Part shown: positions 1 through 57,878 of the stretch, piece by piece | Numbering within the stretch: position 1 is the first letter of the stretch | Layout of the letters: the number at the start of each line of letters is the position of its first letter | From: a virus | DNA: 57,878 bases | Direction: 5' to 3' (one strand) | Virus record (IMG/VR): IMGVR_UViG_3300025141_000108 | Span: 1 to 57,878 of that record | The notes under the pieces: generated by a model | The model's database searches: none | What the model was told of the DNA's origin: nothing | Seen by the model: the letters and a program-made list of their open reading frames with translations, nothing else | Translations under genes and position numbers: made by a program

Positions 1-12
1 AAGGAGAACTAA

Positions 13-405
13 ATGGGATATACAAATTATTGGTATCAAAAAGAAAGTTTCACAAAGGGAGAATGGGATGTTCTAAAAGAGGTGGCGAACAAACTTATAG
101 AACCTTTTAGAAATGATTTAGATATAGTAGAAGATGACGAGAACGTTATTAATTTAAATGGTGTGGGGGAAAACTCTCACGAAACTTTTATTCTTACTAA
201 AGAAAAAAGAGAGTTAGATGATTGGGAAAAAAAGTCTGACTGGATTGTGAACGATTACAAAGAAAAGGGTGCATTTAGATTTTGCAAGACTAATAGAAAA
301 CCTTACGACATAATTGTTTGGAATATTTTATTAAAGGCATATGAGATTGCCCCAATCAAACTTAGTATTTCTAATGATGATGGGGAAAAACATGGTTCAC
401 AATAA
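13..405 (+). CDS. Small early protein, MGYT(N/H)YW family, unknown function
   Basis: Encodes 130 residues. The start is fixed by AAGGAG eight bases before ATG. The protein opens with MGYTNYWYQ and closes its core with GAFRFCKTNRKPYD. From memory, proteins opening MGYTHYW with an FCKT.RKPYD motif near the C-terminus are common in phages and bacteria, but no function is known to me. There is no signal peptide or membrane segment; the C-terminal tail is polar. It is the first gene of the plus-strand early cluster, and its own promoter lies outside the window. Confidence 0.8.
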   Translation: MGYTNYWYQKESFTKGEWDVLKEVANKLIEPFRNDLDIVEDDENVINLNGVGENSHETFILTKEKRELDDWEKKSDWIVNDYKEKGAFRFCKTNRKPYDIIVWNILLKAYEIAPIKLSISNDDGEKHGSQ

Positions 406-426
406 TAAAAAAGAAATATAAAAGAC

Positions 427-456
427 TTGACAAAACTTGTCAACTTATGGTATACT
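427..456 (+). promoter_or_regulatory. Early promoter with operator-like inverted repeat
   Basis: TTGACA at 427-432, an 18-base spacer, then TATACT at 451-456 preceded by TG (extended -10). The -35 box is the left arm of a perfect 7-3-7 inverted repeat, TTGACAAAACTTGTCAA (427-443), so a repressor bound there would cover the -35 box. It drives the genes from 502 to 1055. Confidence 0.8.
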
Positions 457-501
457 AATAAGTACAAGATAAAGAAAGAGAGAACAGGAAGGAGAAATTG
501 T

Positions 502-675
502 ATGGTGATGAAAGAAAAGGAACTTTGTACACACAAGTGGGAAAGTCTTTGTTGTAAAGAAGAAGAACAAGATAACCTACAATTCATCTGCCCAAAATGT
601 TTTGGGTGGAGCGACATGAAGTGTTTCAAATGTTATAACTATAAAAGGAGAGAAGTAAATGAAAACGGAAAATAA
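502..675 (+). CDS. Small zinc-finger protein
   Basis: 57 residues. I start it at ATG 502, after the ribosome site GGAAGGAG and downstream of the promoter; an in-frame ATG at 427 would lie inside the -35 box and is rejected. The middle carries CTHKW, then CPKCFGW and CFKCYNY, giving C-x2-C pairs typical of a zinc ribbon. Function unknown; probably nucleic-acid or protein binding. The stop overlaps the next gene by 17 bases, which suggests translational coupling. Confidence 0.75.
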   Translation: MVMKEKELCTHKWESLCCKEEEQDNLQFICPKCFGWSDMKCFKCYNYKRREVNENGK

Positions 676-826
676 TAATGACTTACTAACAAAAGGGATT
701 GAAGTGGCACTGGTTGATACAATTAAAAAAAGTGCAACACCTTTGAAGATGCACATTTCAAATAATCGTGCTAGTATAATTGCAAAAGTAATTATGAATG
801 AATGGGAAATAGAACCTAAAAACTAG
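659..826 (+). CDS. Small protein of unknown function
   Basis: 55 residues, too short for a length-filtered gene list. It begins MKTENNNDLLTKGIEVALVD and ends NEWEIEPKN. The ribosome site AAAGGAGAGAAGTAA sits before ATG 659. No recognisable domain, cysteine or membrane segment. It overlaps the preceding gene and is followed ten bases later by the next start, so it is the middle of a three-gene operon (502-1055). Confidence 0.7.
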   Translation: MKTENNNDLLTKGIEVALVDTIKKSATPLKMHISNNRASIIAKVIMNEWEIEPKN

Positions 827-836
827 GAGTAATAAA

Positions 837-1055
837 ATGGAGAATGTGGATAGAAAAATCTTTGATGAACTATTCTACTTTAAACAAGAAGTGGAAAAGG
901 AACTCAAAGAATTGAGGGGAATTATGGGAGAACTTATACAAGTAATTAACTCGTTAAAGGAAAACTCTAATAAAGAAATCCTAATGATGAAAGACTTACT
1001 AGAAAAGTTTACTGATGAGAACAACTTTTTGAAACATGAACTAACAAAGAAATAG
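837..1055 (+). CDS. Short coiled-coil protein
   Basis: 72 residues after a clear AGGAG site. Nearly the whole chain is charged and leucine/isoleucine-rich with heptad-like spacing (FKQEVEKELKELRG, then LMMKDLLEKF), which predicts an alpha-helical coiled coil. Function unknown; such early phage proteins often bind host proteins, but nothing here proves that. It is the last gene before the terminator at 1081 and stops with TAG, so TAG works as a stop codon in this genome. Confidence 0.75.
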   Translation: MENVDRKIFDELFYFKQEVEKELKELRGIMGELIQVINSLKENSNKEILMMKDLLEKFTDENNFLKHELTKK

Positions 1056-1080
1056 AAAATAGGTTCACTCAAAAACAAAG

Positions 1081-1112
1081 ATGCCCAATCGAAAGGTTGG
1101 GTATTTTTTTGT
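1081..1112 (+). terminator. Rho-independent terminator of the first early operon
   Basis: GCCCAATCGAAAGGTTGGG forms a six-to-seven base-pair stem, followed by TATTTTTTT. The same loop and stem core recur in opposite orientation at 3888-3907. Confidence 0.85.
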
Positions 1113-1117
1113 CTTCT

Positions 1118-1225
1118 TCACCAGCATGGGACCGGCAGCATCACCGGAAAAAACAGCTCCACACGATATATCGTAGAGCAGACCATGCGGGAAAAATACT
1201 GGAGGAAGGCTGGATAAATTCTGGA
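1118..1225 (+). repeat. Composite intergenic element E1 (CGATATATCG)
   Basis: Core palindrome CGATATATCG at 1164-1173, AGACC (GGTCT reversed) at 1180-1184, and flanking words CACCAGC, GGCAGC, CACCGG, CAGCTCC and GGCTGG. It lies between the terminator at 1081-1112 and the start of the next unit (1292). It is noticeably richer in G and C than the surrounding genes and no convincing gene covers it. Confidence 0.7.
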
Positions 1226-1291
1226 GAAATTCTAAGTAGACCTTTTTTACGAGGTGTGATAAAATATAAGTATAAGGAGAAAAGGAAACCA

Positions 1292-1378
1292 ATGATTATT
1301 AAACTACTCAAAAAGTTTAAACTACCAATATATGTTTTGGGCATAATTGGATTAACTATTATTAATGTTATTTATTAG
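1292..1378 (+). CDS. 28-residue single-pass membrane peptide
   Basis: Reads MIIKLLKKFKLPIYVLGIIG and continues with a hydrophobic helix to NVIY. A basic N-terminus followed by about 18 apolar residues predicts one membrane helix with its N-terminus in the cytoplasm. The ribosome site AAGGAGAAAAGG is present, though spaced slightly long. Function unknown. It stands just ahead of the 38-residue gene at 1388. Confidence 0.6.
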   Translation: MIIKLLKKFKLPIYVLGIIGLTIINVIY

Positions 1379-1387
1379 GAGGCAACA

Positions 1388-1504
1388 ATGACAATGCAAA
1401 ATGATTTAGATTATGACGAACTCTATGAAAACCTAAAAGAAGAATTAGGAAGAGAACCCAATGAAGATGAGATTAATGAAAGATTTGAAAACTCGTCTAA
1501 TTAG
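1388..1504 (+). CDS. 38-residue acidic protein
   Basis: Reads MTMQNDLDYDELYENLKEEL and ends EINERFENSSN. The ribosome site TAGGAGG is strong. Highly acidic and helical in character, with no cysteines. Very small acidic early phage proteins often act as DNA mimics or bind host enzymes; that is only a possibility here. Its start follows the stop of the 28-residue gene by nine bases. Confidence 0.6.
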   Translation: MTMQNDLDYDELYENLKEELGREPNEDEINERFENSSN

Positions 1505-1507
1505 GTC

Positions 1508-1537
1508 TTGACAATATTTGACAACTTATGATATACT
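1508..1537 (+). promoter_or_regulatory. Early promoter with TTGACAA direct repeat
   Basis: TTGACA at 1508-1513, an 18-base spacer containing a second TTGACAA, and TATACT at 1532-1537 preceded by TG. Same architecture as the promoters at 427 and 1816. Confidence 0.8.
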
Positions 1538-1567
1538 TATTAATATAAAGAAAAAAGAAAGATAATC

Positions 1568-1804
1568 ATGACAAAAAGAAAAGCCCTTAAAGATATAAAA
1601 TTTCACATTGATATTAATAATGGGTATTTAAATGGTTTATTAAATAGAAATGCCCAGAGATATTATACTAAAGAAATGCAAGATAAATTTTTTAAAGATA
1701 TTAATAAAATTATTGAACAAGCAAAACTGACTTATAATGATTTAATAAGTTATGGAATTATTGGCAAAGATAATTCATTTAATATTAAAACTTTGCATAA
1801 GTAA
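1568..1804 (+). CDS. Small early protein of unknown function
   Basis: 78 residues, basic, beginning MTKRKALKDIKFHIDINNGY. No motif recognised. Alone in its transcription unit, between the promoters at 1508 and 1816. The ribosome site GAAAGATAATC is weaker than its neighbours'. The lysine/asparagine-rich make-up reflects the high AT content of the region. Confidence 0.65.
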   Translation: MTKRKALKDIKFHIDINNGYLNGLLNRNAQRYYTKEMQDKFFKDINKIIEQAKLTYNDLISYGIIGKDNSFNIKTLHK

Positions 1805-1815
1805 TAAAAAAACAC

Positions 1816-1845
1816 TTGACAATATTTGACAAGGTATGTTATAAT
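1816..1845 (+). promoter_or_regulatory. Early promoter with TTGACAA direct repeat
   Basis: TTGACA at 1816-1821, an 18-base spacer holding a second TTGACAA, then TATAAT at 1840-1845 preceded by TG. The closest match to the bacterial consensus in the window; drives 1886-2303. Confidence 0.85.
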
Positions 1846-1885
1846 ATAGATATAGGAAATAAAAAAAGTCATAAGGAGAATAAAA

Positions 1886-2167
1886 ATGGCAATCAAGATT
1901 TCAAGAAAAGATGGAGTGGAACTACTAAAGAACTCTAATGGATTAATGGTAGGAACAGACTTCATAAAGAAAAACGGAGACGATAGAAAATTGAATGGTA
2001 GATTAGGTGTTAAGAAACACCTTAAAGGTGGAGAGTTAAAATACAATCCATCTGACTATGGATTAATGACTATCTTCGATGTTCAGAAAAAAGAATACCG
2101 AATGGTAAACTTAGAAACATTATATGCAATGAGAATTCAAGGAGTAGAATATGAAATCGTTGACTAG
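1886..2167 (+). CDS. Small early protein, possible SH3-like beta-barrel
   Basis: 93 residues after TAAGGAG. The second half (GVKKHLKGGELKYNPSDYGL, then MTIFDVQKKEYRMVNLETL) alternates short hydrophobic strands with turns, which suggests a small beta-barrel. From memory, similar phage proteins are annotated as SH3 beta-barrel fold proteins; I hold this only as a suggestion. Expressed from the strongest early promoter. It overlaps the next gene by 17 bases. Confidence 0.75.
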   Translation: MAIKISRKDGVELLKNSNGLMVGTDFIKKNGDDRKLNGRLGVKKHLKGGELKYNPSDYGLMTIFDVQKKEYRMVNLETLYAMRIQGVEYEIVD

Positions 2168-2303
2168 AATATGGATAGGTAAAATAAAAAATGGGGTACA
2201 TGAATTAACTCATGTACCTACCGAAACCATTTTCACAAGTATTGAAGATGCAATTATCTTTGATAAAATGTGGAAAAGTGAACAACAAGACAAAATGAAT
2301 TAA
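2151..2303 (+). CDS. 50-residue protein of unknown function
   Basis: Reads MKSLTRIWIGKIKNGVHELT and ends KSEQQDKMN. The ribosome site AAGGAGTAGAAT lies inside the end of the preceding gene. No motif recognised. It is the last plus-strand gene, followed by the terminator at 2331. Confidence 0.65.
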   Translation: MKSLTRIWIGKIKNGVHELTHVPTETIFTSIEDAIIFDKMWKSEQQDKMN

Positions 2304-2330
2304 CCTCATTTTTTATCCTCCAAAAATTAT

Positions 2331-2363
2331 CCTCCTAGATTAATTTCTAGGGGGATTTTTTTT
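2331..2363 (+). terminator. Rho-independent terminator ending the plus-strand genes
   Basis: CCTCCTAGA, a short loop, TTCTAGGGGG, then A and eight T. Ends the 1886-2303 unit. Confidence 0.85.
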
Positions 2364-2397
2364 ACCCCAGTTTTCGGCAAAGACAAGAGTCAGATTT

Positions 2398-2495
2398 TTT
2401 TGGTCCAGCATGGTCTTCCTACGATATATCGTACAACCTTATCCAGCTGAGTTTTGTGACCGAAGTGTGACTGGGGTTCTCCAGCTGAGTCGGTA
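2398..2495 (+). repeat. Composite intergenic element E2 (CGATATATCG)
   Basis: Core CGATATATCG at 2422-2431 inside the 14-base palindrome TACGATATATCGTA; GGTCT at 2412-2416; CCAGCAT just before it; and two copies of TCCAGCTGAGT about 30 bases apart downstream. It follows the plus-strand terminator and sits in the convergent region. Confidence 0.7.
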
Positions 2496-2696
2496 TTTTT
2501 TAAGGGTCGGTAAAACTCGTAATGAAATAACTAGGAAGATATAAACAATTTGGAATAGGGTGGAATAGTGGGGGGAACAATACCTACCTCTCAATCCCTC
2601 CACACTAGATGAATGCCTAGGGTCTATGGGGAAGTAGTCGAAGGGTAAGAAGTCTAAGGGTCTTACCGAAGGGTCTTAAACGAAAGAAACCAAGAC
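2496..2696. other. Gene-free convergent region with short repeats
   Basis: No open frame with a ribosome site on either strand. It holds repeated AAGGGT words (TCGAAGGGT, CTAAGGGTCTTA, CGAAGGGTCTTA), an imperfect inverted repeat GGGTAAGA/TCTTACC, and a G-rich stretch AGTGGGGGGAA. Plus-strand genes end at 2303 and minus-strand genes end at 2744, so both operons point into it. This could be an origin, packaging or partition site; the sequence alone does not decide. Confidence 0.45.
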
Positions 2697-2698
2697 AC

Positions 2699-2728
2699 AA
2701 AAAAAGACACCCTCCTAAGAGAGTGCCT
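2699..2728 (-). terminator. Rho-independent terminator
   Basis: On the minus strand GGCACTCTC, loop TTAG, GAGGGTGTC, then seven T. Ends the 2744-2911 gene. Confidence 0.85.
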
Positions 2729-2743
2729 CTTTATGATTGGTTC

Positions 2744-2911
2744 TTATGGGGCTTGAAACTTATATCCCATGCGTTCTAACCGTTTAGGAATAACCACTTC
2801 GCCATTACACTTTAGACAACACCTGCCGTTTGTAACGGGTTGTGCGTTATGTCCTTGTGTCCAACCACCGAACTCTACGCCAATCTCATTATTACAAATA
2901 TCGCAATTCAT
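2744..2911 (-). CDS. 55-residue zinc-ribbon protein
   Basis: Starts MNCDICNNEIGVEFGGWTQG. Two cysteine pairs, C-x2-C at the N-terminus and CC-x2-C in the middle (GRCCLKCNGE), fit one zinc site. The ribosome site is AAGGAGG. It is the only gene between its promoter (2961-2990) and its terminator (2699-2728), so it is a monocistronic unit. Function unknown. Confidence 0.75.
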   Translation of the reverse strand: MNCDICNNEIGVEFGGWTQGHNAQPVTNGRCCLKCNGEVVIPKRLERMGYKFQAP

Positions 2912-2960
2912 AATATCCTCCTTGTTTGTTGTTCCTAACTTGTAGGAACTTGTTTCTTTA

Positions 2961-2990
2961 ATACTACACTGGTAGTAAGTCTTTTGTCAA
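2961..2990 (-). promoter_or_regulatory. Early promoter, minus strand
   Basis: TTGACA (2985-2990, reversed), 18-base spacer, TAGTAT (2961-2966). Upstream is a second copy, giving TTGGCAAGATTTGACAA; here the -35 box is the inner copy, unlike the plus-strand promoters. Confidence 0.75.
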
Positions 2991-3020
2991 ATCTTGCCAA
3001 ATCAAAAAGGTCTACGTTGA

Positions 3021-3206
3021 TTAGTCCCATTTATATCGAAATGATTTTCGAGCTATCACGTTCTTCCCCATAGCATTGCTTACTTCTTCCTGAATGTCGG
3101 CTGGGATAGATGTTCCTTGGTAACTACAAGCCATACACTTTCTTTCCTCGTGTGCGTACATCTTTGTGTAACTCTTACTATTACATCGTGGGCATTGGTT
3201 GTTCAT
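3021..3206 (-). CDS. 61-residue zinc-ribbon protein
   Basis: Begins MNNQCPRCNSKSYTKMYAHE, then RKCMACSYQG: a classic C-x2-C, C-x2-C zinc ribbon. The C-terminal half is polar (IQEEVSNAMGKNVIARKSFR). Ribosome site AAAGGAG. No terminator is obvious after it, so transcripts may continue into 2744-2911. Confidence 0.75.
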   Translation of the reverse strand: MNNQCPRCNSKSYTKMYAHEERKCMACSYQGTSIPADIQEEVSNAMGKNVIARKSFRYKWD

Positions 3207-3228
3207 ATTTATTCTCCTTTCGCCACTT

Positions 3229-3258
3229 GTTATACTTTCATTATATCATGAGTGTCAA
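3229..3258 (-). promoter_or_regulatory. Early promoter, minus strand
   Basis: TTGACA (3253-3258), 18-base spacer, TATAAC (3229-3234). A better -10 sequence, TATAAT at 3240-3245, has no well-placed -35. Downstream is AACAAGTGG, a word shared with other minus-strand promoters. Confidence 0.6.
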
Positions 3259-3277
3259 CCTAACAAGACTCGTGTTA

Positions 3278-3396
3278 AGTTATCCAGCAAAGGTGTGGCA
3301 GGAAAGAACCCAGAAGTCACCAGAGCGATATATCGTATAGACCTATTTTCTGGTGATGCCGGTGAAGTTTGCTGGTGAATACCAAGATGCTGGGGG
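3278..3396 (-). repeat. Composite intergenic element E3 (CGATATATCG)
   Basis: Core CGATATATCG at 3326-3335 and GGTCT reversed at 3339-3343. Read on the minus strand it carries CACCAGCA, TTCACCGGCATCACCAG and, past the core, CTGGTGAC and TTTGCTGGA. It lies between the terminator at 3398-3432 and the promoter at 3229-3258. E1 shares the word TTCACCAGCA. Confidence 0.7.
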
Positions 3397-3397
3397 A

Positions 3398-3432
3398 ATA
3401 AAAAAATCCCCTACCAACTTAATGGTAGAGGA
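3398..3432 (-). terminator. Rho-independent terminator
   Basis: On the minus strand CCTCTACCA, loop TTAAG, TTGGTAGGGG, then A and seven T. Ends the 3461-3622 unit. Confidence 0.85.
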
Positions 3433-3460
3433 CTTCGTTTTTATGAGTCGGTAAATTTCT

Positions 3461-3622
3461 TTACATATCTATATTGAACTCTTTAGGTTTCTTTACATAG
3501 AACTTAGCAATGTTTCCTATTGTTTCTATAACCGTTTCCTCAGTAATCTTGCCTCCATCGAATTCATCTAGTAGGCTTCGCAAGTCCTCTGAGAGAGTCG
3601 TTGTGATTTCATCCTGTGCCAT
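3461..3622 (-). CDS. 53-residue protein of unknown function
   Basis: Reads MAQDEITTTLSEDLRSLLDE and ends KEFNIDM. Acidic and helical, with no cysteines. The ribosome site AAGGAGAATAAG precedes ATG 3622. It is alone between its promoter (3694-3723) and its terminator. Confidence 0.7.
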   Translation of the reverse strand: MAQDEITTTLSEDLRSLLDEFDGGKITEETVIETIGNIAKFYVKKPKEFNIDM

Positions 3623-3693
3623 CTTATTCTCCTTAGTATTACCCTATTTAATTAAACTCCCCAAGAGGGCAACCTTGAGGAGTATACATATAT

Positions 3694-3723
3694 AGAATAA
3701 CATAATGATTAGACTTTTGTCAA
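3694..3723 (-). promoter_or_regulatory. Early promoter, minus strand
   Basis: TTGACA (3718-3723), 18-base spacer, TATTCT (3694-3699) preceded by TG. Upstream copy gives TTGGCAAGACTTGACAA, almost identical to the repeat at the 2961 promoter. Confidence 0.7.
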
Positions 3724-3759
3724 GTCTTGCCAAGGTCTTATACAAATTTAATTTATCTG

Positions 3760-3876
3760 CCCAGCCGTTGGTACAGGAATCGAATGCTGGAGGAAGACCA
3801 TAGTTCTCAGCTGGAAAAGGTCTGCAGAGCGATATATCGTAGAACCCCCCTCCTGCAAAATTTTACAGGGGGTGAT
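3760..3876 (+). repeat. Composite intergenic element E4 (CGATATATCG)
   Basis: Core CGATATATCG at 3830-3839, GGTCT at 3819-3823, with CCAGCCG, ATGCTGGAGG and CAGCTGG before it and a hairpin-capable CCCCCCTCCTG/CAGGGGG after it. It lies between the terminator of the 3878-4090 RNA and the promoter at 3694-3723. Confidence 0.7.
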
Positions 3877-3907
3877 AAAAAAAGAAACCCCAACCTTTCG
3901 ATTGGGG
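3877..3907 (-). terminator. Rho-independent terminator of RNA-A
   Basis: On the minus strand CCCCAATCGAAAGGTTGGGG then TTTCTTTTTTT. The stem core matches the plus-strand terminator at 1081. Confidence 0.9.
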
Positions 3908-4090
3908 CTTCCCGTGTTTGATAGTTTCCTATCTTACACAATCCAAGGAGAATACATGGATTTGTGGTGAACTCACTTCCTGTACTACATGGGGGTTATT
4001 TCCCCTCGCTTAGTGTGAGCCTCTTCTCTTGTATTATAGGATGCTTATAAACCCACCCCACAGGAATCAGACCATTATTACTTCCTTGAT
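3878..4090 (-). ncRNA. Probable structured non-coding RNA (RNA-A), about 210 nt
   Basis: A promoter (4097-4124) and a strong terminator (3877-3907) bound about 210 bases with no real open frame; the only ATG with a good ribosome site reads Met-Val-stop. Hairpins seen by eye, 5' to 3' on the minus strand: a GCTCAC/GTGAGT stem enclosing GGGG-AAATAA-CCCC (3971-4020); CACAAATCC/GGATTGTG (3937-3966); a GATAG-GAAA-CTATC stem with a GNRA loop (3920-3933); and the terminator. It is not upstream of a gene it could control as a riboswitch. I do not recognise the RNA class. Confidence 0.55.
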
Positions 4091-4096
4091 TATTCT

Positions 4097-4124
4097 ATTA
4101 TAACATTTCTTTCCTTTGTGTCAA
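4097..4124 (-). promoter_or_regulatory. Promoter of RNA-A
   Basis: TTGACA (4119-4124), 16-base spacer, TATAAT (4097-4102). Consensus -10 and -35 boxes; start expected near 4090. Confidence 0.8.
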
Positions 4125-4166
4125 GGGGTTGGAACTACCTTTCCTTCCCCTCGCCACTCGGTTGTT

Positions 4167-4853
4167 CTATCGGTTCGCTTCAAAGAATGCTTTCGCAAAT
4201 CCTTGAGGTGTGATACTTCGATAGTACTTCCTTCCTAAATCTTTCCCACTAGGAGTCGTAAATTCTCCCTTGTCTATTTTATTCTTATAGTACAAACCAC
4301 TCATTGGTTCTTTGATTCTTTCCCCTTTTAATAAAGGTGAACCCTCGAACATGTTTATCTTTGATTTATCATAAGATTGTTTTGTGGGTTTGTTAAACCA
4401 TCCCCATAAATAAGTGTACTTAGAATAGTAATCACCAAATTCATAAGGGTGAAATTTGAAGAGAGGTTCTCCCAAAAACTTCTTTAGTTTACCTACGGGA
4501 TTTTCCAATGCAAACCATTGTGGTTGAAGTGCATATGCAATTCTAAAACATGCATCCACGACTCCTATGCCTTCCACGATTTGTTGGTCACTTCTCTTCC
4601 ATGCATTTCCTGCAATCGAAAAGTAAGTACAATCTGGGGCGGCAAGAATGCCTCGAACTCTCCCTTGATACTTCTTTATATCTATCCATTCTCCATTGCC
4701 TCGTGGTTCGTCTGAAGATTGTGATGGAAATAATCTTACATCATATTGTGGAAAAGTAATTGGTATAACTTCATACTCTCCACTTTCGATATAAGGAATT
4801 TCCCAACTTCCACTACCACTACAAAGGGATAGGATAATTGGTTTCTCATCCAT
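4167..4853 (-). CDS. Phage DNA cytosine methyltransferase-like protein
   Basis: 228 residues. Motif I-like LSLCSGSGSWEIP lies at residues 9-20, a motif IV-like APDCTYFS at 72-79 with a candidate nucleophile Cys75, and ENPVG at 117-121. This pattern (PxC-T-x-S plus ENPVG) is that of short phage cytosine-methyltransferase-like proteins, which often lack a clear target-recognition domain. Activity could be methylation or a related modification at C5 of pyrimidines. It differs strongly from the full-length C5 methyltransferase at 35499. Single-gene unit with its own promoter at 4896-4924. Confidence 0.7.
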   Translation of the reverse strand: MDEKPIILSLCSGSGSWEIPYIESGEYEVIPITFPQYDVRLFPSQSSDEPRGNGEWIDIKKYQGRVRGILAAPDCTYFSIAGNAWKRSDQQIVEGIGVVDACFRIAYALQPQWFALENPVGKLKKFLGEPLFKFHPYEFGDYYSKYTYLWGWFNKPTKQSYDKSKINMFEGSPLLKGERIKEPMSGLYYKNKIDKGEFTTPSGKDLGRKYYRSITPQGFAKAFFEANR

Positions 4854-4895
4854 ATTATTTTCTCCTTGTTGTATGGTTTTATACCTTACATTATT

Positions 4896-4924
4896 AGTAT
4901 AACATTTTTAACCGATTGTGTCAA
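4896..4924 (-). promoter_or_regulatory. Promoter of the methyltransferase-like gene
   Basis: TTGACA (4919-4924), 17-base spacer, TATACT (4896-4901). The -35 box lies inside the end of the upstream gene. Confidence 0.8.
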
Positions 4925-5123
4925 TATCATACTTCCATCCTTTTGGGGCTTTGACATCTCCATTTTCAATCATTGCATGTGCGATTCTACCAAATCTTCC
5001 TTGTAAAGACCATGCTAATCCTGTATCTACAAGATGTTGCCATGCTTCCTTAAGTTCTTCTTCAGTACCTTCTATTATTCCTTCCGCTAGTTCAACGGCA
5101 GTTATATTATCCATCTTAATCAT
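4908..5123 (-). CDS. Small phage protein with WxLQGxFGR motif
   Basis: 71 residues. The core EAWQHLVDTGLAWSLQGRFG resembles, from memory, small proteins seen in many phages that have a conserved W-x-LQG-x-FGR stretch; no function is known to me. The start ATG overlaps the stop of the upstream gene at 5123, implying coupled translation. No membrane segment or cysteines. Confidence 0.7.
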   Translation of the reverse strand: MIKMDNITAVELAEGIIEGTEEELKEAWQHLVDTGLAWSLQGRFGRIAHAMIENGDVKAPKGWKYDIDTIG

Positions 5124-5305
5124 TAAACTTCCTCCTCACAAACATCCCCTTTGTTCAACCAAGTTCCATGTTCACACTTGTCTATGATTTCCCAGTTGTC
5201 CATGTCGGCTCTACGAAGACCATTTTCTATAAGTTGTTCTAGTTCTTCATGGGACCCACTAATTGTGATTTCACTATATTCCACATCTTGATTACATGTT
5301 GCCAT
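5123..5305 (-). CDS. Small acidic protein of unknown function
   Basis: 60 residues, MATCNQDVEYSEITISGSHE, then EELEQLIENGLRR and a C-terminal half with Cys, His and Trp (DKCEHGTWLNKGDVCEEEV). Four cysteines and one histidine could hold a metal but the spacing is not canonical. First gene of a two-gene operon with 4908-5123; ribosome site AAGGAG. Confidence 0.65.
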   Translation of the reverse strand: MATCNQDVEYSEITISGSHEELEQLIENGLRRADMDNWEIIDKCEHGTWLNKGDVCEEEV

Positions 5306-5338
5306 ATCTTTTTCTCCTTGTAACTATTATATTAATAT

Positions 5339-5365
5339 ATTATAACAGTTGGTAAAAAAAGTCAA
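5339..5365 (-). promoter_or_regulatory. Promoter of the 5305-4908 operon
   Basis: TTGACT (5360-5365), a short 15-base spacer containing ACCAACTG, and TATAAT (5339-5344). The spacer word resembles AACAACTG in the other minus-strand promoters. Confidence 0.65.
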
Positions 5366-5373
5366 GGGGGTAT

Positions 5374-5432
5374 AAAAAAGAAACCAGCTATGTTCACTAC
5401 TAAGATTATTATTAGTGACTTTCATAACTGGT
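5374..5432 (-). terminator. Long two-part terminator hairpin of RNA-B
   Basis: On the minus strand an outer stem ACCAG-TATG/CATA-CTGGT encloses a second stem TCACTA/TAGTGA, followed by TTTCTTTTTT. Confidence 0.8.
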
Positions 5433-5618
5433 CTCTAGTGTGGAATGTTTTAAGAAGGTGCAATGCATCGTAAATCATTCCTTCCTTTGCTTCCTTGTAT
5501 CTCTTTCCCTGCGCTGAGAAGAGATGGTTCCACTACAGCAAAAGCAGTTTAATGACATAATGTATTAAGAGAAGCTTTCTCATCTTCAATCCCATACTAT
5601 TACTTAGGTCAGTTCCAT
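5374..5618 (-). ncRNA. Probable non-coding RNA or tiny coding unit (RNA-B), about 245 nt
   Basis: Bounded by a consensus promoter (5625-5653) and a terminator (5374-5432). No open frame has the strong ribosome site found elsewhere. One frame reads a 20-codon ORF (MGLKMRKLLL...), then TAG, then 36 protein-like codons (GKRYKEAKEGMIYDALHL); the overlapping frame offers a GTG-started 28-codon ORF. Hairpins include GAGAA/TTCTC and ATCTCTT/AAGAGAT. I favour an RNA, but a small gene broken by an amber codon remains possible. Confidence 0.4.
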
Positions 5619-5624
5619 ATTATT

Positions 5625-5653
5625 ATTATACTACACTTTTTAGTTTTTGTCAA
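5625..5653 (-). promoter_or_regulatory. Promoter of RNA-B
   Basis: TTGACA (5648-5653), exactly 17 bases, TATAAT (5625-5630): a full consensus promoter. Confidence 0.85.
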
Positions 5654-5716
5654 CTCCCGCATCAAGGTCTAAAAATACCCCCGTACGATATATCGTAGAA
5701 CGCTATTTTTCAGGAC
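5654..5716 (+). repeat. Composite intergenic element E5 (CGATATATCG)
   Basis: Core CGATATATCG at 5686-5695 within TACGATATATCGTA; GGTCT at 5666-5670, 15 bases away rather than 3-6; CCCGCATCAA before it resembles CCCGCAT beside GGTCT in E1. It lacks the CCAGC words and is the most reduced copy. Lies between the terminator at 5717 and the RNA-B promoter. Confidence 0.65.
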
Positions 5717-5750
5717 AAAAAAAATCACCTACTAAATTAATAATAGGTGA
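5717..5750 (-). terminator. Rho-independent terminator
   Basis: On the minus strand TCACCTAT, AT-rich loop, TAGTAGGTGA, then eight T. Ends the 5804-6556 gene. Confidence 0.85.
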
Positions 5751-5803
5751 CCTTGTTTTTTATCGGTTGGGGAATTTACTTCCTTGCTTCCTTCCCCTTC
5801 CTT

Positions 5804-6556
5804 CTATTTCTTATAACTAAATTCTATTCCTTCTTTTGTCATAGTCTTTAATGCTTCCCCCGCTTCAGTCCCCTTCCCTTGGGTCCCATGCAGTACTAAG
5901 GCAAAAGAACCCTTCCCTGTAATTGCGAGCTCTTCGGTTTTATCAACTGGTAAATTCCTTTCCTTTGCTTCCTTAGGATGGAATACAACTTCAGCACTCT
6001 TCAAATTAAGTTCATCAATTAAGGTGTCATGTTTGCTTCCTCTACTTGCATTCATAGAAAAGTTTGATGGTCTACTTCCTTCTAGTTCATGCATCCAATT
6101 AATGCTTTTAGTATACGCCCAGAATTGAATGTTCTTATAATACCTTGCTGCCCAATACCAAGCTTCCATATATTCCTTACTAAAAAAATCTCCCCCAACA
6201 TGCACCCTTATATAATTGGCATTTTGTGGGATTGATTTAAAAATTAAATTTAACAACTCATTAAAAGACTTCTTTTTTAATAAGTCAAAGTTATATTTCC
6301 TTTGGTTGAAGGTGTCATTAAATGCCGCTTCTTGGGTGGCACTAAAACATCTAAACTTTGTTTTCTTACCTTCTTGGATAGTTCGCTTTCCTGTCTTCTT
6401 ATTTACCCTTGCATAAGCATAACAATCTTCTGCCCCCGGACAGCTATATCCACTTAGCAAACTAAAAGAATAAACTCTAGGGTTTTTAATAGGTGACCAT
6501 GTTTTTATAGCTTTTAGCTTTGCATTCTTATCTTTACTAAACTTTAAGTAATCCAT
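5804..6556 (-). CDS. GP88-like phage protein
   Basis: 250 residues. The N-terminal part has FSLLSGYSCPGAEDCYAYAR, the middle IRVHVGGDFFSKEYMEAWYW and NIQFWAYTKS. This arrangement (cysteine motif C-P-G-A-x-x-C, then H-x-GGDF, then FWAYTKS) matches what I remember of the mycobacteriophage gene product 88 family; its molecular function is not established to my knowledge. The cysteines suggest a metal or cluster site. Monocistronic, with a promoter at 6588-6616 and a terminator at 5717-5750. Confidence 0.7.
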   Translation of the reverse strand: MDYLKFSKDKNAKLKAIKTWSPIKNPRVYSFSLLSGYSCPGAEDCYAYARVNKKTGKRTIQEGKKTKFRCFSATQEAAFNDTFNQRKYNFDLLKKKSFNELLNLIFKSIPQNANYIRVHVGGDFFSKEYMEAWYWAARYYKNIQFWAYTKSINWMHELEGSRPSNFSMNASRGSKHDTLIDELNLKSAEVVFHPKEAKERNLPVDKTEELAITGKGSFALVLHGTQGKGTEAGEALKTMTKEGIEFSYKK

Positions 6557-6587
6557 ATTATCTCCTTTATTTAATTACTATAACTAT

Positions 6588-6616
6588 ATTTTATCAGTTG
6601 TTAAAATATTTGTCAA
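6588..6616 (-). promoter_or_regulatory. Promoter of the GP88-like gene
   Basis: TTGACA (6611-6616), 17-base spacer ending TTAACAACTGA, TAAAAT (6588-6593). The spacer motif TTAACAANTG recurs at 10265 and, more loosely, at 9110 and 5339. Confidence 0.8.
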
Positions 6617-6622
6617 CCCCAT

Positions 6623-6660
6623 AAAAAAACCCCCCTAGCGAAATTATAAACTAGGGGGGC
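6623..6660 (-). terminator. Rho-independent terminator
   Basis: On the minus strand CCCCCCTAG, AT-rich loop, CTAGGGGGG, then seven T. Ends the 6715-7098 gene. Confidence 0.9.
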
Positions 6661-6714
6661 TGGAGTAAGGGTTAATAATAGCCCACCAAAACTATTATTA
6701 ATCTATTATATTGG

Positions 6715-7098
6715 TTAGACCTTGGGGTAAGTTTTATTTCTTATTCCATAAGATTGACCATTATACTTAACAAGTAATTTGTACTTCCTTGCTCTCATAT
6801 TGAACCCCTTAACAATTGCTATTCCAAGTCCTTCAACTTTAATTTCATCGCCCCTCTTATAGTCAGTAAATCTCTCAAGATGTTCTACTTCCAACTCTTT
6901 CCTTACTTCCTCTTGACTCTTCGTTCCTTCAACCCTTACATTAGTTTTAAAATCAAAAGAATCATTAGTATATGAAAACCTTCCTATTTTAAAAATTATT
7001 CCATACTTCCCTGAAACTTGTTCCAAGGCTACTTCCAATTCTTCCCTTAATTCATCAAGGTTAGAAGGTTTAAATCCATCAATTTTTTTGTTTGGCAT
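6715..7098 (-). CDS. Protein of unknown function
   Basis: 127 residues. N-terminal helix (LDELREELEVALEQVSG), then strand-like KYGIIFKIGRFSYTND and a C-terminal part with GDEIKVEGLGIAIVKGFNMR that looks like a small beta-barrel. No catalytic motif seen. Ribosome site AAGGAGAATATT. It may be read from two tandem promoters (7134-7162 and 7236-7264). Confidence 0.7.
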   Translation of the reverse strand: MPNKKIDGFKPSNLDELREELEVALEQVSGKYGIIFKIGRFSYTNDSFDFKTNVRVEGTKSQEEVRKELEVEHLERFTDYKRGDEIKVEGLGIAIVKGFNMRARKYKLLVKYNGQSYGIRNKTYPKV

Positions 7099-7133
7099 AA
7101 TATTCTCCTTAATTATTTTTTACCATTTGTTAA

Positions 7134-7162
7134 ATTATATATTATTCTGTTTAAAAAGTCAA
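7134..7162 (-). promoter_or_regulatory. Promoter, minus strand
   Basis: TTGACT (7157-7162), 17-base spacer, TATAAT (7134-7139). Followed by TTTAACAAATGG, a downstream copy of the TTAACAANTG word. Confidence 0.75.
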
Positions 7163-7235
7163 CCCAGCGAATAGGATTCCTTCCTACAAAATATTTTTGA
7201 AAATTTTCTCTTACTAGGTCTTTTTATTTGAATTT

Positions 7236-7264
7236 ATATAATATTCTTTGTGTAGGTTGTCAAC
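7236..7264 (-). promoter_or_regulatory. Second, upstream promoter
   Basis: TTGACA (7259-7264), 17-base spacer, TATATA (7236-7241). Points at 6715-7098 through about 70 bases with no clear gene. Confidence 0.65.
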
Positions 7265-7277
7265 TAAAACCAATTAA

Positions 7278-7634
7278 TTATCTAACTCCTTGATATTGTT
7301 CATAGTATTTTTTTTCTTTTGGAATCGCATGTAAACAACTAACTTGATAGGTTGATTGATTAACTTTCCAACCATACAAACTGTCATTGTCACATTCAAG
7401 ACAAGCACCTTTGAGAGCAAGTCGTTCTTGAATAAAATATCTTCTAACAGGATTAGACCAACTCTTATATGTAGTGTTTATAGGATTGAATTTACCTATA
7501 AAAAAATCTACAACTTTCTTATAGTTTTCATTATCACTTTGGCATTGATTATCACAATACTTGTAACCTTTATAATGTTTGTCTTGCATAACCTTATTGC
7601 ACCAAGCACATTTTGTTTGTTCTTTATTAAACAC
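7278..7634 (-). CDS. Zinc-finger protein resembling a truncated HNH-type protein
   Basis: 118 residues from a GTG start at 7634. The N-terminal finger is CAWCNKVMQDK... YCDNQCQ (C-x2-C, YC-x3-C), as in the zinc fingers ahead of phage HNH endonucleases. The later RRYFIQERLALKGACLECDN also looks like the start of an HNH module, but no His-Asn-His core follows; the chain stops soon after CLHAIPKEK. It may be a decayed homing-endonuclease relative or a DNA-binding protein. Its start overlaps the stop of the 25-residue gene by a few bases. Confidence 0.6.
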   Translation of the reverse strand: MFNKEQTKCAWCNKVMQDKHYKGYKYCDNQCQSDNENYKKVVDFFIGKFNPINTTYKSWSNPVRRYFIQERLALKGACLECDNDSLYGWKVNQSTYQVSCLHAIPKEKKYYEQYQGVR

Positions 7635-7704
7635 TTCTTTTTTTCCTTTCCTTGATTATCTTTAGTTTCTTCTTTCTTCGTCTATTAAACATTCTCTTAG
7701 TCAT
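7627..7704 (-). CDS. 25-residue highly basic peptide
   Basis: Reads MTKRMFNRRRKKKLKIIKER then KKRSV: 15 of 25 residues are Lys or Arg. ATG 7704 overlaps the stop of the upstream gene (TAATG), with GGGGGA ahead as ribosome site, and its stop overlaps the GTG of the next gene, so three genes are chained. It could bind nucleic acid, or exist mainly to couple translation. The tight overlaps at both ends support real translation. Confidence 0.5.
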   Translation of the reverse strand: MTKRMFNRRRKKKLKIIKERKKRSV

Positions 7705-8426
7705 TATATTATTCCCCCATCTTCATCAGTCATCGAGATAACATCAGAATAGATACTCTCTAATGGGTTTCCATCTCCATCCACACACATGGCTGTGACT
7801 CTTACATCTGTAGTGTTATTTAAATCATATCCAAATACCTCAACGGTTAAGTATCTTCTTTGTGGTCTTATCCTTAGTTCGTCATCTAAGTTTGTTCCAT
7901 GTAGGATTATCTCTTTAGCCACCCACACTTTATCTTCTGATATTAGTTTTTCTATATCAGATTTACTTAGTTTGTCCTCATGCCATTCCACTAACTCATC
8001 AAGTTCTATGCTCTCTTCTAACAATGCTCTTAGTTGGTCTTGGTCTAACTTGAATAGTTCTCTAACAATTGCTCTTTCCATAGGTTCATCATATAGATTT
8101 ATGATTTCCTCATAGTCTATTTCCCCACTGGCATCTACTCCTAACTGACAAGCTAACTCTCCTAGAGTAGCACAACCATCATGGTCATTCATAGAAGCTT
8201 CTACAAGTTGTTCCACTAACCATTCTTTATTTTTATCTAAGTCTCCATAATTATTCTCGGAGAAATATTTGTCAGTCGTTCCTGACCAGTATGCTTCTTC
8301 ACTAGCAACAACATCATAATCTAAGTGTTGATTGAATATCTTTTGTACTTCTTCTAGTGACATCTTATTCAGATGTTTAGTTACTACTTCTTTTAGTTGG
8401 TTATCTAAATCTTTTGTGTTTAACAT
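7704..8426 (-). CDS. Acidic protein of unknown function
   Basis: 240 residues, strongly acidic. The N-terminal two-thirds are helical with repeated Asp/Glu (LDQDQLRALLEESIELDELV); the C-terminal part RRYLTVEVFGYDLNNTTDVR looks like beta strands, ending EDGGII. No catalytic motif recognised. Start overlaps the stop of the upstream coiled-coil gene (TAATG). Confidence 0.75.
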   Translation of the reverse strand: MLNTKDLDNQLKEVVTKHLNKMSLEEVQKIFNQHLDYDVVASEEAYWSGTTDKYFSENNYGDLDKNKEWLVEQLVEASMNDHDGCATLGELACQLGVDASGEIDYEEIINLYDEPMERAIVRELFKLDQDQLRALLEESIELDELVEWHEDKLSKSDIEKLISEDKVWVAKEIILHGTNLDDELRIRPQRRYLTVEVFGYDLNNTTDVRVTAMCVDGDGNPLESIYSDVISMTDEDGGII

Positions 8427-9076
8427 TATTTCTTCCCCCCATCCATCATTCCTAAATCTAAATCTCCTGCATCTTCCATTTTGGCAACAAGTTCTTCAAC
8501 CTTAGAATTAAATACTTCTAGGTTATCTCTTCCTAATTGTCCTATTTGATGAACAAAGAAAGTAAATTCTCCATACTTTGTAGAGTCTTTTAGTCTATGG
8601 AATAATAACCCTAATTGAATGTCCATTATTTTCATAGACTTCAATTGACTATTAATGTTCTTTTGTAGGTTTTTGTTTTTCTTCCTTAGTTCCTCATCAG
8701 TTGTTAAAGAATCAAGGTGACTTTTATTATGTTGCCCCACAATTTGTTCTTTCAACTTTTGGTTTTCTTCCTCTAGTTGTTTTCCTTTTTTGTAGTGTTT
8801 AAGATGTAACTTGGCAAGTTTAATATTTTCTTCCCTAAGTTTGTTTCTTTCATCTAGGAAACCTTGAGTTTCATTCTCCTCAAGATAAATCCTGTAGTGA
8901 GTTGCTTCTTCTTTCCTAGTATGAGCTCCAAGACTATTTCCACTAAATCTTCTCCACATTTTATATGTGTCTTTGTTTAGATGTTTTGATAAAGTCTTAA
9001 ATAGTTTGTCAGTTTCCTCATTCTTTGGAATTTTGAAAACTAGTTTATCATGTATTTTTTTCTTTGGTTTATCCAT
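8426..9076 (-). CDS. Coiled-coil protein of unknown function
   Basis: 216 residues. After a basic N-terminus (MDKPKKKIHDKLVFKIPKNE) residues from about 80 to 150 form a long charged coiled coil with KQLEEENQKLKEQ. Ends in LDLGMMDGGKK. Ribosome site TTAGGAG. First gene of a four-gene chain down to 7278, with its promoter at 9110-9138. Confidence 0.75.
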   Translation of the reverse strand: MDKPKKKIHDKLVFKIPKNEETDKLFKTLSKHLNKDTYKMWRRFSGNSLGAHTRKEEATHYRIYLEENETQGFLDERNKLREENIKLAKLHLKHYKKGKQLEEENQKLKEQIVGQHNKSHLDSLTTDEELRKKNKNLQKNINSQLKSMKIMDIQLGLLFHRLKDSTKYGEFTFFVHQIGQLGRDNLEVFNSKVEELVAKMEDAGDLDLGMMDGGKK

Positions 9077-9109
9077 TAGTTTCTCCTAATCTTTTTTTAT
9101 TATATCTCT

Positions 9110-9138
9110 ATTATTACACCAACTGTTAAAAAAGTCAA
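9110..9138 (-). promoter_or_regulatory. Promoter of the 9076-7278 operon
   Basis: TTGACT (9133-9138), about 17 bases containing TTTAACAGTTGG, then AATAAT (9110-9115). Confidence 0.65.
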
Positions 9139-9170
9139 GGGGTATATTTCAACCCCCCAACTTTCTCTAA

Positions 9171-10220
9171 TTATTTTACAAAATTTAAAGCACTATTGAA
9201 TGCTCTTGCTTTTGCATTTGCTCTTTGTCCATAAAGAGCCGTTCCACTTCCATCCCATCCTCTTCGATAGTCTTCAGTTTCTACGATTGCATTGTAGACT
9301 GCCCAAGGAGTGTTTGCATATTTTGAAAAGTCTTGATTAAAAACATCTAGTCTTTCCTTAGCATTATCCTTGATTCTATCTACTCGTGCTTGTCTTTTCT
9401 CCCAAAGTTCCTTTTGTTCTTTCCTATCACTCAAGATACGATTCCAAACTATTGGAGGAACGTCACCAACACCTATTCCATTTGTATGATTTAACTTTGT
9501 TGGTTGTGATGCATTTGGATATGCGGCACTAAGAATTGCTTCCACTTGTCTTTCCACTAGTGTGGCTTTTGTTAGTGAATTCATTGCTGTTACAACTGAT
9601 TCCTGTGTCTTTGTCATTTGTCCAAAAATATCTAAGTAAAATGCTGCATCGTTTTGAATACTTTTTGTGTGTTTTAGATTAATAGAAATCTTTGAACTTC
9701 TTAATCCAGTGACTAAAGTATTTTGACATACAACTCTAACAGGAGTAAAGGCAACTGTTAATGCCCCTGTTCCATCTCTATGGTCAGTTACTAACCAATA
9801 AAGTTCATGGTCTTCCCCTGCAATTGTACTTTCCCCAGCATCCATAGTTAAAAAGATTTTCTCTCCCTTTCCTATTGCCCCCGCAGTTTCAATTGGGAAC
9901 TTTTCAGAAATAGGGTTTAACATCTTTCCTAACTCTTTAGCTTGGATTGCAGTCCAATCATTTCCTACTGTTGCCAATACTCTTGGCTCTGGGTCTTCTG
10001 CTACAGGGTCTCTAACAACTGCAAATGATTCTGTTGCTAGTTCTGTACCATCTTCCATCTTTACGACTTGTGGATATTTATTTATTCCAAAAAGAATATC
10101 AGCTTTTGTCATAGCTTCGGATGCATTTAATTTTAAGTCTTTATTAAATACTTCTCCTAGTCCATGCCATGCTGGTTCTCTCCGACTAATAAATCTTTCT
10201 CCGAATAATGTTGCGGGCAT
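9171..10220 (-). CDS. DUF932-family phage/plasmid protein
   Basis: 349 residues. FISRREPAWHGLGEV at the N-terminus, FAVVRDPVAEDPEPRVLATV, then FTPVRVVCQNTLVTGL in the middle are hallmarks of the DUF932 (TIGR03299) phage/plasmid-like protein family. Its function is not established; it is often encoded beside replication or early genes. Single-gene unit with a promoter at 10265-10293; the ribosome site is AAGGAG. Confidence 0.85.
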   Translation of the reverse strand: MPATLFGERFISRREPAWHGLGEVFNKDLKLNASEAMTKADILFGINKYPQVVKMEDGTELATESFAVVRDPVAEDPEPRVLATVGNDWTAIQAKELGKMLNPISEKFPIETAGAIGKGEKIFLTMDAGESTIAGEDHELYWLVTDHRDGTGALTVAFTPVRVVCQNTLVTGLRSSKISINLKHTKSIQNDAAFYLDIFGQMTKTQESVVTAMNSLTKATLVERQVEAILSAAYPNASQPTKLNHTNGIGVGDVPPIVWNRILSDRKEQKELWEKRQARVDRIKDNAKERLDVFNQDFSKYANTPWAVYNAIVETEDYRRGWDGSGTALYGQRANAKARAFNSALNFVK

Positions 10221-10264
10221 ATTTGTCTCCTTTTTTGCTGAACATTTATTTTTTTACACTTCTA

Positions 10265-10293
10265 ACTTTATCACTTGTTAAAAAATAAGTCAA
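10265..10293 (-). promoter_or_regulatory. Promoter of the DUF932 gene
   Basis: TTGACT (10288-10293), 17-base spacer ending TTAACAAGTGA, TAAAGT (10265-10270). Very similar to the promoter at 6588. Confidence 0.8.
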
Positions 10294-10321
10294 CCATAAA
10301 AATACGTACATTTTGGGAATT

Positions 10322-10510
10322 TTATGGAGATTTTACAAATAACCCCTTCATACGAGCCATTTTAAGACGTTCTTTTAATGTAAGTGATATCAAAGTATCA
10401 CTCGGCTCCTTTGAAGCCCCTCTATGAAACCACCTTTTATTATATAGAAGATTTTCTCTTGTTTGGTATAGGTTCTCCAAGATTCTGTCTAAGCAATTTA
10501 GTTTCTTCAA
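10322..10510 (-). CDS. Doubtful 62-residue basic ORF
   Basis: Would start at TTG with no ribosome site and overlaps the gene at 10440-10691 by 71 bases in another frame. The C-terminal half (GASKEPSDTLISLTLKERLK) looks protein-like and otherwise the 118 bases after 10440 would be empty. It may be translated, may be the second part of a frameshifted product of the upstream gene, or may be chance. Confidence 0.35.
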   Translation of the reverse strand: MKKLNCLDRILENLYQTRENLLYNKRWFHRGASKEPSDTLISLTLKERLKMARMKGLFVKSP

Positions 10511-10691
10511 AAACTGATTCTGAAACTTCCCTAATCTTTATGGTCTCTACTCTTATTATAATTGTTTCTTTGAGTAATGCTTTAGACACATCTAAAATAT
10601 TTACACTTATTTGTAGTATCTTCCAATTTATAACAACGAGTATAAATGAAAGTGATAGTATTATACTGGAGAAAATTATAGTTAGTAACAT
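10440..10691 (-). CDS. Small membrane-anchored helical protein
   Basis: 83 residues. Residues 2-24 (LLTIIFSSIILSLSFILVVI) form one membrane helix, followed by a helical region with alternating Val/Ile/Glu and a basic C-terminus (GEPIPNKRKSSI). ATG follows the upstream stop by one base; the ribosome site is weak, so coupling is likely. A holin or spanin-type role is possible for a late small membrane protein but is not supported by a specific motif. Confidence 0.6.
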   Translation of the reverse strand: MLLTIIFSSIILSLSFILVVINWKILQISVNILDVSKALLKETIIIRVETIKIREVSESVFEETKLLRQNLGEPIPNKRKSSI

Positions 10692-10692
10692 A

Positions 10693-11157
10693 TTAGTAAG
10701 GATATTTGGCTTCTTCTGATTCGCTAGGGTTTGTGATTTCCTCTAGCCTCTTCCCTGCTTCCATGTTCTCTTCATTGATGGTTTTATCTTTGTCTAAGAA
10801 AGAACCTTTGTTCTCTTCTTTTCTATTATCTTCTTCCATCCAAGATTTTTCATTCTTTATTAAAGTGTTAGTAATCTCCTTCAACATTTGTTTCTTCCTT
10901 GATTCCCATTTTTTGTCATCGTATTTATTAGGAATATTAAATGACTTACCAATATTTTTCTCGACTTCCTGTAAGGTGGCAGTTCTTCCAATTTGTCTCT
11001 TTTCATCTAAAATGAAAACAGCACCAAGAGCTTGGATTACCTTTCCTCTTTTATAAAACTTTTCGGCATTGTTCTTTGTTATTTTACTTATACCCACAAA
11101 GTCAGCTTGAACTTGCAATGCTTCTTCAAGTGTCTTGGGTAAATTAGGTTGTACCAT
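10693..11157 (-). CDS. Protein of unknown function
   Basis: 154 residues. N-terminal half folded-looking (LEEALQVQADFVGISKITKN... KVIQALGAVFILDEKRQIGR), C-terminal third highly charged and probably disordered (KSWMEEDNRKEENKG). No motif recognised. Overlaps the upstream gene by 14 bases. Confidence 0.65.
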   Translation of the reverse strand: MVQPNLPKTLEEALQVQADFVGISKITKNNAEKFYKRGKVIQALGAVFILDEKRQIGRTATLQEVEKNIGKSFNIPNKYDDKKWESRKKQMLKEITNTLIKNEKSWMEEDNRKEENKGSFLDKDKTINEENMEAGKRLEEITNPSESEEAKYPY

Positions 11158-11677
11158 TATTTTCCTCTGCTATGTTATTCTTTTTTAATATGTCCTGTTC
11201 AAATTGTGCATTTAAATCAACATTCCCTAGTATTCTCTCAAAATCTACTCTTTCTTTCAAGTCTGATTCTAATATTAAAACATATATTTTTCTTAATAGA
11301 TTATATCCTACAGGTTCATTTCCATATGCTTTAAATGATTGACAAACCTCTCTCAATAGAAATAGTTCAGATATGTTAATAGCCATTGTTGAAATCCCTT
11401 CATGATTATTAGGGTCGGTTGCTTGTAATAAAGCCATTCCTATTCTTTGTATTAATTCAAGGGGAACTGCAACTCCTCCACTAGGTTGAAGGGTTTTTGC
11501 GGGAAGTTGGTATTTACCTTGTTCCACCTCATTCTCTAATAGTAAAGTAACAGAGTCAGACAAGAATAAACTTTCAGCTTTGGTTAAAGTAAGATGTTTT
11601 ACTTCTTCCAGTTTCTGAATAAACTTTTTAAAGTCTTCTTCATTCATCCCCTCTGGAAACTTTCCATCATCGTTCAT
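11144..11677 (-). CDS. Protein of unknown function, helical
   Basis: 177 residues, acidic and mostly helical (MNDDGKFPEGMNEEDFKKFI at the start). Contains VAVPLELIQRIGMALLQATD. No recognised domain. Its ATG lies inside the end of the 50-residue gene at 11667-11819. Confidence 0.7.
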   Translation of the reverse strand: MNDDGKFPEGMNEEDFKKFIQKLEEVKHLTLTKAESLFLSDSVTLLLENEVEQGKYQLPAKTLQPSGGVAVPLELIQRIGMALLQATDPNNHEGISTMAINISELFLLREVCQSFKAYGNEPVGYNLLRKIYVLILESDLKERVDFERILGNVDLNAQFEQDILKKNNIAEENNGTT

Positions 11678-11819
11678 GGTACCATTTTTCTCCCAAACGG
11701 CTTGAGCATCTTCTACAAATATAAAAAGATTTTTTCATGCCATTCTTAGAAGCCCAGACTTCCACGATTGGTGGGTTGTCTTCATGCCCCCATAGTTTAC
11801 ATAGGATTTTCTTAATCAT
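11667..11819 (-). CDS. 50-residue zinc-finger-like protein
   Basis: Reads MIKKILCKLWGHEDNPPIVE and ends RCSSRLGEKWYHER. Cys and His spacing (C...WGH...C-x2-C) could bind one zinc. From memory, small phage proteins with a C-x-L-x-GH start and a C-x2-C end are frequent. The predicted late box at 11827 leaves almost no leader. Confidence 0.6.
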   Translation of the reverse strand: MIKKILCKLWGHEDNPPIVEVWASKNGMKKSFYICRRCSSRLGEKWYHER

Positions 11820-11822
11820 ATA

Positions 11823-11835
11823 TATTATTATACTC
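11823..11835 (-). promoter_or_regulatory. Late-type promoter box L1
   Basis: AGAGTATAATAATA on the minus strand, no -35 box. Only seven bases separate the TATAAT from the next ATG (11819), so a transcript would be nearly leaderless. Confidence 0.4.
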
Positions 11836-11843
11836 TAAGACTC

Positions 11844-11993
11844 TTAATCTTGTCTATTTGGGTTAATACGTATTTCTATTTCTTGAACCTTACTTTCTAA
11901 AATAGTAAGTTTATCAAGAATCTCTTCGGCTTTTTTATTAATCTCTTCGTATCTCTCACGAAACTCGTCAGACATTTCAAGCATATATGCCAT
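11844..11993 (-). CDS. 49-residue coiled-coil protein
   Basis: Reads MAYMLEMSDEFRERYEEINK and ends IEIRINPNRQD. A single charged amphipathic helix with leucine/isoleucine heptads. The ribosome site is weak. Sits between a tiny membrane gene and the 50-residue gene. Confidence 0.55.
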   Translation of the reverse strand: MAYMLEMSDEFRERYEEINKKAEEILDKLTILESKVQEIEIRINPNRQD

Positions 11994-12005
11994 TACATTG
12001 GACAA

Positions 12006-12083
12006 TTATATAACTCCTACTACATCTAGTACTATTGAAAAAACTGCGAAGAATACAAAAAATTTAACTGTATCTACTATCAT
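12006..12083 (-). CDS. 25-residue membrane peptide
   Basis: Reads MIVDTVKFFVFFAVFSIVLD and ends VVGVI. Almost entirely apolar, a single membrane helix. Ribosome site GGAGTCATC. Members of this cluster of tiny membrane genes may include lysis proteins, but none can be assigned. Confidence 0.55.
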   Translation of the reverse strand: MIVDTVKFFVFFAVFSIVLDVVGVI

Positions 12084-12092
12084 GATGACTCC

Positions 12093-12575
12093 TTAGTCAA
12101 TTATTTTATTGGATAATATAAGAATATCATTTATAGAATTGGAAGTCAAATAATCTACTTTATACTTCTCAAATGCTTTAACTAACTCTAGGTGTGCATT
12201 AGCACTTATAAAGTTCTTGACTACTAGTAAATATGTACCACAAAAATACTTACCATGGTGGTCTGCATTTAATGTATTGTAATTAATAACGTGTGCCATT
12301 TCATGACAAACAGTTGGTCGATTCTTTGTATTAGGATAGGGAATTACAATTTCTGTTGGGGTTGCATATACCAACTCATGCCCTTCGGTTATAATCTTTG
12401 GAACCTGTATCTTACCCCAATTAGCAATTTGATTTATTACTTCTTTAAATGAACGTTCTATAAGTGTTTTTGGAGACTCCCAGAAAGAACAATCTGCTTC
12501 AGCTTCGTAAACTTTCTTACGTTGATAATCTCTTAGGTGGGTGTTTGGAATATTTCCTATCCAACTCTTTTGCAT
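12093..12575 (-). CDS. HExxH zinc-metallopeptidase-like protein
   Basis: 160 residues. HEMAH at residues 91-95 is an HExxH zinc site with Glu92 as catalytic base; HHGKYF about ten residues later may give the third ligand, as in SprT-like and related domains. No signal peptide. It may act on a virion or host protein. It lies among small late genes rather than with the prohead protease at 15359, so a lysis or host-takeover role is as likely as head maturation. Confidence 0.7.
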   Translation of the reverse strand: MQKSWIGNIPNTHLRDYQRKKVYEAEADCSFWESPKTLIERSFKEVINQIANWGKIQVPKIITEGHELVYATPTEIVIPYPNTKNRPTVCHEMAHVINYNTLNADHHGKYFCGTYLLVVKNFISANAHLELVKAFEKYKVDYLTSNSINDILILSNKIID

Positions 12576-12579
12576 AGTA

Positions 12580-12831
12580 TTAGTCCTTCCCTAACCATTC
12601 CTTTACTCTTTGTATTCTAGCTATCCCAGCTATTATAGCACTTAGTAAAAGTGTCCCAAGTAATAATATAAAAAAATTGACCTCGGTATATCTACCAAGA
12701 CCAATCAAAATAGAATCTTCAATAAGATGAAGAACTGATATAAGTATTGTTATTGAACCAAATTTTTTCACTATATACCCCTGTATTCCTTTATAAACCT
12801 TACCTTGTCGGATTATAACAGTTCTAGGCAT
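12580..12831 (-). CDS. Two-pass membrane protein
   Basis: 83 residues. Two apolar stretches (GSITILISVLHLIEDSILIG and VNFFILLLGTLLLSAIIAGI) are separated by a short polar loop, with a basic N-terminus and a charged C-terminus. This topology fits small holins, but holins have no diagnostic motif. It lies directly upstream of the HExxH gene, a few bases away. Confidence 0.65.
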   Translation of the reverse strand: MPRTVIIRQGKVYKGIQGYIVKKFGSITILISVLHLIEDSILIGLGRYTEVNFFILLLGTLLLSAIIAGIARIQRVKEWLGKD

Positions 12832-12842
12832 CAGTACTAGGG

Positions 12843-13190
12843 TTATTTATAGTTGTCGTACCCACCATAGGTTCTAGTGTCACCATAACCACTTATTCCA
12901 ATGGTCTTTAGTACATCATTAAACCCATTGTGGTCACCCATAATTGTCCTCATCTCATTGTCTATGAGGGCATCCTTCTTCTCTAGCTCTGCCATTTGTC
13001 TATCAAGCTTCTCAGTTAGTTCCACAACCCTTCTAGTTGCTTCCATGTGTTGAGCTTGTAACTCTGATATGTTCTTTGCGTTCTCTTCAACAGTACTATC
13101 CAGCTGAGCCATATACCAAATAATCCCAAAGGCTTGGGCTAATACGATTCCAATAATACCTATGGGTAATTTTATCTTACTTATATCCAT
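12843..13190 (-). CDS. Membrane-anchored coiled-coil protein
   Basis: 115 residues. An N-terminal membrane helix (LPIGIIGIVLAQAFGIIWYM) is followed by a coiled coil (KNISELQAQHMEATRRVVEL) and a glycine/tyrosine-rich tail (YGDTRTYGGYDNYK). The topology is that of a type II anchored protein with the coiled coil outside. A spanin or stator-like lysis role is conceivable; similar small proteins occur near phage holins. Confidence 0.65.
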   Translation of the reverse strand: MDISKIKLPIGIIGIVLAQAFGIIWYMAQLDSTVEENAKNISELQAQHMEATRRVVELTEKLDRQMAELEKKDALIDNEMRTIMGDHNGFNDVLKTIGISGYGDTRTYGGYDNYK

Positions 13191-13316
13191 CTACTTACCT
13201 ATTCTAAGTCCTCTAATTACATAGTATTCCAATGCTTCCTTTGTAACAAAAAACCCTGCAATCGCAGAAACAGTTATTACTAAAGGCTTTACTAATTTCT
13301 TTGTATTCATATTCAT
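13191..13316 (-). CDS. 41-residue membrane peptide
   Basis: Reads MNMNTKKLVKPLVITVSAIA and ends YVIRGLRIGK. One short membrane helix between basic ends. Ribosome site GAGGGG. Its ATG overlaps the stop of the 53-residue gene (ATGA). Confidence 0.6.
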   Translation of the reverse strand: MNMNTKKLVKPLVITVSAIAGFFVTKEALEYYVIRGLRIGK

Positions 13317-13474
13317 TCCCCTCGTAACTTTTTTATGTTGTTATAATAATATGCATTGTGGTTTTGCATTAGTAGGGTGTTATGTTGTTTCAAACAATCC
13401 ATACACCAATCAGTTCCTTTTATTTGGAACTCTTTTATGGATTCTCTTTCCCCACATATTATACATGCTTCCAT
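13313..13474 (-). CDS. 53-residue zinc-finger protein
   Basis: Reads MEACIICGERESIKEFQIKG, then DWCMDCLKQHN: a C-x2-C, C-x2-C pair typical of a zinc ribbon. Start overlaps the upstream stop (TAATG) and its stop overlaps the next start (ATGA), so it is embedded in a translationally coupled chain. Confidence 0.65.
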   Translation of the reverse strand: MEACIICGERESIKEFQIKGTDWCMDCLKQHNTLLMQNHNAYYYNNIKKLRGE

Positions 13475-13755
13475 TATCGAATAGATGCATCGAGTTGGTC
13501 TAACTGCTTTTCTAGATATTCTAGGGTAACCCCTATGGTATCTAAGTTACCTCTAACTTCTATTAATCCAGTTACACCAGAAGCGTCTTGGGTTTCGACA
13601 AGTGCTACTTCCAACCTCTCAATGTCTTCTTGCATATTAGATATGTTATTCTGTAGTGTCAGGAACGCCCCAATTGCTGTTATTAGCATTGAAAGACCAA
13701 ACACTACCATACCCATACTTATGTTGTGTGTACTATTTCCTATCTTTATTTCCAT
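13474..13755 (-). CDS. Membrane-anchored coiled-coil protein
   Basis: 93 residues. N-terminal membrane helix (MGMVVFGLSMLITAIGAFLT) and then a long coiled coil to the end (NISNMQEDIERLEVALVETQ, YLEKQLDQLDASI). Architecture very like 12843-13190 and 17707-17958. Start at 13755 overlaps the upstream stop. Confidence 0.65.
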   Translation of the reverse strand: MEIKIGNSTHNISMGMVVFGLSMLITAIGAFLTLQNNISNMQEDIERLEVALVETQDASGVTGLIEVRGNLDTIGVTLEYLEKQLDQLDASIR

Positions 13756-13994
13756 TATTCTGATTCTGGAATTGTTATTTTCTCAATTGCCTCTATGGTT
13801 GCACTACAGAACTGTTCAACTTCACCAACTATGACTTCTTTTTCAGCGTTAGTAATTTTATTATCCTTTAATGCCTGACTTATGGATTGAAGAATATCAA
13901 CTCCCTCTCCCATAATTTCCTTCCCACGCCCCGCTAAACCCTTGTTGAGGTTATAGAAAGTCATTCCCATAGTTATAATTTTCATTATGTTCAT
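13755..13994 (-). CDS. Small protein of unknown function
   Basis: 79 residues. Slightly hydrophobic N-terminus, then GRGKEIMGEGVDILQSISQALKDNKITNAEKEVIV, which in outline resembles phage-tail or holin-associated helical proteins with an EF-hand-like DNKIT loop (D-x-K-I-T). No clear assignment. Confidence 0.6.
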   Translation of the reverse strand: MNIMKIITMGMTFYNLNKGLAGRGKEIMGEGVDILQSISQALKDNKITNAEKEVIVGEVEQFCSATIEAIEKITIPESE

Positions 13995-14011
13995 CGATAA
14001 TCCCCCTTAGA

Positions 14012-14242
14012 TTAACATTGACGAGGTTTATCCTCATCATCGATTATTATTGATTCTTCGCTTGAACTAGAATTACATCCACAATTGCCACCACAAGGGC
14101 AGCCTTCCATGGACAATGCGTTATCAATGTTATCCATCATAATAGCATCACATGAATCACATGAACATTCACACACACAATTGTCTGTGTCACAACTACA
14201 AATATTAGTTTCAAAACAACTACAGTCATTTTGTAAAGTCAT
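14012..14242 (-). CDS. Cysteine-rich metallothionein-like protein
   Basis: 76 residues with 14 cysteines. They come in CxC and CxxC groups: CSC, CSC, CVCECSC, CDSC near the N-terminus, then CPCGGNCGC in the second half, and a final C-terminal Cys. A methionine/asparagine spacer (DAIMMDNIDNALSMEG) separates two clusters, like the alpha and beta domains of metallothioneins. The tail is acidic and serine-rich. Metal binding or a disulfide-rich virion peptide are both possible; no homologue is recognised. Confidence 0.65.
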   Translation of the reverse strand: MTLQNDCSCFETNICSCDTDNCVCECSCDSCDAIMMDNIDNALSMEGCPCGGNCGCNSSSSEESIIIDDEDKPRQC

Positions 14243-14244
14243 AT

Positions 14245-14397
14245 TTACTCTCCCTCCAGTACTTTCATCCCAAGGGCTATGATTCCCCCTGTACAGCCTG
14301 TGGCTATCTCATTCATTCCGTAATACAATCCTACTCCGGATAGTATTCCTAGAACTATTATAGCTAAAAATATCTGCGGTCTTAGTTTTCCAAACAT
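14245..14397 (-). CDS. 50-residue membrane protein
   Basis: Reads MFGKLRPQIFLAIIVLGILS, with one clear membrane helix and possibly a second after GCTGG. Ends KVLEGE. Ribosome site GGAGAGAAGC. Stands directly before the cysteine-rich gene. Confidence 0.6.
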   Translation of the reverse strand: MFGKLRPQIFLAIIVLGILSGVGLYYGMNEIATGCTGGIIALGMKVLEGE

Positions 14398-14408
14398 AAG
14401 CTTCTCTC

Positions 14409-14549
14409 CTATATCCTACGATTCCTTGCATGAAATGTGTCTTTAATGTGTTCGGCTTGTTTAAAGCCTTTTAATGCTTCGTTAATCTCAGCATCATCTA
14501 ACATGTCTTCCCACTTGTGTAACCACCCAAATACATTGAATCGTTTCAA
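14409..14549 (-). CDS. 46-residue protein, TTG start
   Basis: Starts at TTG 14549 after GGCGAGGTAAAATAAAA; no ATG fits. Reads MKRFNVFGWLHKWEDMLDDA and ends FHARNRRI. Helical and charged; no motif. Preceded by late box L2. Confidence 0.5.
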   Translation of the reverse strand: MKRFNVFGWLHKWEDMLDDAEINEALKGFKQAEHIKDTFHARNRRI

Positions 14550-14599
14550 TTTTATTTTACCTCGCCTATAATTTGTATTAACAACTATCTGTTGCCCTT

Positions 14600-14611
14600 A
14601 CTATTATACAA
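14600..14611 (-). promoter_or_regulatory. Late-type promoter box L2
   Basis: TTTGTATAATAGTA on the minus strand without a TTGACA box, about 54 bases before the TTG start at 14549. Confidence 0.45.
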
Positions 14612-14641
14612 ACAAAATAAGATAAATTTGTTAAATTTTTG

Positions 14642-14974
14642 TTACGCTGTTCCGTAAGCGACAATTCTAATGTACACTGCAGATAAGTCAGTAGTGTTAG
14701 CTACTTCGTCTAGTGCAGCACCATCAGACCCAGCTTCGTACACTTCAACTTTACTGTTAGTGTAGTCGTATTGAGCTACGTAACCTGAAGTTTCAGTATC
14801 AATCATAACTGCGTGTATTGCAGTGAAACCAAGGTCTCCTGCTGTTAGTGATTCTCCACCTGTTGGGTAAGAACTATCAAATTGTATTCTTTTAATAGTA
14901 AACTTACTAGGTGTTCCTCCAGCAATAGCTGGTCCCACACTAGCAGCACCCGGTGTTGTTATTGTTAATGCCAT
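14642..14974 (-). CDS. Probable head or decoration structural protein
   Basis: 110 residues, beta-rich and low in charge: MALTITTPGAASVGPAIAGG, then TAIHAVMIDTETSGYVAQYD and a C-terminal VYIRIVAYGTA. The style (short Thr/Gly/Ala beta protein with its own late box) is that of virion proteins. It lies at the downstream end of the head gene cluster, so a head decoration or fibre role is the best guess. Confidence 0.6.
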   Translation of the reverse strand: MALTITTPGAASVGPAIAGGTPSKFTIKRIQFDSSYPTGGESLTAGDLGFTAIHAVMIDTETSGYVAQYDYTNSKVEVYEAGSDGAALDEVANTTDLSAVYIRIVAYGTA

Positions 14975-15016
14975 ATTTAGTTTCCTCCTAAAATATCAAT
15001 GATAGTTTTTCTATCT

Positions 15017-15030
15017 ATTTATTATACTAG
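15017..15030 (-). promoter_or_regulatory. Late-type promoter box L3
   Basis: CTAGTATAATAAATAG on the minus strand. The TAG is the stop codon of the upstream gene. 47 bases before the 14974 start. Confidence 0.55.
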
Positions 15031-15329
15031 CGTCTGCTAGATTTCCTTTTAAGTGCCTCAGCGATTTCATCTCGTTTGTTTTCACCGGGACTTCCCTCTT
15101 TAAATTTCTTATACCCCATCTTCTTTGCTTGAGCCGTAGCAACTGCAAAAGGATTGTCTACTTCCTTTTGTAAGTTCTTTTTAGAAATAATAGATGTGGC
15201 TTTATCTTTTGCTTTATCTCTTACTTTGTCTGCTATTATTTTCCCAGCAACAGTTCTACCTACAGTAGTAGCTCCAGCCAATACCCTCGCTGGAAGGGAA
15301 GCAACACCAAGAGCAGCACCAGCTGCCAC
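15027..15329 (-). CDS. Small basic protein, true start probably upstream
   Basis: 100 residues from GTG 15329. The frame stays open and protein-like upstream (TPLQKLAGR before VAAG), back into the end of the protease gene, but without ATG, GTG or TTG near an AAGGGG site; a rare ATA or CTG start is possible. The middle has KIIADKVRDKAKDKATSIIS, the C-terminus EIAEALKRKSSRR. Basic, helical, hydrophobic N-terminus. Function unknown; probably virion-associated from context. Confidence 0.55.
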   Translation of the reverse strand: MAAGAALGVASLPARVLAGATTVGRTVAGKIIADKVRDKAKDKATSIISKKNLQKEVDNPFAVATAQAKKMGYKKFKEGSPGENKRDEIAEALKRKSSRR

Positions 15330-15358
15330 TCGACCAGCTAGTTTTTGCAGTGGGGTGT

Positions 15359-16735
15359 CTATGCCCCTTGAGCTAAAAAATTTGTAGCCTTCTCAACTAT
15401 CCCTTTGTAATCAGCAGCCTTTTGAAAACAAGACTCACATGGACAAGACTTTTTAAATGAATGTACATTTTCCATCCAATTAAAGAAATCCTGTGATTTA
15501 GAAATTGTAGTGTTAAGTTCACTAACAGGAGTTTCCATAGAGTTCCCACCTTCTACAACCCCACGCTTAGTATGTCTACCTAGTTGAGGCATAGTTAATG
15601 CATCATCGTAATGACGTACTCCTAGATTTTGTCCTGCTTCATTTACTACCCATGGTACGTATTTATGTCCTAGTGGGTCGTCTTCAATAACAGGAGTATA
15701 TCTAGCATTCTCAGGTTCTAGTTCTCCGGGAAATCCTAGTTCATCAAGAAATCTATGATGTTCTTCTTGACGAGCTTGTGTGTTAATCAAAGTTGGAAAA
15801 CTCTGCCCATACTCTTGCCCATCGATTTGAACTATCTTTTGTAGTTCTTTGTTACCTTTTACGAAATTCATAAAAGATTTTGTAAAATCAATATCTCCAT
15901 CTGATTTAAACATAAGTTGTACTCCCCCGGATTCTTCCTCCGAATTAACAAGGCAACTACCATCTATACATGATGAAGTAGCTCCTTCAGCTTTTATAAT
16001 ATCAAAAGAGGCTGCTTGGTTTACACCCTTTTCACATACCGTAACTTCTGCAAGTTCTAATTCATCTACTTGCATTACATCTTGCAAACCTTTTTGAATA
16101 GTTTGTGTCTTAATTGCAGACCCAGCAATAGAGTAACTCTTTAATTTACCACTATTAATTTGTTCTGCAACTTTCTTTGCAATCTTAGTGTCATTCCGTA
16201 ATTCAGTAATAAAAAATAATCCCTTTCCATCCACACCAGATTTAAATATTTGACCTCCCTTACTTATATAAGCAGGTAAAGCCCAACCAACTTGAACATC
16301 AGAATGTAATACCATTGCGTTTCTAGTTCTAAAGTTAGCCATATATTTTTGAAATGCTTTACCAAGTGCATCAGTAGTAATTAAGTGTCCTTCCCTATCA
16401 ACTAACTCGATAGATGCTGGTCCACCTACTACTAAAGAATCATCATCAGCAATTTCCATTTTGGATAAAGCATTTTGATATACTTTATTATTTGGGTATG
16501 CCCTTGATAAAGTTAGAAGTTCCGCAGGAGATGAAATTCCTGCTTTGTGTAATCTTTTGTATTCGCTTAAAGCACTTTGAATATCATCCATTGTCACTCT
16601 ACCATCAGTAGCTTTCTCTAAGAATAGTACTTTCTCAATAGAGTTGTTCTCATTCATCATCTCATTCATGTCAGATGACCAATTAGATGGATGAGGTATA
16701 TTTCCTACAGGAGTTGTAATTGCTTCTGTCGTCAT
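15359..16735 (-). CDS. Prohead protease, XkdF-like
   Basis: 458 residues. A protease core lies around residues 135-240: NAMVLHSDVQVGWAL with a candidate catalytic His, LKSYSIAGSA with a candidate Ser, and ELAEVTVCEKGVNQAA, which is the arrangement of XkdF-type prohead serine proteases. A long C-terminal extension carries CPCESC near its end, perhaps a metal site. Such proteases cut scaffold and capsid termini during head maturation. Its place after the capsid gene is unusual, since proteases usually precede it. Confidence 0.75.
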   Translation of the reverse strand: MTTEAITTPVGNIPHPSNWSSDMNEMMNENNSIEKVLFLEKATDGRVTMDDIQSALSEYKRLHKAGISSPAELLTLSRAYPNNKVYQNALSKMEIADDDSLVVGGPASIELVDREGHLITTDALGKAFQKYMANFRTRNAMVLHSDVQVGWALPAYISKGGQIFKSGVDGKGLFFITELRNDTKIAKKVAEQINSGKLKSYSIAGSAIKTQTIQKGLQDVMQVDELELAEVTVCEKGVNQAASFDIIKAEGATSSCIDGSCLVNSEEESGGVQLMFKSDGDIDFTKSFMNFVKGNKELQKIVQIDGQEYGQSFPTLINTQARQEEHHRFLDELGFPGELEPENARYTPVIEDDPLGHKYVPWVVNEAGQNLGVRHYDDALTMPQLGRHTKRGVVEGGNSMETPVSELNTTISKSQDFFNWMENVHSFKKSCPCESCFQKAADYKGIVEKATNFLAQGA

Positions 16736-16736
16736 A

Positions 16737-17681
16737 TTATTCAGCTACTCCCCAGATTACACCTGTAAGTGTTGGGGTGTTTTGTGCCGCTATCATTGAA
16801 ATCCTTCCTCTAAAGTCTAGAGGCATTTCAACATTTAGTTCCTGTCCCCCATAAATTGGTATACCATTAGCAGAAGTTGCAGTCTGGTCAAAGGCTATAT
16901 ATATTATATCGGCAGCTGTTCCAGATTGATTTTTAAATTGGAAACCTTTAATTCTTGTCATAGAAGGTTTCTTTATAGATGAAGATGCGTTTGCTGCTCC
17001 TGTCCATTCATATAAAGGTCCCTCACCACCTGTTTGGTTACCATCTAAATAAGTTGAAACATCTATAGTATCTTCTCTAACTTCAAACATTATTTTATCT
17101 GCATAGAAATCTATATTGTGTTGTGCAGTTGTTGTTAGATATAATCTATATGTAGTTGCGGCAGTACTTCCGGGAATTGCGTATGTTGCAGTTAGTCTTC
17201 TCCATGAAGCTGCTAGGTCATCTGTACCTGAAGTTCCAAGGTTTGAAGTACCTGCGGCATCTCTTAAAGTTAAAGTTACCGCTCCTGAAGCAGAAGCACC
17301 TCGATGTTCTAATTGAACTGATATATATTGTGGGTTAACACTAAATGGAATTGTTGGTGATTCCCAATAAAACCCTTCCCCTGCAGCAGAGTTATCTGGG
17401 TTTACTAGTAGTGATGCAGCTCCTTCTGATTGTTGTGCAGTACTTCTAGATACCGCAGACCCAGTTGCTACAAATTCAGTAATAGTAGTTCCTTCCACAC
17501 CCGGATTCAAAACCCAGTTAGTTGCTTTCTCTCCACCATTTGCAACTAGAGAATATACATCTTCAGCGGTAGTACTTGCAGCATTTGAGATTGCCACGTA
17601 TCTATTAGCTGGATGTACTGATTGTCTGGTAGAACTATCTATATCCCATCCTCTATAATCCGTATGTCTTTCATTAGCCAT
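16737..17681 (-). CDS. Structural protein with jelly-roll carbohydrate-binding-like domain
   Basis: 314 residues. The segment from NWVLNPGVEG through FYADKIMFEV has the pattern of CBM4/9-like jelly rolls: N-x-G-E opening, SEGAASLLV, then ISVQLEHRGA and WRRLTATYAI strands, closing with the IDFYADKIMFE strand. The C-terminal part (GFQFKNQSGTAADIIYIAFD) looks like a second beta domain. Such modules decorate phage heads and bind surfaces. It lies directly after the capsid genes, with late box L4 in front. Confidence 0.7.
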   Translation of the reverse strand: MANERHTDYRGWDIDSSTRQSVHPANRYVAISNAASTTAEDVYSLVANGGEKATNWVLNPGVEGTTITEFVATGSAVSRSTAQQSEGAASLLVNPDNSAAGEGFYWESPTIPFSVNPQYISVQLEHRGASASGAVTLTLRDAAGTSNLGTSGTDDLAASWRRLTATYAIPGSTAATTYRLYLTTTAQHNIDFYADKIMFEVREDTIDVSTYLDGNQTGGEGPLYEWTGAANASSSIKKPSMTRIKGFQFKNQSGTAADIIYIAFDQTATSANGIPIYGGQELNVEMPLDFRGRISMIAAQNTPTLTGVIWGVAE

Positions 17682-17683
17682 AA

Positions 17684-17695
17684 TTTATTATACTC
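17684..17695 (-). promoter_or_regulatory. Late-type promoter box L4
   Basis: GGAGTATAATAAATTATG on the minus strand. The ATG is only five bases past TATAAT, so this may instead serve mainly as a ribosome site (GGAG). Confidence 0.35.
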
Positions 17696-17706
17696 CAATT
17701 ATCTAT

Positions 17707-17958
17707 TTATTTAAAATTTATGATAGCTACAAAGCTACCCAGTACAGCTGAGGTATGTACAACTAATATCCCTATTGCTAAAAGAATACTTTTCATTCCA
17801 TACATTTTGTTACGCCATTCAGATATATTATCGACTTTAGTTTCAACCTTCTCTAGGTTTAAGGAAAGTTTTTCGTTAAGGGCGTTTTGACTGGAAATAT
17901 AGGAATCTAATCGTTCCATATAAACTGCTAAATTCACTTGTGTGTCCTTGTTGACCAC
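17707..17958 (-). CDS. Coiled-coil protein with C-terminal membrane helix
   Basis: 83 residues. A helical N-terminal part with heptads (LNEKLSLNLEKVETKVDNIS) and a C-terminal membrane segment (ILLAIGILVVHTSAVLGSFV). This tail-anchored topology is the one of DUF1515/haemolysin XhlA-type phage proteins, which assist holins. That role is only suggested by shape. Confidence 0.6.
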   Translation of the reverse strand: MVNKDTQVNLAVYMERLDSYISSQNALNEKLSLNLEKVETKVDNISEWRNKMYGMKSILLAIGILVVHTSAVLGSFVAIINFK

Positions 17959-17997
17959 TAATCAGTCCCCGCAAAATGTTTGTTTTCTAAATTAGTA

Positions 17998-18016
17998 GGG
18001 GGACCGAAGTCCCCCC
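17998..18016 (-). terminator. Strong hairpin after the capsid gene
   Basis: On the minus strand GGGGGGACTTCGGTCCCCC, seven G-C rich pairs closing a C(UUCG)G tetraloop. No T-run follows, so it may protect the capsid mRNA 3' end or pause transcription rather than end it fully. Confidence 0.65.
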
Positions 18017-18035
18017 ACATGTATCATCACTAAAC

Positions 18036-19370
18036 TTATGAGTTTAGGTCAGCAATTTTTGCTTGAGTAAAGATGTTCTTACATCGCATCTCAGCCATAG
18101 TGTAGAGTAATCCTCTAACAACTAGTGCATTTGCTGCGAAGTAATCTCTGTTCTCTACATACTGAGTAGGTTGAGCAACAGCGATTTCAAGATAATCTGT
18201 ATCCAAAACATAAACGTTTGAACCTAGAACTGCATCAGCAGAAGAAACAGACTTTGGAACATCTGCATCTGGAAGAATTGGAATACCTTGATAGGTAGCC
18301 AATACTAGTCCAGTTCTTGTACCGGGGTAAGTTCTTTCAGCTCCTACACCCACTTGGTACTCTTCTTGACCTAGATACCTCTGGTTACTGTTAAGCAATC
18401 TTTCAAGGTTGAAGTATTGGTCGTGACCCAAAAGGATTAGTTTTGGTTCTCCACCATTCTCTCTTACTTTCTGAATTGCTGTATCAAGTAATGTCAATGA
18501 CAATGCTCTACCTGTTCCTGAGTTATAAGAAACAGAAGCACCAGCGTTCCATGCACCAGCTGTTCTTCCAGCCAATGTTAGGTCATAAGCTCTTGTTCTT
18601 GCTACACCACCACCAACAGCAGCACCATCTTCTGAAACGACATCGTCAATAGAAGTCATACCTGCTCTTGAATAAATGTAAGCAACATCACCATCAGCAA
18701 ATGCAGTACCTGAAGCAACAGTTACAGCACCTGTAGAGGTGTTTACTGCAGAAATAACTGAACCTGAAGTTCTGTCATGTGCAGTTCCTGAAACATCGTA
18801 TTGAGCTACAGCATCACCAACTTTAAAGTGTTTGGCGTAAGCAGCTGGAACTGTGAACGATGTAGCACCACCAGCAGAAGCAATGGATGCTGAACCTGCT
18901 AATAGTTCTTCGTTAATTTCTTTGATGTGGTCTAATTGAGCATTTTCATTCTCTAGAGCCAAAACATCTCCGACACCACCTTCTAGCTGTGCAGTAAAGA
19001 CTGACTTTACTGAAGCACCGAATGTAGTTGAAACAATTCTAGGTAAACTAGAAACTGTTTGTATGTCGGAAACATCGACTGTAGGCAATGAGCCTGTCTC
19101 TGTTACCGGTCTAGAACGACCAGAACCTCTATCAGTCCTGACCCTCCAACCAGCAGTATTTCCCCAGACCACCCTTGGGATAGCATTAAAGAATCTGGTT
19201 TGGTTGTTTAGAGCCTGCCAGACTTTTCTGCCGTATGTTGTATTGAATATTCCTGTACTAGAGTCTACAGTAAAATAAGATTGTTTCTGAAGGTATTCTG
19301 GACCGAATACAGACTGATACAAACCTCTCTGCGACTGTGCAAGATATTCCGATAAACTTGGGTTAGCCAT
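18036..19370 (-). CDS. Major capsid protein, HK97-like fold
   Basis: 444 residues. N-terminal SEYLAQSQRGLYQSVFGPEY and the late motif EPKLILLGHDQYFNLERLLN, LATYQGIPILPDADVP, LDTDYLEIAVAQPTQYVENR follow the layout of HK97-type capsids (E-loop, A-domain). A beta insertion around residues 170-235 (HFKVGDAVAQYDVSG... FADGDVAYI) resembles inserts in the tail proteins. Preceded by an acidic scaffold gene as expected, and followed by the hairpin at 17998. The start after ATTAGGAGACATTTAAA is clear. Confidence 0.85.
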   Translation of the reverse strand: MANPSLSEYLAQSQRGLYQSVFGPEYLQKQSYFTVDSSTGIFNTTYGRKVWQALNNQTRFFNAIPRVVWGNTAGWRVRTDRGSGRSRPVTETGSLPTVDVSDIQTVSSLPRIVSTTFGASVKSVFTAQLEGGVGDVLALENENAQLDHIKEINEELLAGSASIASAGGATSFTVPAAYAKHFKVGDAVAQYDVSGTAHDRTSGSVISAVNTSTGAVTVASGTAFADGDVAYIYSRAGMTSIDDVVSEDGAAVGGGVARTRAYDLTLAGRTAGAWNAGASVSYNSGTGRALSLTLLDTAIQKVRENGGEPKLILLGHDQYFNLERLLNSNQRYLGQEEYQVGVGAERTYPGTRTGLVLATYQGIPILPDADVPKSVSSADAVLGSNVYVLDTDYLEIAVAQPTQYVENRDYFAANALVVRGLLYTMAEMRCKNIFTQAKIADLNS

Positions 19371-19409
19371 TTTAAATGTCTCCTAATTTGTTTGGTTTAT
19401 ATTTATTAA

Positions 19410-20249
19410 TTACCCTAATAGTTCCCTAGGAATACCATCGGTATTTCCAGCTTCTATTTGAGTTTGCATTCTTCTTAACTCTGAGTAAGATAGACCTGCG
19501 AGTTGTTCTGCTGTGTCAGCACCTGCTGATTTTTGTAATACAGGTGTGTCATCAACTCCTAATCCTTTTGTAAGTTTTGGAGCTTGCAGACCAGTCTCTT
19601 CTCTGAATCCCATCTTTCTTAGTCTGGCTTCAGATTCAGCTGTAACAGCTTTCTGCATGTCAGTCTTAGTAGCAGCTAATGCTTTTTCCAAAGCAGCAAC
19701 TTGCTTTTTCATGGATTTCATCTCATCGGACTCATCGTCTTCATCATCCATTCCTTTCTCTTCTATAGGCTCGTCAGCAGCTTCGTCTTCTGCATCATCC
19801 TGTTTGTAAGCCATTCCACCCTTCTCTTCTTCTTCATCTTCATCGCCATCTTTGTCGATTTCTTCTTCTTCTTCATCCTCATCCTGCTTTCGCATGGCTT
19901 GGATTGTGTTTTGCTGGTCTTCTATTTTTGTAGTCGGTGTGACTCCAGATTCAGAATCGTCAGCATTTTGTGGTGTTCCACCACTAGCTTTCGCTTTTCG
20001 TTCTTTACCATCAACATCAAGTCCAGCTTCTGAGCCTTCTTTCTTAATGTTAGCGATAACTTCGTTTGCGATTGATTTTACAAGGTCGGCTCTTGCAGCG
20101 GCTTGTGCATCAGCTTCATTAGCAGCAACTAGGTCTTGTTCTTCCTTTGCCAATCTTCCATCCATTTTTTGTAGGACTTCAGCTACAGCGGCTAGAGCAA
20201 GGTTAGTTCCTTCCATTTGCTTTTCAATCTTTTCAGATATGTCTGCCAT
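19410..20249 (-). CDS. Acidic scaffolding protein
   Basis: 279 residues. The centre is extremely acidic (DEDEEEEEIDKDGDEDEEEE), with a coiled coil around residues 180-205 (SMKKQVAALEKALAATKTDM). Position immediately before the capsid gene and the acidic helical make-up fit an internal scaffold that is cleaved or expelled during head assembly. Ribosome site TAGGAGGG. It has a 170-base leader with late box L5. Confidence 0.75.
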   Translation of the reverse strand: MADISEKIEKQMEGTNLALAAVAEVLQKMDGRLAKEEQDLVAANEADAQAAARADLVKSIANEVIANIKKEGSEAGLDVDGKERKAKASGGTPQNADDSESGVTPTTKIEDQQNTIQAMRKQDEDEEEEEIDKDGDEDEEEEKGGMAYKQDDAEDEAADEPIEEKGMDDEDDESDEMKSMKKQVAALEKALAATKTDMQKAVTAESEARLRKMGFREETGLQAPKLTKGLGVDDTPVLQKSAGADTAEQLAGLSYSELRRMQTQIEAGNTDGIPRELLG

Positions 20250-20424
20250 GGGTTTTTCCCTCCTATATGGTTTTCCATTCTTTTGTTTTGTTCCACCAAA
20301 AGAGGTTGGTCTAAGCCACCTCCGACCTGTTTCTATAGAACATAATATAACGTTTATATTTAACGTTACTTCATTATACTAAATAAATATAATTTTCCTA
20401 CAGAATTATAATATAATTTCTTAA
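20250..20424 (-). other. Leader of the scaffold-capsid transcript
   Basis: 175 bases without a supported gene. Contains late box L5 at 20371, two AACGTT words (AACGTTAAATATAAACGTT), a GGTC/GACC stem around GGAGGTGGCTTA, and a 10-codon ATG ORF inside that stem. This long leader is unusual here, where most gaps are under 50 bases, and may control translation of the scaffold. Confidence 0.4.
20371..20383 (-). promoter_or_regulatory. Late-type promoter box L5
   Basis: TTTAGTATAATGAAG on the minus strand, no -35 box, 124 bases before the scaffold start. Confidence 0.55.
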
Positions 20425-20643
20425 TTAATCCTGTAATGGATTTGTTGGGGTGCCTGTAGAATCTAATTGTAACATATCGTTACGATAATCATAGAGAGGA
20501 ACTTGAATAAGTTTCTTGAGTTTATCACATTGATTCCCTTCTGGGAGTGATGCTTCTACTAAATCTAATACTTTCCCCACCATCTTTGAATGTTTTGCTA
20601 TTATATATTCTTGTGTTGGTGTTACTTTCTTTATATCAACCAT
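20425..20643 (-). CDS. Small protein of unknown function in the head module
   Basis: 72 residues, MVDIKKVTPTQEYIIAKHSK, with VEASLPEGNQCDKLKKLIQV in the middle. From memory, short phage proteins with the pattern LVEASLPEG.QC..LK are common near head genes; function unknown. Ribosome site TAGGAGGTAAGAC. The stop overlaps nothing; late box L5 follows. Confidence 0.65.
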   Translation of the reverse strand: MVDIKKVTPTQEYIIAKHSKMVGKVLDLVEASLPEGNQCDKLKKLIQVPLYDYRNDMLQLDSTGTPTNPLQD

Positions 20644-20653
20644 GTCTTACCTC

Positions 20654-21142
20654 CTAAGCAAGTCCTGTACTTATTGCTATTTTTTTAGGCAAGAGCTTTC
20701 GTTCATTCTTATCTAGCCTATTATATACTTTTTTGTATGCCCTTTGTATCCATTCATTTTTATTATAAGAACTAGGGTCATCCACATTTTTTGAGTACCA
20801 AGCTTCATTTCTTGTTGGTACTGGTTTCCATCCTTGTTTAAATGTTTTAGTGTGTGCCTTGACTTTTACCTTTCCCTTTGGAGTATTTCTCCAATGAGAA
20901 GGAACATTTTGTACATGGGGCTCTGTTAATGGAGTTAAAAACTTAGGGTTATAGACTGGAGCTGCATAATCTGTATCATACTTAATTATAAATCCATCAT
21001 CCTTTTTTATAAGTGATACTGAATTTCTTAATTTACCACTCGCTACAGGAACAAGATTTTGGGCTTCAATTAACACCTCTTCTCCTATTTCCCAAAGCCA
21101 TTCCTTTAAACCTTTTTCTATAGTGTCTTCTGTTTTTCCCAT
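20654..21142 (-). CDS. HK97 gp10-like neck or tail-completion protein
   Basis: 162 residues. LWEIGEEVLIEAQNLVPVAS followed by GKLRNSVSLIKKDDGFIIKYDTDYAAPVY is the hallmark of the HK97 gp10-like family: a helix ending at PV-x-SG-x-LR-x-S, then strands ending in YA. The C-terminal third is basic. Family members act at the head-tail joint. Here it is in the head cluster rather than next to the tail genes at 52-54 kb. Confidence 0.8.
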   Translation of the reverse strand: MGKTEDTIEKGLKEWLWEIGEEVLIEAQNLVPVASGKLRNSVSLIKKDDGFIIKYDTDYAAPVYNPKFLTPLTEPHVQNVPSHWRNTPKGKVKVKAHTKTFKQGWKPVPTRNEAWYSKNVDDPSSYNKNEWIQRAYKKVYNRLDKNERKLLPKKIAISTGLA

Positions 21143-21160
21143 ATATAAAAACCCCCTTGG

Positions 21161-21174
21161 GTTTATTATACTAA
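21161..21174 (-). promoter_or_regulatory. Late-type promoter box L6
   Basis: GTTAGTATAATAAAC on the minus strand; TAG is the stop of the upstream gene. 22 bases before the gp10-like start. Confidence 0.55.
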
Positions 21175-22505
21175 CTTATTGCGGGTTTTATTAAATCTGC
21201 CCAAGTAGATGGGATGGTGTCAACGAATTCTCTTTTAGAATCATCATACTTATTTAAATAAATAATCTCTTTCCCCACAAATCCATATCTAGGATGCCAA
21301 TAAGTAATTATTTGTTTTGGTTTAGATGCTGCATGTAATCTTTGTAAGGCAAACTCATCAGGACCTTTCATACAACCACAAATAAATAGTTCACCTGTTC
21401 CAATATCAACTTCATCAACTCTATGGAAGTGTCCAATCATCACACTATCAAAATCTACTTCTCCAAGTATATCTGTAGCATCTTCTAATTCAGCTTGTAA
21501 ACTCTTTCTATATTGAAGAACTCCTCTTAGTTTAGATATTGCCCCGGTGATTGCCATACTACTTCCTGCACCAGAGATAGAATCTCCATGCATAATTAAT
21601 ATGTTTCGATTATAAACTGAGAAAACATTTATAAAACTCTTTGGAATATCGAATTCAATATTGTTTTGGTTCTTACAAAATGCCGCTAAGAATTGATATA
21701 GTAAATAATCCCAATCCATATACTTATCTTTCATAGGTGGCTTTCGAGTCATTCTTCCATGATTACCAACTACACAGGGAACGGTAATCTTTGTGAAATG
21801 TGGTGCTAATAACATTAAGGATTGAGCAATTAAGTTTGCACCCCTAATCATTTGTTCCATACAGTTTGCAATATTAGACCTAGCTAACTCTTCATGAATA
21901 TCACCACTAATCATATCACCTAACATTGGAACTATTAGTTCATTAACAGGTGCAATTTGTCTTCGATACTCAACATGCTTTAATACTTGGTTTGACCACC
22001 CATAAAGTCTTTTATTAAATATTTCAAAACTATAATCATTAAGTCCTTTCATTTGTTCTTTATGGACTTGCTCTCCTATATGCGTATCAGTTAATGGGGA
22101 AATTACAATTTGTGCTTGATGTCCTTGTGGACTTGATGGATTAACATGTTTAATTGGAACTTTAGGAAGAGATTTAGTATGTTCTTTAATTGCATCAACA
22201 ATAATTTCTTTTTTAGCATTATCTTTAAGAGATGCTTGATAAAGTTTTTTGTAAAAGTCTGCTTCACTTTTATAAGTGGCTACTTTTTTATCTAGTTTAA
22301 CTCTTGTCTCTAGATTATCTTGAGGAGGCGAGAGTTCCTCGTTGGGGTCTAGAACCAAGGGTTCTTCTTTGTTGTGCCACTTTTGAATTGTGGTTCGATG
22401 AATGATTACTCCATGAACCTTTTCTAACCATTTCGCTATAGATGTCCAAGTCGCTCCCAAGGCTCTTCTTCTTTTTATCTCTAATTTTACCTTCTCTGGA
22501 ATCAT
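21171..22505 (-). CDS. HTH plus calcineurin-like metallophosphoesterase
   Basis: 444 residues. Residues 1-45 form a helix-turn-helix (IKRRRALGATWTSIAKWLEK... IIHRTTIQKW). The phosphoesterase core follows: LTDTHIGE (Asp140, His142), LGDMISGD (Asp197), GNHGR (Asn248, His249), MHGD and GHFHR near residues 305 and 365. All metal ligands of the calcineurin/Mre11-like family seem present. It may be a DNA nuclease linked to packaging or a phosphatase. ATG at 22505 has its own AGGAG although it lies inside the upstream zinc-ribbon frame. Confidence 0.8.
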   Translation of the reverse strand: MIPEKVKLEIKRRRALGATWTSIAKWLEKVHGVIIHRTTIQKWHNKEEPLVLDPNEELSPPQDNLETRVKLDKKVATYKSEADFYKKLYQASLKDNAKKEIIVDAIKEHTKSLPKVPIKHVNPSSPQGHQAQIVISPLTDTHIGEQVHKEQMKGLNDYSFEIFNKRLYGWSNQVLKHVEYRRQIAPVNELIVPMLGDMISGDIHEELARSNIANCMEQMIRGANLIAQSLMLLAPHFTKITVPCVVGNHGRMTRKPPMKDKYMDWDYLLYQFLAAFCKNQNNIEFDIPKSFINVFSVYNRNILIMHGDSISGAGSSMAITGAISKLRGVLQYRKSLQAELEDATDILGEVDFDSVMIGHFHRVDEVDIGTGELFICGCMKGPDEFALQRLHAASKPKQIITYWHPRYGFVGKEIIYLNKYDDSKREFVDTIPSTWADLIKPAIS

Positions 22506-22644
22506 ATCTTCTCCTGACTGTTAAAACTATGGTTTTCCCACACATGAAACAATGTAAGTCCTTGTCTTCGTTTATGTTCATATGCCCAGTACATTTAGGG
22601 CATAATGTATTCATACTATCATATTTAATAGACATATTCAACAA
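22315..22644 (-). CDS. Zinc-ribbon protein overlapping the phosphoesterase gene
   Basis: 109 residues. The N-terminal CPKCTGHMNINEDKDLHCFM with CG next gives a full zinc ribbon. The last 63 codons overlap the next gene by 191 bases in another frame and become Arg/Ser-rich, so only the first 46 codons look selected. Either the frame simply stays open, or the two genes once formed a zinc-ribbon plus HTH protein. Confidence 0.55.
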   Translation of the reverse strand: MLNMSIKYDSMNTLCPKCTGHMNINEDKDLHCFMCGKTIVLTVRRRYDSREGKIRDKKKKSLGSDLDIYSEMVRKGSWSNHSSNHNSKVAQQRRTLGSRPQRGTLASSR

Positions 22645-22645
22645 T

Positions 22646-23377
22646 TTATCCTATTAACTTATTATATAAATCTTTTCCTATAAATTTTTTAAAGGGTGAT
22701 TCTTTCTCTTTAGGCAACTCATCCTCATCAATTTCTCCTTGTTCTTTATCTTTATCCCCACCTTGATGTAAGTCATCTTGTGCGGGACCAGATTCCCAAC
22801 CAGCTAATTGAATTTCTAATCCTGCTGGTGCTGCTTCGGATGCATCCCCTTGTTCGTCTTTATCATTATGTTTAATATCATCTTTATCATCTAATGCTCT
22901 GATTTTTTGTTCCATATCTTTTTGTTCAATATCAGCTTGTTCATCAGGGTCGGCATCGAATTCAACAGGGTTTTGCACTTGGTCATTCATAGAAGTACTA
23001 GATGTTTGTTGTCTAAATTTAACATCATCCTTACGAAGTTCTTTAGTTACCCATTGAAGTAAGTCTACAAAAAACTTGTTGTTTTTTGCTTTTGCCATTT
23101 TTCGTTCAGGTGAATTATCTGTAATGAAATCGGCAAGTCTTCCAATACCACTTTTTCTCTTCTTTTCTGGTTTTCTCTTATTATCTCCATAAGTTGGGGT
23201 AAATATTCCGGAGTTGGATGAGGTAAATACAGTACCCCCACTATCACCAAAAGACCCGCTAGTTCCAGCACCACCCCCACCATCTCCTTCTTTACGAAGT
23301 TTCTTTTCCTTTTTATAGGTGTCATCTTGCCCTCTAGGGTTAGTTATCCAAGCCTTGTTTAATTTATTCTTCTTCAT
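22646..23377 (-). CDS. Protein of unknown function, acidic C-terminus
   Basis: 243 residues. The N-terminal third is basic and glycine/serine-rich (GDGGGGAGTSGSFGDSGGTV), the central part has FFVDLLQWVTKELRKDDVKF, the rest is acidic and probably disordered, ending SPFKKFIGKDLYNKLIG. It overlaps the portal gene by 14 bases and follows it in transcription. Position suggests a head assembly or internal protein. Confidence 0.65.
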   Translation of the reverse strand: MKKNKLNKAWITNPRGQDDTYKKEKKLRKEGDGGGGAGTSGSFGDSGGTVFTSSNSGIFTPTYGDNKRKPEKKRKSGIGRLADFITDNSPERKMAKAKNNKFFVDLLQWVTKELRKDDVKFRQQTSSTSMNDQVQNPVEFDADPDEQADIEQKDMEQKIRALDDKDDIKHNDKDEQGDASEAAPAGLEIQLAGWESGPAQDDLHQGGDKDKEQGEIDEDELPKEKESPFKKFIGKDLYNKLIG

Positions 23378-25313
23378 CTATATTTAGTTCGGTTGGTTGT
23401 TTAGCTTTAGGATTCTTTTGTTGTGTTCTACTAAATCTAGTTGGGTCACCAAAGATTGCCTTTTCTACATTGGTAATTCCTGTAGGACTTAAATCAGCAA
23501 CATAATCAACTCCACTTTGCTCAAACCACATTTGGCTCATATCTGGGGTTACTTCTTTAATTAAAGGAGAACTAAATCCTTTTTCTAAAAGACTTTCAAC
23601 CCAAGTTTTAGATAAAGTTAATTCATTCTTAGACCTTGCCTCAGCATATTTATCTATATCTCGTTCTTCGTCAGGTGTTTTATCGTGCCAATCTGGAGTC
23701 TTTCCTCCTGTCCTACCTTTAAACTTTCGTTGTGAAGGTGGAATATGTGCATTTTGAATTACGTCTGGTTCACCTAATTCTTCAACTCCTAATCCTTCTT
23801 CTTCACCCTCTTCTCCTTGAGCCTGTTGTTGTTGCTCCATTTCTTGTTGTTGAGCTGCTTGTTCCATTTGGTCTTTCTGTTGTTGTATACCCATAGCCAT
23901 TTGTTCTGCTTGCATTTGTGCAGTTGGTACGGGTTCTCCACTAATCATAAAGTCAGCATCCCAAAGGGGAACATCTTGTTCTTTTAATTTTACATCAAAA
24001 CCTAATCCAGCAAACTGATTTGCAATCTGTATTTTTTGTTGTGCAAATGTTAATCTAGTATTCTCTGCCTTTTCTTCAGGTTGTGGTAATAGTATTTCAT
24101 AATCGGTTACACCAAAAGCATCCAATAGTTGTGGGAATACTTTCTCATGCATTAATCGTTGGTCACCTTCAACCACACGACTCATAACAACTAGTTGTTG
24201 AGTTTGAGAAGACATACCCCCAAACGCTTCTGGAGCTCCTTGCCATGCTGGAGTAACACCCCACATTGAGGCAACTCTTTCTCTAATTTCATCCTTAACA
24301 GGAAGATAATCCATTTCATTTAAACTGTGAAATAGTCTTACCATGTCTACTCTACCTCTTTGGTTTCTAGCAGAAACTGCTACCATAGGTATATAGTTAG
24401 GGTCTAATCTTGTTTGTGCGGCAATATGTTCTCTTTCTCTACGTAATGACTCTGGGTCATCTGTGGTTACCATTAACATACTGGCGGGCATTTTTCTCTC
24501 GTAGAAATATCTATATAGGTTTTTATCCATACCAACCAAAGTTAATGCTTTTTCAAAGATTGTTAAAATTGGTGACCATCCATAAGTTTCTGATGGTGAG
24601 AATTTACTTAAGTGAATAATTTCTTTATCAGAGAAATACATGTGTTTACTTCTATGATAATACTTATACATCGCAGGGTGAAGGTCTACATTACAATCAT
24701 CCTTCACACACTTACCTTGGGTATCTTGGACTATCTCTCTATGAATAGGACAAATGTAATGAGCATTCTTTGGTAATCCAGCTTGGTCTAAATCAAATTC
24801 CACTAGTGCTGGATTTATTCGTCTAATTTCTTGAAGTCTTGAAGATACAGTTCCATCGCCATTATCTTTATATTCTTTCGCCATATATAAAAACCCATCA
24901 TCTAATGTGTTCACATCATAATGAAATTGTCGAAGGACTTCTTCTAGAGACTGGTCAAAAACATTACAGTCTTTAATCCAATTTGTAACTAATTCTTTTT
25001 GTTCTTTCTTAGGATTTTCTATTTTAGGAACAATTGTTATACCTCTCCTAAAAACTTCTCCTGTAATATGAGAAACAGGACCTCTAATTTCCTCGACTGA
25101 CATTGAGACAGTTTGTAAATCTTGCACCAATTGTTGGCGATAAGCCATTTGATGTCTTACCCATGTATTTACTATTTGGTCTAAACCAATAGTTTGGGCT
25201 TTACCCACATCCCCAGCAGATTTCATTACATCTAGTAGACTTATTTGTTTATTCAAATCAGCCATTTGTTGCTGCATTTGAGGAACTTGAGGTATATATT
25301 CAGATAATTTCAT
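23364..25313 (-). CDS. Portal protein
   Basis: 649 residues. NTWVRHQMAYRQQLVQDLQT, then ISHITGEVFRRGI-like VSHITGEVFRRG, DDGFLYMAKEY, and EIIHLSKFSPSETYGWSPIL (wing and stem region), MLMVTT and the Gln/Glu-rich C-terminal third (QQQEMEQQQQAQGEEGEEEG) fit a phage portal. An insert around residues 178-215 (HYICPIHREIVQDTQ... KCVKDDCNVDLHP) has Cys/His ligands like a zinc knuckle. It forms the dodecameric gate through which DNA enters. It is separated from TerL by the RNR gene. Confidence 0.8.
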   Translation of the reverse strand: MKLSEYIPQVPQMQQQMADLNKQISLLDVMKSAGDVGKAQTIGLDQIVNTWVRHQMAYRQQLVQDLQTVSMSVEEIRGPVSHITGEVFRRGITIVPKIENPKKEQKELVTNWIKDCNVFDQSLEEVLRQFHYDVNTLDDGFLYMAKEYKDNGDGTVSSRLQEIRRINPALVEFDLDQAGLPKNAHYICPIHREIVQDTQGKCVKDDCNVDLHPAMYKYYHRSKHMYFSDKEIIHLSKFSPSETYGWSPILTIFEKALTLVGMDKNLYRYFYERKMPASMLMVTTDDPESLRREREHIAAQTRLDPNYIPMVAVSARNQRGRVDMVRLFHSLNEMDYLPVKDEIRERVASMWGVTPAWQGAPEAFGGMSSQTQQLVVMSRVVEGDQRLMHEKVFPQLLDAFGVTDYEILLPQPEEKAENTRLTFAQQKIQIANQFAGLGFDVKLKEQDVPLWDADFMISGEPVPTAQMQAEQMAMGIQQQKDQMEQAAQQQEMEQQQQAQGEEGEEEGLGVEELGEPDVIQNAHIPPSQRKFKGRTGGKTPDWHDKTPDEERDIDKYAEARSKNELTLSKTWVESLLEKGFSSPLIKEVTPDMSQMWFEQSGVDYVADLSPTGITNVEKAIFGDPTRFSRTQQKNPKAKQPTELNIDEEE

Positions 25314-25315
25314 TC

Positions 25316-25756
25316 TTAATCCCTACTTAGTTTAGTCATATCCTGCATGGATACTAACTTTAATATATTATCCATTGCTTTTTCTTTTAACTCATAATCT
25401 TCTGAATGAGTGACATCTCTAGTAATTTCAGATTTTTCTTCTTTTAGTTTTAATATTTTCTCATTCAAGGATTGTATCTCTTGGTCTTTGTCTAAAATTA
25501 TTGATTCAAGCTCAGCTTCACCTGTTCCAAAAGAAGCATTTTCTAATACCCCTAAACTACCAGCTGTTTTTATTAAAGCTATGAATTCTCCTTCTGATAA
25601 TATTTTGACAGCAGTGCTATCATCAGGGATATCATCATCGGCATTAAGCATTTTTAAATCTTGATGCCAAGTATCTAATATTCTCCAAGTACCATTATCG
25701 TCTTTGTTTGCTACGTATTGCTGTCCTGAATCAGAAAGCATATTTCCTATTGTCAT
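25316..25756 (-). CDS. Small acidic protein of unknown function
   Basis: 146 residues. The first 60 residues (NMLSDSGQQYVANKDDNGTW, then RILDTWHQDLKML) resemble a short domain seen in phage proteins with a WRILDTWH-type motif; the C-terminal half is a coiled coil (ILDKDQEIQSLNEKILKLKE). Lies between RNR and portal, preceded by late box L7 and AAGGAG. Confidence 0.65.
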   Translation of the reverse strand: MTIGNMLSDSGQQYVANKDDNGTWRILDTWHQDLKMLNADDDIPDDSTAVKILSEGEFIALIKTAGSLGVLENASFGTGEAELESIILDKDQEIQSLNEKILKLKEEKSEITRDVTHSEDYELKEKAMDNILKLVSMQDMTKLSRD

Positions 25757-25785
25757 AAAATGACTCCTTTTCTTCTTCTATATTT

Positions 25786-25798
25786 ATATTATACTAAA
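25786..25798 (-). promoter_or_regulatory. Late-type promoter box L7
   Basis: TTTAGTATAATATAAATA on the minus strand, 31 bases before the 25756 start and after the RNR stop. It would let the portal and head genes be transcribed apart from RNR and terminase. Confidence 0.6.
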
Positions 25799-25812
25799 CT
25801 TTTTATAATTAC

Positions 25813-27741
25813 CTATGCAATTATACATTTACTAGAACCACAATTTTTGCATGTTTCACATCCACCTTCATTTATAATGTGGGGAGAAGTACAACATAAG
25901 TCTTGATTTTTTAATATTTTTTCTTCAATAGAAAAACCATCCATAACTAATTGTTTATCTTCTTTAGCATTACCTTTAACTAAGACTTCCACTTCTCTTG
26001 ACCCCGCTCTATAAACTGTAATTCCTTTACATCTTTTTTTCCATGCTAACATATATGCATTTTCAACATCTTCTATAGTAGCAGAGTTTGCAAAGTTAAT
26101 TGTTTTTGAAATTCCTGAATCACAATTCTCTTGGAAGGAAGCTTGCATTAATACATGAGCCTCTGGACTAATTGAAGGTGCAGTTCTATATACATCTTTC
26201 GCCCAATCTGGAACTTGAGGAACAGTACTTAAGTCACCACCCTCTGCTAAGTAATCCATTAAATCTTCTGAATAAAAACCATATTCTTTAGCATCAGCCT
26301 CAAAATATTTGTTTACATAATTTAAAGTTTTACCTTCTAATATGTTTTGTTTCTTCCAAGCTAATGCAAATGTTGGTTCAACACCACTAGACGTATCAGC
26401 AATCATAGAAATAGTTCCTGTTGGTGCAACTGTTAATCTACAATGATTTCTAAATTTTTGATTGTCTACCTTATAGTAATCACTTTTTTCCCACGCAGGA
26501 AATGTTCCTCTTTCCATTGCAAGATGTTTAGATTCAGAATCGGACCAAGTTTGTATATTTCCCATAATAAGTTTACCAATCTTTCTTGCTTCTTCAGAAT
26601 CATATGGAATCTTTAATTGAATTAATAAGTCAGCAAACCCCATAACTCCCAAACCAATCTTTCGAGTTGCTTTTGTCATCTCTTCAATTTCAGGAGTTGC
26701 ATAATAGTTTGCATCAATAACATTATCTAAGAATCTAGTAGCCTTTCTAGTAACCCATTCTAATCTTGCCCAATCAATTTTCTTAAACCATTCACCATCA
26801 AAGTTATTCATATCTGATTCACTTCTATAAAATTTAGCAAGGTTAACTGAACCTAAGTTACAAGATTCATTTGGTAACAAAGGTTGTTCTCCACATGGAT
26901 TTGTAGCAATCATGTGTCCATATTCTTGGATAACATGGTTATCTTCATTTACTCTATCTAGAAATATCATTCCCGGTTCACCATTTCTCCACGCACCCTC
27001 AACAATTTTATTAAAAACCTCTCGTGCATTTACCTTTTTAACGAGTGATAAATCTTTAGGGTTGATTAAACCATACTCCATATTATTTTCAACTGCTTTC
27101 ATAAAATTAGAATCAACCCCAACTGAAATATTAAAATTATGTATATCTCCTTCAATGGATTTACATGATATAAACTCTAGTATATCTGGGTGATATATTG
27201 ACATAACAGCCATATTGGCTCCATCCCTCTTACCTCCTTGTGTTATCATAGAAGATACTCTTGATAACGTCTTTAGAACTTCAATAGGACCACAAGCTAT
27301 ACCATGTGTTGACCTTATTCTATCTCCTCTTGGTCTAACATTAGATAAGGCAAACCCTGTACCCCCTCCGAATTTTTGAACCATCGCTGTGTCAGTAGCT
27401 GCTTTCATTATTCCTTCCATACTATCTTCTAGTGGAAGCACAAAACATGCTGATAAAGTTCCTTGTTCTGTTCCTGCATTCATTAGTGTTGGAGAGTTTG
27501 GAATGAATTCTAACTTTGACATCATTACAAAGAAATCATTTTCTTCTAAAGTAGCCTCAACAGGAAGTTTTCCATAATCTAATTCTATTTTTGCGATTGC
27601 TTTTGCAACTCTTCTAAATAGTCCATTAGGGTCTTCAATTACTTTATTATCCGAGTCTTTTAAAAAATATCTATGCTCTAAAATTACTTGGGCTTGGTCT
27701 GAAATTTGTGTTGTTTTACTTGAAAAATTGACTAACGTCAT
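25813..27741 (-). CDS. nrdJ: Class II (cobalamin-dependent) ribonucleoside reductase
   Basis: 642 residues. ACFVLPLEDSMEGIMKAATD, MVQKFGGGTGFALSNVRPRG, NPCGEQPLLPNESCNLGSVN, then VAPTGTISMIADTSSGVEPT are core NrdJ motifs, and the C-terminal CETCKNCGSSKC provides the redox and zinc cysteines. It makes deoxyribonucleotides using adenosylcobalamin, without oxygen need or a second subunit. The host or medium must supply B12. It sits inside the packaging cassette, between TerL and portal, instead of with the replication genes. Confidence 0.92.
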   Translation of the reverse strand: MTLVNFSSKTTQISDQAQVILEHRYFLKDSDNKVIEDPNGLFRRVAKAIAKIELDYGKLPVEATLEENDFFVMMSKLEFIPNSPTLMNAGTEQGTLSACFVLPLEDSMEGIMKAATDTAMVQKFGGGTGFALSNVRPRGDRIRSTHGIACGPIEVLKTLSRVSSMITQGGKRDGANMAVMSIYHPDILEFISCKSIEGDIHNFNISVGVDSNFMKAVENNMEYGLINPKDLSLVKKVNAREVFNKIVEGAWRNGEPGMIFLDRVNEDNHVIQEYGHMIATNPCGEQPLLPNESCNLGSVNLAKFYRSESDMNNFDGEWFKKIDWARLEWVTRKATRFLDNVIDANYYATPEIEEMTKATRKIGLGVMGFADLLIQLKIPYDSEEARKIGKLIMGNIQTWSDSESKHLAMERGTFPAWEKSDYYKVDNQKFRNHCRLTVAPTGTISMIADTSSGVEPTFALAWKKQNILEGKTLNYVNKYFEADAKEYGFYSEDLMDYLAEGGDLSTVPQVPDWAKDVYRTAPSISPEAHVLMQASFQENCDSGISKTINFANSATIEDVENAYMLAWKKRCKGITVYRAGSREVEVLVKGNAKEDKQLVMDGFSIEEKILKNQDLCCTSPHIINEGGCETCKNCGSSKCIIA

Positions 27742-27778
27742 CTAGGGTTCCCTCCTCGGTTTTAAAAAATTTATTACT

Positions 27779-29449
27779 TTATTGTCTATATCCACAATAG
27801 AGGCATAAACCTCTTTCAGGAACCCAGAAATTTGAGTTACAAACTGTTTCAGCACATTGTGGATTCGGTGCTGAACTAGCCTTCTCCAAAGGATTAACAG
27901 GCTCCATCCCTAAAGGATTAATAGAGGATTCTCCCTCCTTTGTTGACCCCTTTGTTTCATCAAGCATTTCTTGTTTGCTTTCAGGGGTTTCGCCCGGACT
28001 GATAGCATTAAACCAATCTGTTGCACTACCCAAGTCAACGAACTTATAGGCAGTATCGTGTACAGCTTGAAGAGCCATAGCGATTGAGAAAAAGGCATCC
28101 CCATGTCCCATAGGTGTGTTGGGTGCCTTTAAATCATTGCTCACAGACAAGATTTGTTGCTTCTGTCTTTCATCCTTTATTATAGATAGTATACCTGAAT
28201 GAACAAAGTTTTCAAGCACTCCAGCCATAGTATTTTTAGATTTTCTTGTAAAAGTCATAGGTCTCCATCTAGTGTCCAAACCTCTATCCTCTAATTCTCC
28301 ACGAGTGTTGTCAATATATCCTGAAGTTAAATTAAAATTATCGGCTACTTCATTCAAATATTCTATCTGGTCAGAGTAATTCCACCCCTCTAAAAAGGAT
28401 TGATGAACCTGTTCTATCTTGTCCCCTCGTTTTCTAAAAATAACTAAATGAGATGGGTGTCTTTTCTTGCCCACATCAAACCCTCCAAACATTTGGTCAC
28501 CACTTTCCCAGTCTGAAAACTCCTTAGTTGCAGGAGCAGACCTTAAATTTTCATCTTCACATTTTGAAATGTCTTCTTCATTAAAATAGGATACAGTAGC
28601 AAAGTGAGGTACAAGCATAAACTCTGAGGCAAACGATTTTGGTCTTGCTTTTTGTTGTGCTAATAAATATTCTTCACTCATTATCTCAGGTGCTAATACC
28701 CTTCGCCCCGGAACAGGGTCTAATGCTGGAAGAACCCTAGACTTGAATCTAGCATCATCTTGTAGTTTGGCTAACAAATCTCCGGGCATCATAGGTGTTC
28801 CCACCACAATTACAGGAGCTTCTTTTAAAGGTATGAACATTGATTCTGTCATGAAGTGGTCTTCTACTTTAGTTATCTGCCCCATGTTCAATGGGTTCTC
28901 TGGGTCTCTCAATACATCATCAGCAACCAAGGCTCCATTAACATGCATTCCTCTTTTGAAAGAAAACAGTCCACCATGCATAATCTCCATAGGTTTATTG
29001 TTTTTATAAAATCTAGCAGAAAAATCTGCTTTGGGGTTTCGATTGATAAGTAATTCTGGGATAATTGGATTCCTACTAACAACCTTATTTATCTCCGCAA
29101 TATGATATTTAGCCATACCATCACTATAAGATAGATATAATACAGCCATATCTCTAGGAGCCTTCAACAATCTCCAAACACTAAAGGCATGTCCTAATAT
29201 TGTAGACTTGAAATGCCCTCTAGGTAATACTGCCACATAATTTAAACCTTCTGCTAAACATTCTTCAATGTCCTCAGCTAAAAGACTTACATGCCATGCT
29301 TTAAAGTACTCAGGATTATCATAAGAGTATGCCCATATATTTTCAATGAATTCTCTAAAGGTTCCTACTTCATATCTCTTTTGTTCTTGAAGCCCCCCAG
29401 CAAGTACGTCAAATGCTTTGCCTATAGATACAATGTCTTTGTTTGCCAC
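27779..29449 (-). CDS. terL: Terminase large subunit
   Basis: 556 residues. Walker A-like LPRGHFKST at 75-83, Walker B GALVADDVL at 172-180, then the RNase H-like nuclease with Asp325 (GGFDVGKKRHPSH), Asp380 (YIDNTRGE) and Asp451 (GHGDAFFS). It translocates DNA into proheads and cuts the concatemer. The C-terminus holds an extra zinc-ribbon-like CAETVC... CLYCGYRQ, not usual in TerL. It directly follows the small subunit gene. Confidence 0.92.
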   Translation of the reverse strand: MANKDIVSIGKAFDVLAGGLQEQKRYEVGTFREFIENIWAYSYDNPEYFKAWHVSLLAEDIEECLAEGLNYVAVLPRGHFKSTILGHAFSVWRLLKAPRDMAVLYLSYSDGMAKYHIAEINKVVSRNPIIPELLINRNPKADFSARFYKNNKPMEIMHGGLFSFKRGMHVNGALVADDVLRDPENPLNMGQITKVEDHFMTESMFIPLKEAPVIVVGTPMMPGDLLAKLQDDARFKSRVLPALDPVPGRRVLAPEIMSEEYLLAQQKARPKSFASEFMLVPHFATVSYFNEEDISKCEDENLRSAPATKEFSDWESGDQMFGGFDVGKKRHPSHLVIFRKRGDKIEQVHQSFLEGWNYSDQIEYLNEVADNFNLTSGYIDNTRGELEDRGLDTRWRPMTFTRKSKNTMAGVLENFVHSGILSIIKDERQKQQILSVSNDLKAPNTPMGHGDAFFSIAMALQAVHDTAYKFVDLGSATDWFNAISPGETPESKQEMLDETKGSTKEGESSINPLGMEPVNPLEKASSAPNPQCAETVCNSNFWVPERGLCLYCGYRQ

Positions 29450-29953
29450 TTATTTTATATCCTCTGAATTTTGTACTAATGTTTTTAATTTTATTGCTAT
29501 TTTTTGTAAGGTATCTTGATTCTCTATTTCTTCAACTAAAATATTTAAAACATCTTGTACAAATTGAAGATTAATCATTCCTTGAAGAACTTCTCTTTGA
29601 CCTTTAACACCGATATCTACAGCTCTCGCTGCATCTAATGCTCTATCAAAATGAAGCTCTGTAATTTCTCGTGTTGCTTTATTAGCAATAGATGTATAAC
29701 TATCTAATTGTTCTGCTTGTAATCTCGCAAACCTTTGGGCTTCTGTTTCTGCAATCTCTTGTTTTTTCTCAGCAATTGCAACAGACTTTTGTTCTGCCCA
29801 CTTTTCCTTTTTCGCCCATGCATAAATAGTAGGTGGTTTAACTACTACACCATCTATAGATACTTGTTCAGCTATTTCTTTAGCAGTTAAATCTCCTCTT
29901 AGAAATAACTTCATAGCTTCTAATTTTACATTATCAGGAATATATTTAGGCAT
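29450..29953 (-). CDS. terS: Terminase small subunit
   Basis: 167 residues from ATG 29953 (MPKYIPDNVK), eight bases after the upstream stop; a longer frame back to 30010 adds a poor-looking N-terminus. A helix-turn-helix with AMKLFLRGDLTAKEIAEQVS and TIYAWAKKEKW is followed by a long helical oligomerisation region. It recognises the packaging site and recruits TerL. Confidence 0.8.
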   Translation of the reverse strand: MPKYIPDNVKLEAMKLFLRGDLTAKEIAEQVSIDGVVVKPPTIYAWAKKEKWAEQKSVAIAEKKQEIAETEAQRFARLQAEQLDSYTSIANKATREITELHFDRALDAARAVDIGVKGQREVLQGMINLQFVQDVLNILVEEIENQDTLQKIAIKLKTLVQNSEDIK

Positions 29954-29957
29954 CGGT

Positions 29958-30461
29958 TTACTCGTATATATTATTTGAATCCAGCGCACCATATCCTTCA
30001 TCTGACACATGTTGCGAATCTATATTTCCACCCAAGGCACTTCCATCAGGGTTTAAAAATTTAGTAAAGTCAACTTTACCGGCACTCTTAGTAGATGATG
30101 TGAAACAATGAGGTACTTTAATTTTAGTTCTACTAGCAGTGATTACTTCTTCATATTTAATAGCAATCTCATTTCTAGTACAAATACCTTCCCAAATATG
30201 GTCTTGTTCATTTATAGGTTGATACCTTAAATTCTTTAAGATTGTACTTGAAGTTCTTTGGAGTCCTTTTATTTCTTGATAGTTTTTACATTTAGCATAT
30301 TTACACCAAACAACTACTCCATGTTTCTTTTTTATATCTTCAAGAGTAGGTAACTTCTTAGGAAATTTGTCTTTATACTCTTTCTTTTTCTTTTCCTTCT
30401 TCCCCGGAAAAGCCATCTGAAATCCTCTAACTACTTTAGTTAATCCTCCAGCTCCTATCAT
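29958..30461 (-). CDS. Protein of unknown function with Cys pair
   Basis: 167 residues. Basic N-terminus (FPGKKEKKKKEYKDKFPKK), then VVWCKYAKCKNYQEIKGLQR with C-x4-C, a further Cys (EGICTRNEIAIKYEE) and VPHCFTSS, which together could bind one zinc. Similar small basic zinc proteins sit next to terminase genes in many phages and may aid DNA recognition. Start overlaps the RuvC-like stop. Confidence 0.65.
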   Translation of the reverse strand: MIGAGGLTKVVRGFQMAFPGKKEKKKKEYKDKFPKKLPTLEDIKKKHGVVVWCKYAKCKNYQEIKGLQRTSSTILKNLRYQPINEQDHIWEGICTRNEIAIKYEEVITASRTKIKVPHCFTSSTKSAGKVDFTKFLNPDGSALGGNIDSQHVSDEGYGALDSNNIYE

Positions 30462-30916
30462 CTAGACCTCCTTTTGTTCCATAATGCTATACATGCTGCA
30501 TCAGCATAATCTTGTTCAGGGAATTTATCTCCCCACTTATCTATTGCACAATTCTTAATATCTTCTTTCTTTGCATTACCCTTACCAATAATTTCTTTCT
30601 TCCAACTTCGATTATCTATAATTGAAGTAGGAATACCTTCTTTTAATAAAAATGCCCATACAGCCCCAACAACATTTGCTATTGCTATTGTAGTTTTAGG
30701 ATTCTGTATAAAAATAGCTGCTTCAATGGCAGCAGAATCTATTATATCTATTGTACTTAATTCTTCTGAAAATTCTTTGGTCATGATAGGGAATCTTAAA
30801 TCAAAACTTTTTTCTTTACTAGACCATTTATCTAAAGACAATAACCTCTCTTTGTCATCTATTAAAGCCCCATGAATAGCTAAACTAGAACAATCTAATC
30901 CTAAAAATTTCTTCAT
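30458..30916 (-). CDS. RuvC-like Holliday junction resolvase
   Basis: 152 residues. RNase H-fold acidic residues are all visible: Asp8 (GLDCSS), Glu65 (AAIEAAIF), Asp136 and Asp139 (EQDYADAACIALW). This is the RuvC pattern, and the length matches phage RuvC-like enzymes. It resolves branched replication intermediates before packaging, which fits its position just ahead of the terminase genes. Confidence 0.85.
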   Translation of the reverse strand: MKKFLGLDCSSLAIHGALIDDKERLLSLDKWSSKEKSFDLRFPIMTKEFSEELSTIDIIDSAAIEAAIFIQNPKTTIAIANVVGAVWAFLLKEGIPTSIIDNRSWKKEIIGKGNAKKEDIKNCAIDKWGDKFPEQDYADAACIALWNKRRSR

Positions 30917-31419
30917 TGTTGTGTTGTTCCATACGTTCTTAACGCAACTATTCTACTAACTGTATTATAAGCAGTAGAATAAGTATTAAGCAATCCTTGA
31001 GTTTTTTTCATTAATGCTTGTTGTTCAATTAATTCTCTTTTTAAATCTTTTAGTGAAGAGTGTCGAGTAAGTATTTCTCCCCTTAATTCTTCACGAGTTG
31101 GTTTTTTCTTCTCTAATTCATTATACTCACTAGTTACTTTAAATAGAGCTGTGTTATAACCTTCTGTGAAGGCAGCTTCAAATGCCCCTACTGTAGCTTC
31201 AATAGTAGATACCTTAGTTTCAAGATATCCTTTATAGCCACCATATAGAACTAAAAAGTCTTCTAATTGTTTATTATCATAATTCATTAATTTAGAGAAA
31301 TCTAAGTCGGGTCTTTCATCTAAATCAACTTTAAAATTAGGTAACCCTAAGTGTTCGATTTCTTTTTGAGCTTTTCCTAATGCTTTCATAGGAGTCCACT
31401 TTGTTTCTCTCTGTTGCAC
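30913..31419 (-). CDS. Coiled-coil protein of unknown function
   Basis: 168 residues. N-terminal part WTPMKALGKAQKEIEHLGLP, then a long helical region (ELEKKKPTREELRGEILTRH; KRELIEQQALMKKTQGLLNT) predicted as a coiled coil. No catalytic motif. It stands between the RuvC-like and TrpF-like genes; overlap with RuvC is 4 bases (ATGA type). Confidence 0.7.
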   Translation of the reverse strand: MQQRETKWTPMKALGKAQKEIEHLGLPNFKVDLDERPDLDFSKLMNYDNKQLEDFLVLYGGYKGYLETKVSTIEATVGAFEAAFTEGYNTALFKVTSEYNELEKKKPTREELRGEILTRHSSLKDLKRELIEQQALMKKTQGLLNTYSTAYNTVSRIVALRTYGTTQQ

Positions 31420-31420
31420 T

Positions 31421-32128
31421 TTACACCTTCACTAAAGAATTACTAATATGTGGTTCAATATAATTAATAATTTCCATCACTTTAGTTAAATCAAACTTAC
31501 CATTTGAACGTATACCTGTCTCCATGTCAATCCAATTAATAATTTTGTCTCTCTTATCCCACACTTCAACTGCCTGTGGTAAGGTATTAATGTTTAATCC
31601 CCCGGAGTAACCATATTTTCGGTCTCCAAAGTCTAACCAACTATTTTGGAAAATTCCAGCCCCACTAGAAAAATCTTGGAAAACTGCTATATTTGGCAAG
31701 TCAAGATTATACATAAAGTGATTTCCTTCATCAACTTGTAAGATAAACTCAATATGAGAGTTTCTTTTCATCTCATTAATAAACTCATCATTAATTTTAT
31801 ATTTTATTCCATGTGTATTTATTTGAGCTCTTGAAAAAATCTCAGGAATACTTTGTTCCTTCATAATTTGCTCTAATGATAATCCTTCAGTTACAAGTTG
31901 ATATACCATTGGTTCACATAAATGCATCGAAAGATTCATTGTAGGTAAAGTCTTTTTTATTTTTTCTAATTCTGATATCCAATTAAAATTAGGAAATCTA
32001 CTAAACCCTTCCATTCCACTAGGGAATAGAATACCCCACTCTACCCAAGGGTAAGCCTCTGAAATCTTTGCTAATTCAACAGGATGAACTGAATTATCAG
32101 CTCCTGTAAATGTTACTCGTTCTATCAT
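31421..32128 (-). CDS. TrpF-like TIM-barrel protein lacking the catalytic cysteine
   Basis: 235 residues. Elements align by eye with phosphoribosylanthranilate isomerase: RVTFTGADNSV (TrpF: KICGIT), AQINTHG at 101-107 (VQLHG), FQDFSSGAG around Asp152 (LLDT... G), YGYSGGLNINTLPQAVE at 172-188 (SGGLNPENV), and WIDMETGIRSNGKFDLTKVM at 199-218 (DVSSGVE...GKKD). The general-base Cys of TrpF is replaced by Thr8, while the general-acid Asp is kept (Asp152). A different reaction or a binding role is likely. Nothing else in the window belongs to tryptophan synthesis. Confidence 0.65.
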   Translation of the reverse strand: MIERVTFTGADNSVHPVELAKISEAYPWVEWGILFPSGMEGFSRFPNFNWISELEKIKKTLPTMNLSMHLCEPMVYQLVTEGLSLEQIMKEQSIPEIFSRAQINTHGIKYKINDEFINEMKRNSHIEFILQVDEGNHFMYNLDLPNIAVFQDFSSGAGIFQNSWLDFGDRKYGYSGGLNINTLPQAVEVWDKRDKIINWIDMETGIRSNGKFDLTKVMEIINYIEPHISNSLVKV

Positions 32129-32799
32129 TATTCTTCTCCTATCTTTCTACAATCACACCAAGTTTCGCCTGAACACTCTTCTGGTCTTGTTAACATATCT
32201 TGTATTCTAAAACAACGTTTTAATATATTATCCCATTCTATCACATCTCGTTCTATAATAAAACCCTTTAACCTTTGGTCGTCTTTACATTCATATAGAA
32301 CCGTTCCTCTTTCATAATTACCCATATTTAAATACATTTGTAATTGTAGTGCATGTTCAGGTTTAGCATTTTTCAACTTTGTAAAGTTTAATTTGTTAAT
32401 TGATTTTAACTCTACGGCAATAACACCTAAGTCATAATGATTAATGATAAAGTCTATTCGCCCTGAAATTGGTGGTATATCGGTCTTTAGAGGCACTTCT
32501 CTACCTCTAAGTATACCTAACCCATCAAACCAGTTAGCAACCCTATCTTCTAGAGAACTACCACATTGGAATATTCTTTGAAGAAGAGCTGGAAGTGGTT
32601 TGGCTTCTAGTTTACCATTATAAGCTAACCATAAATATCTATCACAAGGATTACCTAATGATGAAGGATAGAATACACCAGCTCGTGGTGGAGTCATTGT
32701 TCCAGTAAGATGCTCCTCAAGAATATCTGTTAACCAAATATCTTGTTTTCCTACAGGTGTAATTTTTGTATTGGGTTTTACTTGTTGAATTCCTGCCAT
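32128..32799 (-). CDS. Cas4/RecB-like PD-(D/E)XK exonuclease with iron-sulphur cysteines
   Basis: 223 residues. PSSLGNPCDRYLWLAYNGKL gives the first Cys, GRIDFIINHYDLGVIAVELKS gives the nuclease Asp and ExK, and the C-terminal CSGETWCDC gives three more cysteines. This order is that of Cas4 and related AddB-like nucleases with a [4Fe-4S] cluster. In phages without CRISPR such proteins serve recombination. It lies beside RecA-like and RuvC-like genes, so a DNA-end processing role fits. Confidence 0.8.
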   Translation of the reverse strand: MAGIQQVKPNTKITPVGKQDIWLTDILEEHLTGTMTPPRAGVFYPSSLGNPCDRYLWLAYNGKLEAKPLPALLQRIFQCGSSLEDRVANWFDGLGILRGREVPLKTDIPPISGRIDFIINHYDLGVIAVELKSINKLNFTKLKNAKPEHALQLQMYLNMGNYERGTVLYECKDDQRLKGFIIERDVIEWDNILKRCFRIQDMLTRPEECSGETWCDCRKIGEE

Positions 32800-33074
32800 A
32801 ATTTTTCCTTTATCTCTTTTAATGTTTTTTCTTTAATATGTACTATGTGAGTAATATTTTTATTTTTTAATAAATACTCATCTCTTTTTTTATCCTTTTT
32901 TTGAAGGTGACCATAAATTCCATCAGCCTCAATAACCATCTCTACTTCAGCTACAAAAAAATCTACTATGTATGGAAAAAATTCCAACTGTTGTTCATAA
33001 CGTATACCAAACTCATCTAAACATTCAGCAATTAAATTTTCTTGTTTCGTAAAATCTCTAGGTGGTAAGTTCAT
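32778..33074 (-). CDS. DUF559/Vsr-like endonuclease-fold protein
   Basis: 98 residues. YIVDFFVAEVEMVIEADGIY followed by GHLQKKDKKRDEYL and a final THIVHIKEKTLKEIKEKLWQ follows the DUF559/Vsr-like pattern: D-F ... E-x-DG-x-x-H ... R-D. It overlaps the RecA-like gene by 17 bases and the Cas4-like gene by 22. Probable nicking or repair nuclease. Confidence 0.75.
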   Translation of the reverse strand: MNLPPRDFTKQENLIAECLDEFGIRYEQQLEFFPYIVDFFVAEVEMVIEADGIYGHLQKKDKKRDEYLLKNKNITHIVHIKEKTLKEIKEKLWQEFNK

Positions 33075-34011
33075 CTTTTAGGTTCTGAAAATCATCAGGA
33101 TTTTCTGTAAAGTATTCTTTAATACTATTTAATCCCATTACTTTAGTTTCTCCATAAGTATACCAAGCCCCTGCTTGAGTAATCATCTTTTGAGCAATAC
33201 CTTCTCTTATATAACTTTCTAGAATATCTATTCCACCATCTACCCTAAAAGGAACTATAGCAGATTTCCAATTTTCTCCACCTACTTTAGTCTTTCGTAG
33301 TCTGATTTCCATATCAAATCCTACGTTTTGTTCTGTTTTACCTTGTTTTTCTTTTATCCACCCAGCCCTTCTAACTTGCATTAAAAAGTGTGCAAAGAAT
33401 GATTGTGCTACTCCACCGGGCATGTTGTCCAATGCAACAGGACCTAAACTTTGTCTTACTTGATTAATTGCTACGAAAGCTGAACCCTTACCTAAATGTG
33501 CTAATAACTTTGGTAAAGCACTATTAACAAATCTAGCTTGCCAAGCCATAGGATTATATCCGAATTCTTCTTCTTGTACTACTGAAGGAACTAACCCCGC
33601 AATACTATCTAATATGATTATATCAATTCCTGCATTCATTAATTCTCTTATAGTATTTAAAGCATCTTCACCATTAGTAGGTTGAGACACTAGTATACTA
33701 GATGTATCTATTCCACACTTAGCCATCCACTTAGAATCCCATGATAACTCTGTATCAATCCATGCGGCATTTCCCCCATCTTTTTGTACATTTACCACAA
33801 CTTGTGATGCTAAGTAAGACTTACCAACATTTGTTGGACCATATATTAAGGTGAATCTTTTCTTTGGAATCCCTCCACCTGTAAGTTGGTCAAGGGCTGG
33901 AATATTAAATGGTATCCTTCCATAGTTAAATGTATCACTATCACCTAGTTCTAAATTTAAATTCTTATCTTTTAACAATTGTTGTATTGCTTCTTCTGCA
34001 TTATCTTTCAT
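33058..34011 (-). CDS. RecA/UvsX-like recombinase
   Basis: 317 residues. Walker A GPTNVGKS at 58-65, Walker B IIILDSIAG with Asp135, and INQVRQS with Asn183-Gln184 that senses ATP in RecA. FGYNPMAWQARFVNSALPKL is a RecA-type segment. It pairs homologous DNA and helps replication restart and concatemer formation. Neighbours are three nucleases and a MazG-like gene. Confidence 0.88.
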   Translation of the reverse strand: MKDNAEEAIQQLLKDKNLNLELGDSDTFNYGRIPFNIPALDQLTGGGIPKKRFTLIYGPTNVGKSYLASQVVVNVQKDGGNAAWIDTELSWDSKWMAKCGIDTSSILVSQPTNGEDALNTIRELMNAGIDIIILDSIAGLVPSVVQEEEFGYNPMAWQARFVNSALPKLLAHLGKGSAFVAINQVRQSLGPVALDNMPGGVAQSFFAHFLMQVRRAGWIKEKQGKTEQNVGFDMEIRLRKTKVGGENWKSAIVPFRVDGGIDILESYIREGIAQKMITQAGAWYTYGETKVMGLNSIKEYFTENPDDFQNLKDELTT

Positions 34012-34270
34012 AATTACTCCATTTCTTTTTGTTGTTTAAGTGCATTGCTTCTGCCCATGCGAATAGAACAGCAGCGGTTTGTACAAGTTCAATGAATAGT
34101 TTGTTATCATCTTGTTCTTGAATTCTTCTAGAAATATCTCCCATATGTTTAGTAGTTAAAACGTTCCAAAAGTTATTGGCATGGTTTTGTACTCCATAAA
34201 CTTTTTCTTGTCTCTCACGTTCTGCTACAACAGCCTCTAAGACAACTAGTCTACTTGGACTATCAGGCAT
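34001..34270 (-). CDS. MazG-like phage protein
   Basis: 89 residues. The pattern AVVAERERQEKVYGVQNH at the front and IELVQTAAVLFAWAEAM at the back resembles small MazG-like/NTP-pyrophosphohydrolase-fold proteins common in phages. Most of the EExxD metal motif is not evident, so activity is unclear. Overlaps the recombinase start by 11 bases. Confidence 0.55.
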   Translation of the reverse strand: MPDSPSRLVVLEAVVAERERQEKVYGVQNHANNFWNVLTTKHMGDISRRIQEQDDNKLFIELVQTAAVLFAWAEAMHLNNKKKWSNYER

Positions 34271-34503
34271 TATTTCTTTTCTCCTTCTGGGTTAGCGTCT
34301 AAAACTTCTTCTACAGCGGCATCAACTTTTGCATCTAGTACTTTGTGAATCTCTGTAATAGTAATACTAGCGTCTTCTAATTGTGGTGCAGTAGGTAAGT
34401 TTGTATCTACTTTAGCTATTTCGATATCTATTCTTGCAAATTGCATGTTGTTTATTGGACCTACTCTAAAGGTATATCCTTTTTTATAACTAATTTCTGG
34501 CAT
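34270..34503 (-). CDS. Small protein of unknown function
   Basis: 77 residues: a beta-like N-terminus (GYTFRVGPINNMQFARIDIE) and an acidic helical C-terminus. Single-base overlap with the MazG-like gene. No motif recognised. Confidence 0.65.
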   Translation of the reverse strand: MPEISYKKGYTFRVGPINNMQFARIDIEIAKVDTNLPTAPQLEDASITITEIHKVLDAKVDAAVEEVLDANPEGEKK

Positions 34504-34528
34504 TCTTTGTCTCCTCTAATTTAATCAT

Positions 34529-34735
34529 TTATTTTCCTTGTCGTTTTTGTATACCATAAAAACCTAAAATCTTGTTATTACTAAGTCTTTTGTCATGCCC
34601 TATATGATACCCCCTATGACCAGAACAATAATAATGGTTTATACTTGAAAATAAGACATTGTTTCTGTAGGCAGAGGCTGCTTGTAAGGCACCACTTTTA
34701 TTATATATTCTTTTGGTATTACAGTTTAGTTTCAT
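34529..34735 (-). CDS. Small protein with Cys/His motif
   Basis: 68 residues. The segment YYCSGHRGYHIGHDKRLSNN has the C-x2-(H/C)-x-x-(Y/W)H-x-G pattern of many small phage proteins that end in a zinc site; a second Cys lies near the N-terminus (LNCNTK). Basic overall. Overlaps the nuclease-like gene by 17 bases. Confidence 0.65.
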   Translation of the reverse strand: MKLNCNTKRIYNKSGALQAASAYRNNVLFSSINHYYCSGHRGYHIGHDKRLSNNKILGFYGIQKRQGK

Positions 34736-35243
34736 TTTCTTCTAACTTTGAAATAGGTAAGTTCCACATATCTACTAACGTAGTAAAATTATTGGACTTA
34801 TCTACATCTCCTTTATTCCATTTAGTTGCCTCTTTAAAATACTCTTTTGCATCCTTACTTCCCAAATACCACACATTTTTTAGGTCTTTATAAGCCGTCT
34901 GACCATTTGGTTTTTTTATAGCCTCACCAAACTCTAAGCTTATAAAAGCATATTTGTCGGGATTCTGGTGAGTACTAGTGTTCGCTACTGAAACATCATA
35001 ATTTTGTCGAGGAGCCACTGTCCTTCTTTTAGTCTTTACTTCAACTTTTTCATTATTTAACACCACATCATAATCTTTCCCCCCAACGACTGCTGCCCCT
35101 GTATAAGCACAAAAAGCTTCTTCTCCTAAAAACCCTGCTAAGTTTCCTGTCCCTTTTGTTATAGAGTTTTTTATAGCCCCCATTTGAGTAGCTCGAACCT
35201 TAGCTCTGTCTATCATGTCTGGTGTGTGAGGAATTACAATCAT
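34719..35243 (-). CDS. PD-(D/E)XK restriction-endonuclease-like protein
   Basis: 174 residues. GNLAGFLGEEAFCAYTGAAV supplies the N-terminal Glu helix, and DYDVVLNNEKVEVKTKRR gives the D...ExK core; later NPDKYAFISLEFG continues the fold. It is likely a DNA nuclease for host DNA breakdown or recombination. It lies beside DUF3310 and the C5 methyltransferase; a restriction-modification pairing is possible but unproven. Confidence 0.75.
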   Translation of the reverse strand: MIVIPHTPDMIDRAKVRATQMGAIKNSITKGTGNLAGFLGEEAFCAYTGAAVVGGKDYDVVLNNEKVEVKTKRRTVAPRQNYDVSVANTSTHQNPDKYAFISLEFGEAIKKPNGQTAYKDLKNVWYLGSKDAKEYFKEATKWNKGDVDKSNNFTTLVDMWNLPISKLEENETKL

Positions 35244-35518
35244 TTTTTCTCCTTATCTTCAAAATGCAATAGTAACATTGCATAATGTATTATTTTTAAT
35301 AAATCTTTTCGTGGAGTACCTTTCTTATCATATCGAGCTGCATACTTTAAAATGTTGCCTCTACAGAATGATTTAGCATCTCCACATGCCTCAATGAAAT
35401 CTAAGGTTTGGACATCCCCTTCACTATAATGTTGCCCATAAGTATTTTTTACATACTCCTCAATCTCATCTAAAATTTCCCATTCACCATACTTCATATT
35501 ATTCATTATATATTGCAT
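35240..35518 (-). CDS. DUF3310-family protein
   Basis: 92 residues. TLDFIEACGDAKSFCRGNIL then KYAARYDKKGTPRKDLLKII and HYAMLLL is the well-known DUF3310 (SaV-like, nucleotide-kinase annotated) pattern. Function not proved. Overlaps the methyltransferase gene by 20 bases and the nuclease-like gene by 4. Confidence 0.85.
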   Translation of the reverse strand: MQYIMNNMKYGEWEILDEIEEYVKNTYGQHYSEGDVQTLDFIEACGDAKSFCRGNILKYAARYDKKGTPRKDLLKIIHYAMLLLHFEDKEKK

Positions 35519-36623
35519 CCATTATTTTTTCAACTACATTTACTGTTACTGCATTACCTAAAGTTTTATATCTTTGGGTATCTGATACTCCTTCAGTCCA
35601 ACCATCTGGGAATCCTTGGAGCCGCTCGTACTCCGTAGGTGTGAGTCTTCTAATTCTGAAGTATGGGTTCTTTTTAAGTAAATAATGTTCCTTATCTCGT
35701 ACTGATGTAGTTAAAGTACCAACTAAGTTATCTGTTCTAGGTTCATATTGTTTACCGTTCCAAGGGGTATAATCTTTATCTTTTCTTTCCTTCCTTATCT
35801 TCTTGGCTTCATCGGTTCTTTTTTCTGTTAGCATTGTGTAAATACCACTTAATGAATATGATGTGTTTAAGGTATTTGATAAACCATTTTCAGATTTATA
35901 GATTCTTTGACCTTGTGGTTTGTTTCTTGTTAATTCAAATAACACTCCATGTGTATCTGTTGCTGTTAGAGTATGACTTGGTGCATTATTTTTTTTAAAT
36001 CTTGTTCCATTCTGTTTCTTATTTATTCTTTGAGTATCTTGAACAGAATAAACATTTACTATTTCGTCTCTAGTAATTGTTGAGCCTTCTCCTGTGATAG
36101 GAAATATTTTTCGTCCACACTCTCCTCTAAGATGTCCGACAATATAGACCCGTTCTCTGTTTTGGGGAACTCCGAAGTCTTTGCTGTTAAGTACCTGCCA
36201 TTCAACATCGTACCCCATGTCGGAGAGAACTTTAAGTATCGTATGGAAAGTTTGTCCAGATTCATGAGATAGTAAACCTTTAACGTTTTCAAGTACCAAA
36301 TGTCTGGGTCTTTTTTCGGAACAAATCCTTGCGATGTCAAAAAAGAGTGTTCCTCTTGTATCGTCAAATCCTCTCCGCTTTCCAGCCACGCTGAATGCTT
36401 GGCAAGGAAATCCTGCACAAAGTAATTCAAATTCTGGGAGTTCATCTCCCATAATGTTAGTTGCATCTCCATAATTCTTAACTCCTTTAATTCTTTCTTC
36501 AAATATTTGTATAGCATATTTATTTATTTCAGAATATCCTACTAGTTCAGCATCCATTGTTGATTGTTGAATACCTAATTCAAACCCACCTATTCCTGAA
36601 AACATTGAAAATACTTTTACCAA
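35499..36623 (-). CDS. DNA (cytosine-5) methyltransferase
   Basis: 374 residues from TTG 36623, which overlaps the polymerase stop. Motif I FSGIGGFELGIQ, motif IV GFPCQAFSVAG with nucleophile Cys74, motif VI ENVKG (Glu112), QNRERVYIVG (motif VIII) and GNAVTVNV (motif X) are all present with a target-recognition region between. It methylates cytosines in double-stranded DNA, probably to evade host restriction. Whether the neighbouring nuclease (34719) is its partner is unknown. Confidence 0.92.
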   Translation of the reverse strand: MVKVFSMFSGIGGFELGIQQSTMDAELVGYSEINKYAIQIFEERIKGVKNYGDATNIMGDELPEFELLCAGFPCQAFSVAGKRRGFDDTRGTLFFDIARICSEKRPRHLVLENVKGLLSHESGQTFHTILKVLSDMGYDVEWQVLNSKDFGVPQNRERVYIVGHLRGECGRKIFPITGEGSTITRDEIVNVYSVQDTQRINKKQNGTRFKKNNAPSHTLTATDTHGVLFELTRNKPQGQRIYKSENGLSNTLNTSYSLSGIYTMLTEKRTDEAKKIRKERKDKDYTPWNGKQYEPRTDNLVGTLTTSVRDKEHYLLKKNPYFRIRRLTPTEYERLQGFPDGWTEGVSDTQRYKTLGNAVTVNVVEKIMDAIYNE

Positions 36624-38626
36624 TCTATAAACTCCTTGTCTGTTGTGGGTAGATTATCCCAATCAATCCAATCTTCAATAGCAGCTGGGTTTAAATCTTT
36701 CTTACTTGCCCAAGATGGTGAACACATTTCCATATCAACTACTAGAGGAATATTTAAACTATTAGTTTGTAATAAATCTCTAATTTCATATGGAACTGAA
36801 TCTAATTCAGTATTATGTATTTCACATATAATTTCATCATGTACTTGTAGAAGTATATTACTTTTCTTAGATTCTAAATATTTATCTACTTCTAACATTC
36901 TTTCAGATAACAAATCAGCACTAGTACCTTGAACTAAATAGTTAACACCCTTATATGCAAAGTCTTTATTAATTAGGTATTTTCTACCATATCTATTCTT
37001 TATCCATCCTCGACTTTCAACAGTCTGAACCACTTTATCAAAAAAATCTTTTGAACCTTTCATACCTTCAAAGTATTGTTTTTTATATTTCCCAGCTTCT
37101 TTAGGTGTAGTTCCTAATTGTTGGGAAAGTTTTTTATTACCAATACCATAAATAGTTCCAAAGGTTATTGCCTTTGCCATTTGTCTATAGAATTTATATT
37201 GTTCATCATCTTCGTTTATATTGAAAGCTAACTTTGCAGCCTCTCCATGAAAATCTACATCATCTTTATTTAGAATTGCATTAATTATTTCATTTCTAAA
37301 ATAAGACATAAATACCCTAACTTCCATTTGTTGATAATCAAATCCAACTAGTGTGTAATTATGTCGAGGAATAAACAATCGTCTAATAGCTATTTGGGTT
37401 TTATCATTATCATCATAAGATTCATCACCTATAAATGACCATGTACCTAATACATCATTAGATAATTCGTCTTCCATAATAATACCTTTTTGTCCTACTA
37501 TTGCGGCAATCTTATCCTTCATACCTTGAACACCTTTATCGTCTAGTAAAGGTTCAACTAATTTAAAATGGTTTCTAGGGATATTTTGTAGGTTAGGTTC
37601 TCTACTAGATAGTCTACCTGTAGCAGTTCCCCAATTACAGAAATTAGTATGCATTGTATCTACTTCAAGATACGGGTCTATATAAGTAGACCTAAGTTTA
37701 TCAATTGTCCTATATTGACGTATAAGACCTGCTATTCGATGATTAATATTGATTAGTGCTGCCTCATTCCATGAATCTTGCCCCTTTGGTGTCTTTATTG
37801 GAGATTCAATACCCATGTTATTAAAAATCTCACCTATTTGTTTAGGACTAGAGATATTAAACTCTTGCCCCGCCAAAGTATGGATTTCTTGTTGAACATT
37901 TTCTAATCTAGATATAATGGAGTCCTTAGTAGTTTTAGCATATTGTTTATCTATACTTATCCCTCTTTGTTCCATCTTGTACAATACTTTAGTTAAATCG
38001 CATTCTAAGTCAAATATTTTAAGTTGTTGAGTTTTCTGTATCTTTTTTAAATAATCTGTATATATTCTTGCAGTTAAAAGCACATCTTTTTTACAATAAT
38101 CACCCAACATCTCTGGAGGTGCTAATGAAAAATCTTTGTACCATTTATTTGATTTTAATAGTTTCTTTGTTTCAATATCATATGCAACTGCCTCTTCCCC
38201 ATAGTTTCGTTTACCTGTAGGTGTAAGGGCAAGTTCTTTAGTATCACTATGTTCAATCAATCTCACCATAACAATAACATCGATTAACTTCTTACTAAGA
38301 ACCTCTAATCCCTCTTTTTCTAAGAAATGTAAGTCAAATTTAATATTATAACCAATATAGTTTTTTACCAATTGGTTTAAAACAGAGATTAATTCCTCTA
38401 CCAAACCCCAATCAAGATTTTCTCCTTGATGGTGTCTTATAGGATAATATTGAGATAAACCTTTGTGATTAGGTTCTCCTAATCCTATCCCACAAATTTG
38501 ATTATAACCAAACGAATCTAACCCATTAGTTTCTACATCAACTACTATTGTTGGGTCTACCTCAAGAACTTGTTTTAATTTATTTAGTTCCTCTTGAAAG
38601 GTTTTGTTGGTTATTATTGACATCAT
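36617..38626 (-). CDS. Family A DNA polymerase with 3'-5' exonuclease
   Basis: 669 residues. Exonuclease: Asp30-x-Glu32 (VVDVETNG), GYNIKFDLHF at 91-100, and YCKKD near 180. Polymerase: motif A LVGFDYQQMEVR (Asp429), motif B R480-x3-K484-x3-F488 with Tyr492, motif C VHDE at 593-596. The residue equal to E. coli Pol I position 762 is Phe. Compared with Pol I there is an extra 60-residue segment between NIPR (348-351) and IRRLF (413). No 5'-3' nuclease domain. This is the phage replicase. Confidence 0.92.
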   Translation of the reverse strand: MMSIITNKTFQEELNKLKQVLEVDPTIVVDVETNGLDSFGYNQICGIGLGEPNHKGLSQYYPIRHHQGENLDWGLVEELISVLNQLVKNYIGYNIKFDLHFLEKEGLEVLSKKLIDVIVMVRLIEHSDTKELALTPTGKRNYGEEAVAYDIETKKLLKSNKWYKDFSLAPPEMLGDYCKKDVLLTARIYTDYLKKIQKTQQLKIFDLECDLTKVLYKMEQRGISIDKQYAKTTKDSIISRLENVQQEIHTLAGQEFNISSPKQIGEIFNNMGIESPIKTPKGQDSWNEAALININHRIAGLIRQYRTIDKLRSTYIDPYLEVDTMHTNFCNWGTATGRLSSREPNLQNIPRNHFKLVEPLLDDKGVQGMKDKIAAIVGQKGIIMEDELSNDVLGTWSFIGDESYDDNDKTQIAIRRLFIPRHNYTLVGFDYQQMEVRVFMSYFRNEIINAILNKDDVDFHGEAAKLAFNINEDDEQYKFYRQMAKAITFGTIYGIGNKKLSQQLGTTPKEAGKYKKQYFEGMKGSKDFFDKVVQTVESRGWIKNRYGRKYLINKDFAYKGVNYLVQGTSADLLSERMLEVDKYLESKKSNILLQVHDEIICEIHNTELDSVPYEIRDLLQTNSLNIPLVVDMEMCSPSWASKKDLNPAAIEDWIDWDNLPTTDKEFIDW

Positions 38627-39056
38627 GTACGTCTACTTTTATTTGTGCTTTGTTTAATATTTCTGTGGCTAAAGATTGATTGTATTGAATATTTGCAACG
38701 ATTCTTTTAACTTTACTATTAGCTATCATCTTAGCACAAGGAATACATGGTGTAACTGTTAAATATGCAGTTAGAATGTCATTTGACCTTAATTGAAGGA
38801 ATGCGTTTTGTTCAGCATGTACAGCTAAACATTTCTCCAAATCTTCTCCTGAATTAGATGTTGCACCTTCGCAAGGTACATCTAAACAATGTGGAAATTG
38901 TGTTGGTACACCATTATAACCTGTCGCCACAACATGGTTATTAGAATCTACCAACACACATCCAACTCTTCGTCTTCTACATGTAGACCTTTTGCCTACA
39001 AGTATAGCCATTTCTAGAAAATAATCGTCTACTTCTAGTCTAGAATAATTCTTCAT
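38580..39056 (-). CDS. Deoxycytidylate deaminase
   Basis: 158 residues from ATG 39056 (MKNYSRLEVDD); a longer frame to 39107 would cover more of the upstream gene. Zinc and catalytic motifs HAEQNAF (His-Ala-Glu) and TPCIPCAKMI (PC-x2-C) are intact, and a Cys/His-rich insert (TCRRRR... CDVPCEG region) is typical of dCMP deaminases. It makes dUMP for dTTP synthesis. Overlaps the polymerase start by 47 bases and the SSB-like stop by 17. Confidence 0.85.
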   Translation of the reverse strand: MKNYSRLEVDDYFLEMAILVGKRSTCRRRRVGCVLVDSNNHVVATGYNGVPTQFPHCLDVPCEGATSNSGEDLEKCLAVHAEQNAFLQLRSNDILTAYLTVTPCIPCAKMIANSKVKRIVANIQYNQSLATEILNKAQIKVDVHDVNNNQQNLSRGTK

Positions 39057-39744
39057 CACCCAATGCACTATTCTCGGTTTCAACATTAGGTGCATTGAAC
39101 TTACCATATCTTTCTAAAAAGTAAGATTTAATTGCTGGTAAGTCTTTAATTTCCTTTTGTCTATCTTCAGGAATTACATCGGTTTTAGGGGTTGCAACAA
39201 TTTGATACGAAGTATCATACATACCAGTTCCTGTTCTTTTGAATCGGATTACACCTTTATTCAAGGAACCCCAATCACTATAACAATCTACTAACTGATT
39301 CCATGTAGCATCTCTCATACCGAAACCTAATGAAACGATTCTAAAATCATTTACATCTTCTCGATACATTTTCTTGCCACTAGGACCTTCTATTTCTACC
39401 CAATCATCTACTTTCTTTGAAGTATGTATTATATGGTATATATAAACCCAAAGAGCAAATTTGTGTTGTAGAATGGCATCTTCTGGTACCCCTGATGTAT
39501 CCACACCCTCAGCCTTAATTACATTTGTCCAATTACTACCACCAAAATTATTCTGGACTTGAAATGTATACAAATTAATGTCATCAAGATGTCCGGTGGT
39601 ATCGTTGTCCTTTCCTGTAGCAATAGATGTAGCAAAAATTTGGTCACCATCTTTTAACCAAACCTCTTTACCTCGGTCTTCAGGATTAGATGCTGGACCT
39701 CTAACTTCTTCTCTTCCTTTTGAAATTCTAGATATTCCACTCAT
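39040..39744 (-). CDS. Single-stranded DNA-binding-like protein
   Basis: 234 residues. No OB-fold motif can be proved by eye, but the acidic tail ending DEELF mirrors the acidic, phenylalanine-ended tails of SSB proteins that dock replication partners. The body has many aromatic residues (NNFGGSNWTN, ALWVYIYHIIH) and lies between primase and dCMP deaminase, where a phage SSB would be expected. Ribosome site AAGGAGAAAATTC. Confidence 0.6.
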   Translation of the reverse strand: MSGISRISKGREEVRGPASNPEDRGKEVWLKDGDQIFATSIATGKDNDTTGHLDDINLYTFQVQNNFGGSNWTNVIKAEGVDTSGVPEDAILQHKFALWVYIYHIIHTSKKVDDWVEIEGPSGKKMYREDVNDFRIVSLGFGMRDATWNQLVDCYSDWGSLNKGVIRFKRTGTGMYDTSYQIVATPKTDVIPEDRQKEIKDLPAIKSYFLERYGKFNAPNVETENSALGDEELF

Positions 39745-39762
39745 AATGAATTTTCTCCTTAT

Positions 39763-40632
39763 TTAAAAAATTGTTTTATTATTTGTAATTACGTTATTTA
39801 GTACTTTAATGTCTTGTATTTCTTGAACATCTTTGTATTTTTTAGGTAACTGTAAATATGATAACATGAAACGCTTAGACATGTCAACTGTAGCTTTTGA
39901 TATTCCTTTTTGCCCAGCCTCATCATTATCTAATGCTAAGACTACTTCGTCTGGATGTAAAGAACTTATTAAATCCATTTGTGTTGGGGATATTGATGCC
40001 CCTAAAATAGCGACTGCAGAATATCCATTTTGTTGTAACCACATACAATCTAATGCACCTTCAACTACAAATAAAGTTTCAGCACTATAAATTTGATTTA
40101 TTCCAAACAAACTATGAGACTTTGCAAACCCATATGAAAATAAATATTTAGGTATTGCAGCCCTTCTTCGGTTAATCCAACCTAGAATTTCATCTTTGGT
40201 ATTTTCAACCGGAATTAAAAAATCATCATAATTATTTGACTTACATCCCCATTGAGCAACACAATCCCTTGAAAACCCTCGTTTGTATATCCAATGATTA
40301 GTTGGTACGTCTTTTAAATTCTCTGGTTCTTTAACAGGTTTATCTTCTAAATCTTCTACTTTTATTTCATCTTCAAAAAGACTCAAATCTAATTCCCAAG
40401 TCTTTTCTTCTAATTCAGTATCAAGTTCTTTCCATGGTTTGCCTGTATATTTGTAGATAAAGTATTTTAAGCTACCTTGCCCACAACCTGCAAAACATAT
40501 CCAAACACCCTTATCAAGATTAATTGAGCAACTTTGTCTCCCATCCTCGTGAAAAGGGCAATGGATAATAAACTGATTAGTATTTGGAACATCTATCCCA
40601 TAATCAGTCAAGACTGAAAACCAATCTACCAT
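39763..40632 (-). CDS. DNA primase, zinc finger plus Toprim
   Basis: 289 residues. The CHC2-type finger uses Cys25, His28, Cys46 and Cys50 (HCPFHEDG... WICFAGCGQG); the Toprim domain has VVEGALDC with Glu191 and ALDNDEAG with Asp235 and Asp237. It lacks a helicase domain, which is on the separate DnaB-like gene at 40839. It synthesises RNA primers. Confidence 0.88.
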   Translation of the reverse strand: MVDWFSVLTDYGIDVPNTNQFIIHCPFHEDGRQSCSINLDKGVWICFAGCGQGSLKYFIYKYTGKPWKELDTELEEKTWELDLSLFEDEIKVEDLEDKPVKEPENLKDVPTNHWIYKRGFSRDCVAQWGCKSNNYDDFLIPVENTKDEILGWINRRRAAIPKYLFSYGFAKSHSLFGINQIYSAETLFVVEGALDCMWLQQNGYSAVAILGASISPTQMDLISSLHPDEVVLALDNDEAGQKGISKATVDMSKRFMLSYLQLPKKYKDVQEIQDIKVLNNVITNNKTIF

Positions 40633-40829
40633 TATTGGTATCGGTCTTTCTTGTCTTTTCTTAGAAATACAACAATCTCATTCTTATTACCATTGGTGTC
40701 ATATACATATCCATCAGATATGTTACCAACTGTAATACTAATGGGTTTGCGTTTCCCATATTTTCCTTTTAGGGTTTTCACTACAACATTAGAGTCATCA
40801 CCCTTTAAAAATTCAAATATATTCATCAT
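40632..40829 (-). CDS. Small protein of unknown function
   Basis: 65 residues, MMNIFEFLKGDDSNVVVKTL, beta-like in the middle (PISITVGNISDGYVYD). Sits between helicase and primase; its stop overlaps the primase start. Might be a replication accessory protein. Confidence 0.65.
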   Translation of the reverse strand: MMNIFEFLKGDDSNVVVKTLKGKYGKRKPISITVGNISDGYVYDTNGNKNEIVVFLRKDKKDRYQ

Positions 40830-40838
40830 AAACCTCCT

Positions 40839-42086
40839 TTAAAAGTCTTCCCATTCATAATTTGGTAATTCAACTATATTACCATTGTTTACTTGCCAAT
40901 CCATAACTGTTAAATCCTTTGTTAATTCTCCATCACGATATTTTTGGAATTGAACTAGTCTTTTATCATCTTCATTTTCTAATGCACACATAGCTAATGC
41001 TACATCTGCGGCACGAATTAAAGCATCTCCAAAGGCAACTTGGTCTGCTCTTGGTGGAGTAAACATATTGGCTGCCTCTCGTGTTGCTTGTGTTGATACC
41101 ATAATAGGTGTGTTTGTAGAAGTGGCAAGATTCTTCAATCCATAAAACAACATGTGTGATTGTTCCCATGCTGCCCTTCGTGAATCTCCTGTATTTACAA
41201 GATATACACCATCGATGACTACAAATTTTGGATTATGTTTTCTAACTAATCCTGCTATGGCTTCCATAGAAATACCATTTGCCCCTGAAATGTGGTCACA
41301 TACCAACAAATCCCTTGAGTTTGATTTCTCTAAGAACTCTCGATACTTTTCCTCATCTAGTGGGTCACCATGTCGTAAAGCCCTATGAGAAAAATTATAT
41401 CCTAACATTTTACCTAGTACTACATCTAATCTCATATTGATTGCTCGTGAAGGCATTTCAGTTGAAACTAATAGAGTTTTATATCCATTAGCAACCGCTG
41501 TAGCGGCTGAATGAACACATAACCATGTTTTACCAATTGTTGGTCTAGCAAACGCTGCTATTAGTTCTCCGGGACTCCAACCTACCCCTGTGTCGTTAAT
41601 GCTTTTAAAACTTGTGGGAATACCCATGAGTCCATCACCCATCTCTCTTTTCTTAGTTCGTTCTCTCCACTCATCTAATCTAGATATTGCACCATCATCA
41701 TAAGATTTAACATCCTCATCATACACAACCTCAATGTCTGTTAATCCTACCATTATATTTGCTAAAGCCTCTTTTGGATTTTCTTTTATTTTTTCCTTTT
41801 GAGCTTGAACAGTTTTTACAATAACTCGATGAAGTACTTGGTCTTTAAATGTCTCAACTGCATAATCAAAATTTACTGAATTGGCTGTTTTATCTACAGT
41901 TGGAAAGTTTTCACAGAGCATATCTGTGGAAGGAAACTCGCCATATTTATCAAAATGGTCTAATATAAAATCATAAGCATCACCATGTCTAGCAAAATCT
42001 TTTTTAGAATGTTTAAATGAACGTAGGTTAGTTTTATTATCTAACCCCAACACTACCGCTGATTCTATGTATTCAAAACTAGGCAT
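40839..42086 (-). CDS. Replicative DNA helicase, DnaB-like
   Basis: 415 residues. An N-terminal helical domain precedes a RecA-type core: GVGWSPGELIAAFARPTIGK with Walker A at 180-187, LLVSTEMPSRAINMRLD (H1a-like Glu), FVVIDGVYLVN as Walker B, and MVSTQATREAAN (H3). It unwinds DNA at the fork with the primase next to it. Ribosome site AAGGAG. No loader gene is identified with confidence. Confidence 0.9.
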   Translation of the reverse strand: MPSFEYIESAVVLGLDNKTNLRSFKHSKKDFARHGDAYDFILDHFDKYGEFPSTDMLCENFPTVDKTANSVNFDYAVETFKDQVLHRVIVKTVQAQKEKIKENPKEALANIMVGLTDIEVVYDEDVKSYDDGAISRLDEWRERTKKREMGDGLMGIPTSFKSINDTGVGWSPGELIAAFARPTIGKTWLCVHSAATAVANGYKTLLVSTEMPSRAINMRLDVVLGKMLGYNFSHRALRHGDPLDEEKYREFLEKSNSRDLLVCDHISGANGISMEAIAGLVRKHNPKFVVIDGVYLVNTGDSRRAAWEQSHMLFYGLKNLATSTNTPIMVSTQATREAANMFTPPRADQVAFGDALIRAADVALAMCALENEDDKRLVQFQKYRDGELTKDLTVMDWQVNNGNIVELPNYEWEDF

Positions 42087-42324
42087 TTAATTCTCCTTTA
42101 TTAACGTCATTACTACTATAAAGTATTCTATTTTCATCTGTATGTACGTAATAGGATATACTATCTGAGGTATTATTGTCAATGTATTGTTTAGCTTGTT
42201 CAAAGTCTTTGTACGTAGCTACCTCAAAGGGTTTGTTGTCTTTACTCGACACCCCAATAATTTTATACAATTCTTTAAATTTCTTATTTTTTTGGGGTCT
42301 AAGTAACCCTTTTTCTCGTCTCAT
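42079..42324 (-). CDS. Small protein of unknown function
   Basis: 81 residues. Basic N-terminus (MRREKGLLRPQKNKKFKELY) then ATYKDFEQAKQYIDNNTSDS and SYYVHTDENRIL, a small alpha-beta protein. Overlaps its neighbours on both sides. Function unknown. Confidence 0.65.
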   Translation of the reverse strand: MRREKGLLRPQKNKKFKELYKIIGVSSKDNKPFEVATYKDFEQAKQYIDNNTSDSISYYVHTDENRILYSSNDVNKGELNA

Positions 42325-42763
42325 TTTTTTTCTCTTGTACCCATTCCTTTAATATTTGTAAAATTTCTTTTCGTCTTTTTCTTTTGGATGCTGTAGGCAA
42401 CCATGTAGAATCTAAAAACATATACTCCCTAAATAATTTTTTAGTTGATGGATTACCATAATATTTTATAAACCAATAAATTTCTGGATTATGCGGGATA
42501 AGATAATATTTTATTCCTGCTGTAAAATAAGGTACATTTACTGTCCTATCATTATTCCTAATACAATTAGATATAGCACATGCAACACTGCCACTACCAA
42601 ACTCCTCAACAACTTCTTTCATTTTCTTCATCTCATTGCCTATAAACCCAACACCCTTATATTCTACACCATATTTCTCTTTGTATAAATTATTAAATAA
42701 GGAATACAAATCTTTGGCATTTAAATTATTTATATCTAAAAAATTCATCGGATAACTTTTCAA
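42299..42763 (-). CDS. Protein of unknown function next to helicase
   Basis: 154 residues, or 149 if the better-looking MNFLDINN start at 42748 is used. Helical with a central GVGFIGNEMKKMKEVVEEFG and SVACAISNCI, and a basic tail (KRKRRKEILQILKEW). Size, basic tail and position upstream of the helicase gene would suit a helicase loader, but there is no motif to prove it. Confidence 0.65.
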   Translation of the reverse strand: MKSYPMNFLDINNLNAKDLYSLFNNLYKEKYGVEYKGVGFIGNEMKKMKEVVEEFGSGSVACAISNCIRNNDRTVNVPYFTAGIKYYLIPHNPEIYWFIKYYGNPSTKKLFREYMFLDSTWLPTASKRKRRKEILQILKEWVQEKKNETRKRVT

Positions 42764-43283
42764 GCTTTTCTCTTAGGGATTGTCTAACTTTGTAGGCACT
42801 CTCCCCTAAATCTTCTGTGATTTCTTCCATCGTTAAACCTTCTAATTTTAATTTAAGAAAAAATTTTTCTTTATCATCTAATCCTTGAGCATCAATAAAT
42901 AACTTTGACTCTATCTCTGCAATTAAATTTTCGGGTCTATCATCAATAAGTGCATAAGCAATTGATTGTGGAAGTTGTCCAGACTCTGGAAATACATTAT
43001 CTAAACTTCTTTGGTCTGGTTGTCTTTGGGCTTTACTGATTAAAGTACGGATTGTGTTTACTAAAGATGTGTGGAGATATGTGTGGAACACAATTCCTCT
43101 GTTTTCATCGAAGGCTTTCGCTGCTTTTATTAAAGATATTCGTAGTTCTTGGGCAACATCTTCTCTATCTAATCCTAATATAAATGAATTAGACACCATT
43201 TTTTGTATTTTAGGATTCCATTGAGTGACTAAATCATCATTTATTTCCATTATTTTTTGTTCTCTTACGTAATGTAGCCTCAT
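42726..43283 (-). CDS. Sigma-70-family-like sigma factor
   Basis: 185 residues, or 174 from MEINDD at 43250. Region 2-like segment: LDREDVAQELRISLIKAAKA followed by FDENRGIVFHTYLHTSLVNT (the core-binding and -10 recognition helices). Region 4-like helix-turn-helix near the C-terminus: LTMEEITEDLGESAYKVRQS. Regions 1, 3 and a linker are missing, as in compact phage sigma factors such as T4 gp55, which is of similar size. It may direct host RNA polymerase to the AGTATAATAA boxes in front of late genes. Confidence 0.8.
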   Translation of the reverse strand: MRLHYVREQKIMEINDDLVTQWNPKIQKMVSNSFILGLDREDVAQELRISLIKAAKAFDENRGIVFHTYLHTSLVNTIRTLISKAQRQPDQRSLDNVFPESGQLPQSIAYALIDDRPENLIAEIESKLFIDAQGLDDKEKFFLKLKLEGLTMEEITEDLGESAYKVRQSLREKLEKLSDEFFRYK

Positions 43284-43707
43284 TTCTTAATCTTTCTCCT
43301 AACGAAACTTTTTCGTTAGGGTTTGGTAATAAATACATTGGTCGACCTATTAATAATTCTAAATAAGGAAGTGTTTTCCTTATGTACCAGTAATCTTCCC
43401 ACTTATTAAAACACTCTGCAAAACATTTGTCAGGAGTTAATGACAAAGATGCGACAGACTTAATTGAATCTGTCGAACTTTCTAATTTATCAATTATGTT
43501 ATTTAATTCTTTTACAATTAAAACACTTAATTTATCGTCTACTTCAGGATGATGACAAACCCAATGAATCGCAATTAATACTGCCATTGAGTCAGAATCT
43601 TCTTCTCTTGATGTGTGTATTAATTCTCGCCCCTTCGAGGGGAGGAAACTAATATATGCCTCTAAAGTTTTGTTAACTTCTAGAGTCACGTTTACATCTG
43701 TTTTCAC
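43237..43707 (-). CDS. Protein of unknown function
   Basis: 156 residues, mostly helical, with KLSVLIVKELNNIIDKLESS and CFAECFNKWEDYWYIRKTLP. No domain recognised. It sits between Hsp20 and the sigma-like gene, overlapping both ends slightly, so all three should be co-translated. Confidence 0.65.
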   Translation of the reverse strand: MKTDVNVTLEVNKTLEAYISFLPSKGRELIHTSREEDSDSMAVLIAIHWVCHHPEVDDKLSVLIVKELNNIIDKLESSTDSIKSVASLSLTPDKCFAECFNKWEDYWYIRKTLPYLELLIGRPMYLLPNPNEKVSLGERLRNEATLRKRTKNNGNK

Positions 43708-44108
43708 TATTCTATTGCAATATCAATAGTCTTTGGCTTTGCTTCTTCTGCTTTAGGTAATATAATTGAAAGTACTCCATTTTTATAAATAGATGAAATT
43801 TTACCTTCTTCTACGCCAAATTTTCTTATGTTTGGAATACTTTTACTATATGACATGTCTCTAATTCCATTGATGATAAAAACATCTTTTTCAGTATTTG
43901 TCTTTACTTTGCTTGTTGCTTTAATCTCTAGATTTCCATTGTCAATAGAAACAGATAGGTCATCCTTAGCAACTCCCGGAACTACTACCTTTACTTCGTA
44001 TTCATTGTCTCTCTCAACAATGTCCATAGGGTTTTTATCTGTCGTAACAAAATTTACCCAATTAGAATTAAATAATTCATCAAAATCTTTAAAAAATGGT
44101 TGTAACAT
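43707..44108 (-). CDS. Hsp20/alpha-crystallin small heat-shock protein
   Basis: 133 residues. The alpha-crystallin domain spans most of the chain: NPMDIVERDNEYEVKVVVPG, then VSIDNGNLEIKA, and the closing YKNGVLSIILPK, which matches the conserved A-x-x-x-NGVL-x-I/V-x-LPK signature. It holds unfolding proteins in solution; phage copies may aid virion assembly. First gene of the replication block under the promoter at 44139-44167. Confidence 0.92.
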   Translation of the reverse strand: MLQPFFKDFDELFNSNWVNFVTTDKNPMDIVERDNEYEVKVVVPGVAKDDLSVSIDNGNLEIKATSKVKTNTEKDVFIINGIRDMSYSKSIPNIRKFGVEEGKISSIYKNGVLSIILPKAEEAKPKTIDIAIE

Positions 44109-44138
44109 TATCTTACCTCCGTAATGCTCTTTTATAAT

Positions 44139-44167
44139 AGTATGTCAAAAAAATCAATTTTTGTCAA
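44139..44167 (-). promoter_or_regulatory. Promoter ahead of hsp20 and the replication block
   Basis: TTGACA (44162-44167), 17-base spacer, CATACT (44139-44144) preceded by TG. A second TTGACA lies inside the spacer end. This is the only convincing sigma-70-type promoter I see for the genes from hsp20 down to the terminase. Confidence 0.65.
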
Positions 44168-44543
44168 CCTCTCTTCTACCTTTATAATAACAAGTAGTTG
44201 AACAATATATTTTATTATACCCTTCTCTATACTTTTGTATAATTTGTCCTCGCTTTCTATAAAAGGGAACATGACAAGTGGCACAATTAACTTTTACATT
44301 ATAATAATTAAATCTACACTTACCTTTATGTATTTTTGTCTTACTTATTTCTTTACAGTATAAACAATGAGTATCTTTACTTCTCTTCGCCCTAATTGTT
44401 GGGACCCCATTTTGGTTTAATACTTTAAATATGTATTGACGAGAAACACTAAAGTTTTCCCCAATCTGTTCTAAAGTATCATGTGGGTTATCATATCTAT
44501 GTTGTATGATTTTAGAAGTCTTCAACTGACGCTTTTTCTTCAT
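44154..44543 (-). CDS. HTH and zinc-finger protein, HNH-related
   Basis: 129 residues. Helix-turn-helix DTLEQIGENFSVSRQYIFKV near residues 22-41, then three Cys groups: CLYCKE, CATCHVPFYRK and YCSTTCYYKGR. The last two match the zinc finger found before HNH domains in homing endonucleases, but no HNH core follows. It may regulate transcription or be a shortened endonuclease. It partly covers the hsp20 promoter region at its 3' end. Confidence 0.65.
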   Translation of the reverse strand: MKKKRQLKTSKIIQHRYDNPHDTLEQIGENFSVSRQYIFKVLNQNGVPTIRAKRSKDTHCLYCKEISKTKIHKGKCRFNYYNVKVNCATCHVPFYRKRGQIIQKYREGYNKIYCSTTCYYKGRREVDKN

Positions 44544-44697
44544 GTTCTTTTACCCAACTAGCTATTAAATTTTTTAGTCGGGTTGATATATAGTTCGCAT
44601 CTACATCACCAGATTCATCTACTTGTTTTATTGTTGATGAAGCTGCTACTATTCTAGTCCATTGTGCATCTGTAAATGACATTGTTACGTCTGGCAT
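44512..44697 (-). CDS. Small tail-module protein
   Basis: 61 residues, MPDVTMSFTDAQWTRIVAAS. From memory, short phage proteins with a PD(V/I)T(M/L)...TDAQ start are frequent near tail and fibre genes; role unknown. Its ATG overlaps the stop of the big tail gene. Confidence 0.65.
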   Translation of the reverse strand: MPDVTMSFTDAQWTRIVAASSTIKQVDESGDVDANYISTRLKNLIASWVKEHEEKASVEDF

Positions 44698-47600
44698 TAT
44701 TTAGCCTCCTTTAATTGTTCTATTTCATTTTTTAATTTTTTCATCTCTGATAATAATAATACTGACAATTTTTGGTAACTTATACTCTCTGCCAATCCAT
44801 CTGCATCATAGTTTACTATTTCAGGAAATATTTTTTCAGTTTCTTCTGCAATTAGTCCAATATCTTTTTTACCCGGATGGGCTGATTTATCATTCCAATT
44901 AAATGTTACTGGTCTAAGGTCATAAATTTTAGAAGTATCGGTTTCAATGTTCACAACATTATCTTTAAATCTTATTGATGAAGTATCTTTCAAAAGGTAG
45001 TCATTAGTGTGAACATGGACATTAGTACCAGTTCCTACACCCCAAACAAAATTATAAAATCCACCAGAATTTACTTTAAATCTTTGAGCACCAGCGGTAG
45101 ATATTGATAGACTATTAGTAGCATCACTATAAATTCCTGTATCATTATTGTCAGCGAATGATATACTCGGAGCTCCCGCTGTACCATCTGCTGGATGTAA
45201 AACTGCTGAATATATACGAGCATAGGGGGCTTGAACATTAGAACCATTAACTCCTATATAACCATATGGGTCTCCAGCAGTTCCATCCCTATCTCCTACG
45301 GGAAACATAGTTGCATACTCACTACCACCAGTTGAATATGTAATAAACTGATGTTCATTAATTTCTGCGGATGTACCCGGTGGGATTTGTACTATTGGGT
45401 CAGCAGCATCATTAAAATACATACGTGGGGTTACAGTAGATGCATCATTATCAGTAGTAGATATTATTACTGCTCCACTATTATATCCTAAAGCCCCATA
45501 GTGAGTAGAACCATTCATTATTTGAAACCCTAATAATTCTCCATCCGCTACAAAACCATCTGTACCCATACTACAATTACCAAATGTTCCTGTAGCACCT
45601 GTTAGAGAACCTGTAAACGTTCCTGAAGCACCCGAAATACTACCTTTGAAATTAGCATTACCACTACCATCTATATAAAATTGTTTAGCATGTATAGTAC
45701 CTGATGATGTTAAGGTAATGTCTGCAGCTGAACTATAGCCTGATGTTACAGCACTACTTCCACTATATATATTACTAGAATTTAATTTCCATCCTCCAAC
45801 AGTACCAGCAGTTTTATCTGAATCATTTACCGCTGGGGTAAAGTTCAATTCACTTGTAGTTATTGAACCTGCCTTTATATTTGCAGCCACAATTGAATTA
45901 GCAGCAATAGCACCAGCAGAAATAGTTAATACATTTCCATTAAAGGGTAGGATTGTAGGACCACCAGCCCCTGAATCTGTTGACCTAGCTACAGTAGCCA
46001 ATAAAACTTTGTCATCATCAAACACATCTGTATAAGTTGACGTTACTTGTAAAGTTGCATTTGCAGAATCTCCAACAATTTTATAGACATATTCAGTAGC
46101 AGATGACATGTCTCTACTACCTGAACTAACTGATTCTGTATCATCATCAGCAAAACTTAGAGCTCCACTAGTCCAAGCAAATGAATCATAATCACTTCCT
46201 GAGAAAACAACACTTGTACTCCAAGGTTGTGTACCTTTCTTTTGTAATTGTGCTGAAACTGAAAATTTTTGAATAGTACCATCAGCACTTACTTTAAAAG
46301 GTTTGAAATTCAACTCACGACATATTACAGAGAAAAAAGCTTCTGGACTATCATATCTAACGTGGGCTACTAATAAGGTTTTTTCATCTGGTACGAAACT
46401 ATCTTTTTCAACGGTTGTAAAAGTCGTGCTACCTTGTGTGACATATACATAATACTCTCTTCCATCAGCGTTTAATGCACCTGTGTTACCTGCAGTTATA
46501 TTATAAATATTACCATTAACAGTAATTCTTCCTGCACCCCAATTAACTTGATTTGCAGTAGTAGAAGTAAATTCACATGTAGTGACTGAGTCAGCCGGAT
46601 TGGCAGCGAAAGGTAAGTTAGGTGGTCTATTATGACCAGTCGTCACAAAATCACCAATTCTTTTAACAACATTTGCCTTTCCATATGCAGCTTCTTTAGC
46701 ATCTTCTGAACCTAATGCTTGAAATCTTGTTAAATTAATTCCAGCAGACATATCTGCATCAATGTTAGTAACAAGCATATACCCATCAAAGTTAACTAAA
46801 TCATTTCTAACTTGTATTATATCTCCAGCTCTTACAGGAACAATATATCGTAAAGTATCACTTGTTGATATTGTATCAGTCATTATAACTGTTACTGTAG
46901 TACTAGATGTAGCTGAAGCATAACCATATGTTGATGTAGGTGTTCCACTAGAATCTAGTTTTACAACCGTCATTCCAGCTTTAAATCCATATGCTTCTGG
47001 GTTAACACTTCCACTTAAAGTTATTACATATGGAGCATTACTACCTGTTGCAGTAGTTGGGGAGTTATCAAAATAAAATTTTGGGGTTTCGTAAGTTTTA
47101 ATATCAGCTTCTACTGTTTGGGTTGTGTTCCTCATCAATGCCGCAGCGATTGATTCTCTTACAGCATTCTTCTTTTCACTATCATTAGATATACTTACAG
47201 TCTTTTTTATACCTAAAGTAATTCTAGGTCTACCTTTTAATTTAAAGGATGAACCTGTAGTACTTTGTCCTGTCCACACTTTAGAAGAATCACCTGTAGT
47301 CCAAACACTATTATTAAGGTCTTCTGTTAAAGATTTATCTATATCTGATATTAAAGCGTATGTAGTTCCACCACTACCTACATCTGCGGTGCCACTTGTA
47401 TATTGTATTCTTGCTACATCACGCATATAAAGTGAACCCCCATCTGCAAAACCACCCGTTGCTGTTGTACCTTCTTGACTTCTATTTACTTCTATAGTGT
47501 TGGTATCGGTTATAGATGCTACAGTCATAATTTCAGAACCAGATGAACTAACTCTTTGTCCTACATAAAAATCATTAGCAACTGTTTCATTTAAATTAAA

Positions 47601-48764
47601 TGTTGTCGTTGAGTCACTAGCAACAGCACCATCTAAGGTTGCTACTAATACTTTTAAATATTCTGCTGAATCTGTACCTGCAACACCCCCACCTAACTCA
47701 TAACCACTCCATTTAAATGCACTAACATTATTAGTATTTTGTGTAGTAATTAATTCAAACTTACTACTCATTCCAGTGGTTTGGTTGTCTTCTCCTTGTG
47801 TTGCAACAAAATCTACATCTGCTTCAGAAAATACTCCACTTTTAGGTCTTTTGAAATCATACTCAGTCATTGCAATCCTTTGACCTGTTTGAGTAAAGCT
47901 TCCACTAGCAGTATCATCTGGACTTGGAAGTGTTATACTTAATCCATAAGTTGCTGGATTTGTAGCAGGTCTTGTTGCCCTTTTAAAATAGTTAAAATAA
48001 GGTGCTGGTTGATGACTTGTAGCCACAGCACTCATGTTTGCATCTAAGTAATAGTCATAACCATAGTCTTGGTCACCTGATGCTGCATGGGGGTCTTTGG
48101 TAGACAAGTCAGATATGTGATATAAAGCTGGTTTTTTACCTCTATCACTTAAATTATATACTTGATTCTCAGTAAACTCTTTTACGGATTCTGTAAATCT
48201 ATCGTCTGCTACATCGGAAGATGTGCTTGATGGATGAGTAATATCTTGGGCAAATTGGTTTAAAATAGATTTAATTATACCACTTCTACCACTAACATTT
48301 TTAGTCCATTCTTTTTTATCATCATCTTTAACATCATTATTTCTAACAGAATCAGTTAAAACAGCAGATGATGGATTAATATTATAACTATATGAATTAT
48401 CTGTTCTAGTATAAGTTAATAATTGAAGGTGGTCAACAGCATCAATATCAATTACCATACCTGTACCTTGTTGGTATGTCTCAGCGGTTTTTTCAGCAAA
48501 CCCATAAAAGATAACTTCATTAGTATCACCATCTCTCATTTTAATAGGTGTAAAATCTCCAATAACTCCTGTATAAGGACCCTTAGATGAACCACTATTT
48601 GCAAATGGGTTGTCTGATTGATTTGAAATACGAATTTGGGCTTTTTTAGGTTGACCTAAACTGTCATTTATACTTGTTGAAATAGTTGCTGAAATAGTTG
48701 TGCTTGGAGATACAAAATCTGCCCACGCACTTCCATTCCAATAAGATGTCATGGGTACTGCCAT
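44697..48764 (-). CDS. Large tail protein with S74 intramolecular chaperone domain
   Basis: 1355 residues. The N-terminal 150 residues (SINDSLGQPKKAQIRISNQS, YTGVIGDFTPIKMRDGDTNE) look like a baseplate-hub-type domain; the middle is Ser/Thr/Gly-rich beta structure; the last 110 residues begin SIRFKDNVVNIETDTSKIYD and include DIGLIAEETEKIFPEIVNYD with a final coiled coil, the peptidase S74 self-cleaving chaperone that trimerises tail spikes. So hub and receptor-binding functions appear joined in one chain. Confidence 0.85.
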   Translation of the reverse strand: MAVPMTSYWNGSAWADFVSPSTTISATISTSINDSLGQPKKAQIRISNQSDNPFANSGSSKGPYTGVIGDFTPIKMRDGDTNEVIFYGFAEKTAETYQQGTGMVIDIDAVDHLQLLTYTRTDNSYSYNINPSSAVLTDSVRNNDVKDDDKKEWTKNVSGRSGIIKSILNQFAQDITHPSSTSSDVADDRFTESVKEFTENQVYNLSDRGKKPALYHISDLSTKDPHAASGDQDYGYDYYLDANMSAVATSHQPAPYFNYFKRATRPATNPATYGLSITLPSPDDTASGSFTQTGQRIAMTEYDFKRPKSGVFSEADVDFVATQGEDNQTTGMSSKFELITTQNTNNVSAFKWSGYELGGGVAGTDSAEYLKVLVATLDGAVASDSTTTFNLNETVANDFYVGQRVSSSGSEIMTVASITDTNTIEVNRSQEGTTATGGFADGGSLYMRDVARIQYTSGTADVGSGGTTYALISDIDKSLTEDLNNSVWTTGDSSKVWTGQSTTGSSFKLKGRPRITLGIKKTVSISNDSEKKNAVRESIAAALMRNTTQTVEADIKTYETPKFYFDNSPTTATGSNAPYVITLSGSVNPEAYGFKAGMTVVKLDSSGTPTSTYGYASATSSTTVTVIMTDTISTSDTLRYIVPVRAGDIIQVRNDLVNFDGYMLVTNIDADMSAGINLTRFQALGSEDAKEAAYGKANVVKRIGDFVTTGHNRPPNLPFAANPADSVTTCEFTSTTANQVNWGAGRITVNGNIYNITAGNTGALNADGREYYVYVTQGSTTFTTVEKDSFVPDEKTLLVAHVRYDSPEAFFSVICRELNFKPFKVSADGTIQKFSVSAQLQKKGTQPWSTSVVFSGSDYDSFAWTSGALSFADDDTESVSSGSRDMSSATEYVYKIVGDSANATLQVTSTYTDVFDDDKVLLATVARSTDSGAGGPTILPFNGNVLTISAGAIAANSIVAANIKAGSITTSELNFTPAVNDSDKTAGTVGGWKLNSSNIYSGSSAVTSGYSSAADITLTSSGTIHAKQFYIDGSGNANFKGSISGASGTFTGSLTGATGTFGNCSMGTDGFVADGELLGFQIMNGSTHYGALGYNSGAVIISTTDNDASTVTPRMYFNDAADPIVQIPPGTSAEINEHQFITYSTGGSEYATMFPVGDRDGTAGDPYGYIGVNGSNVQAPYARIYSAVLHPADGTAGAPSISFADNNDTGIYSDATNSLSISTAGAQRFKVNSGGFYNFVWGVGTGTNVHVHTNDYLLKDTSSIRFKDNVVNIETDTSKIYDLRPVTFNWNDKSAHPGKKDIGLIAEETEKIFPEIVNYDADGLAESISYQKLSVLLLSEMKKLKNEIEQLKEAK

Positions 48765-49297
48765 TAGAAACTTATACCTTCCCTTAATGCACCAACAAAT
48801 TGTACATTAAATGTCCACCTATCTTCTTGAGCAGGCATCACAGCAAATTGTACTTGTTGAACTGCTACTTTATATATACCTCCCCCTGTAGCAGCATTTG
48901 AAGAACCTACTGCTGGTGAAGTGGCTTCAGTTACAGATGCATCTCCTATTTCAACTTGTAAATCTACACTTGAACCTGTAACCCAAGTTATTAATTTATT
49001 TTCTAAATAGTTTTTATATGGAACATAATATGTTTGACCTTGAATGGTTTTTGTTTCCATATGCCAAAAATTACTTGTAGTGTTTGAAGTATCTTGTCCA
49101 ATATTATCTACAACCCCTGACATAGTTATGCTAGGTCTTGAAGAACCTAAATCCATCAATATAGGTGTTCCTCTAGGTACAGGAACTTGAATTGGAGTCT
49201 TAGAAATTCCAACAGAAAATTGTTCCACCTTTAACGCCAAGCGTATTGTGGCTCCTGCATTTGTTCCATCCCTTAATAGTACTGCTAATTCTGCCAT
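48764..49297 (-). CDS. Distal tail protein of unknown function
   Basis: 177 residues, beta-rich: GISKTPIQVPVPRGTPILMD, SRPSITMSGVVDNIG and WTFNVQFVGALREGISF. The middle of the chain and position between tape measure and the large tail gene fit a distal-tail or hub-adapter protein. No residue-level signature. Confidence 0.65.
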   Translation of the reverse strand: MAELAVLLRDGTNAGATIRLALKVEQFSVGISKTPIQVPVPRGTPILMDLGSSRPSITMSGVVDNIGQDTSNTTSNFWHMETKTIQGQTYYVPYKNYLENKLITWVTGSSVDLQVEIGDASVTEATSPAVGSSNAATGGGIYKVAVQQVQFAVMPAQEDRWTFNVQFVGALREGISF

Positions 49298-49305
49298 TTA
49301 TTCAC

Positions 49306-50367
49306 CTATCTCATAGCATTAAAGTTGCCAAATCCATATTCTTCTGCCATAAACATTCGGTCGATTTGTCTAATATGAGCTTCTCTACCCTGTTGGGTTT
49401 CTGTTTCAGTTTTAGAACCATTAGACGTTTCTAGAGTGACTTTAATGGAAGTTTGATTAGTTTCAGCGTTTCTTCTATCTATTCGTTCTTGAGTAGACTT
49501 TATTTGGGAACTTAAATCAAACCATCTAGATTTATTCAAACCATTCATAAGCATTATCAATATATTATCAAATAAGTTACCTAACGTCTTTTTAAGTCTA
49601 CTTACCATATCACCTATAAAATCTTGAGCCCAATCCCAACCTAGTTTTATACCCTTTCCAATAAGTTTAATTACATTCCACCATTGCTTAATTACAAATT
49701 TAATAAATTTCCAATATGTTTTAGGTATTAGTAATATAAGATTAATATAAAGTTTTATTATTTTCCATATGAAATTCCCAGCAGATTTTAACAGACCTAA
49801 CCAAAAATCTTTAGATTTTACGTTTTGCCAAGCATCCTTGAAAAAGCCTCCAATTGCACTAAAAACTTTACCAAAGAATTTTTTAGTGGCGTGCCACCCT
49901 ATTCCTATCCACTCAGTAAGTTTAGCCATTCCTTTTTGGACATAAGGAATACCTTTTGCAACCCACGCTAATGCTTTAAACATTATGGGCATAAGTGGTG
50001 CTATAAGTACGTCAATAAACGCACCAAGAATTTGGAATAATGCACCAACAAAACCTGTAAATAATTGTGATTGTTTAAGAATACCGGCAACACCCATACT
50101 AATACCTGCCTTACCAGCCATTCCTTTAACTAACTTCCCTGTGCCTTGAGTTAGTTTAACAGGACCACTAATAATAGCTTGTTCCATGGCTTTTTGTTTC
50201 GAGGTACTCATTGTTTCTTTAGCAAACCCAGTTGCCCTACCTACCCCCCCAGCAACTCCTGTTGCTGCTGCATTTGCCATGCCAAGACCACCGGAACCAC
50301 CAGCACCTAGGGCTGATAGACCCTTCATTCCTGTCCCAAGTATTGCTCCTAATAAAGGAAGTGCCAT
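49306..50367 (-). CDS. Probable tape measure protein, short
   Basis: 353 residues. Gly/Ala-rich N-terminus (GAGGSGGLGMANAAATGVAG), two long apolar helical stretches (FQILGAFIDVLIAPLMPIMF; IIKLYINLILLIPKTYWKFI) and aromatic/basic repeats of the form W-K-I-IK. It directly follows the chaperone pair, as tape measures do. At about 0.15 nm per helical residue the tail would be near 50 nm, short for a siphovirus. A smaller membrane-penetrating tail protein is the alternative. Confidence 0.65.
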   Translation of the reverse strand: MALPLLGAILGTGMKGLSALGAGGSGGLGMANAAATGVAGGVGRATGFAKETMSTSKQKAMEQAIISGPVKLTQGTGKLVKGMAGKAGISMGVAGILKQSQLFTGFVGALFQILGAFIDVLIAPLMPIMFKALAWVAKGIPYVQKGMAKLTEWIGIGWHATKKFFGKVFSAIGGFFKDAWQNVKSKDFWLGLLKSAGNFIWKIIKLYINLILLIPKTYWKFIKFVIKQWWNVIKLIGKGIKLGWDWAQDFIGDMVSRLKKTLGNLFDNILIMLMNGLNKSRWFDLSSQIKSTQERIDRRNAETNQTSIKVTLETSNGSKTETETQQGREAHIRQIDRMFMAEEYGFGNFNAMR

Positions 50368-50368
50368 A

Positions 50369-50605
50369 TTAAAATCTCCTCATAGAACCAAAATTAGATT
50401 TAGCCATCTCTTTAGCTTGGTCATCTTGTTCTTTTTGTTGTACTGCCATTTCAATTCCTATAACTATATTTATTTCTTCTTCGGTAAATGTCATTATTGA
50501 CTCCCACGCAATCCCTACTTTCAACAACTGAAGAATGGTTGACCAATAGGAGAAGAGAAGAAGTTCTCTAGGAGAAATATCCTCACTTCCACGCATGAAA
50601 GCCAT
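50369..50605 (-). CDS. Tail assembly chaperone, downstream frame
   Basis: 78 residues from ATG 50605, which overlaps the upstream stop (TAATG). LLLFSYWSTILQLLKVGIAW then EEEINIVIGIEMAVQQKEQD resembles the T part of G/GT-type chaperones. The real product is probably also made as a -1 frameshift fusion to the upstream gene. Confidence 0.75.
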   Translation of the reverse strand: MAFMRGSEDISPRELLLFSYWSTILQLLKVGIAWESIMTFTEEEINIVIGIEMAVQQKEQDDQAKEMAKSNFGSMRRF

Positions 50606-50976
50606 TACCCTTTTTTTATTGTTTCTGGTCCTTCTAAATCTCCAGCAAATGCTTGAGGTACTAAAGATTCTAAAGCAGCTCCCAATCTCTCATCAATTGT
50701 AATTAAAAATGATTCTGTAGTTTTACCCCAAGGTGCTTCTATAATCATTTCTTTCAAGCATTCCCTTATATATAAGTCTCCATTAAAGGTGTTTGAACCA
50801 TCTTGATTCCAAATTATACATTTGTTCGCAAGTTGATTTCTCTTCGCCCACGACATCTGTTTGATAGAAACCTCAAAAGAGTCTCCTGTATCTGGTATGG
50901 TTACTGTTTTCTTAATTACTTCTTGTGCAATCTGATATTTTCCTAAATCAAACTGCCCTGTACTTTGCTTAGACAT
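50605..50976 (-). CDS. Tail assembly chaperone, G-like
   Basis: 123 residues. SFEVSIKQMSWAKRNQLANK and LYIRECLKEMIIEAPWGKTT have the outline of tail-tube-associated G-like proteins, ending ETIKKG at a slippery run. It lies between the tail tube gene and the tape measure, the classic position, and keeps the tape measure soluble during assembly. Confidence 0.75.
   Translation of the reverse strand: MSKQSTGQFDLGKYQIAQEVIKKTVTIPDTGDSFEVSIKQMSWAKRNQLANKCIIWNQDGSNTFNGDLYIRECLKEMIIEAPWGKTTESFLITIDERLGAALESLVPQAFAGDLEGPETIKKG
50608..50620 (-). promoter_or_regulatory. Programmed -1 frameshift site
   Basis: The minus strand reads ACA ATA AAA AAA GGG TAA: a perfect A-AAA-AAA slippery heptamer in the right frame, one codon before the stop. 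A -1 slip gives AGG GTA ATG GCT and continues into the 78-residue frame. Confidence 0.75.
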
Positions 50977-50996
50977 TAATGCCTCCTATTCAATTT

Positions 50997-52805
50997 TTAT
51001 GGATAAAATGGTTCATCATCCCTTATTGTTATTTTCATACTTCTAAATATTGCATCTATATCTACTTGAAACGGATTATCCGTAGTAATAGAATGTGGTG
51101 CAGTATTTATATACATACCTTGACTATTAATCCCATCTGAGGTTGCTGTTGGGCTTCCAGCTGTTGTAGAGGTTGGAATATCTATAATAATATAATCATC
51201 TGCACCCCTTTCAAATTTAATTGACGCTGTAAATCCAGCATTACCCGCAGCACCAGAACCACCATAATCACCTTCTAGTAATAACTGTTTAAATAATTCT
51301 GTGGCGTTGTCTTGGGAAACACCAGCTGTACCTGAACCACCAATAGTTGCAGCAGCTGTGTTGTTTACATCAGGCAGGGCAACAGAACAAGACATAGAAT
51401 ATTCTCTTGCACCTTCTCTTATCTCGTAAGGTCCTCTTGCTCTTGCCCCCTGTTTTCCGATATAATATCTAGGTTCTTCACTATTTGCAATAGAGATTGA
51501 AAAACTTCTAATTTTTGCAAAGGTTGTTCCAAAGTACTTTATTGTTCCTTCGGAGAAATAGTATGGTTTAGTTGTTGGATAACCAGTACCAGTATTTGCA
51601 GAGTTGTGGGTTTGTTTTGCCATTCCTACATCATCCACATCAATAGCTTGCATTAATCCAAATCTAGGCATATTTGCTGTTACTGAAGCACCATTATATA
51701 AATTTGAACTTACAGTAGTTTGGTTTGCTTGGTTATGTATCATGTTCAAGAAATTTACTCCATCCCATGACATTGTTACTATTGAACCTTCTTCTGCAGA
51801 AATGGATGCACTACCAATCATTCCTCCAACATACCTTCTGTCAAATTCAAATCCACTTTGTTCAGCACTATCTTTCATATGTACATGCCATGAAACAGTA
51901 TCTAAATCTGTTGTTTCAATAATCTCATGTGTATAATAAGTAGCTGAATTTTGTTCTCTTACATAGGCTGATACTACATGGTCAAAACTTAATGGGTAAT
52001 TTAATTTAGCAACGTTTGTAGAAGGAAAAGATTCAATCTTTCTAACTTCTGTAGTTTTAGTAGTATTACTAGTATTTGCGGCATCATAAATGGTAATAAT
52101 ATCTCCCGCACTAAATCCATGACTACCTGCTAAGTTTAGGTAAACATCACCTTTTAGGTTTGCATTACCATTTAATTTATCTGAACTTGATAAGGCAGCA
52201 CTTCCTGTCACAGCGGATGGAACAGTTGTTACCTTACCTATTGGGAATCTTAATGCCCAACCATTTAATAACATAATATCTGATACTGAACCTGTTAAAG
52301 TCTGCTGACCAGCGTAGGCTGCCGTAAAGTTTCTATTAGCTGTTGTGTTTAAGAAATATTTTCCTTCAATGCTCATCTCTGGGTCTGGAGTATCAATTGT
52401 TTCGTATACTCCCGGAATCCAAGAAATAAACTTACTTCTGTCATTAGGAGCAGGAGTACCTCCTACAGCAGTAACTTCTTTTACTTCTTGACTTGCGGCA
52501 TGGTAAAAACTAGTAGGTCTATCTAGAGTAAGTGTGTTGCTATCAATTGCTTCAATACGTCTTACTTCATGTTCGGTTGTGGTATCAGCAGGTGTGCTAA
52601 TATCAAATGTACCGATTCTAATAAAATCTCCAACCACAGCTCCTGATGCACTAGCAACAGTTATGCTTCTAGCCCCTGCCTTAGTTGCAGCACTAAGGGT
52701 AGTAGAAACAGAACCCGCTGTACCAGCCATAAATTCAGGGTCTGCACCTTGAACTGTTTCGACACCAAAGGTTAATTGTGCTTGGTCACTTCTATAAACT
52801 GCCAT
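50997..52805 (-). CDS. Major tail (tube) protein with inserted beta domains
   Basis: 602 residues. N-terminal LTFGVETVQGADPE is typical of tail tube proteins; the C-terminal half has SFSISIANSEEPRYYIGKQG and ends NPFQVDIDAIFRSMKITIRD. Two similar inserts (TEHEVRRIEAIDSNTLTLDR and TTEVRKIESFPSTNVAKLNY, each followed by a SF(Y/D)H word) come near residues 40-110 and 215-285, probably duplicated surface domains. Position directly before the chaperones supports the call. Preceded by late box L8. Confidence 0.75.
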   Translation of the reverse strand: MAVYRSDQAQLTFGVETVQGADPEFMAGTAGSVSTTLSAATKAGARSITVASASGAVVGDFIRIGTFDISTPADTTTEHEVRRIEAIDSNTLTLDRPTSFYHAASQEVKEVTAVGGTPAPNDRSKFISWIPGVYETIDTPDPEMSIEGKYFLNTTANRNFTAAYAGQQTLTGSVSDIMLLNGWALRFPIGKVTTVPSAVTGSAALSSSDKLNGNANLKGDVYLNLAGSHGFSAGDIITIYDAANTSNTTKTTEVRKIESFPSTNVAKLNYPLSFDHVVSAYVREQNSATYYTHEIIETTDLDTVSWHVHMKDSAEQSGFEFDRRYVGGMIGSASISAEEGSIVTMSWDGVNFLNMIHNQANQTTVSSNLYNGASVTANMPRFGLMQAIDVDDVGMAKQTHNSANTGTGYPTTKPYYFSEGTIKYFGTTFAKIRSFSISIANSEEPRYYIGKQGARARGPYEIREGAREYSMSCSVALPDVNNTAAATIGGSGTAGVSQDNATELFKQLLLEGDYGGSGAAGNAGFTASIKFERGADDYIIIDIPTSTTAGSPTATSDGINSQGMYINTAPHSITTDNPFQVDIDAIFRSMKITIRDDEPFYP

Positions 52806-52835
52806 TTATTTACTCCTATTTTGAGTAGTATATAT

Positions 52836-52848
52836 ATATTATACTAAC
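52836..52848 (-). promoter_or_regulatory. Late-type promoter box L8
   Basis: GTTAGTATAATATATATA on the minus strand, 32 bases before the tail tube start; no -35 box. Confidence 0.6.
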
Positions 52849-52853
52849 TATAA

Positions 52854-53291
52854 TTAAGTTTCTAATAAAACCCCATTATTTTCTAATTGAATATCTATTG
52901 TACCTGTCCAAATATTAGCTTGTTCTCCTACTTCTTCACTAAAATTTGTAAACATTATACGTTGAAAATTAGTTAAGGAATGTCGTCTTGAATGACACAA
53001 CCTTCTAACTTCTAACATTAAATCGTAAAGTCTTTGTCTTCCATTTAAAGTATAAACTTCTAATTCAATTGAATAAGTCCTGTTACCATACTTGTGGTTA
53101 CCTATGGGGGTTTCATCCATAGCGGGACTTCCTGTTCTACCTATAAGATGGTCTCCAACGTTTAAATCAAATCTGAAAGGTTGACTTGCACCATTAACAG
53201 TTACTAGTGATGGTTTTGTAACATTACTAGCATTCCATTGACTATTTAAATCTGTCATTACTGCATCTATTGGTATGGGTTCAGTTGCCAT
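52854..53291 (-). CDS. Probable tail terminator or completion protein
   Basis: 145 residues. IPIDAVMTDLNSQWNASNVT at the front, then DLNVGDHLIGRTGS, KYGNRTYSIELEVYTLNGRQ and a closing IWTGTIDIQLENNG. Size, order (between connector and tail tube) and mixed alpha-beta make-up fit a tail terminator. No sequence signature is diagnostic. Confidence 0.6.
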   Translation of the reverse strand: MATEPIPIDAVMTDLNSQWNASNVTKPSLVTVNGASQPFRFDLNVGDHLIGRTGSPAMDETPIGNHKYGNRTYSIELEVYTLNGRQRLYDLMLEVRRLCHSRRHSLTNFQRIMFTNFSEEVGEQANIWTGTIDIQLENNGVLLET

Positions 53292-54406
53292 TAAAACACC
53301 TCAAACGCCTTCATTCCATCTAATGCATCTGCAATCTCTTCTTGCCATGACGAAATTCTAGAACCAATATCCATTCTATCCATTCCACTTACTACTAAGC
53401 CACCGAAATCAGCGTTTCTAGCTACATCTATTGCAGCCAGTTTCTTCGCTATGTCTTGGATAATTCCACCTTGTCTAACATCTGTTTGAATATCTCTTCC
53501 ATATAAATAAGTTACTTTCACAGGCATAGTAAATTCTCCTCCACCCCATCTCCAAACAGGTGCGTTGTAAGAAGTAAATCTTGCTGGTAACAAGAAATAC
53601 CTTGAAAATTGTACCATTCCTGTATCAGGAACTAAGAAAAAATCTTTTGTTCTACCTTGTCTTTTAGAATCCCAATTAGCACCATTCCAAATTTCTAAAT
53701 CTAGAATTTTGTAAACATCAGCTTTATCTAAATGAAAACCATTCAAGTTAAACTGATGATACTCATTTGCAACATAGTTCGGTCTCCACGATTTTCTAGA
53801 TTGCATATCTATATGAGATTGAGCTTCCATTATATATTGTTCAACAGTTGCTTTTGCAGGAACTGTAGAAGTTGTAAAGTCAGTACCACTAAGAACATTT
53901 TTAAGTTGTAATAACTCATAAACATCTTTAGTTGTACAGTAAGCAGCGTAGGGTCTCATTTGTATACGTTTTATTGTAGGGGCAGTGGTAACACTAGCAG
54001 TACTTACTCGAACCCAATATTTGGTTTCACTATTTATTGCGTCTGTTGCCCAATCACTAAGTAAGTTAGAGGGGAATATTTCAGCTCCGTCTTTATCAAA
54101 AGCATATTGACCTCCCTCATCATCGTCCGGGTCTAATTGATACCTTCCTGAAGCTGGAACAAATGTTGTCCAAGCACTTCCATTGTAATATTGCCATGTT
54201 AATGCTCCTAAACTTCCAGCCGTATCTACATCAAAAACAGCCATATCAAATTTTGAATCATTCCCTATATATAAATAGTGACTTGATGCACCGAGAATGG
54301 AGAAGGAAGTTCCCGCAGGGGATTGTGCTTCTAGTGTAACGTCAGTATAACTACTTCCGTTATGTGTAAAAACTTTATTAAATTCTGCTCCAGCAGTTGT
54401 TGCCAT
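53291..54406 (-). CDS. Head-tail connector (gp6-like) fused to a beta domain
   Basis: 371 residues. The first 150 are a beta domain (LTWQYYNGSAWTTFVPASGR; KYWVRVSTASVTTAPTIKRI). The second half starts YCTTKDVYELLQLKNVLSGT and has VEQYIMEAQSHIDMQSRKSW, DKADVYKILDLEIWNGANWD and IAKKLAAIDVARNADFGGLV, which follow the gp6/HK97 gp6-like head-tail connector plan. Connectors seal the portal and dock the tail. The N-terminal extension may lie on the neck surface. Confidence 0.7.
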   Translation of the reverse strand: MATTAGAEFNKVFTHNGSSYTDVTLEAQSPAGTSFSILGASSHYLYIGNDSKFDMAVFDVDTAGSLGALTWQYYNGSAWTTFVPASGRYQLDPDDDEGGQYAFDKDGAEIFPSNLLSDWATDAINSETKYWVRVSTASVTTAPTIKRIQMRPYAAYCTTKDVYELLQLKNVLSGTDFTTSTVPAKATVEQYIMEAQSHIDMQSRKSWRPNYVANEYHQFNLNGFHLDKADVYKILDLEIWNGANWDSKRQGRTKDFFLVPDTGMVQFSRYFLLPARFTSYNAPVWRWGGGEFTMPVKVTYLYGRDIQTDVRQGGIIQDIAKKLAAIDVARNADFGGLVVSGMDRMDIGSRISSWQEEIADALDGMKAFEVF

Positions 54407-54417
54407 TTATTCCCTCA

Positions 54418-54684
54418 CTAGGAGCTTTTTTCATCCCCTGTTTTATTTTTGATTGCTTCTTTAGCTTGTGCTACAACTTCTGGTGGAAGATTTTCTCCAC
54501 CTTCTACTTGTGTCTCACTAGAGTCTTCTGTTTTTCCTCTAAGGTACATTAGTACACCTTGTAAGTTTTGTACTTGACCTACGAGTTGTTCTCTGTGAGC
54601 ATTTACTTTGTTTAGTTCATCGACTAAAACTTCCATTTTTTGAGTAACTGCTTGTAATTCACTTTGTACATCTATTTCTGCCAT
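54418..54684 (-). CDS. Small coiled-coil protein
   Basis: 88 residues. MAEIDVQSELQAVTQKMEVL then a coiled coil (DELNKVNAHREQLVGQVQNL) and a polar acidic tail. Possibly a tail or fibre accessory protein. Preceded by late box L9 and a small hairpin. Confidence 0.65.
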   Translation of the reverse strand: MAEIDVQSELQAVTQKMEVLVDELNKVNAHREQLVGQVQNLQGVLMYLRGKTEDSSETQVEGGENLPPEVVAQAKEAIKNKTGDEKSS

Positions 54685-54732
54685 TTTTCTTCTCTCCCAT
54701 TATCTTGTTATCCCTTTTTATTAAGGGTCTTT

Positions 54733-54746
54733 ATTATTATACTATT
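54733..54746 (-). promoter_or_regulatory. Late-type promoter box L9
   Basis: ATAGTATAATAATAAAG on the minus strand, followed by a short CCCTT/AAGGG hairpin; 51 bases before the 54684 start. Confidence 0.55.
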
Positions 54747-54754
54747 TTTTTATC

Positions 54755-55078
54755 CTATTTCCCTTGCCAGAAACGGTTGTTCATACTACTGTCGTCTGTC
54801 CAACCATCTACCTTAGTCCATGTTCCACTATCATAAGTGTATTTATTTCCTTCCCATCTAGCTGTAGAACCATCTCCTTCTACACTTGTTCCTGATGGCA
54901 CGGTAACTCCTGTAACTAAAGTACAAGTGCTACTATTTGAATGCATACAAATAAATCCTCTTACCCCACTATCAAAAGGTCCTACAACTGTCTTCTTAGA
55001 TTGTATGTCAACTGATTGGTCATCGTCAAAAGCGTATCTCACTAATTTTGTTGCGTTGTCTACTAATATTTTACTCAT
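54755..55078 (-). CDS. Small tail-associated protein, paralogue of 57538-57807
   Basis: 107 residues. Opens MSKILVDNATKLVRYAFDDD and ends GNKYTYDSGTWTKVDGW. The other copy at 57538 opens MSKIIISSG and ends DKYDYDGGTWTKRDDW, so the pair share the start and a KY-x-YD-x-GTWTK-x-D-x-W end. The two copies flank the 802-residue fibre gene. Probably small virion or fibre-base proteins. Confidence 0.7.
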   Translation of the reverse strand: MSKILVDNATKLVRYAFDDDQSVDIQSKKTVVGPFDSGVRGFICMHSNSSTCTLVTGVTVPSGTSVEGDGSTARWEGNKYTYDSGTWTKVDGWTDDSSMNNRFWQGK

Positions 55079-55094
55079 CTAAATCTCCTTTGTT

Positions 55095-57503
55095 CTATGG
55101 TGCTATACCACCAATTAATAATGTTGTTGAAGTTAATGCTTTTCCTATTCTAGCAAAATCTGTCGATGAAGTCGATAAGCCCCCGGCAGATGTAAGCCAA
55201 TACTCAGCCCCTACAGTTAAACTACTTTGATTTGTTGCTGTTGTTCCTACTGTATTGATATCACCTGTAGCTGTATCAGAAATTCCTGAGTTTGCGATAC
55301 CTATGAAATTACCTGCATTGTCAGGTAAATCTGGTGCGGAAGCAAATAAAGCGGTTCCAACCTCTGCTAGTACTACAATTTTATCCCCAGTACCACCTTT
55401 AATTATTTCCATTCTACCGTCAACATATGTAGTATAAAGTTTTTGACTATGTTTTGAAACAAAAGTTGTCCCTGAAACATAACCAACACCTATTTGAACT
55501 AAGTCTGTACCATTTGTCTTTGTTCTATCTTCGTGGGCATAAACTATATTACCATCACCAAGAGCAGTTACAACATTGTGATAAGAACCATCACCAGACG
55601 CTACAGCGGTTGCAGAACCCCAAGCACAGGTATTAGTACCTCCTCCTGTTACAGTTCCTACATACATTTCTGCTGCAGATAAAGTTGAGTTACAGGAGAA
55701 ATATACTGCTTTATTAGTTGAAGAATCAAAAGTCATGTCGGGCCAAAGATTAGAGTTAGCACCGGTGTTAGTATCTGTAACATGTACTTCTGAGCCATAA
55801 GCTATTGTATTAGTAGCTCCACCTGTTACAGTGCCAACTACAGAAGTTAATTTATTACTATCTCCTGAATCGGACCAGACAACTAATACTCTGTCTACAT
55901 TAGTATCATAAATAGCTTGAATACCATAAGTATCATATCCAACCGCATCTGAACTTAGTTGACATTCAGAACCTACTGCAATTGTGTTTGTGGTTCCACC
56001 TGTAACAGTTAATACGTGAGAGTTTATTTCAGTACCATTACCAGTAGAAAATATAACAACAATTCTGTTTGTATCTGGGTCAAATACAGCTTCTATACTA
56101 TCAGGATTATTGCCTGAAACAGATGCTTCTTTACCAGAATCTATTGCACAAGAATTGTCTGAATTATCTACTTCCAGTACATATGCTTTCAATGTTCCAT
56201 TATTAAAAAACACTACCATTCTGTCTACATTAGTATCATATACAAGTTGATTATGCCCACTAGTACCGGGATTAATTACTACTTCAGAACCTTCAGTAAA
56301 ATCCCCATTGCTATCAACATCAACAACTAAAGCCGTTGGGTAATTACTATTACCTCCATCTCGGTAAACACATACAAACCTATCTTCATCTGGGTGATAT
56401 AAAGCAGTAAAATACTCGTTCATACCAGTACTGTTTATACTAGTCAATGTTTTATTATTAACACCAGTTTGTAAAGCAGCAACTGTTTTAGCTTTACCTC
56501 CAGATGTTATGGCAACTTTATCTCCAGCAGAAATTGAACCATCAGCTACTAAGCTAACTGTACCTCCACCAGCTTCAACATCTTCCCAAGCTGTAGCGGC
56601 ACCTGCTCCAGCAGATGTTAATACTTGTCCATCAGTTCCATAATTAGTACCCCCAATTCCAATCTCTCCTTGCGAAGTAAATCTAAATTTCTCGGTTGCT
56701 GCTTCGGAATGTCCTGTCTTGAATATTAAATCTGTCGAGTTAACAGAGGCACTAAATGTTCCTTGAGCCACCGCTTCGATACCAGCAGCTACTGTGATAG
56801 CATCTGTTCCACCCCCTTCGTGGGGAGCTTGGAACTCAATTTTTCCAATAACATCGTTTGCGTTGATGTCTGTAAGTGATGTGGCAAGTAAAAGTTTACC
56901 TGTACTTGTGGTGGCATCCGCAGATGCTCCCATTATTCTTAATTGGTCCTCTGACTCATCCCATTCCATATAAGCTCCGGCAGAAGCCCCAAAGAATTTT
57001 ACATCATGACCAGTGTCATCTACTCCTACAACTAATCCCCCTCCTGTAAGAGTTACTAGATTAGAAGAGTGAGTAAGTATTACATCACCATTATTAAGGT
57101 TTATAACACCACCATCTGCTAAAAATAAATCCGACCACATTAAACTTGTGGTTCCTAAAGCTGTACCATTATTAGTACCCGGAGATATACTGTTTTCAGC
57201 TAATACAACTTCTTTAGCGTTGTTGGCATAGAAGTTTATAGTATTAGCATCTTCAAAGTCTATTTTTGTTTGGTCATCTTCTCCAATTTTTATATCGGTT
57301 GCTAATAAAGAAGTTATACCTGTTTGGGCTGCATCAACATTTACTGTATTTGTAGATAATGTTATACCTGTTCCTGCTGTAAAGGCAGTTTTAGATATAG
57401 CAATAGCTGCAGATGCATTAATGTCTGCGTCTACGATGGCACCATCTAAGATACCAGCTGAAGATACACTCGCTTGTGATGGTTCTGAACCAACAAATCC
57501 CAT
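55095..57503 (-). CDS. Tail fibre with beta-propeller-like repeats
   Basis: 802 residues. The N-terminal third has fibre-type repeats (ISKTAFTAGTGITLSTNTVN; GIGGTNYGTDGQVLTSAGAG). Residues from about 360 to 680 contain repeats of the form D-x-N-x-DR-x-x-V-x-x with V-x-GG-x-TNT-x-A-x-GSE (five to seven copies), like propeller blades. The C-terminal domain (TVGAEYWLTSAGGLSTSSTD then GKALTSTTLLIGG) is also visible in the partial gene at the window edge. Likely receptor binding. Confidence 0.75.
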   Translation of the reverse strand: MGFVGSEPSQASVSSAGILDGAIVDADINASAAIAISKTAFTAGTGITLSTNTVNVDAAQTGITSLLATDIKIGEDDQTKIDFEDANTINFYANNAKEVVLAENSISPGTNNGTALGTTSLMWSDLFLADGGVINLNNGDVILTHSSNLVTLTGGGLVVGVDDTGHDVKFFGASAGAYMEWDESEDQLRIMGASADATTSTGKLLLATSLTDINANDVIGKIEFQAPHEGGGTDAITVAAGIEAVAQGTFSASVNSTDLIFKTGHSEAATEKFRFTSQGEIGIGGTNYGTDGQVLTSAGAGAATAWEDVEAGGGTVSLVADGSISAGDKVAITSGGKAKTVAALQTGVNNKTLTSINSTGMNEYFTALYHPDEDRFVCVYRDGGNSNYPTALVVDVDSNGDFTEGSEVVINPGTSGHNQLVYDTNVDRMVVFFNNGTLKAYVLEVDNSDNSCAIDSGKEASVSGNNPDSIEAVFDPDTNRIVVIFSTGNGTEINSHVLTVTGGTTNTIAVGSECQLSSDAVGYDTYGIQAIYDTNVDRVLVVWSDSGDSNKLTSVVGTVTGGATNTIAYGSEVHVTDTNTGANSNLWPDMTFDSSTNKAVYFSCNSTLSAAEMYVGTVTGGGTNTCAWGSATAVASGDGSYHNVVTALGDGNIVYAHEDRTKTNGTDLVQIGVGYVSGTTFVSKHSQKLYTTYVDGRMEIIKGGTGDKIVVLAEVGTALFASAPDLPDNAGNFIGIANSGISDTATGDINTVGTTATNQSSLTVGAEYWLTSAGGLSTSSTDFARIGKALTSTTLLIGGIAP

Positions 57504-57520
57504 TAGTTTATTCCTCCTTT

Positions 57521-57533
57521 ATTATTATACTCA
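57521..57533 (-). promoter_or_regulatory. Late-type promoter box L10
   Basis: TGAGTATAATAATAAAGGAGG on the minus strand minus one base: box and ribosome site nearly touch; 20 bases before the fibre start. Confidence 0.5.
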
Positions 57534-57537
57534 TTTT

Positions 57538-57807
57538 TTAACCTTCCCAATCAGTATTCCAATCATCTCTTTTAGTCCAAGTACCGCCATCATAGTCATA
57601 CTTGTCTCCATAGTAATCTCCCGGAACATTACTAACATCTTCAACTATAGTAGAGTTCCCACTATGTAAATCGCTAATTATTAGCTCTGGTGGGTCTCCT
57701 ACTGTTATGTCTTCAGATGTAACAGTTAGTGTTTTATCGTCTGCATAAACATATTTTACTCTTTTGGTTTCGCCTGTTATTCCTGATGAAATTATTATTT
57801 TACTCAT
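57538..57807 (-). CDS. Small tail-associated protein, paralogue of 54755-55078
   Basis: 89 residues. MSKIIISSGITGETKRVKYV, then IVEDVSNVPGDYYGDKYDYD and GGTWTKRDDWNTDWEG. See its paralogue for the shared start and end. Ribosome site AGGAGAG. Lies between two fibre-type genes. Confidence 0.7.
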   Translation of the reverse strand: MSKIIISSGITGETKRVKYVYADDKTLTVTSEDITVGDPPELIISDLHSGNSTIVEDVSNVPGDYYGDKYDYDGGTWTKRDDWNTDWEG

Positions 57808-57816
57808 TTATCTCTC

Positions 57817-57878
57817 CTATTGTTTAACTGGTGCATTTACTAATATTGTAGTTGCTGACAAGGCTCTACCTACAGGTG
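57817..57878 (-). CDS. Partial fibre-type gene, C-terminus only
   Basis: About 20 codons before TAG at 57817, reading PVGRALSATTILVNAPVKQ. The word GRALSATTILV matches GKALTSTTLLI at the end of the 802-residue fibre, so this is the end of a second fibre-type protein whose body lies outside the window. Confidence 0.65.
   Translation of the reverse strand, partial: PVGRALSATTILVNAPVKQ

Follow-up and report, generated by a model that had tools for sequence, protein, structure and literature searches.

In T4-type phages, PeSL (promoter early – stem-loop) elements are summarized (PMC4503421, PMC3950731) as an early promoter and a stem-loop repeated between genes in an intensely shuffled region. 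The stoperators of Cluster A mycobacteriophages (L5, Bxb1) are bound by repressor and block elongation; they are 13–14 bp long, possess no dyad symmetry, number 20–30 per genome, are spread genome-wide and are mostly oriented with transcription (PMC6550527). Haloviruses of the HF1 group carry intergenic repeats, and HGTV-1 has a motif that combines a TATA-like box and an inverted repeat (PMC7230728, PMC3950731).

The window considered here is the whole stretch of 57,878 nt that was analysed, the final part of a contig of 81,555 nt from a marine phage. The palindrome CGATATATCG was found in exact copies at window positions 1164, 2422, 3326, 3830 and 5686 (E1 to E5), where a preliminary description had placed it, and a sixth copy (E0) is located at contig positions 23543–23552, ~130 nt to the left of window base 1. 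This core is a perfect palindrome, and its six sites are clustered in 5.8 kb of the 81.5 kb, in the early region, with mixed orientation and near the point at which transcription changes strand. Against the six copies observed, ~0.016 would be expected in 81.5 kb (0.01–0.02 under Markov models), and this comparison, suggested as a check in the preliminary description, indicates that the palindrome does not occur at chance frequency. The inner 8-mer GATATATC likewise has six occurrences in the entire contig, all within the elements, against an expectation of 1.7–2.5 outside them. A single site in the window differs from it by one mismatch, at 46841 within a late gene (shuffled sequences gave a mean of 0.46 sites allowing up to one mismatch). 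Chance or an assembly artefact would be in keeping with the restriction of all copies to one phage species, but is refuted by these counts and can practically be dismissed; moreover, E1–E5 are present in two versions of the sequence, the record of the window and that of 81.5 kb, which are identical over their shared 6.3 kb except for two substitutions.

All six cores lie in gene-free gaps, as had been proposed for the first five. The ORFs which extend over some of the cores are short, with no family matches or partners, and E0 and E1 differ by frame-shifting indels; a coding role was rejected. The component parts of E1 to E5 are as follows (window coordinates).

1077–1108, plus strand: E1 intrinsic terminator, hairpin CCCAATCGAAAGGTTGGG, with the core 56 bp downstream
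1164–1173, no strand assigned: E1 core CGATATATCG (ACGATATATCGT)
1180–1192, plus strand: E1 tail AGACCATGCGGGA
1237–1265, plus strand: E1 downstream promoter-like site, extended -10 and weak -35 (TAGACC)
2329–2356, plus strand: E2 terminator, with the core 65 bp downstream
2404–2416, minus strand: E2 tail AGACCATGCTGGA
2422–2431, no strand assigned: E2 core, full 14-mer TACGATATATCGTA at 2420–2433, in the gap between convergent units
2701–2732, minus strand: terminator of the opposing minus-strand unit, with no element of its own
3240–3266, minus strand: E3 promoter-like site downstream, identified by eye: TTGTTA-15-TATAAT, the -10 being preceded by ATGA
3326–3335, no strand assigned: E3 core
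3339–3343, plus strand: E3 AGACC word, 3 bp from the core
3403–3436, minus strand: E3 terminator (of a minus-strand unit), 68 bp from the core
3694–3723, minus strand: E4 downstream promoter, TTGACA-18-TATTCT
3819–3823, minus strand: E4 AGACC word, 6 bp from the core
3830–3839, no strand assigned: E4 core
3882–3913, minus strand: E4 terminator, 42 bp from the core, hairpin as in E1 over 18 nt
5625–5653, minus strand: E5 downstream promoter, TTGACA-17-TATAAT
5655–5670, minus strand: E5 tail AGACCTTGATGCGGGA, 15 bp from the core
5686–5695, no strand assigned: E5 core, full 14-mer TACGATATATCGTA at 5684–5697
5721–5754, minus strand: E5 terminator, weaker (3 G-C pairs), 25 bp from the core

Every core was found to sit 25–68 bp downstream of an intrinsic terminator. 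A strict terminator scan placed five of the six at 42–68 bp, a position shared by 14% of local gap positions, with E5 located behind a weaker terminator. Five cores are then followed by a sigma70-type promoter at a distance of 33–107 bp, the exception being E2, which lies between convergent units and has no promoter. The elements had been described as standing after a terminator or before a promoter; this needs correcting, as a terminator precedes all six and a promoter also follows five. The cores are separate from the -35 and -10 boxes, and the element is absent at some early terminators and promoters (e.g., the terminator at 2701–2732 and the promoter at 6616). Sites for an operator or activator acting on the next early promoter only would account for the five cores upstream of sigma70-like promoters, but this is quite improbable given the missing promoter at E2, the irregular distances and the fact that most early promoters possess no core (e.g., 427, 1508, 1816, 2990, 4124, and 6616). 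Promoter activation accounts for E2, which separates convergent units and has no promoter, less well than a role as a border or roadblock.

The core is accompanied by a set of partner words. The GGTCT reported beside each core held up, with AGACC/GGTCT found within 20 bp of all six, while 2,000 shuffles gave at most three of six. The long form of this tail, AGACC-N0-4-ATGYKGGA, has four occurrences in the contig, each adjoining a core. The orientation of the tail relative to transcription is mixed over the six elements, with E0, E1, E4, and E5 one way and E2 and E3 the opposite. Of the accessory words reported earlier, CCAGC/GCTGG was enriched around the cores (12 observed, 1.3 expected), whereas CACCGG was weak (two observed, with 21 of 1,000 shuffles as good); CTGGA/TCCAG was also in excess (10 observed, 2.7 expected). 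A Chi-like role for CCAGC/GCTGG was rejected, with GCTGGTGG occurring six times in the contig and not once in the elements.

The core is identical in every copy while the flanks have diverged, which points to selection on the core. E0 and E1 are 87% alike over 45 nt, and E3–E5 can barely be aligned outside the core and AGACC. The terminators are also related, those of E1 and E4 having an identical 18-nt hairpin and those of E3 and E5 being 76% alike over 46 nt, while AAGATGCCC...GGGTATTTTTTT is common to E0 and E1. Decaying, functionless mobile or MITE-like intergenic repeats (mobile repeats were among the options offered in the preliminary description) would explain multiple, phage-specific copies in both orientations. 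This option is disfavored and appears very unlikely, since the core has never mutated although flanks have become unrecognizable; in addition, alignment of the gaps revealed neither shared element ends nor target duplications, and no copies were found other than at boundaries in the early region.

The scans performed (polymerase, methyltransferase, Gp88, NadA, and DNA patterns) identified only one relative covering the early region, G014. It has NadA and Gp88 homologues at the two edges of this region, with different genes between them, and the palindrome is absent from it. Absence from the same boundaries in relatives had been named as grounds for rejecting the element; the palindrome is indeed lacking in G014, but almost all of its early genes differ and there are no equivalent boundaries. 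The absence shows a phage-specific family and not chance. Among the viral contigs searched, the composite was present only in this contig, and a single match in genome contigs (a Ruminococcus MAG) was taken as chance. Two distant relatives (L276 and L277) had no comparable repeated palindrome in the stretches compared. Of the ten papers found to contain the string CGATATATCG, none presents it as a phage element in its title or abstract. Two gaps in G014 contain ATGATATATATCAT or GATATATC together with repeated AAATTCCAAAC words; these are possibly an analogous element, two copies in one genome being too few to claim it.

As in PeSLs, an early promoter and a stem-loop terminator form a repeated unit (here the terminator in six of six, a promoter-like site in five) within a hypervariable region of small early ORFs, which differs in G014 between NadA and Gp88. 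Unlike PeSLs, a strict 10–14-bp palindrome with an oriented AGACC tail stands between terminator and promoter, one copy (E2) has no promoter, and the composite occurs in this contig only and is absent from G014, whereas PeSL cassettes are shared among relatives with gene exchange at them. It is possible, though rather unlikely, that the terminator-palindrome-promoter blocks are recombination linkers, serving as short homologies or a recombinase target for swapping early cassettes, as proposed for PeSLs in T4-like phages, with the palindrome having no regulatory role. The variable early region, the UvsX-like recombinase and RuvC-like resolvase encoded by the phage, and the mosaic look of the cassettes (the E1 terminator is shared with E4 and its tail with E0 and E2) are consistent with this. 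However, conservation over the full length would be expected of linkers, whereas perfect identity covers only 10–14 bp, which is short for homologous recombination, and the scanned proteins yielded no site-specific recombinase.

Stoperators are likewise short sites in several copies outside promoters, and the blocking of elongation is the action proposed here. The core is perfectly palindromic, however, whereas stoperators are asymmetric, and there are six sites in 5.8 kb, confined to the early region and in mixed orientation. The halovirus repeats also occupy strategic points of the transcription map, but they are promoter elements, long and rich in AT, that are conserved between relatives; those described here are short, in G+C-richer gaps, apart from the -35/-10 and phage-specific. 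In use, the elements appear to resemble PeSL cassettes and stoperators, but some defining features of each, when tested, were lacking.

The phage is lytic-looking. No repressor or integrase was recognized among the proteins scanned. As regards a T4-type background, it encodes the UvsX-like recombinase, a DnaB-like helicase and a primase, but also a PolA-type polymerase and a distant terminase. Pfam or PHROGs scans of ~87 of its proteins gave no convincing HTH/RHH regulator, and no ParA/ParB or Rep initiator. Two sub-threshold regulator hints were observed, at window positions 44154–44543 and 40632–40829. N15-like phages have dispersed centromere sites, and dispersed sites for an initiator or centromere protein near the early region could likewise be envisaged from the palindromic core amid repeated words and the clustering of the copies near the strand switch. 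Such a role in replication initiation or partition is improbable in view of the lack of Rep and ParA/ParB among the proteins scanned and a GC skew which tracks gene strand, with no origin signal at the cluster. The strict post-terminator placement would also be unexpected, and the gaps that surround the cores have on the whole a higher G+C content than the rest (0.38–0.45 in several), unlike an AT-rich unwinding region. With no initiator among the proteins scanned either, an iteron origin was rejected as well.

Other roles were considered and rejected. A late promoter for a phage sigma factor (a sigma70-family protein is encoded at window 42726–43283) does not fit, as the late gaps share an TAGTATAATA-type word and have no core. 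A resemblance to an NrdR box, as an AT-rich palindrome in a phage that possesses an RNR gene, was considered but dropped, since the boxes are not paired and none is close to that gene. No credible Rfam match was obtained, and no structure is common to the six elements, the fold z-scores of which lie between ~0 and -3.3. Folding was somewhat better than in shuffles for E1 and E3 only. The absence of a consistent RNA fold suggests that the site is read as DNA.

The elements are best read as a family of candidate binding sites, on account of the perfect palindrome, the fixed partner words, the strictly intergenic placement and the unchanged core amid diverged flanks. This much of the preliminary description is retained; of the more specific options in its open-ended list, stoperators in the strict sense do not match sites that are palindromic, six in number and limited to the early region, and partition finds no ParA/ParB among the proteins scanned. 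The explanation tentatively preferred, which may well be wrong, is a boundary cassette with a dimer site which would block or silence transcription at unit borders and which would have been duplicated in the hypervariable early region. Its order would be an intrinsic terminator, 25–68 bp, the palindrome TACGATATATCGTA together with its AGACC(ATGYKGGA) tail, which is oriented, and then, in five of six, an early promoter of the host sigma70 type. The cassette would have been duplicated and mixed as small early genes were gained. The palindrome would be the strict site of a dimeric DNA-binding protein of phage or host, for which the nearby CCAGC/CTGGA words may offer secondary contacts. Once bound, this protein would most likely have its effect at the unit border, as a roadblock to RNA polymerase passing through the terminator, and would also silence the next early promoter when early expression should end, a stoperator-like insulation. 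Counting against this explanation are the mixed orientation of the tail, the spread of core-to-promoter distances from 33 to 107 bp, the early terminators and promoters that have no element, the absence of the palindrome from G014 and the lack of a convincing regulator among the proteins scanned.

A more speculative and unlikely extension of the boundary cassette is a dedicated punctuation, in which a putative phage-encoded dimer would occupy an exact palindrome that follows almost all major early terminators, first insulating and later silencing the gene blocks, and the site would travel with the terminator as early genes are recruited. Early regions of phages are rich in uncharacterized small genes, which come and go, and how these obtain a start and stop of their own without disturbing their neighbors is poorly understood outside T4-like phages. 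The phage described here belongs to a marine group with no close named relatives. An exact, countable boundary site would provide a DNA bait for finding the protein that organizes the early region, and may also serve as a marker of cassette boundaries in metagenomic phages.

The window record is the right-hand end of an 81,555-nt IMG/VR contig, IMGVR_UViG_3300025131_000017 (window position p = contig p + 23,677), and two bases in its first 6.3 kb differ from that contig. The contig was found to derive from a tailed phage encoding a PolA-type polymerase, a DnaB-like helicase, a primase, a UvsX-like recombinase, a ribonucleotide reductase and a terminase, along with a sigma70-family protein and a RuvC-like resolvase. 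No close named phage was found for it. The related contigs, and a scan of about 87 proteins in which no integrase or repressor was recognised, suggest that this phage is marine and lytic. The genes run almost entirely on the minus strand, apart from a block between about 17.5 and 26.3 kb of the contig that runs on the plus strand, and all but one of the 16 TTGACA-type promoter matches in gaps fall within 17.5-31 kb, which is the early region. The phage and its relatives also carry NadA (quinolinate synthase, PF02445, E 1.8e-95), an auxiliary gene of NAD synthesis. GATC does not occur at all in the contig, where about 202 copies would be expected over its 81.5 kb, and it is just as absent from eleven loci on eight related contigs (L144-L154; 0 vs. 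about 470 expected), with near-normal numbers in two distant relatives (L276/L277); GGCC, GCGC and CGCG are likewise almost missing from the contig. This pattern has the look of a strong avoidance of restriction throughout the phage group.

L143 (contig stretch reaching left of the window):3183-4364, minus strand, NadA gene of this phage (PF02445)
L146 (locus of the relative G014):16914-18131, minus strand, NadA gene (quinolinate synthase)
Window 42726-43283, minus strand, sigma70-family protein

The five intergenic copies of CGATATATCG listed in the preliminary description (elements E1-E5) were all confirmed, and their supposed exclusiveness holds within the window; a sixth copy (E0) lies about 130 nt beyond it. 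Six copies in the contig are far above chance (0.01-0.02 expected), and GATATATC, counted over the whole contig, is confined to the six elements. Because no weaker version was found in any gap (the next best have 2-3 mismatches to the 14-mer and lie inside predicted genes), the core distribution is all-or-none, which is what a strict recognition site would give. When the elements are aligned in the direction of AGACC they read TACGATATATCGTA, although E1, E0, E3 and E4 depart from it at one or two outer bases. The reported GGTCT/AGACC lies within 20 bp of the core in all six (at most three in 2,000 shuffles), the distance to the 10-bp core being 3-6 bp, or 15 bp in one case, and an extended tail, AGACC-N0-4-ATGYKGGA, occurs in E0, E1, E2 and E5 with no further match in the contig. 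Compared with shuffles of the same flanks, the CCAGC/GCTGG words noted earlier are indeed enriched about ten-fold, and CTGGA/TCCAG about four-fold. Beyond the core, E0, E1 and E2 align and most remaining flank pairs do not; the core is thus kept while its surroundings change.

Each element had been placed after a terminator or before a promoter. All six follow an intrinsic terminator, at 46, 56, 65, 68, 42 and 25 bp (E0 to E5, in the direction of the preceding unit), a placement 10-70 bp after one being shared by only 14% of the positions in local gaps. Nine terminators were identified in contig gaps by a strict scan, including five of the six; that of E5, with three G-C pairs, was missed and was reported by another scan. 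The element terminators are related to one another: CCCAATCGAAAGGTTGGG is identical in E1 and E4 and occurs nowhere else, those of E3 and E5 are 76% alike over 46 nt, and AAGATGCCC and GGGTATTTTTTT are common to E0 and E1. A promoter-like site then follows in five elements (read by eye in E3, with a weak -35 in E1), E2 lying between convergent units without one. Simple promoter control by the cores leaves unexplained both E2 and the many early promoters that have no core. Beside E5 and E4 there are two possible small RNAs, each a stretch of about 200 nt that runs from promoter to terminator and holds no convincing ORF.

Window 5384-5612, minus strand, ORF-free stretch by E5
Window 3880-4095, minus strand, ORF-free stretch by E4

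Among 26 records reached via polymerase or methyltransferase relatives, the exact core occurs only in this phage's own contig. No other record among 2.9 million viral contigs contains CGATATATCGTA-N1-6-AGACCATG, and its single match in 257 Gb of prokaryote genomes is about chance level. Contigs 95-98% identical to the phage stop short of the early region. G014, the sole relative reaching it, retains NadA (76% amino acid identity) and Gp88 at the edges, and has different genes and a different repeated promoter-side word between them; no palindrome of this kind was found in its early region. Two of its gaps (L147:1280-1361 and 5220-5300) share an ATATAT-centred (near-)palindrome with repeated AAATTCCAAAC words, possibly a counterpart of E0-E5.

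Further features were observed in the early and late regions. A non-coding stretch of ~130 nt directly after a -10-like TATACT, with the hairpin GCTGTCCTAGTG...CATTAGGGCAGT, is highly conserved in the otherwise diverged G014; it gave no Rfam match and is possibly a new phage small RNA. Several early promoters have a repeated TTGACAA/TTGTCAA in the spacer between -35 and -10, with an extended -10 after it (e.g., TTGACAATATTTGACAACTTATGATATACT), and these repeats may form a second family of operators. A candidate late promoter is the word of TAGTATAATA type that recurs in several late gaps. Early-region gaps with strong strand bias were seen in both phages (L143:4690-4930, G-rich; L147:1010-1200 in G014, CTTCC-rich).

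L143:4500-4640 (contig about 22,500-22,640, outside the window), conserved non-coding stretch
L146:18225-18375, the same stretch in G014
Window 427-456, 1508-1537 and 1816-1845; L143:4939-4968 and 5630-5659, TTGACAA/TTGTCAA promoters

Any explanation has to cover the strict dyad, the phage specificity, the fixed post-terminator place, the promoter that mostly, though not in every case, comes after the element, and the mixed orientation. A role of the cassettes as recombination linkers accounts for their mosaic make-up and leaves unexplained why identity is limited to 10-14 bp. The cores might also be replication or partition sites, but the scan of about 87 proteins showed neither an initiator nor a Par protein, and the core surroundings are not AT-rich. 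A dimer that binds the core and acts as a roadblock or insulator at transcription unit borders would account for all of the facts listed first, E2 included; the bound protein, its obstruction of read-through and its silencing effect are putative.

A like arrangement is in use in the PeSL (promoter early - stem-loop) cassettes of T4-type phages, to which a palindromic site is added here, but those cassettes are shared between relatives and E0-E5 were seen only in this phage's contig among the records searched. The proposed action is similar to that of the stoperators, repressor sites of Cluster A mycobacteriophages; however, these are asymmetric, numerous and genome-wide, unlike E0-E5. Since defining features tested fail for both systems, the elements may be filed as their own variant of phage early-region boundary cassettes, with a putative function. 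Such phage-specific sites in a fast-changing region would fit a regulator and its site changing together.
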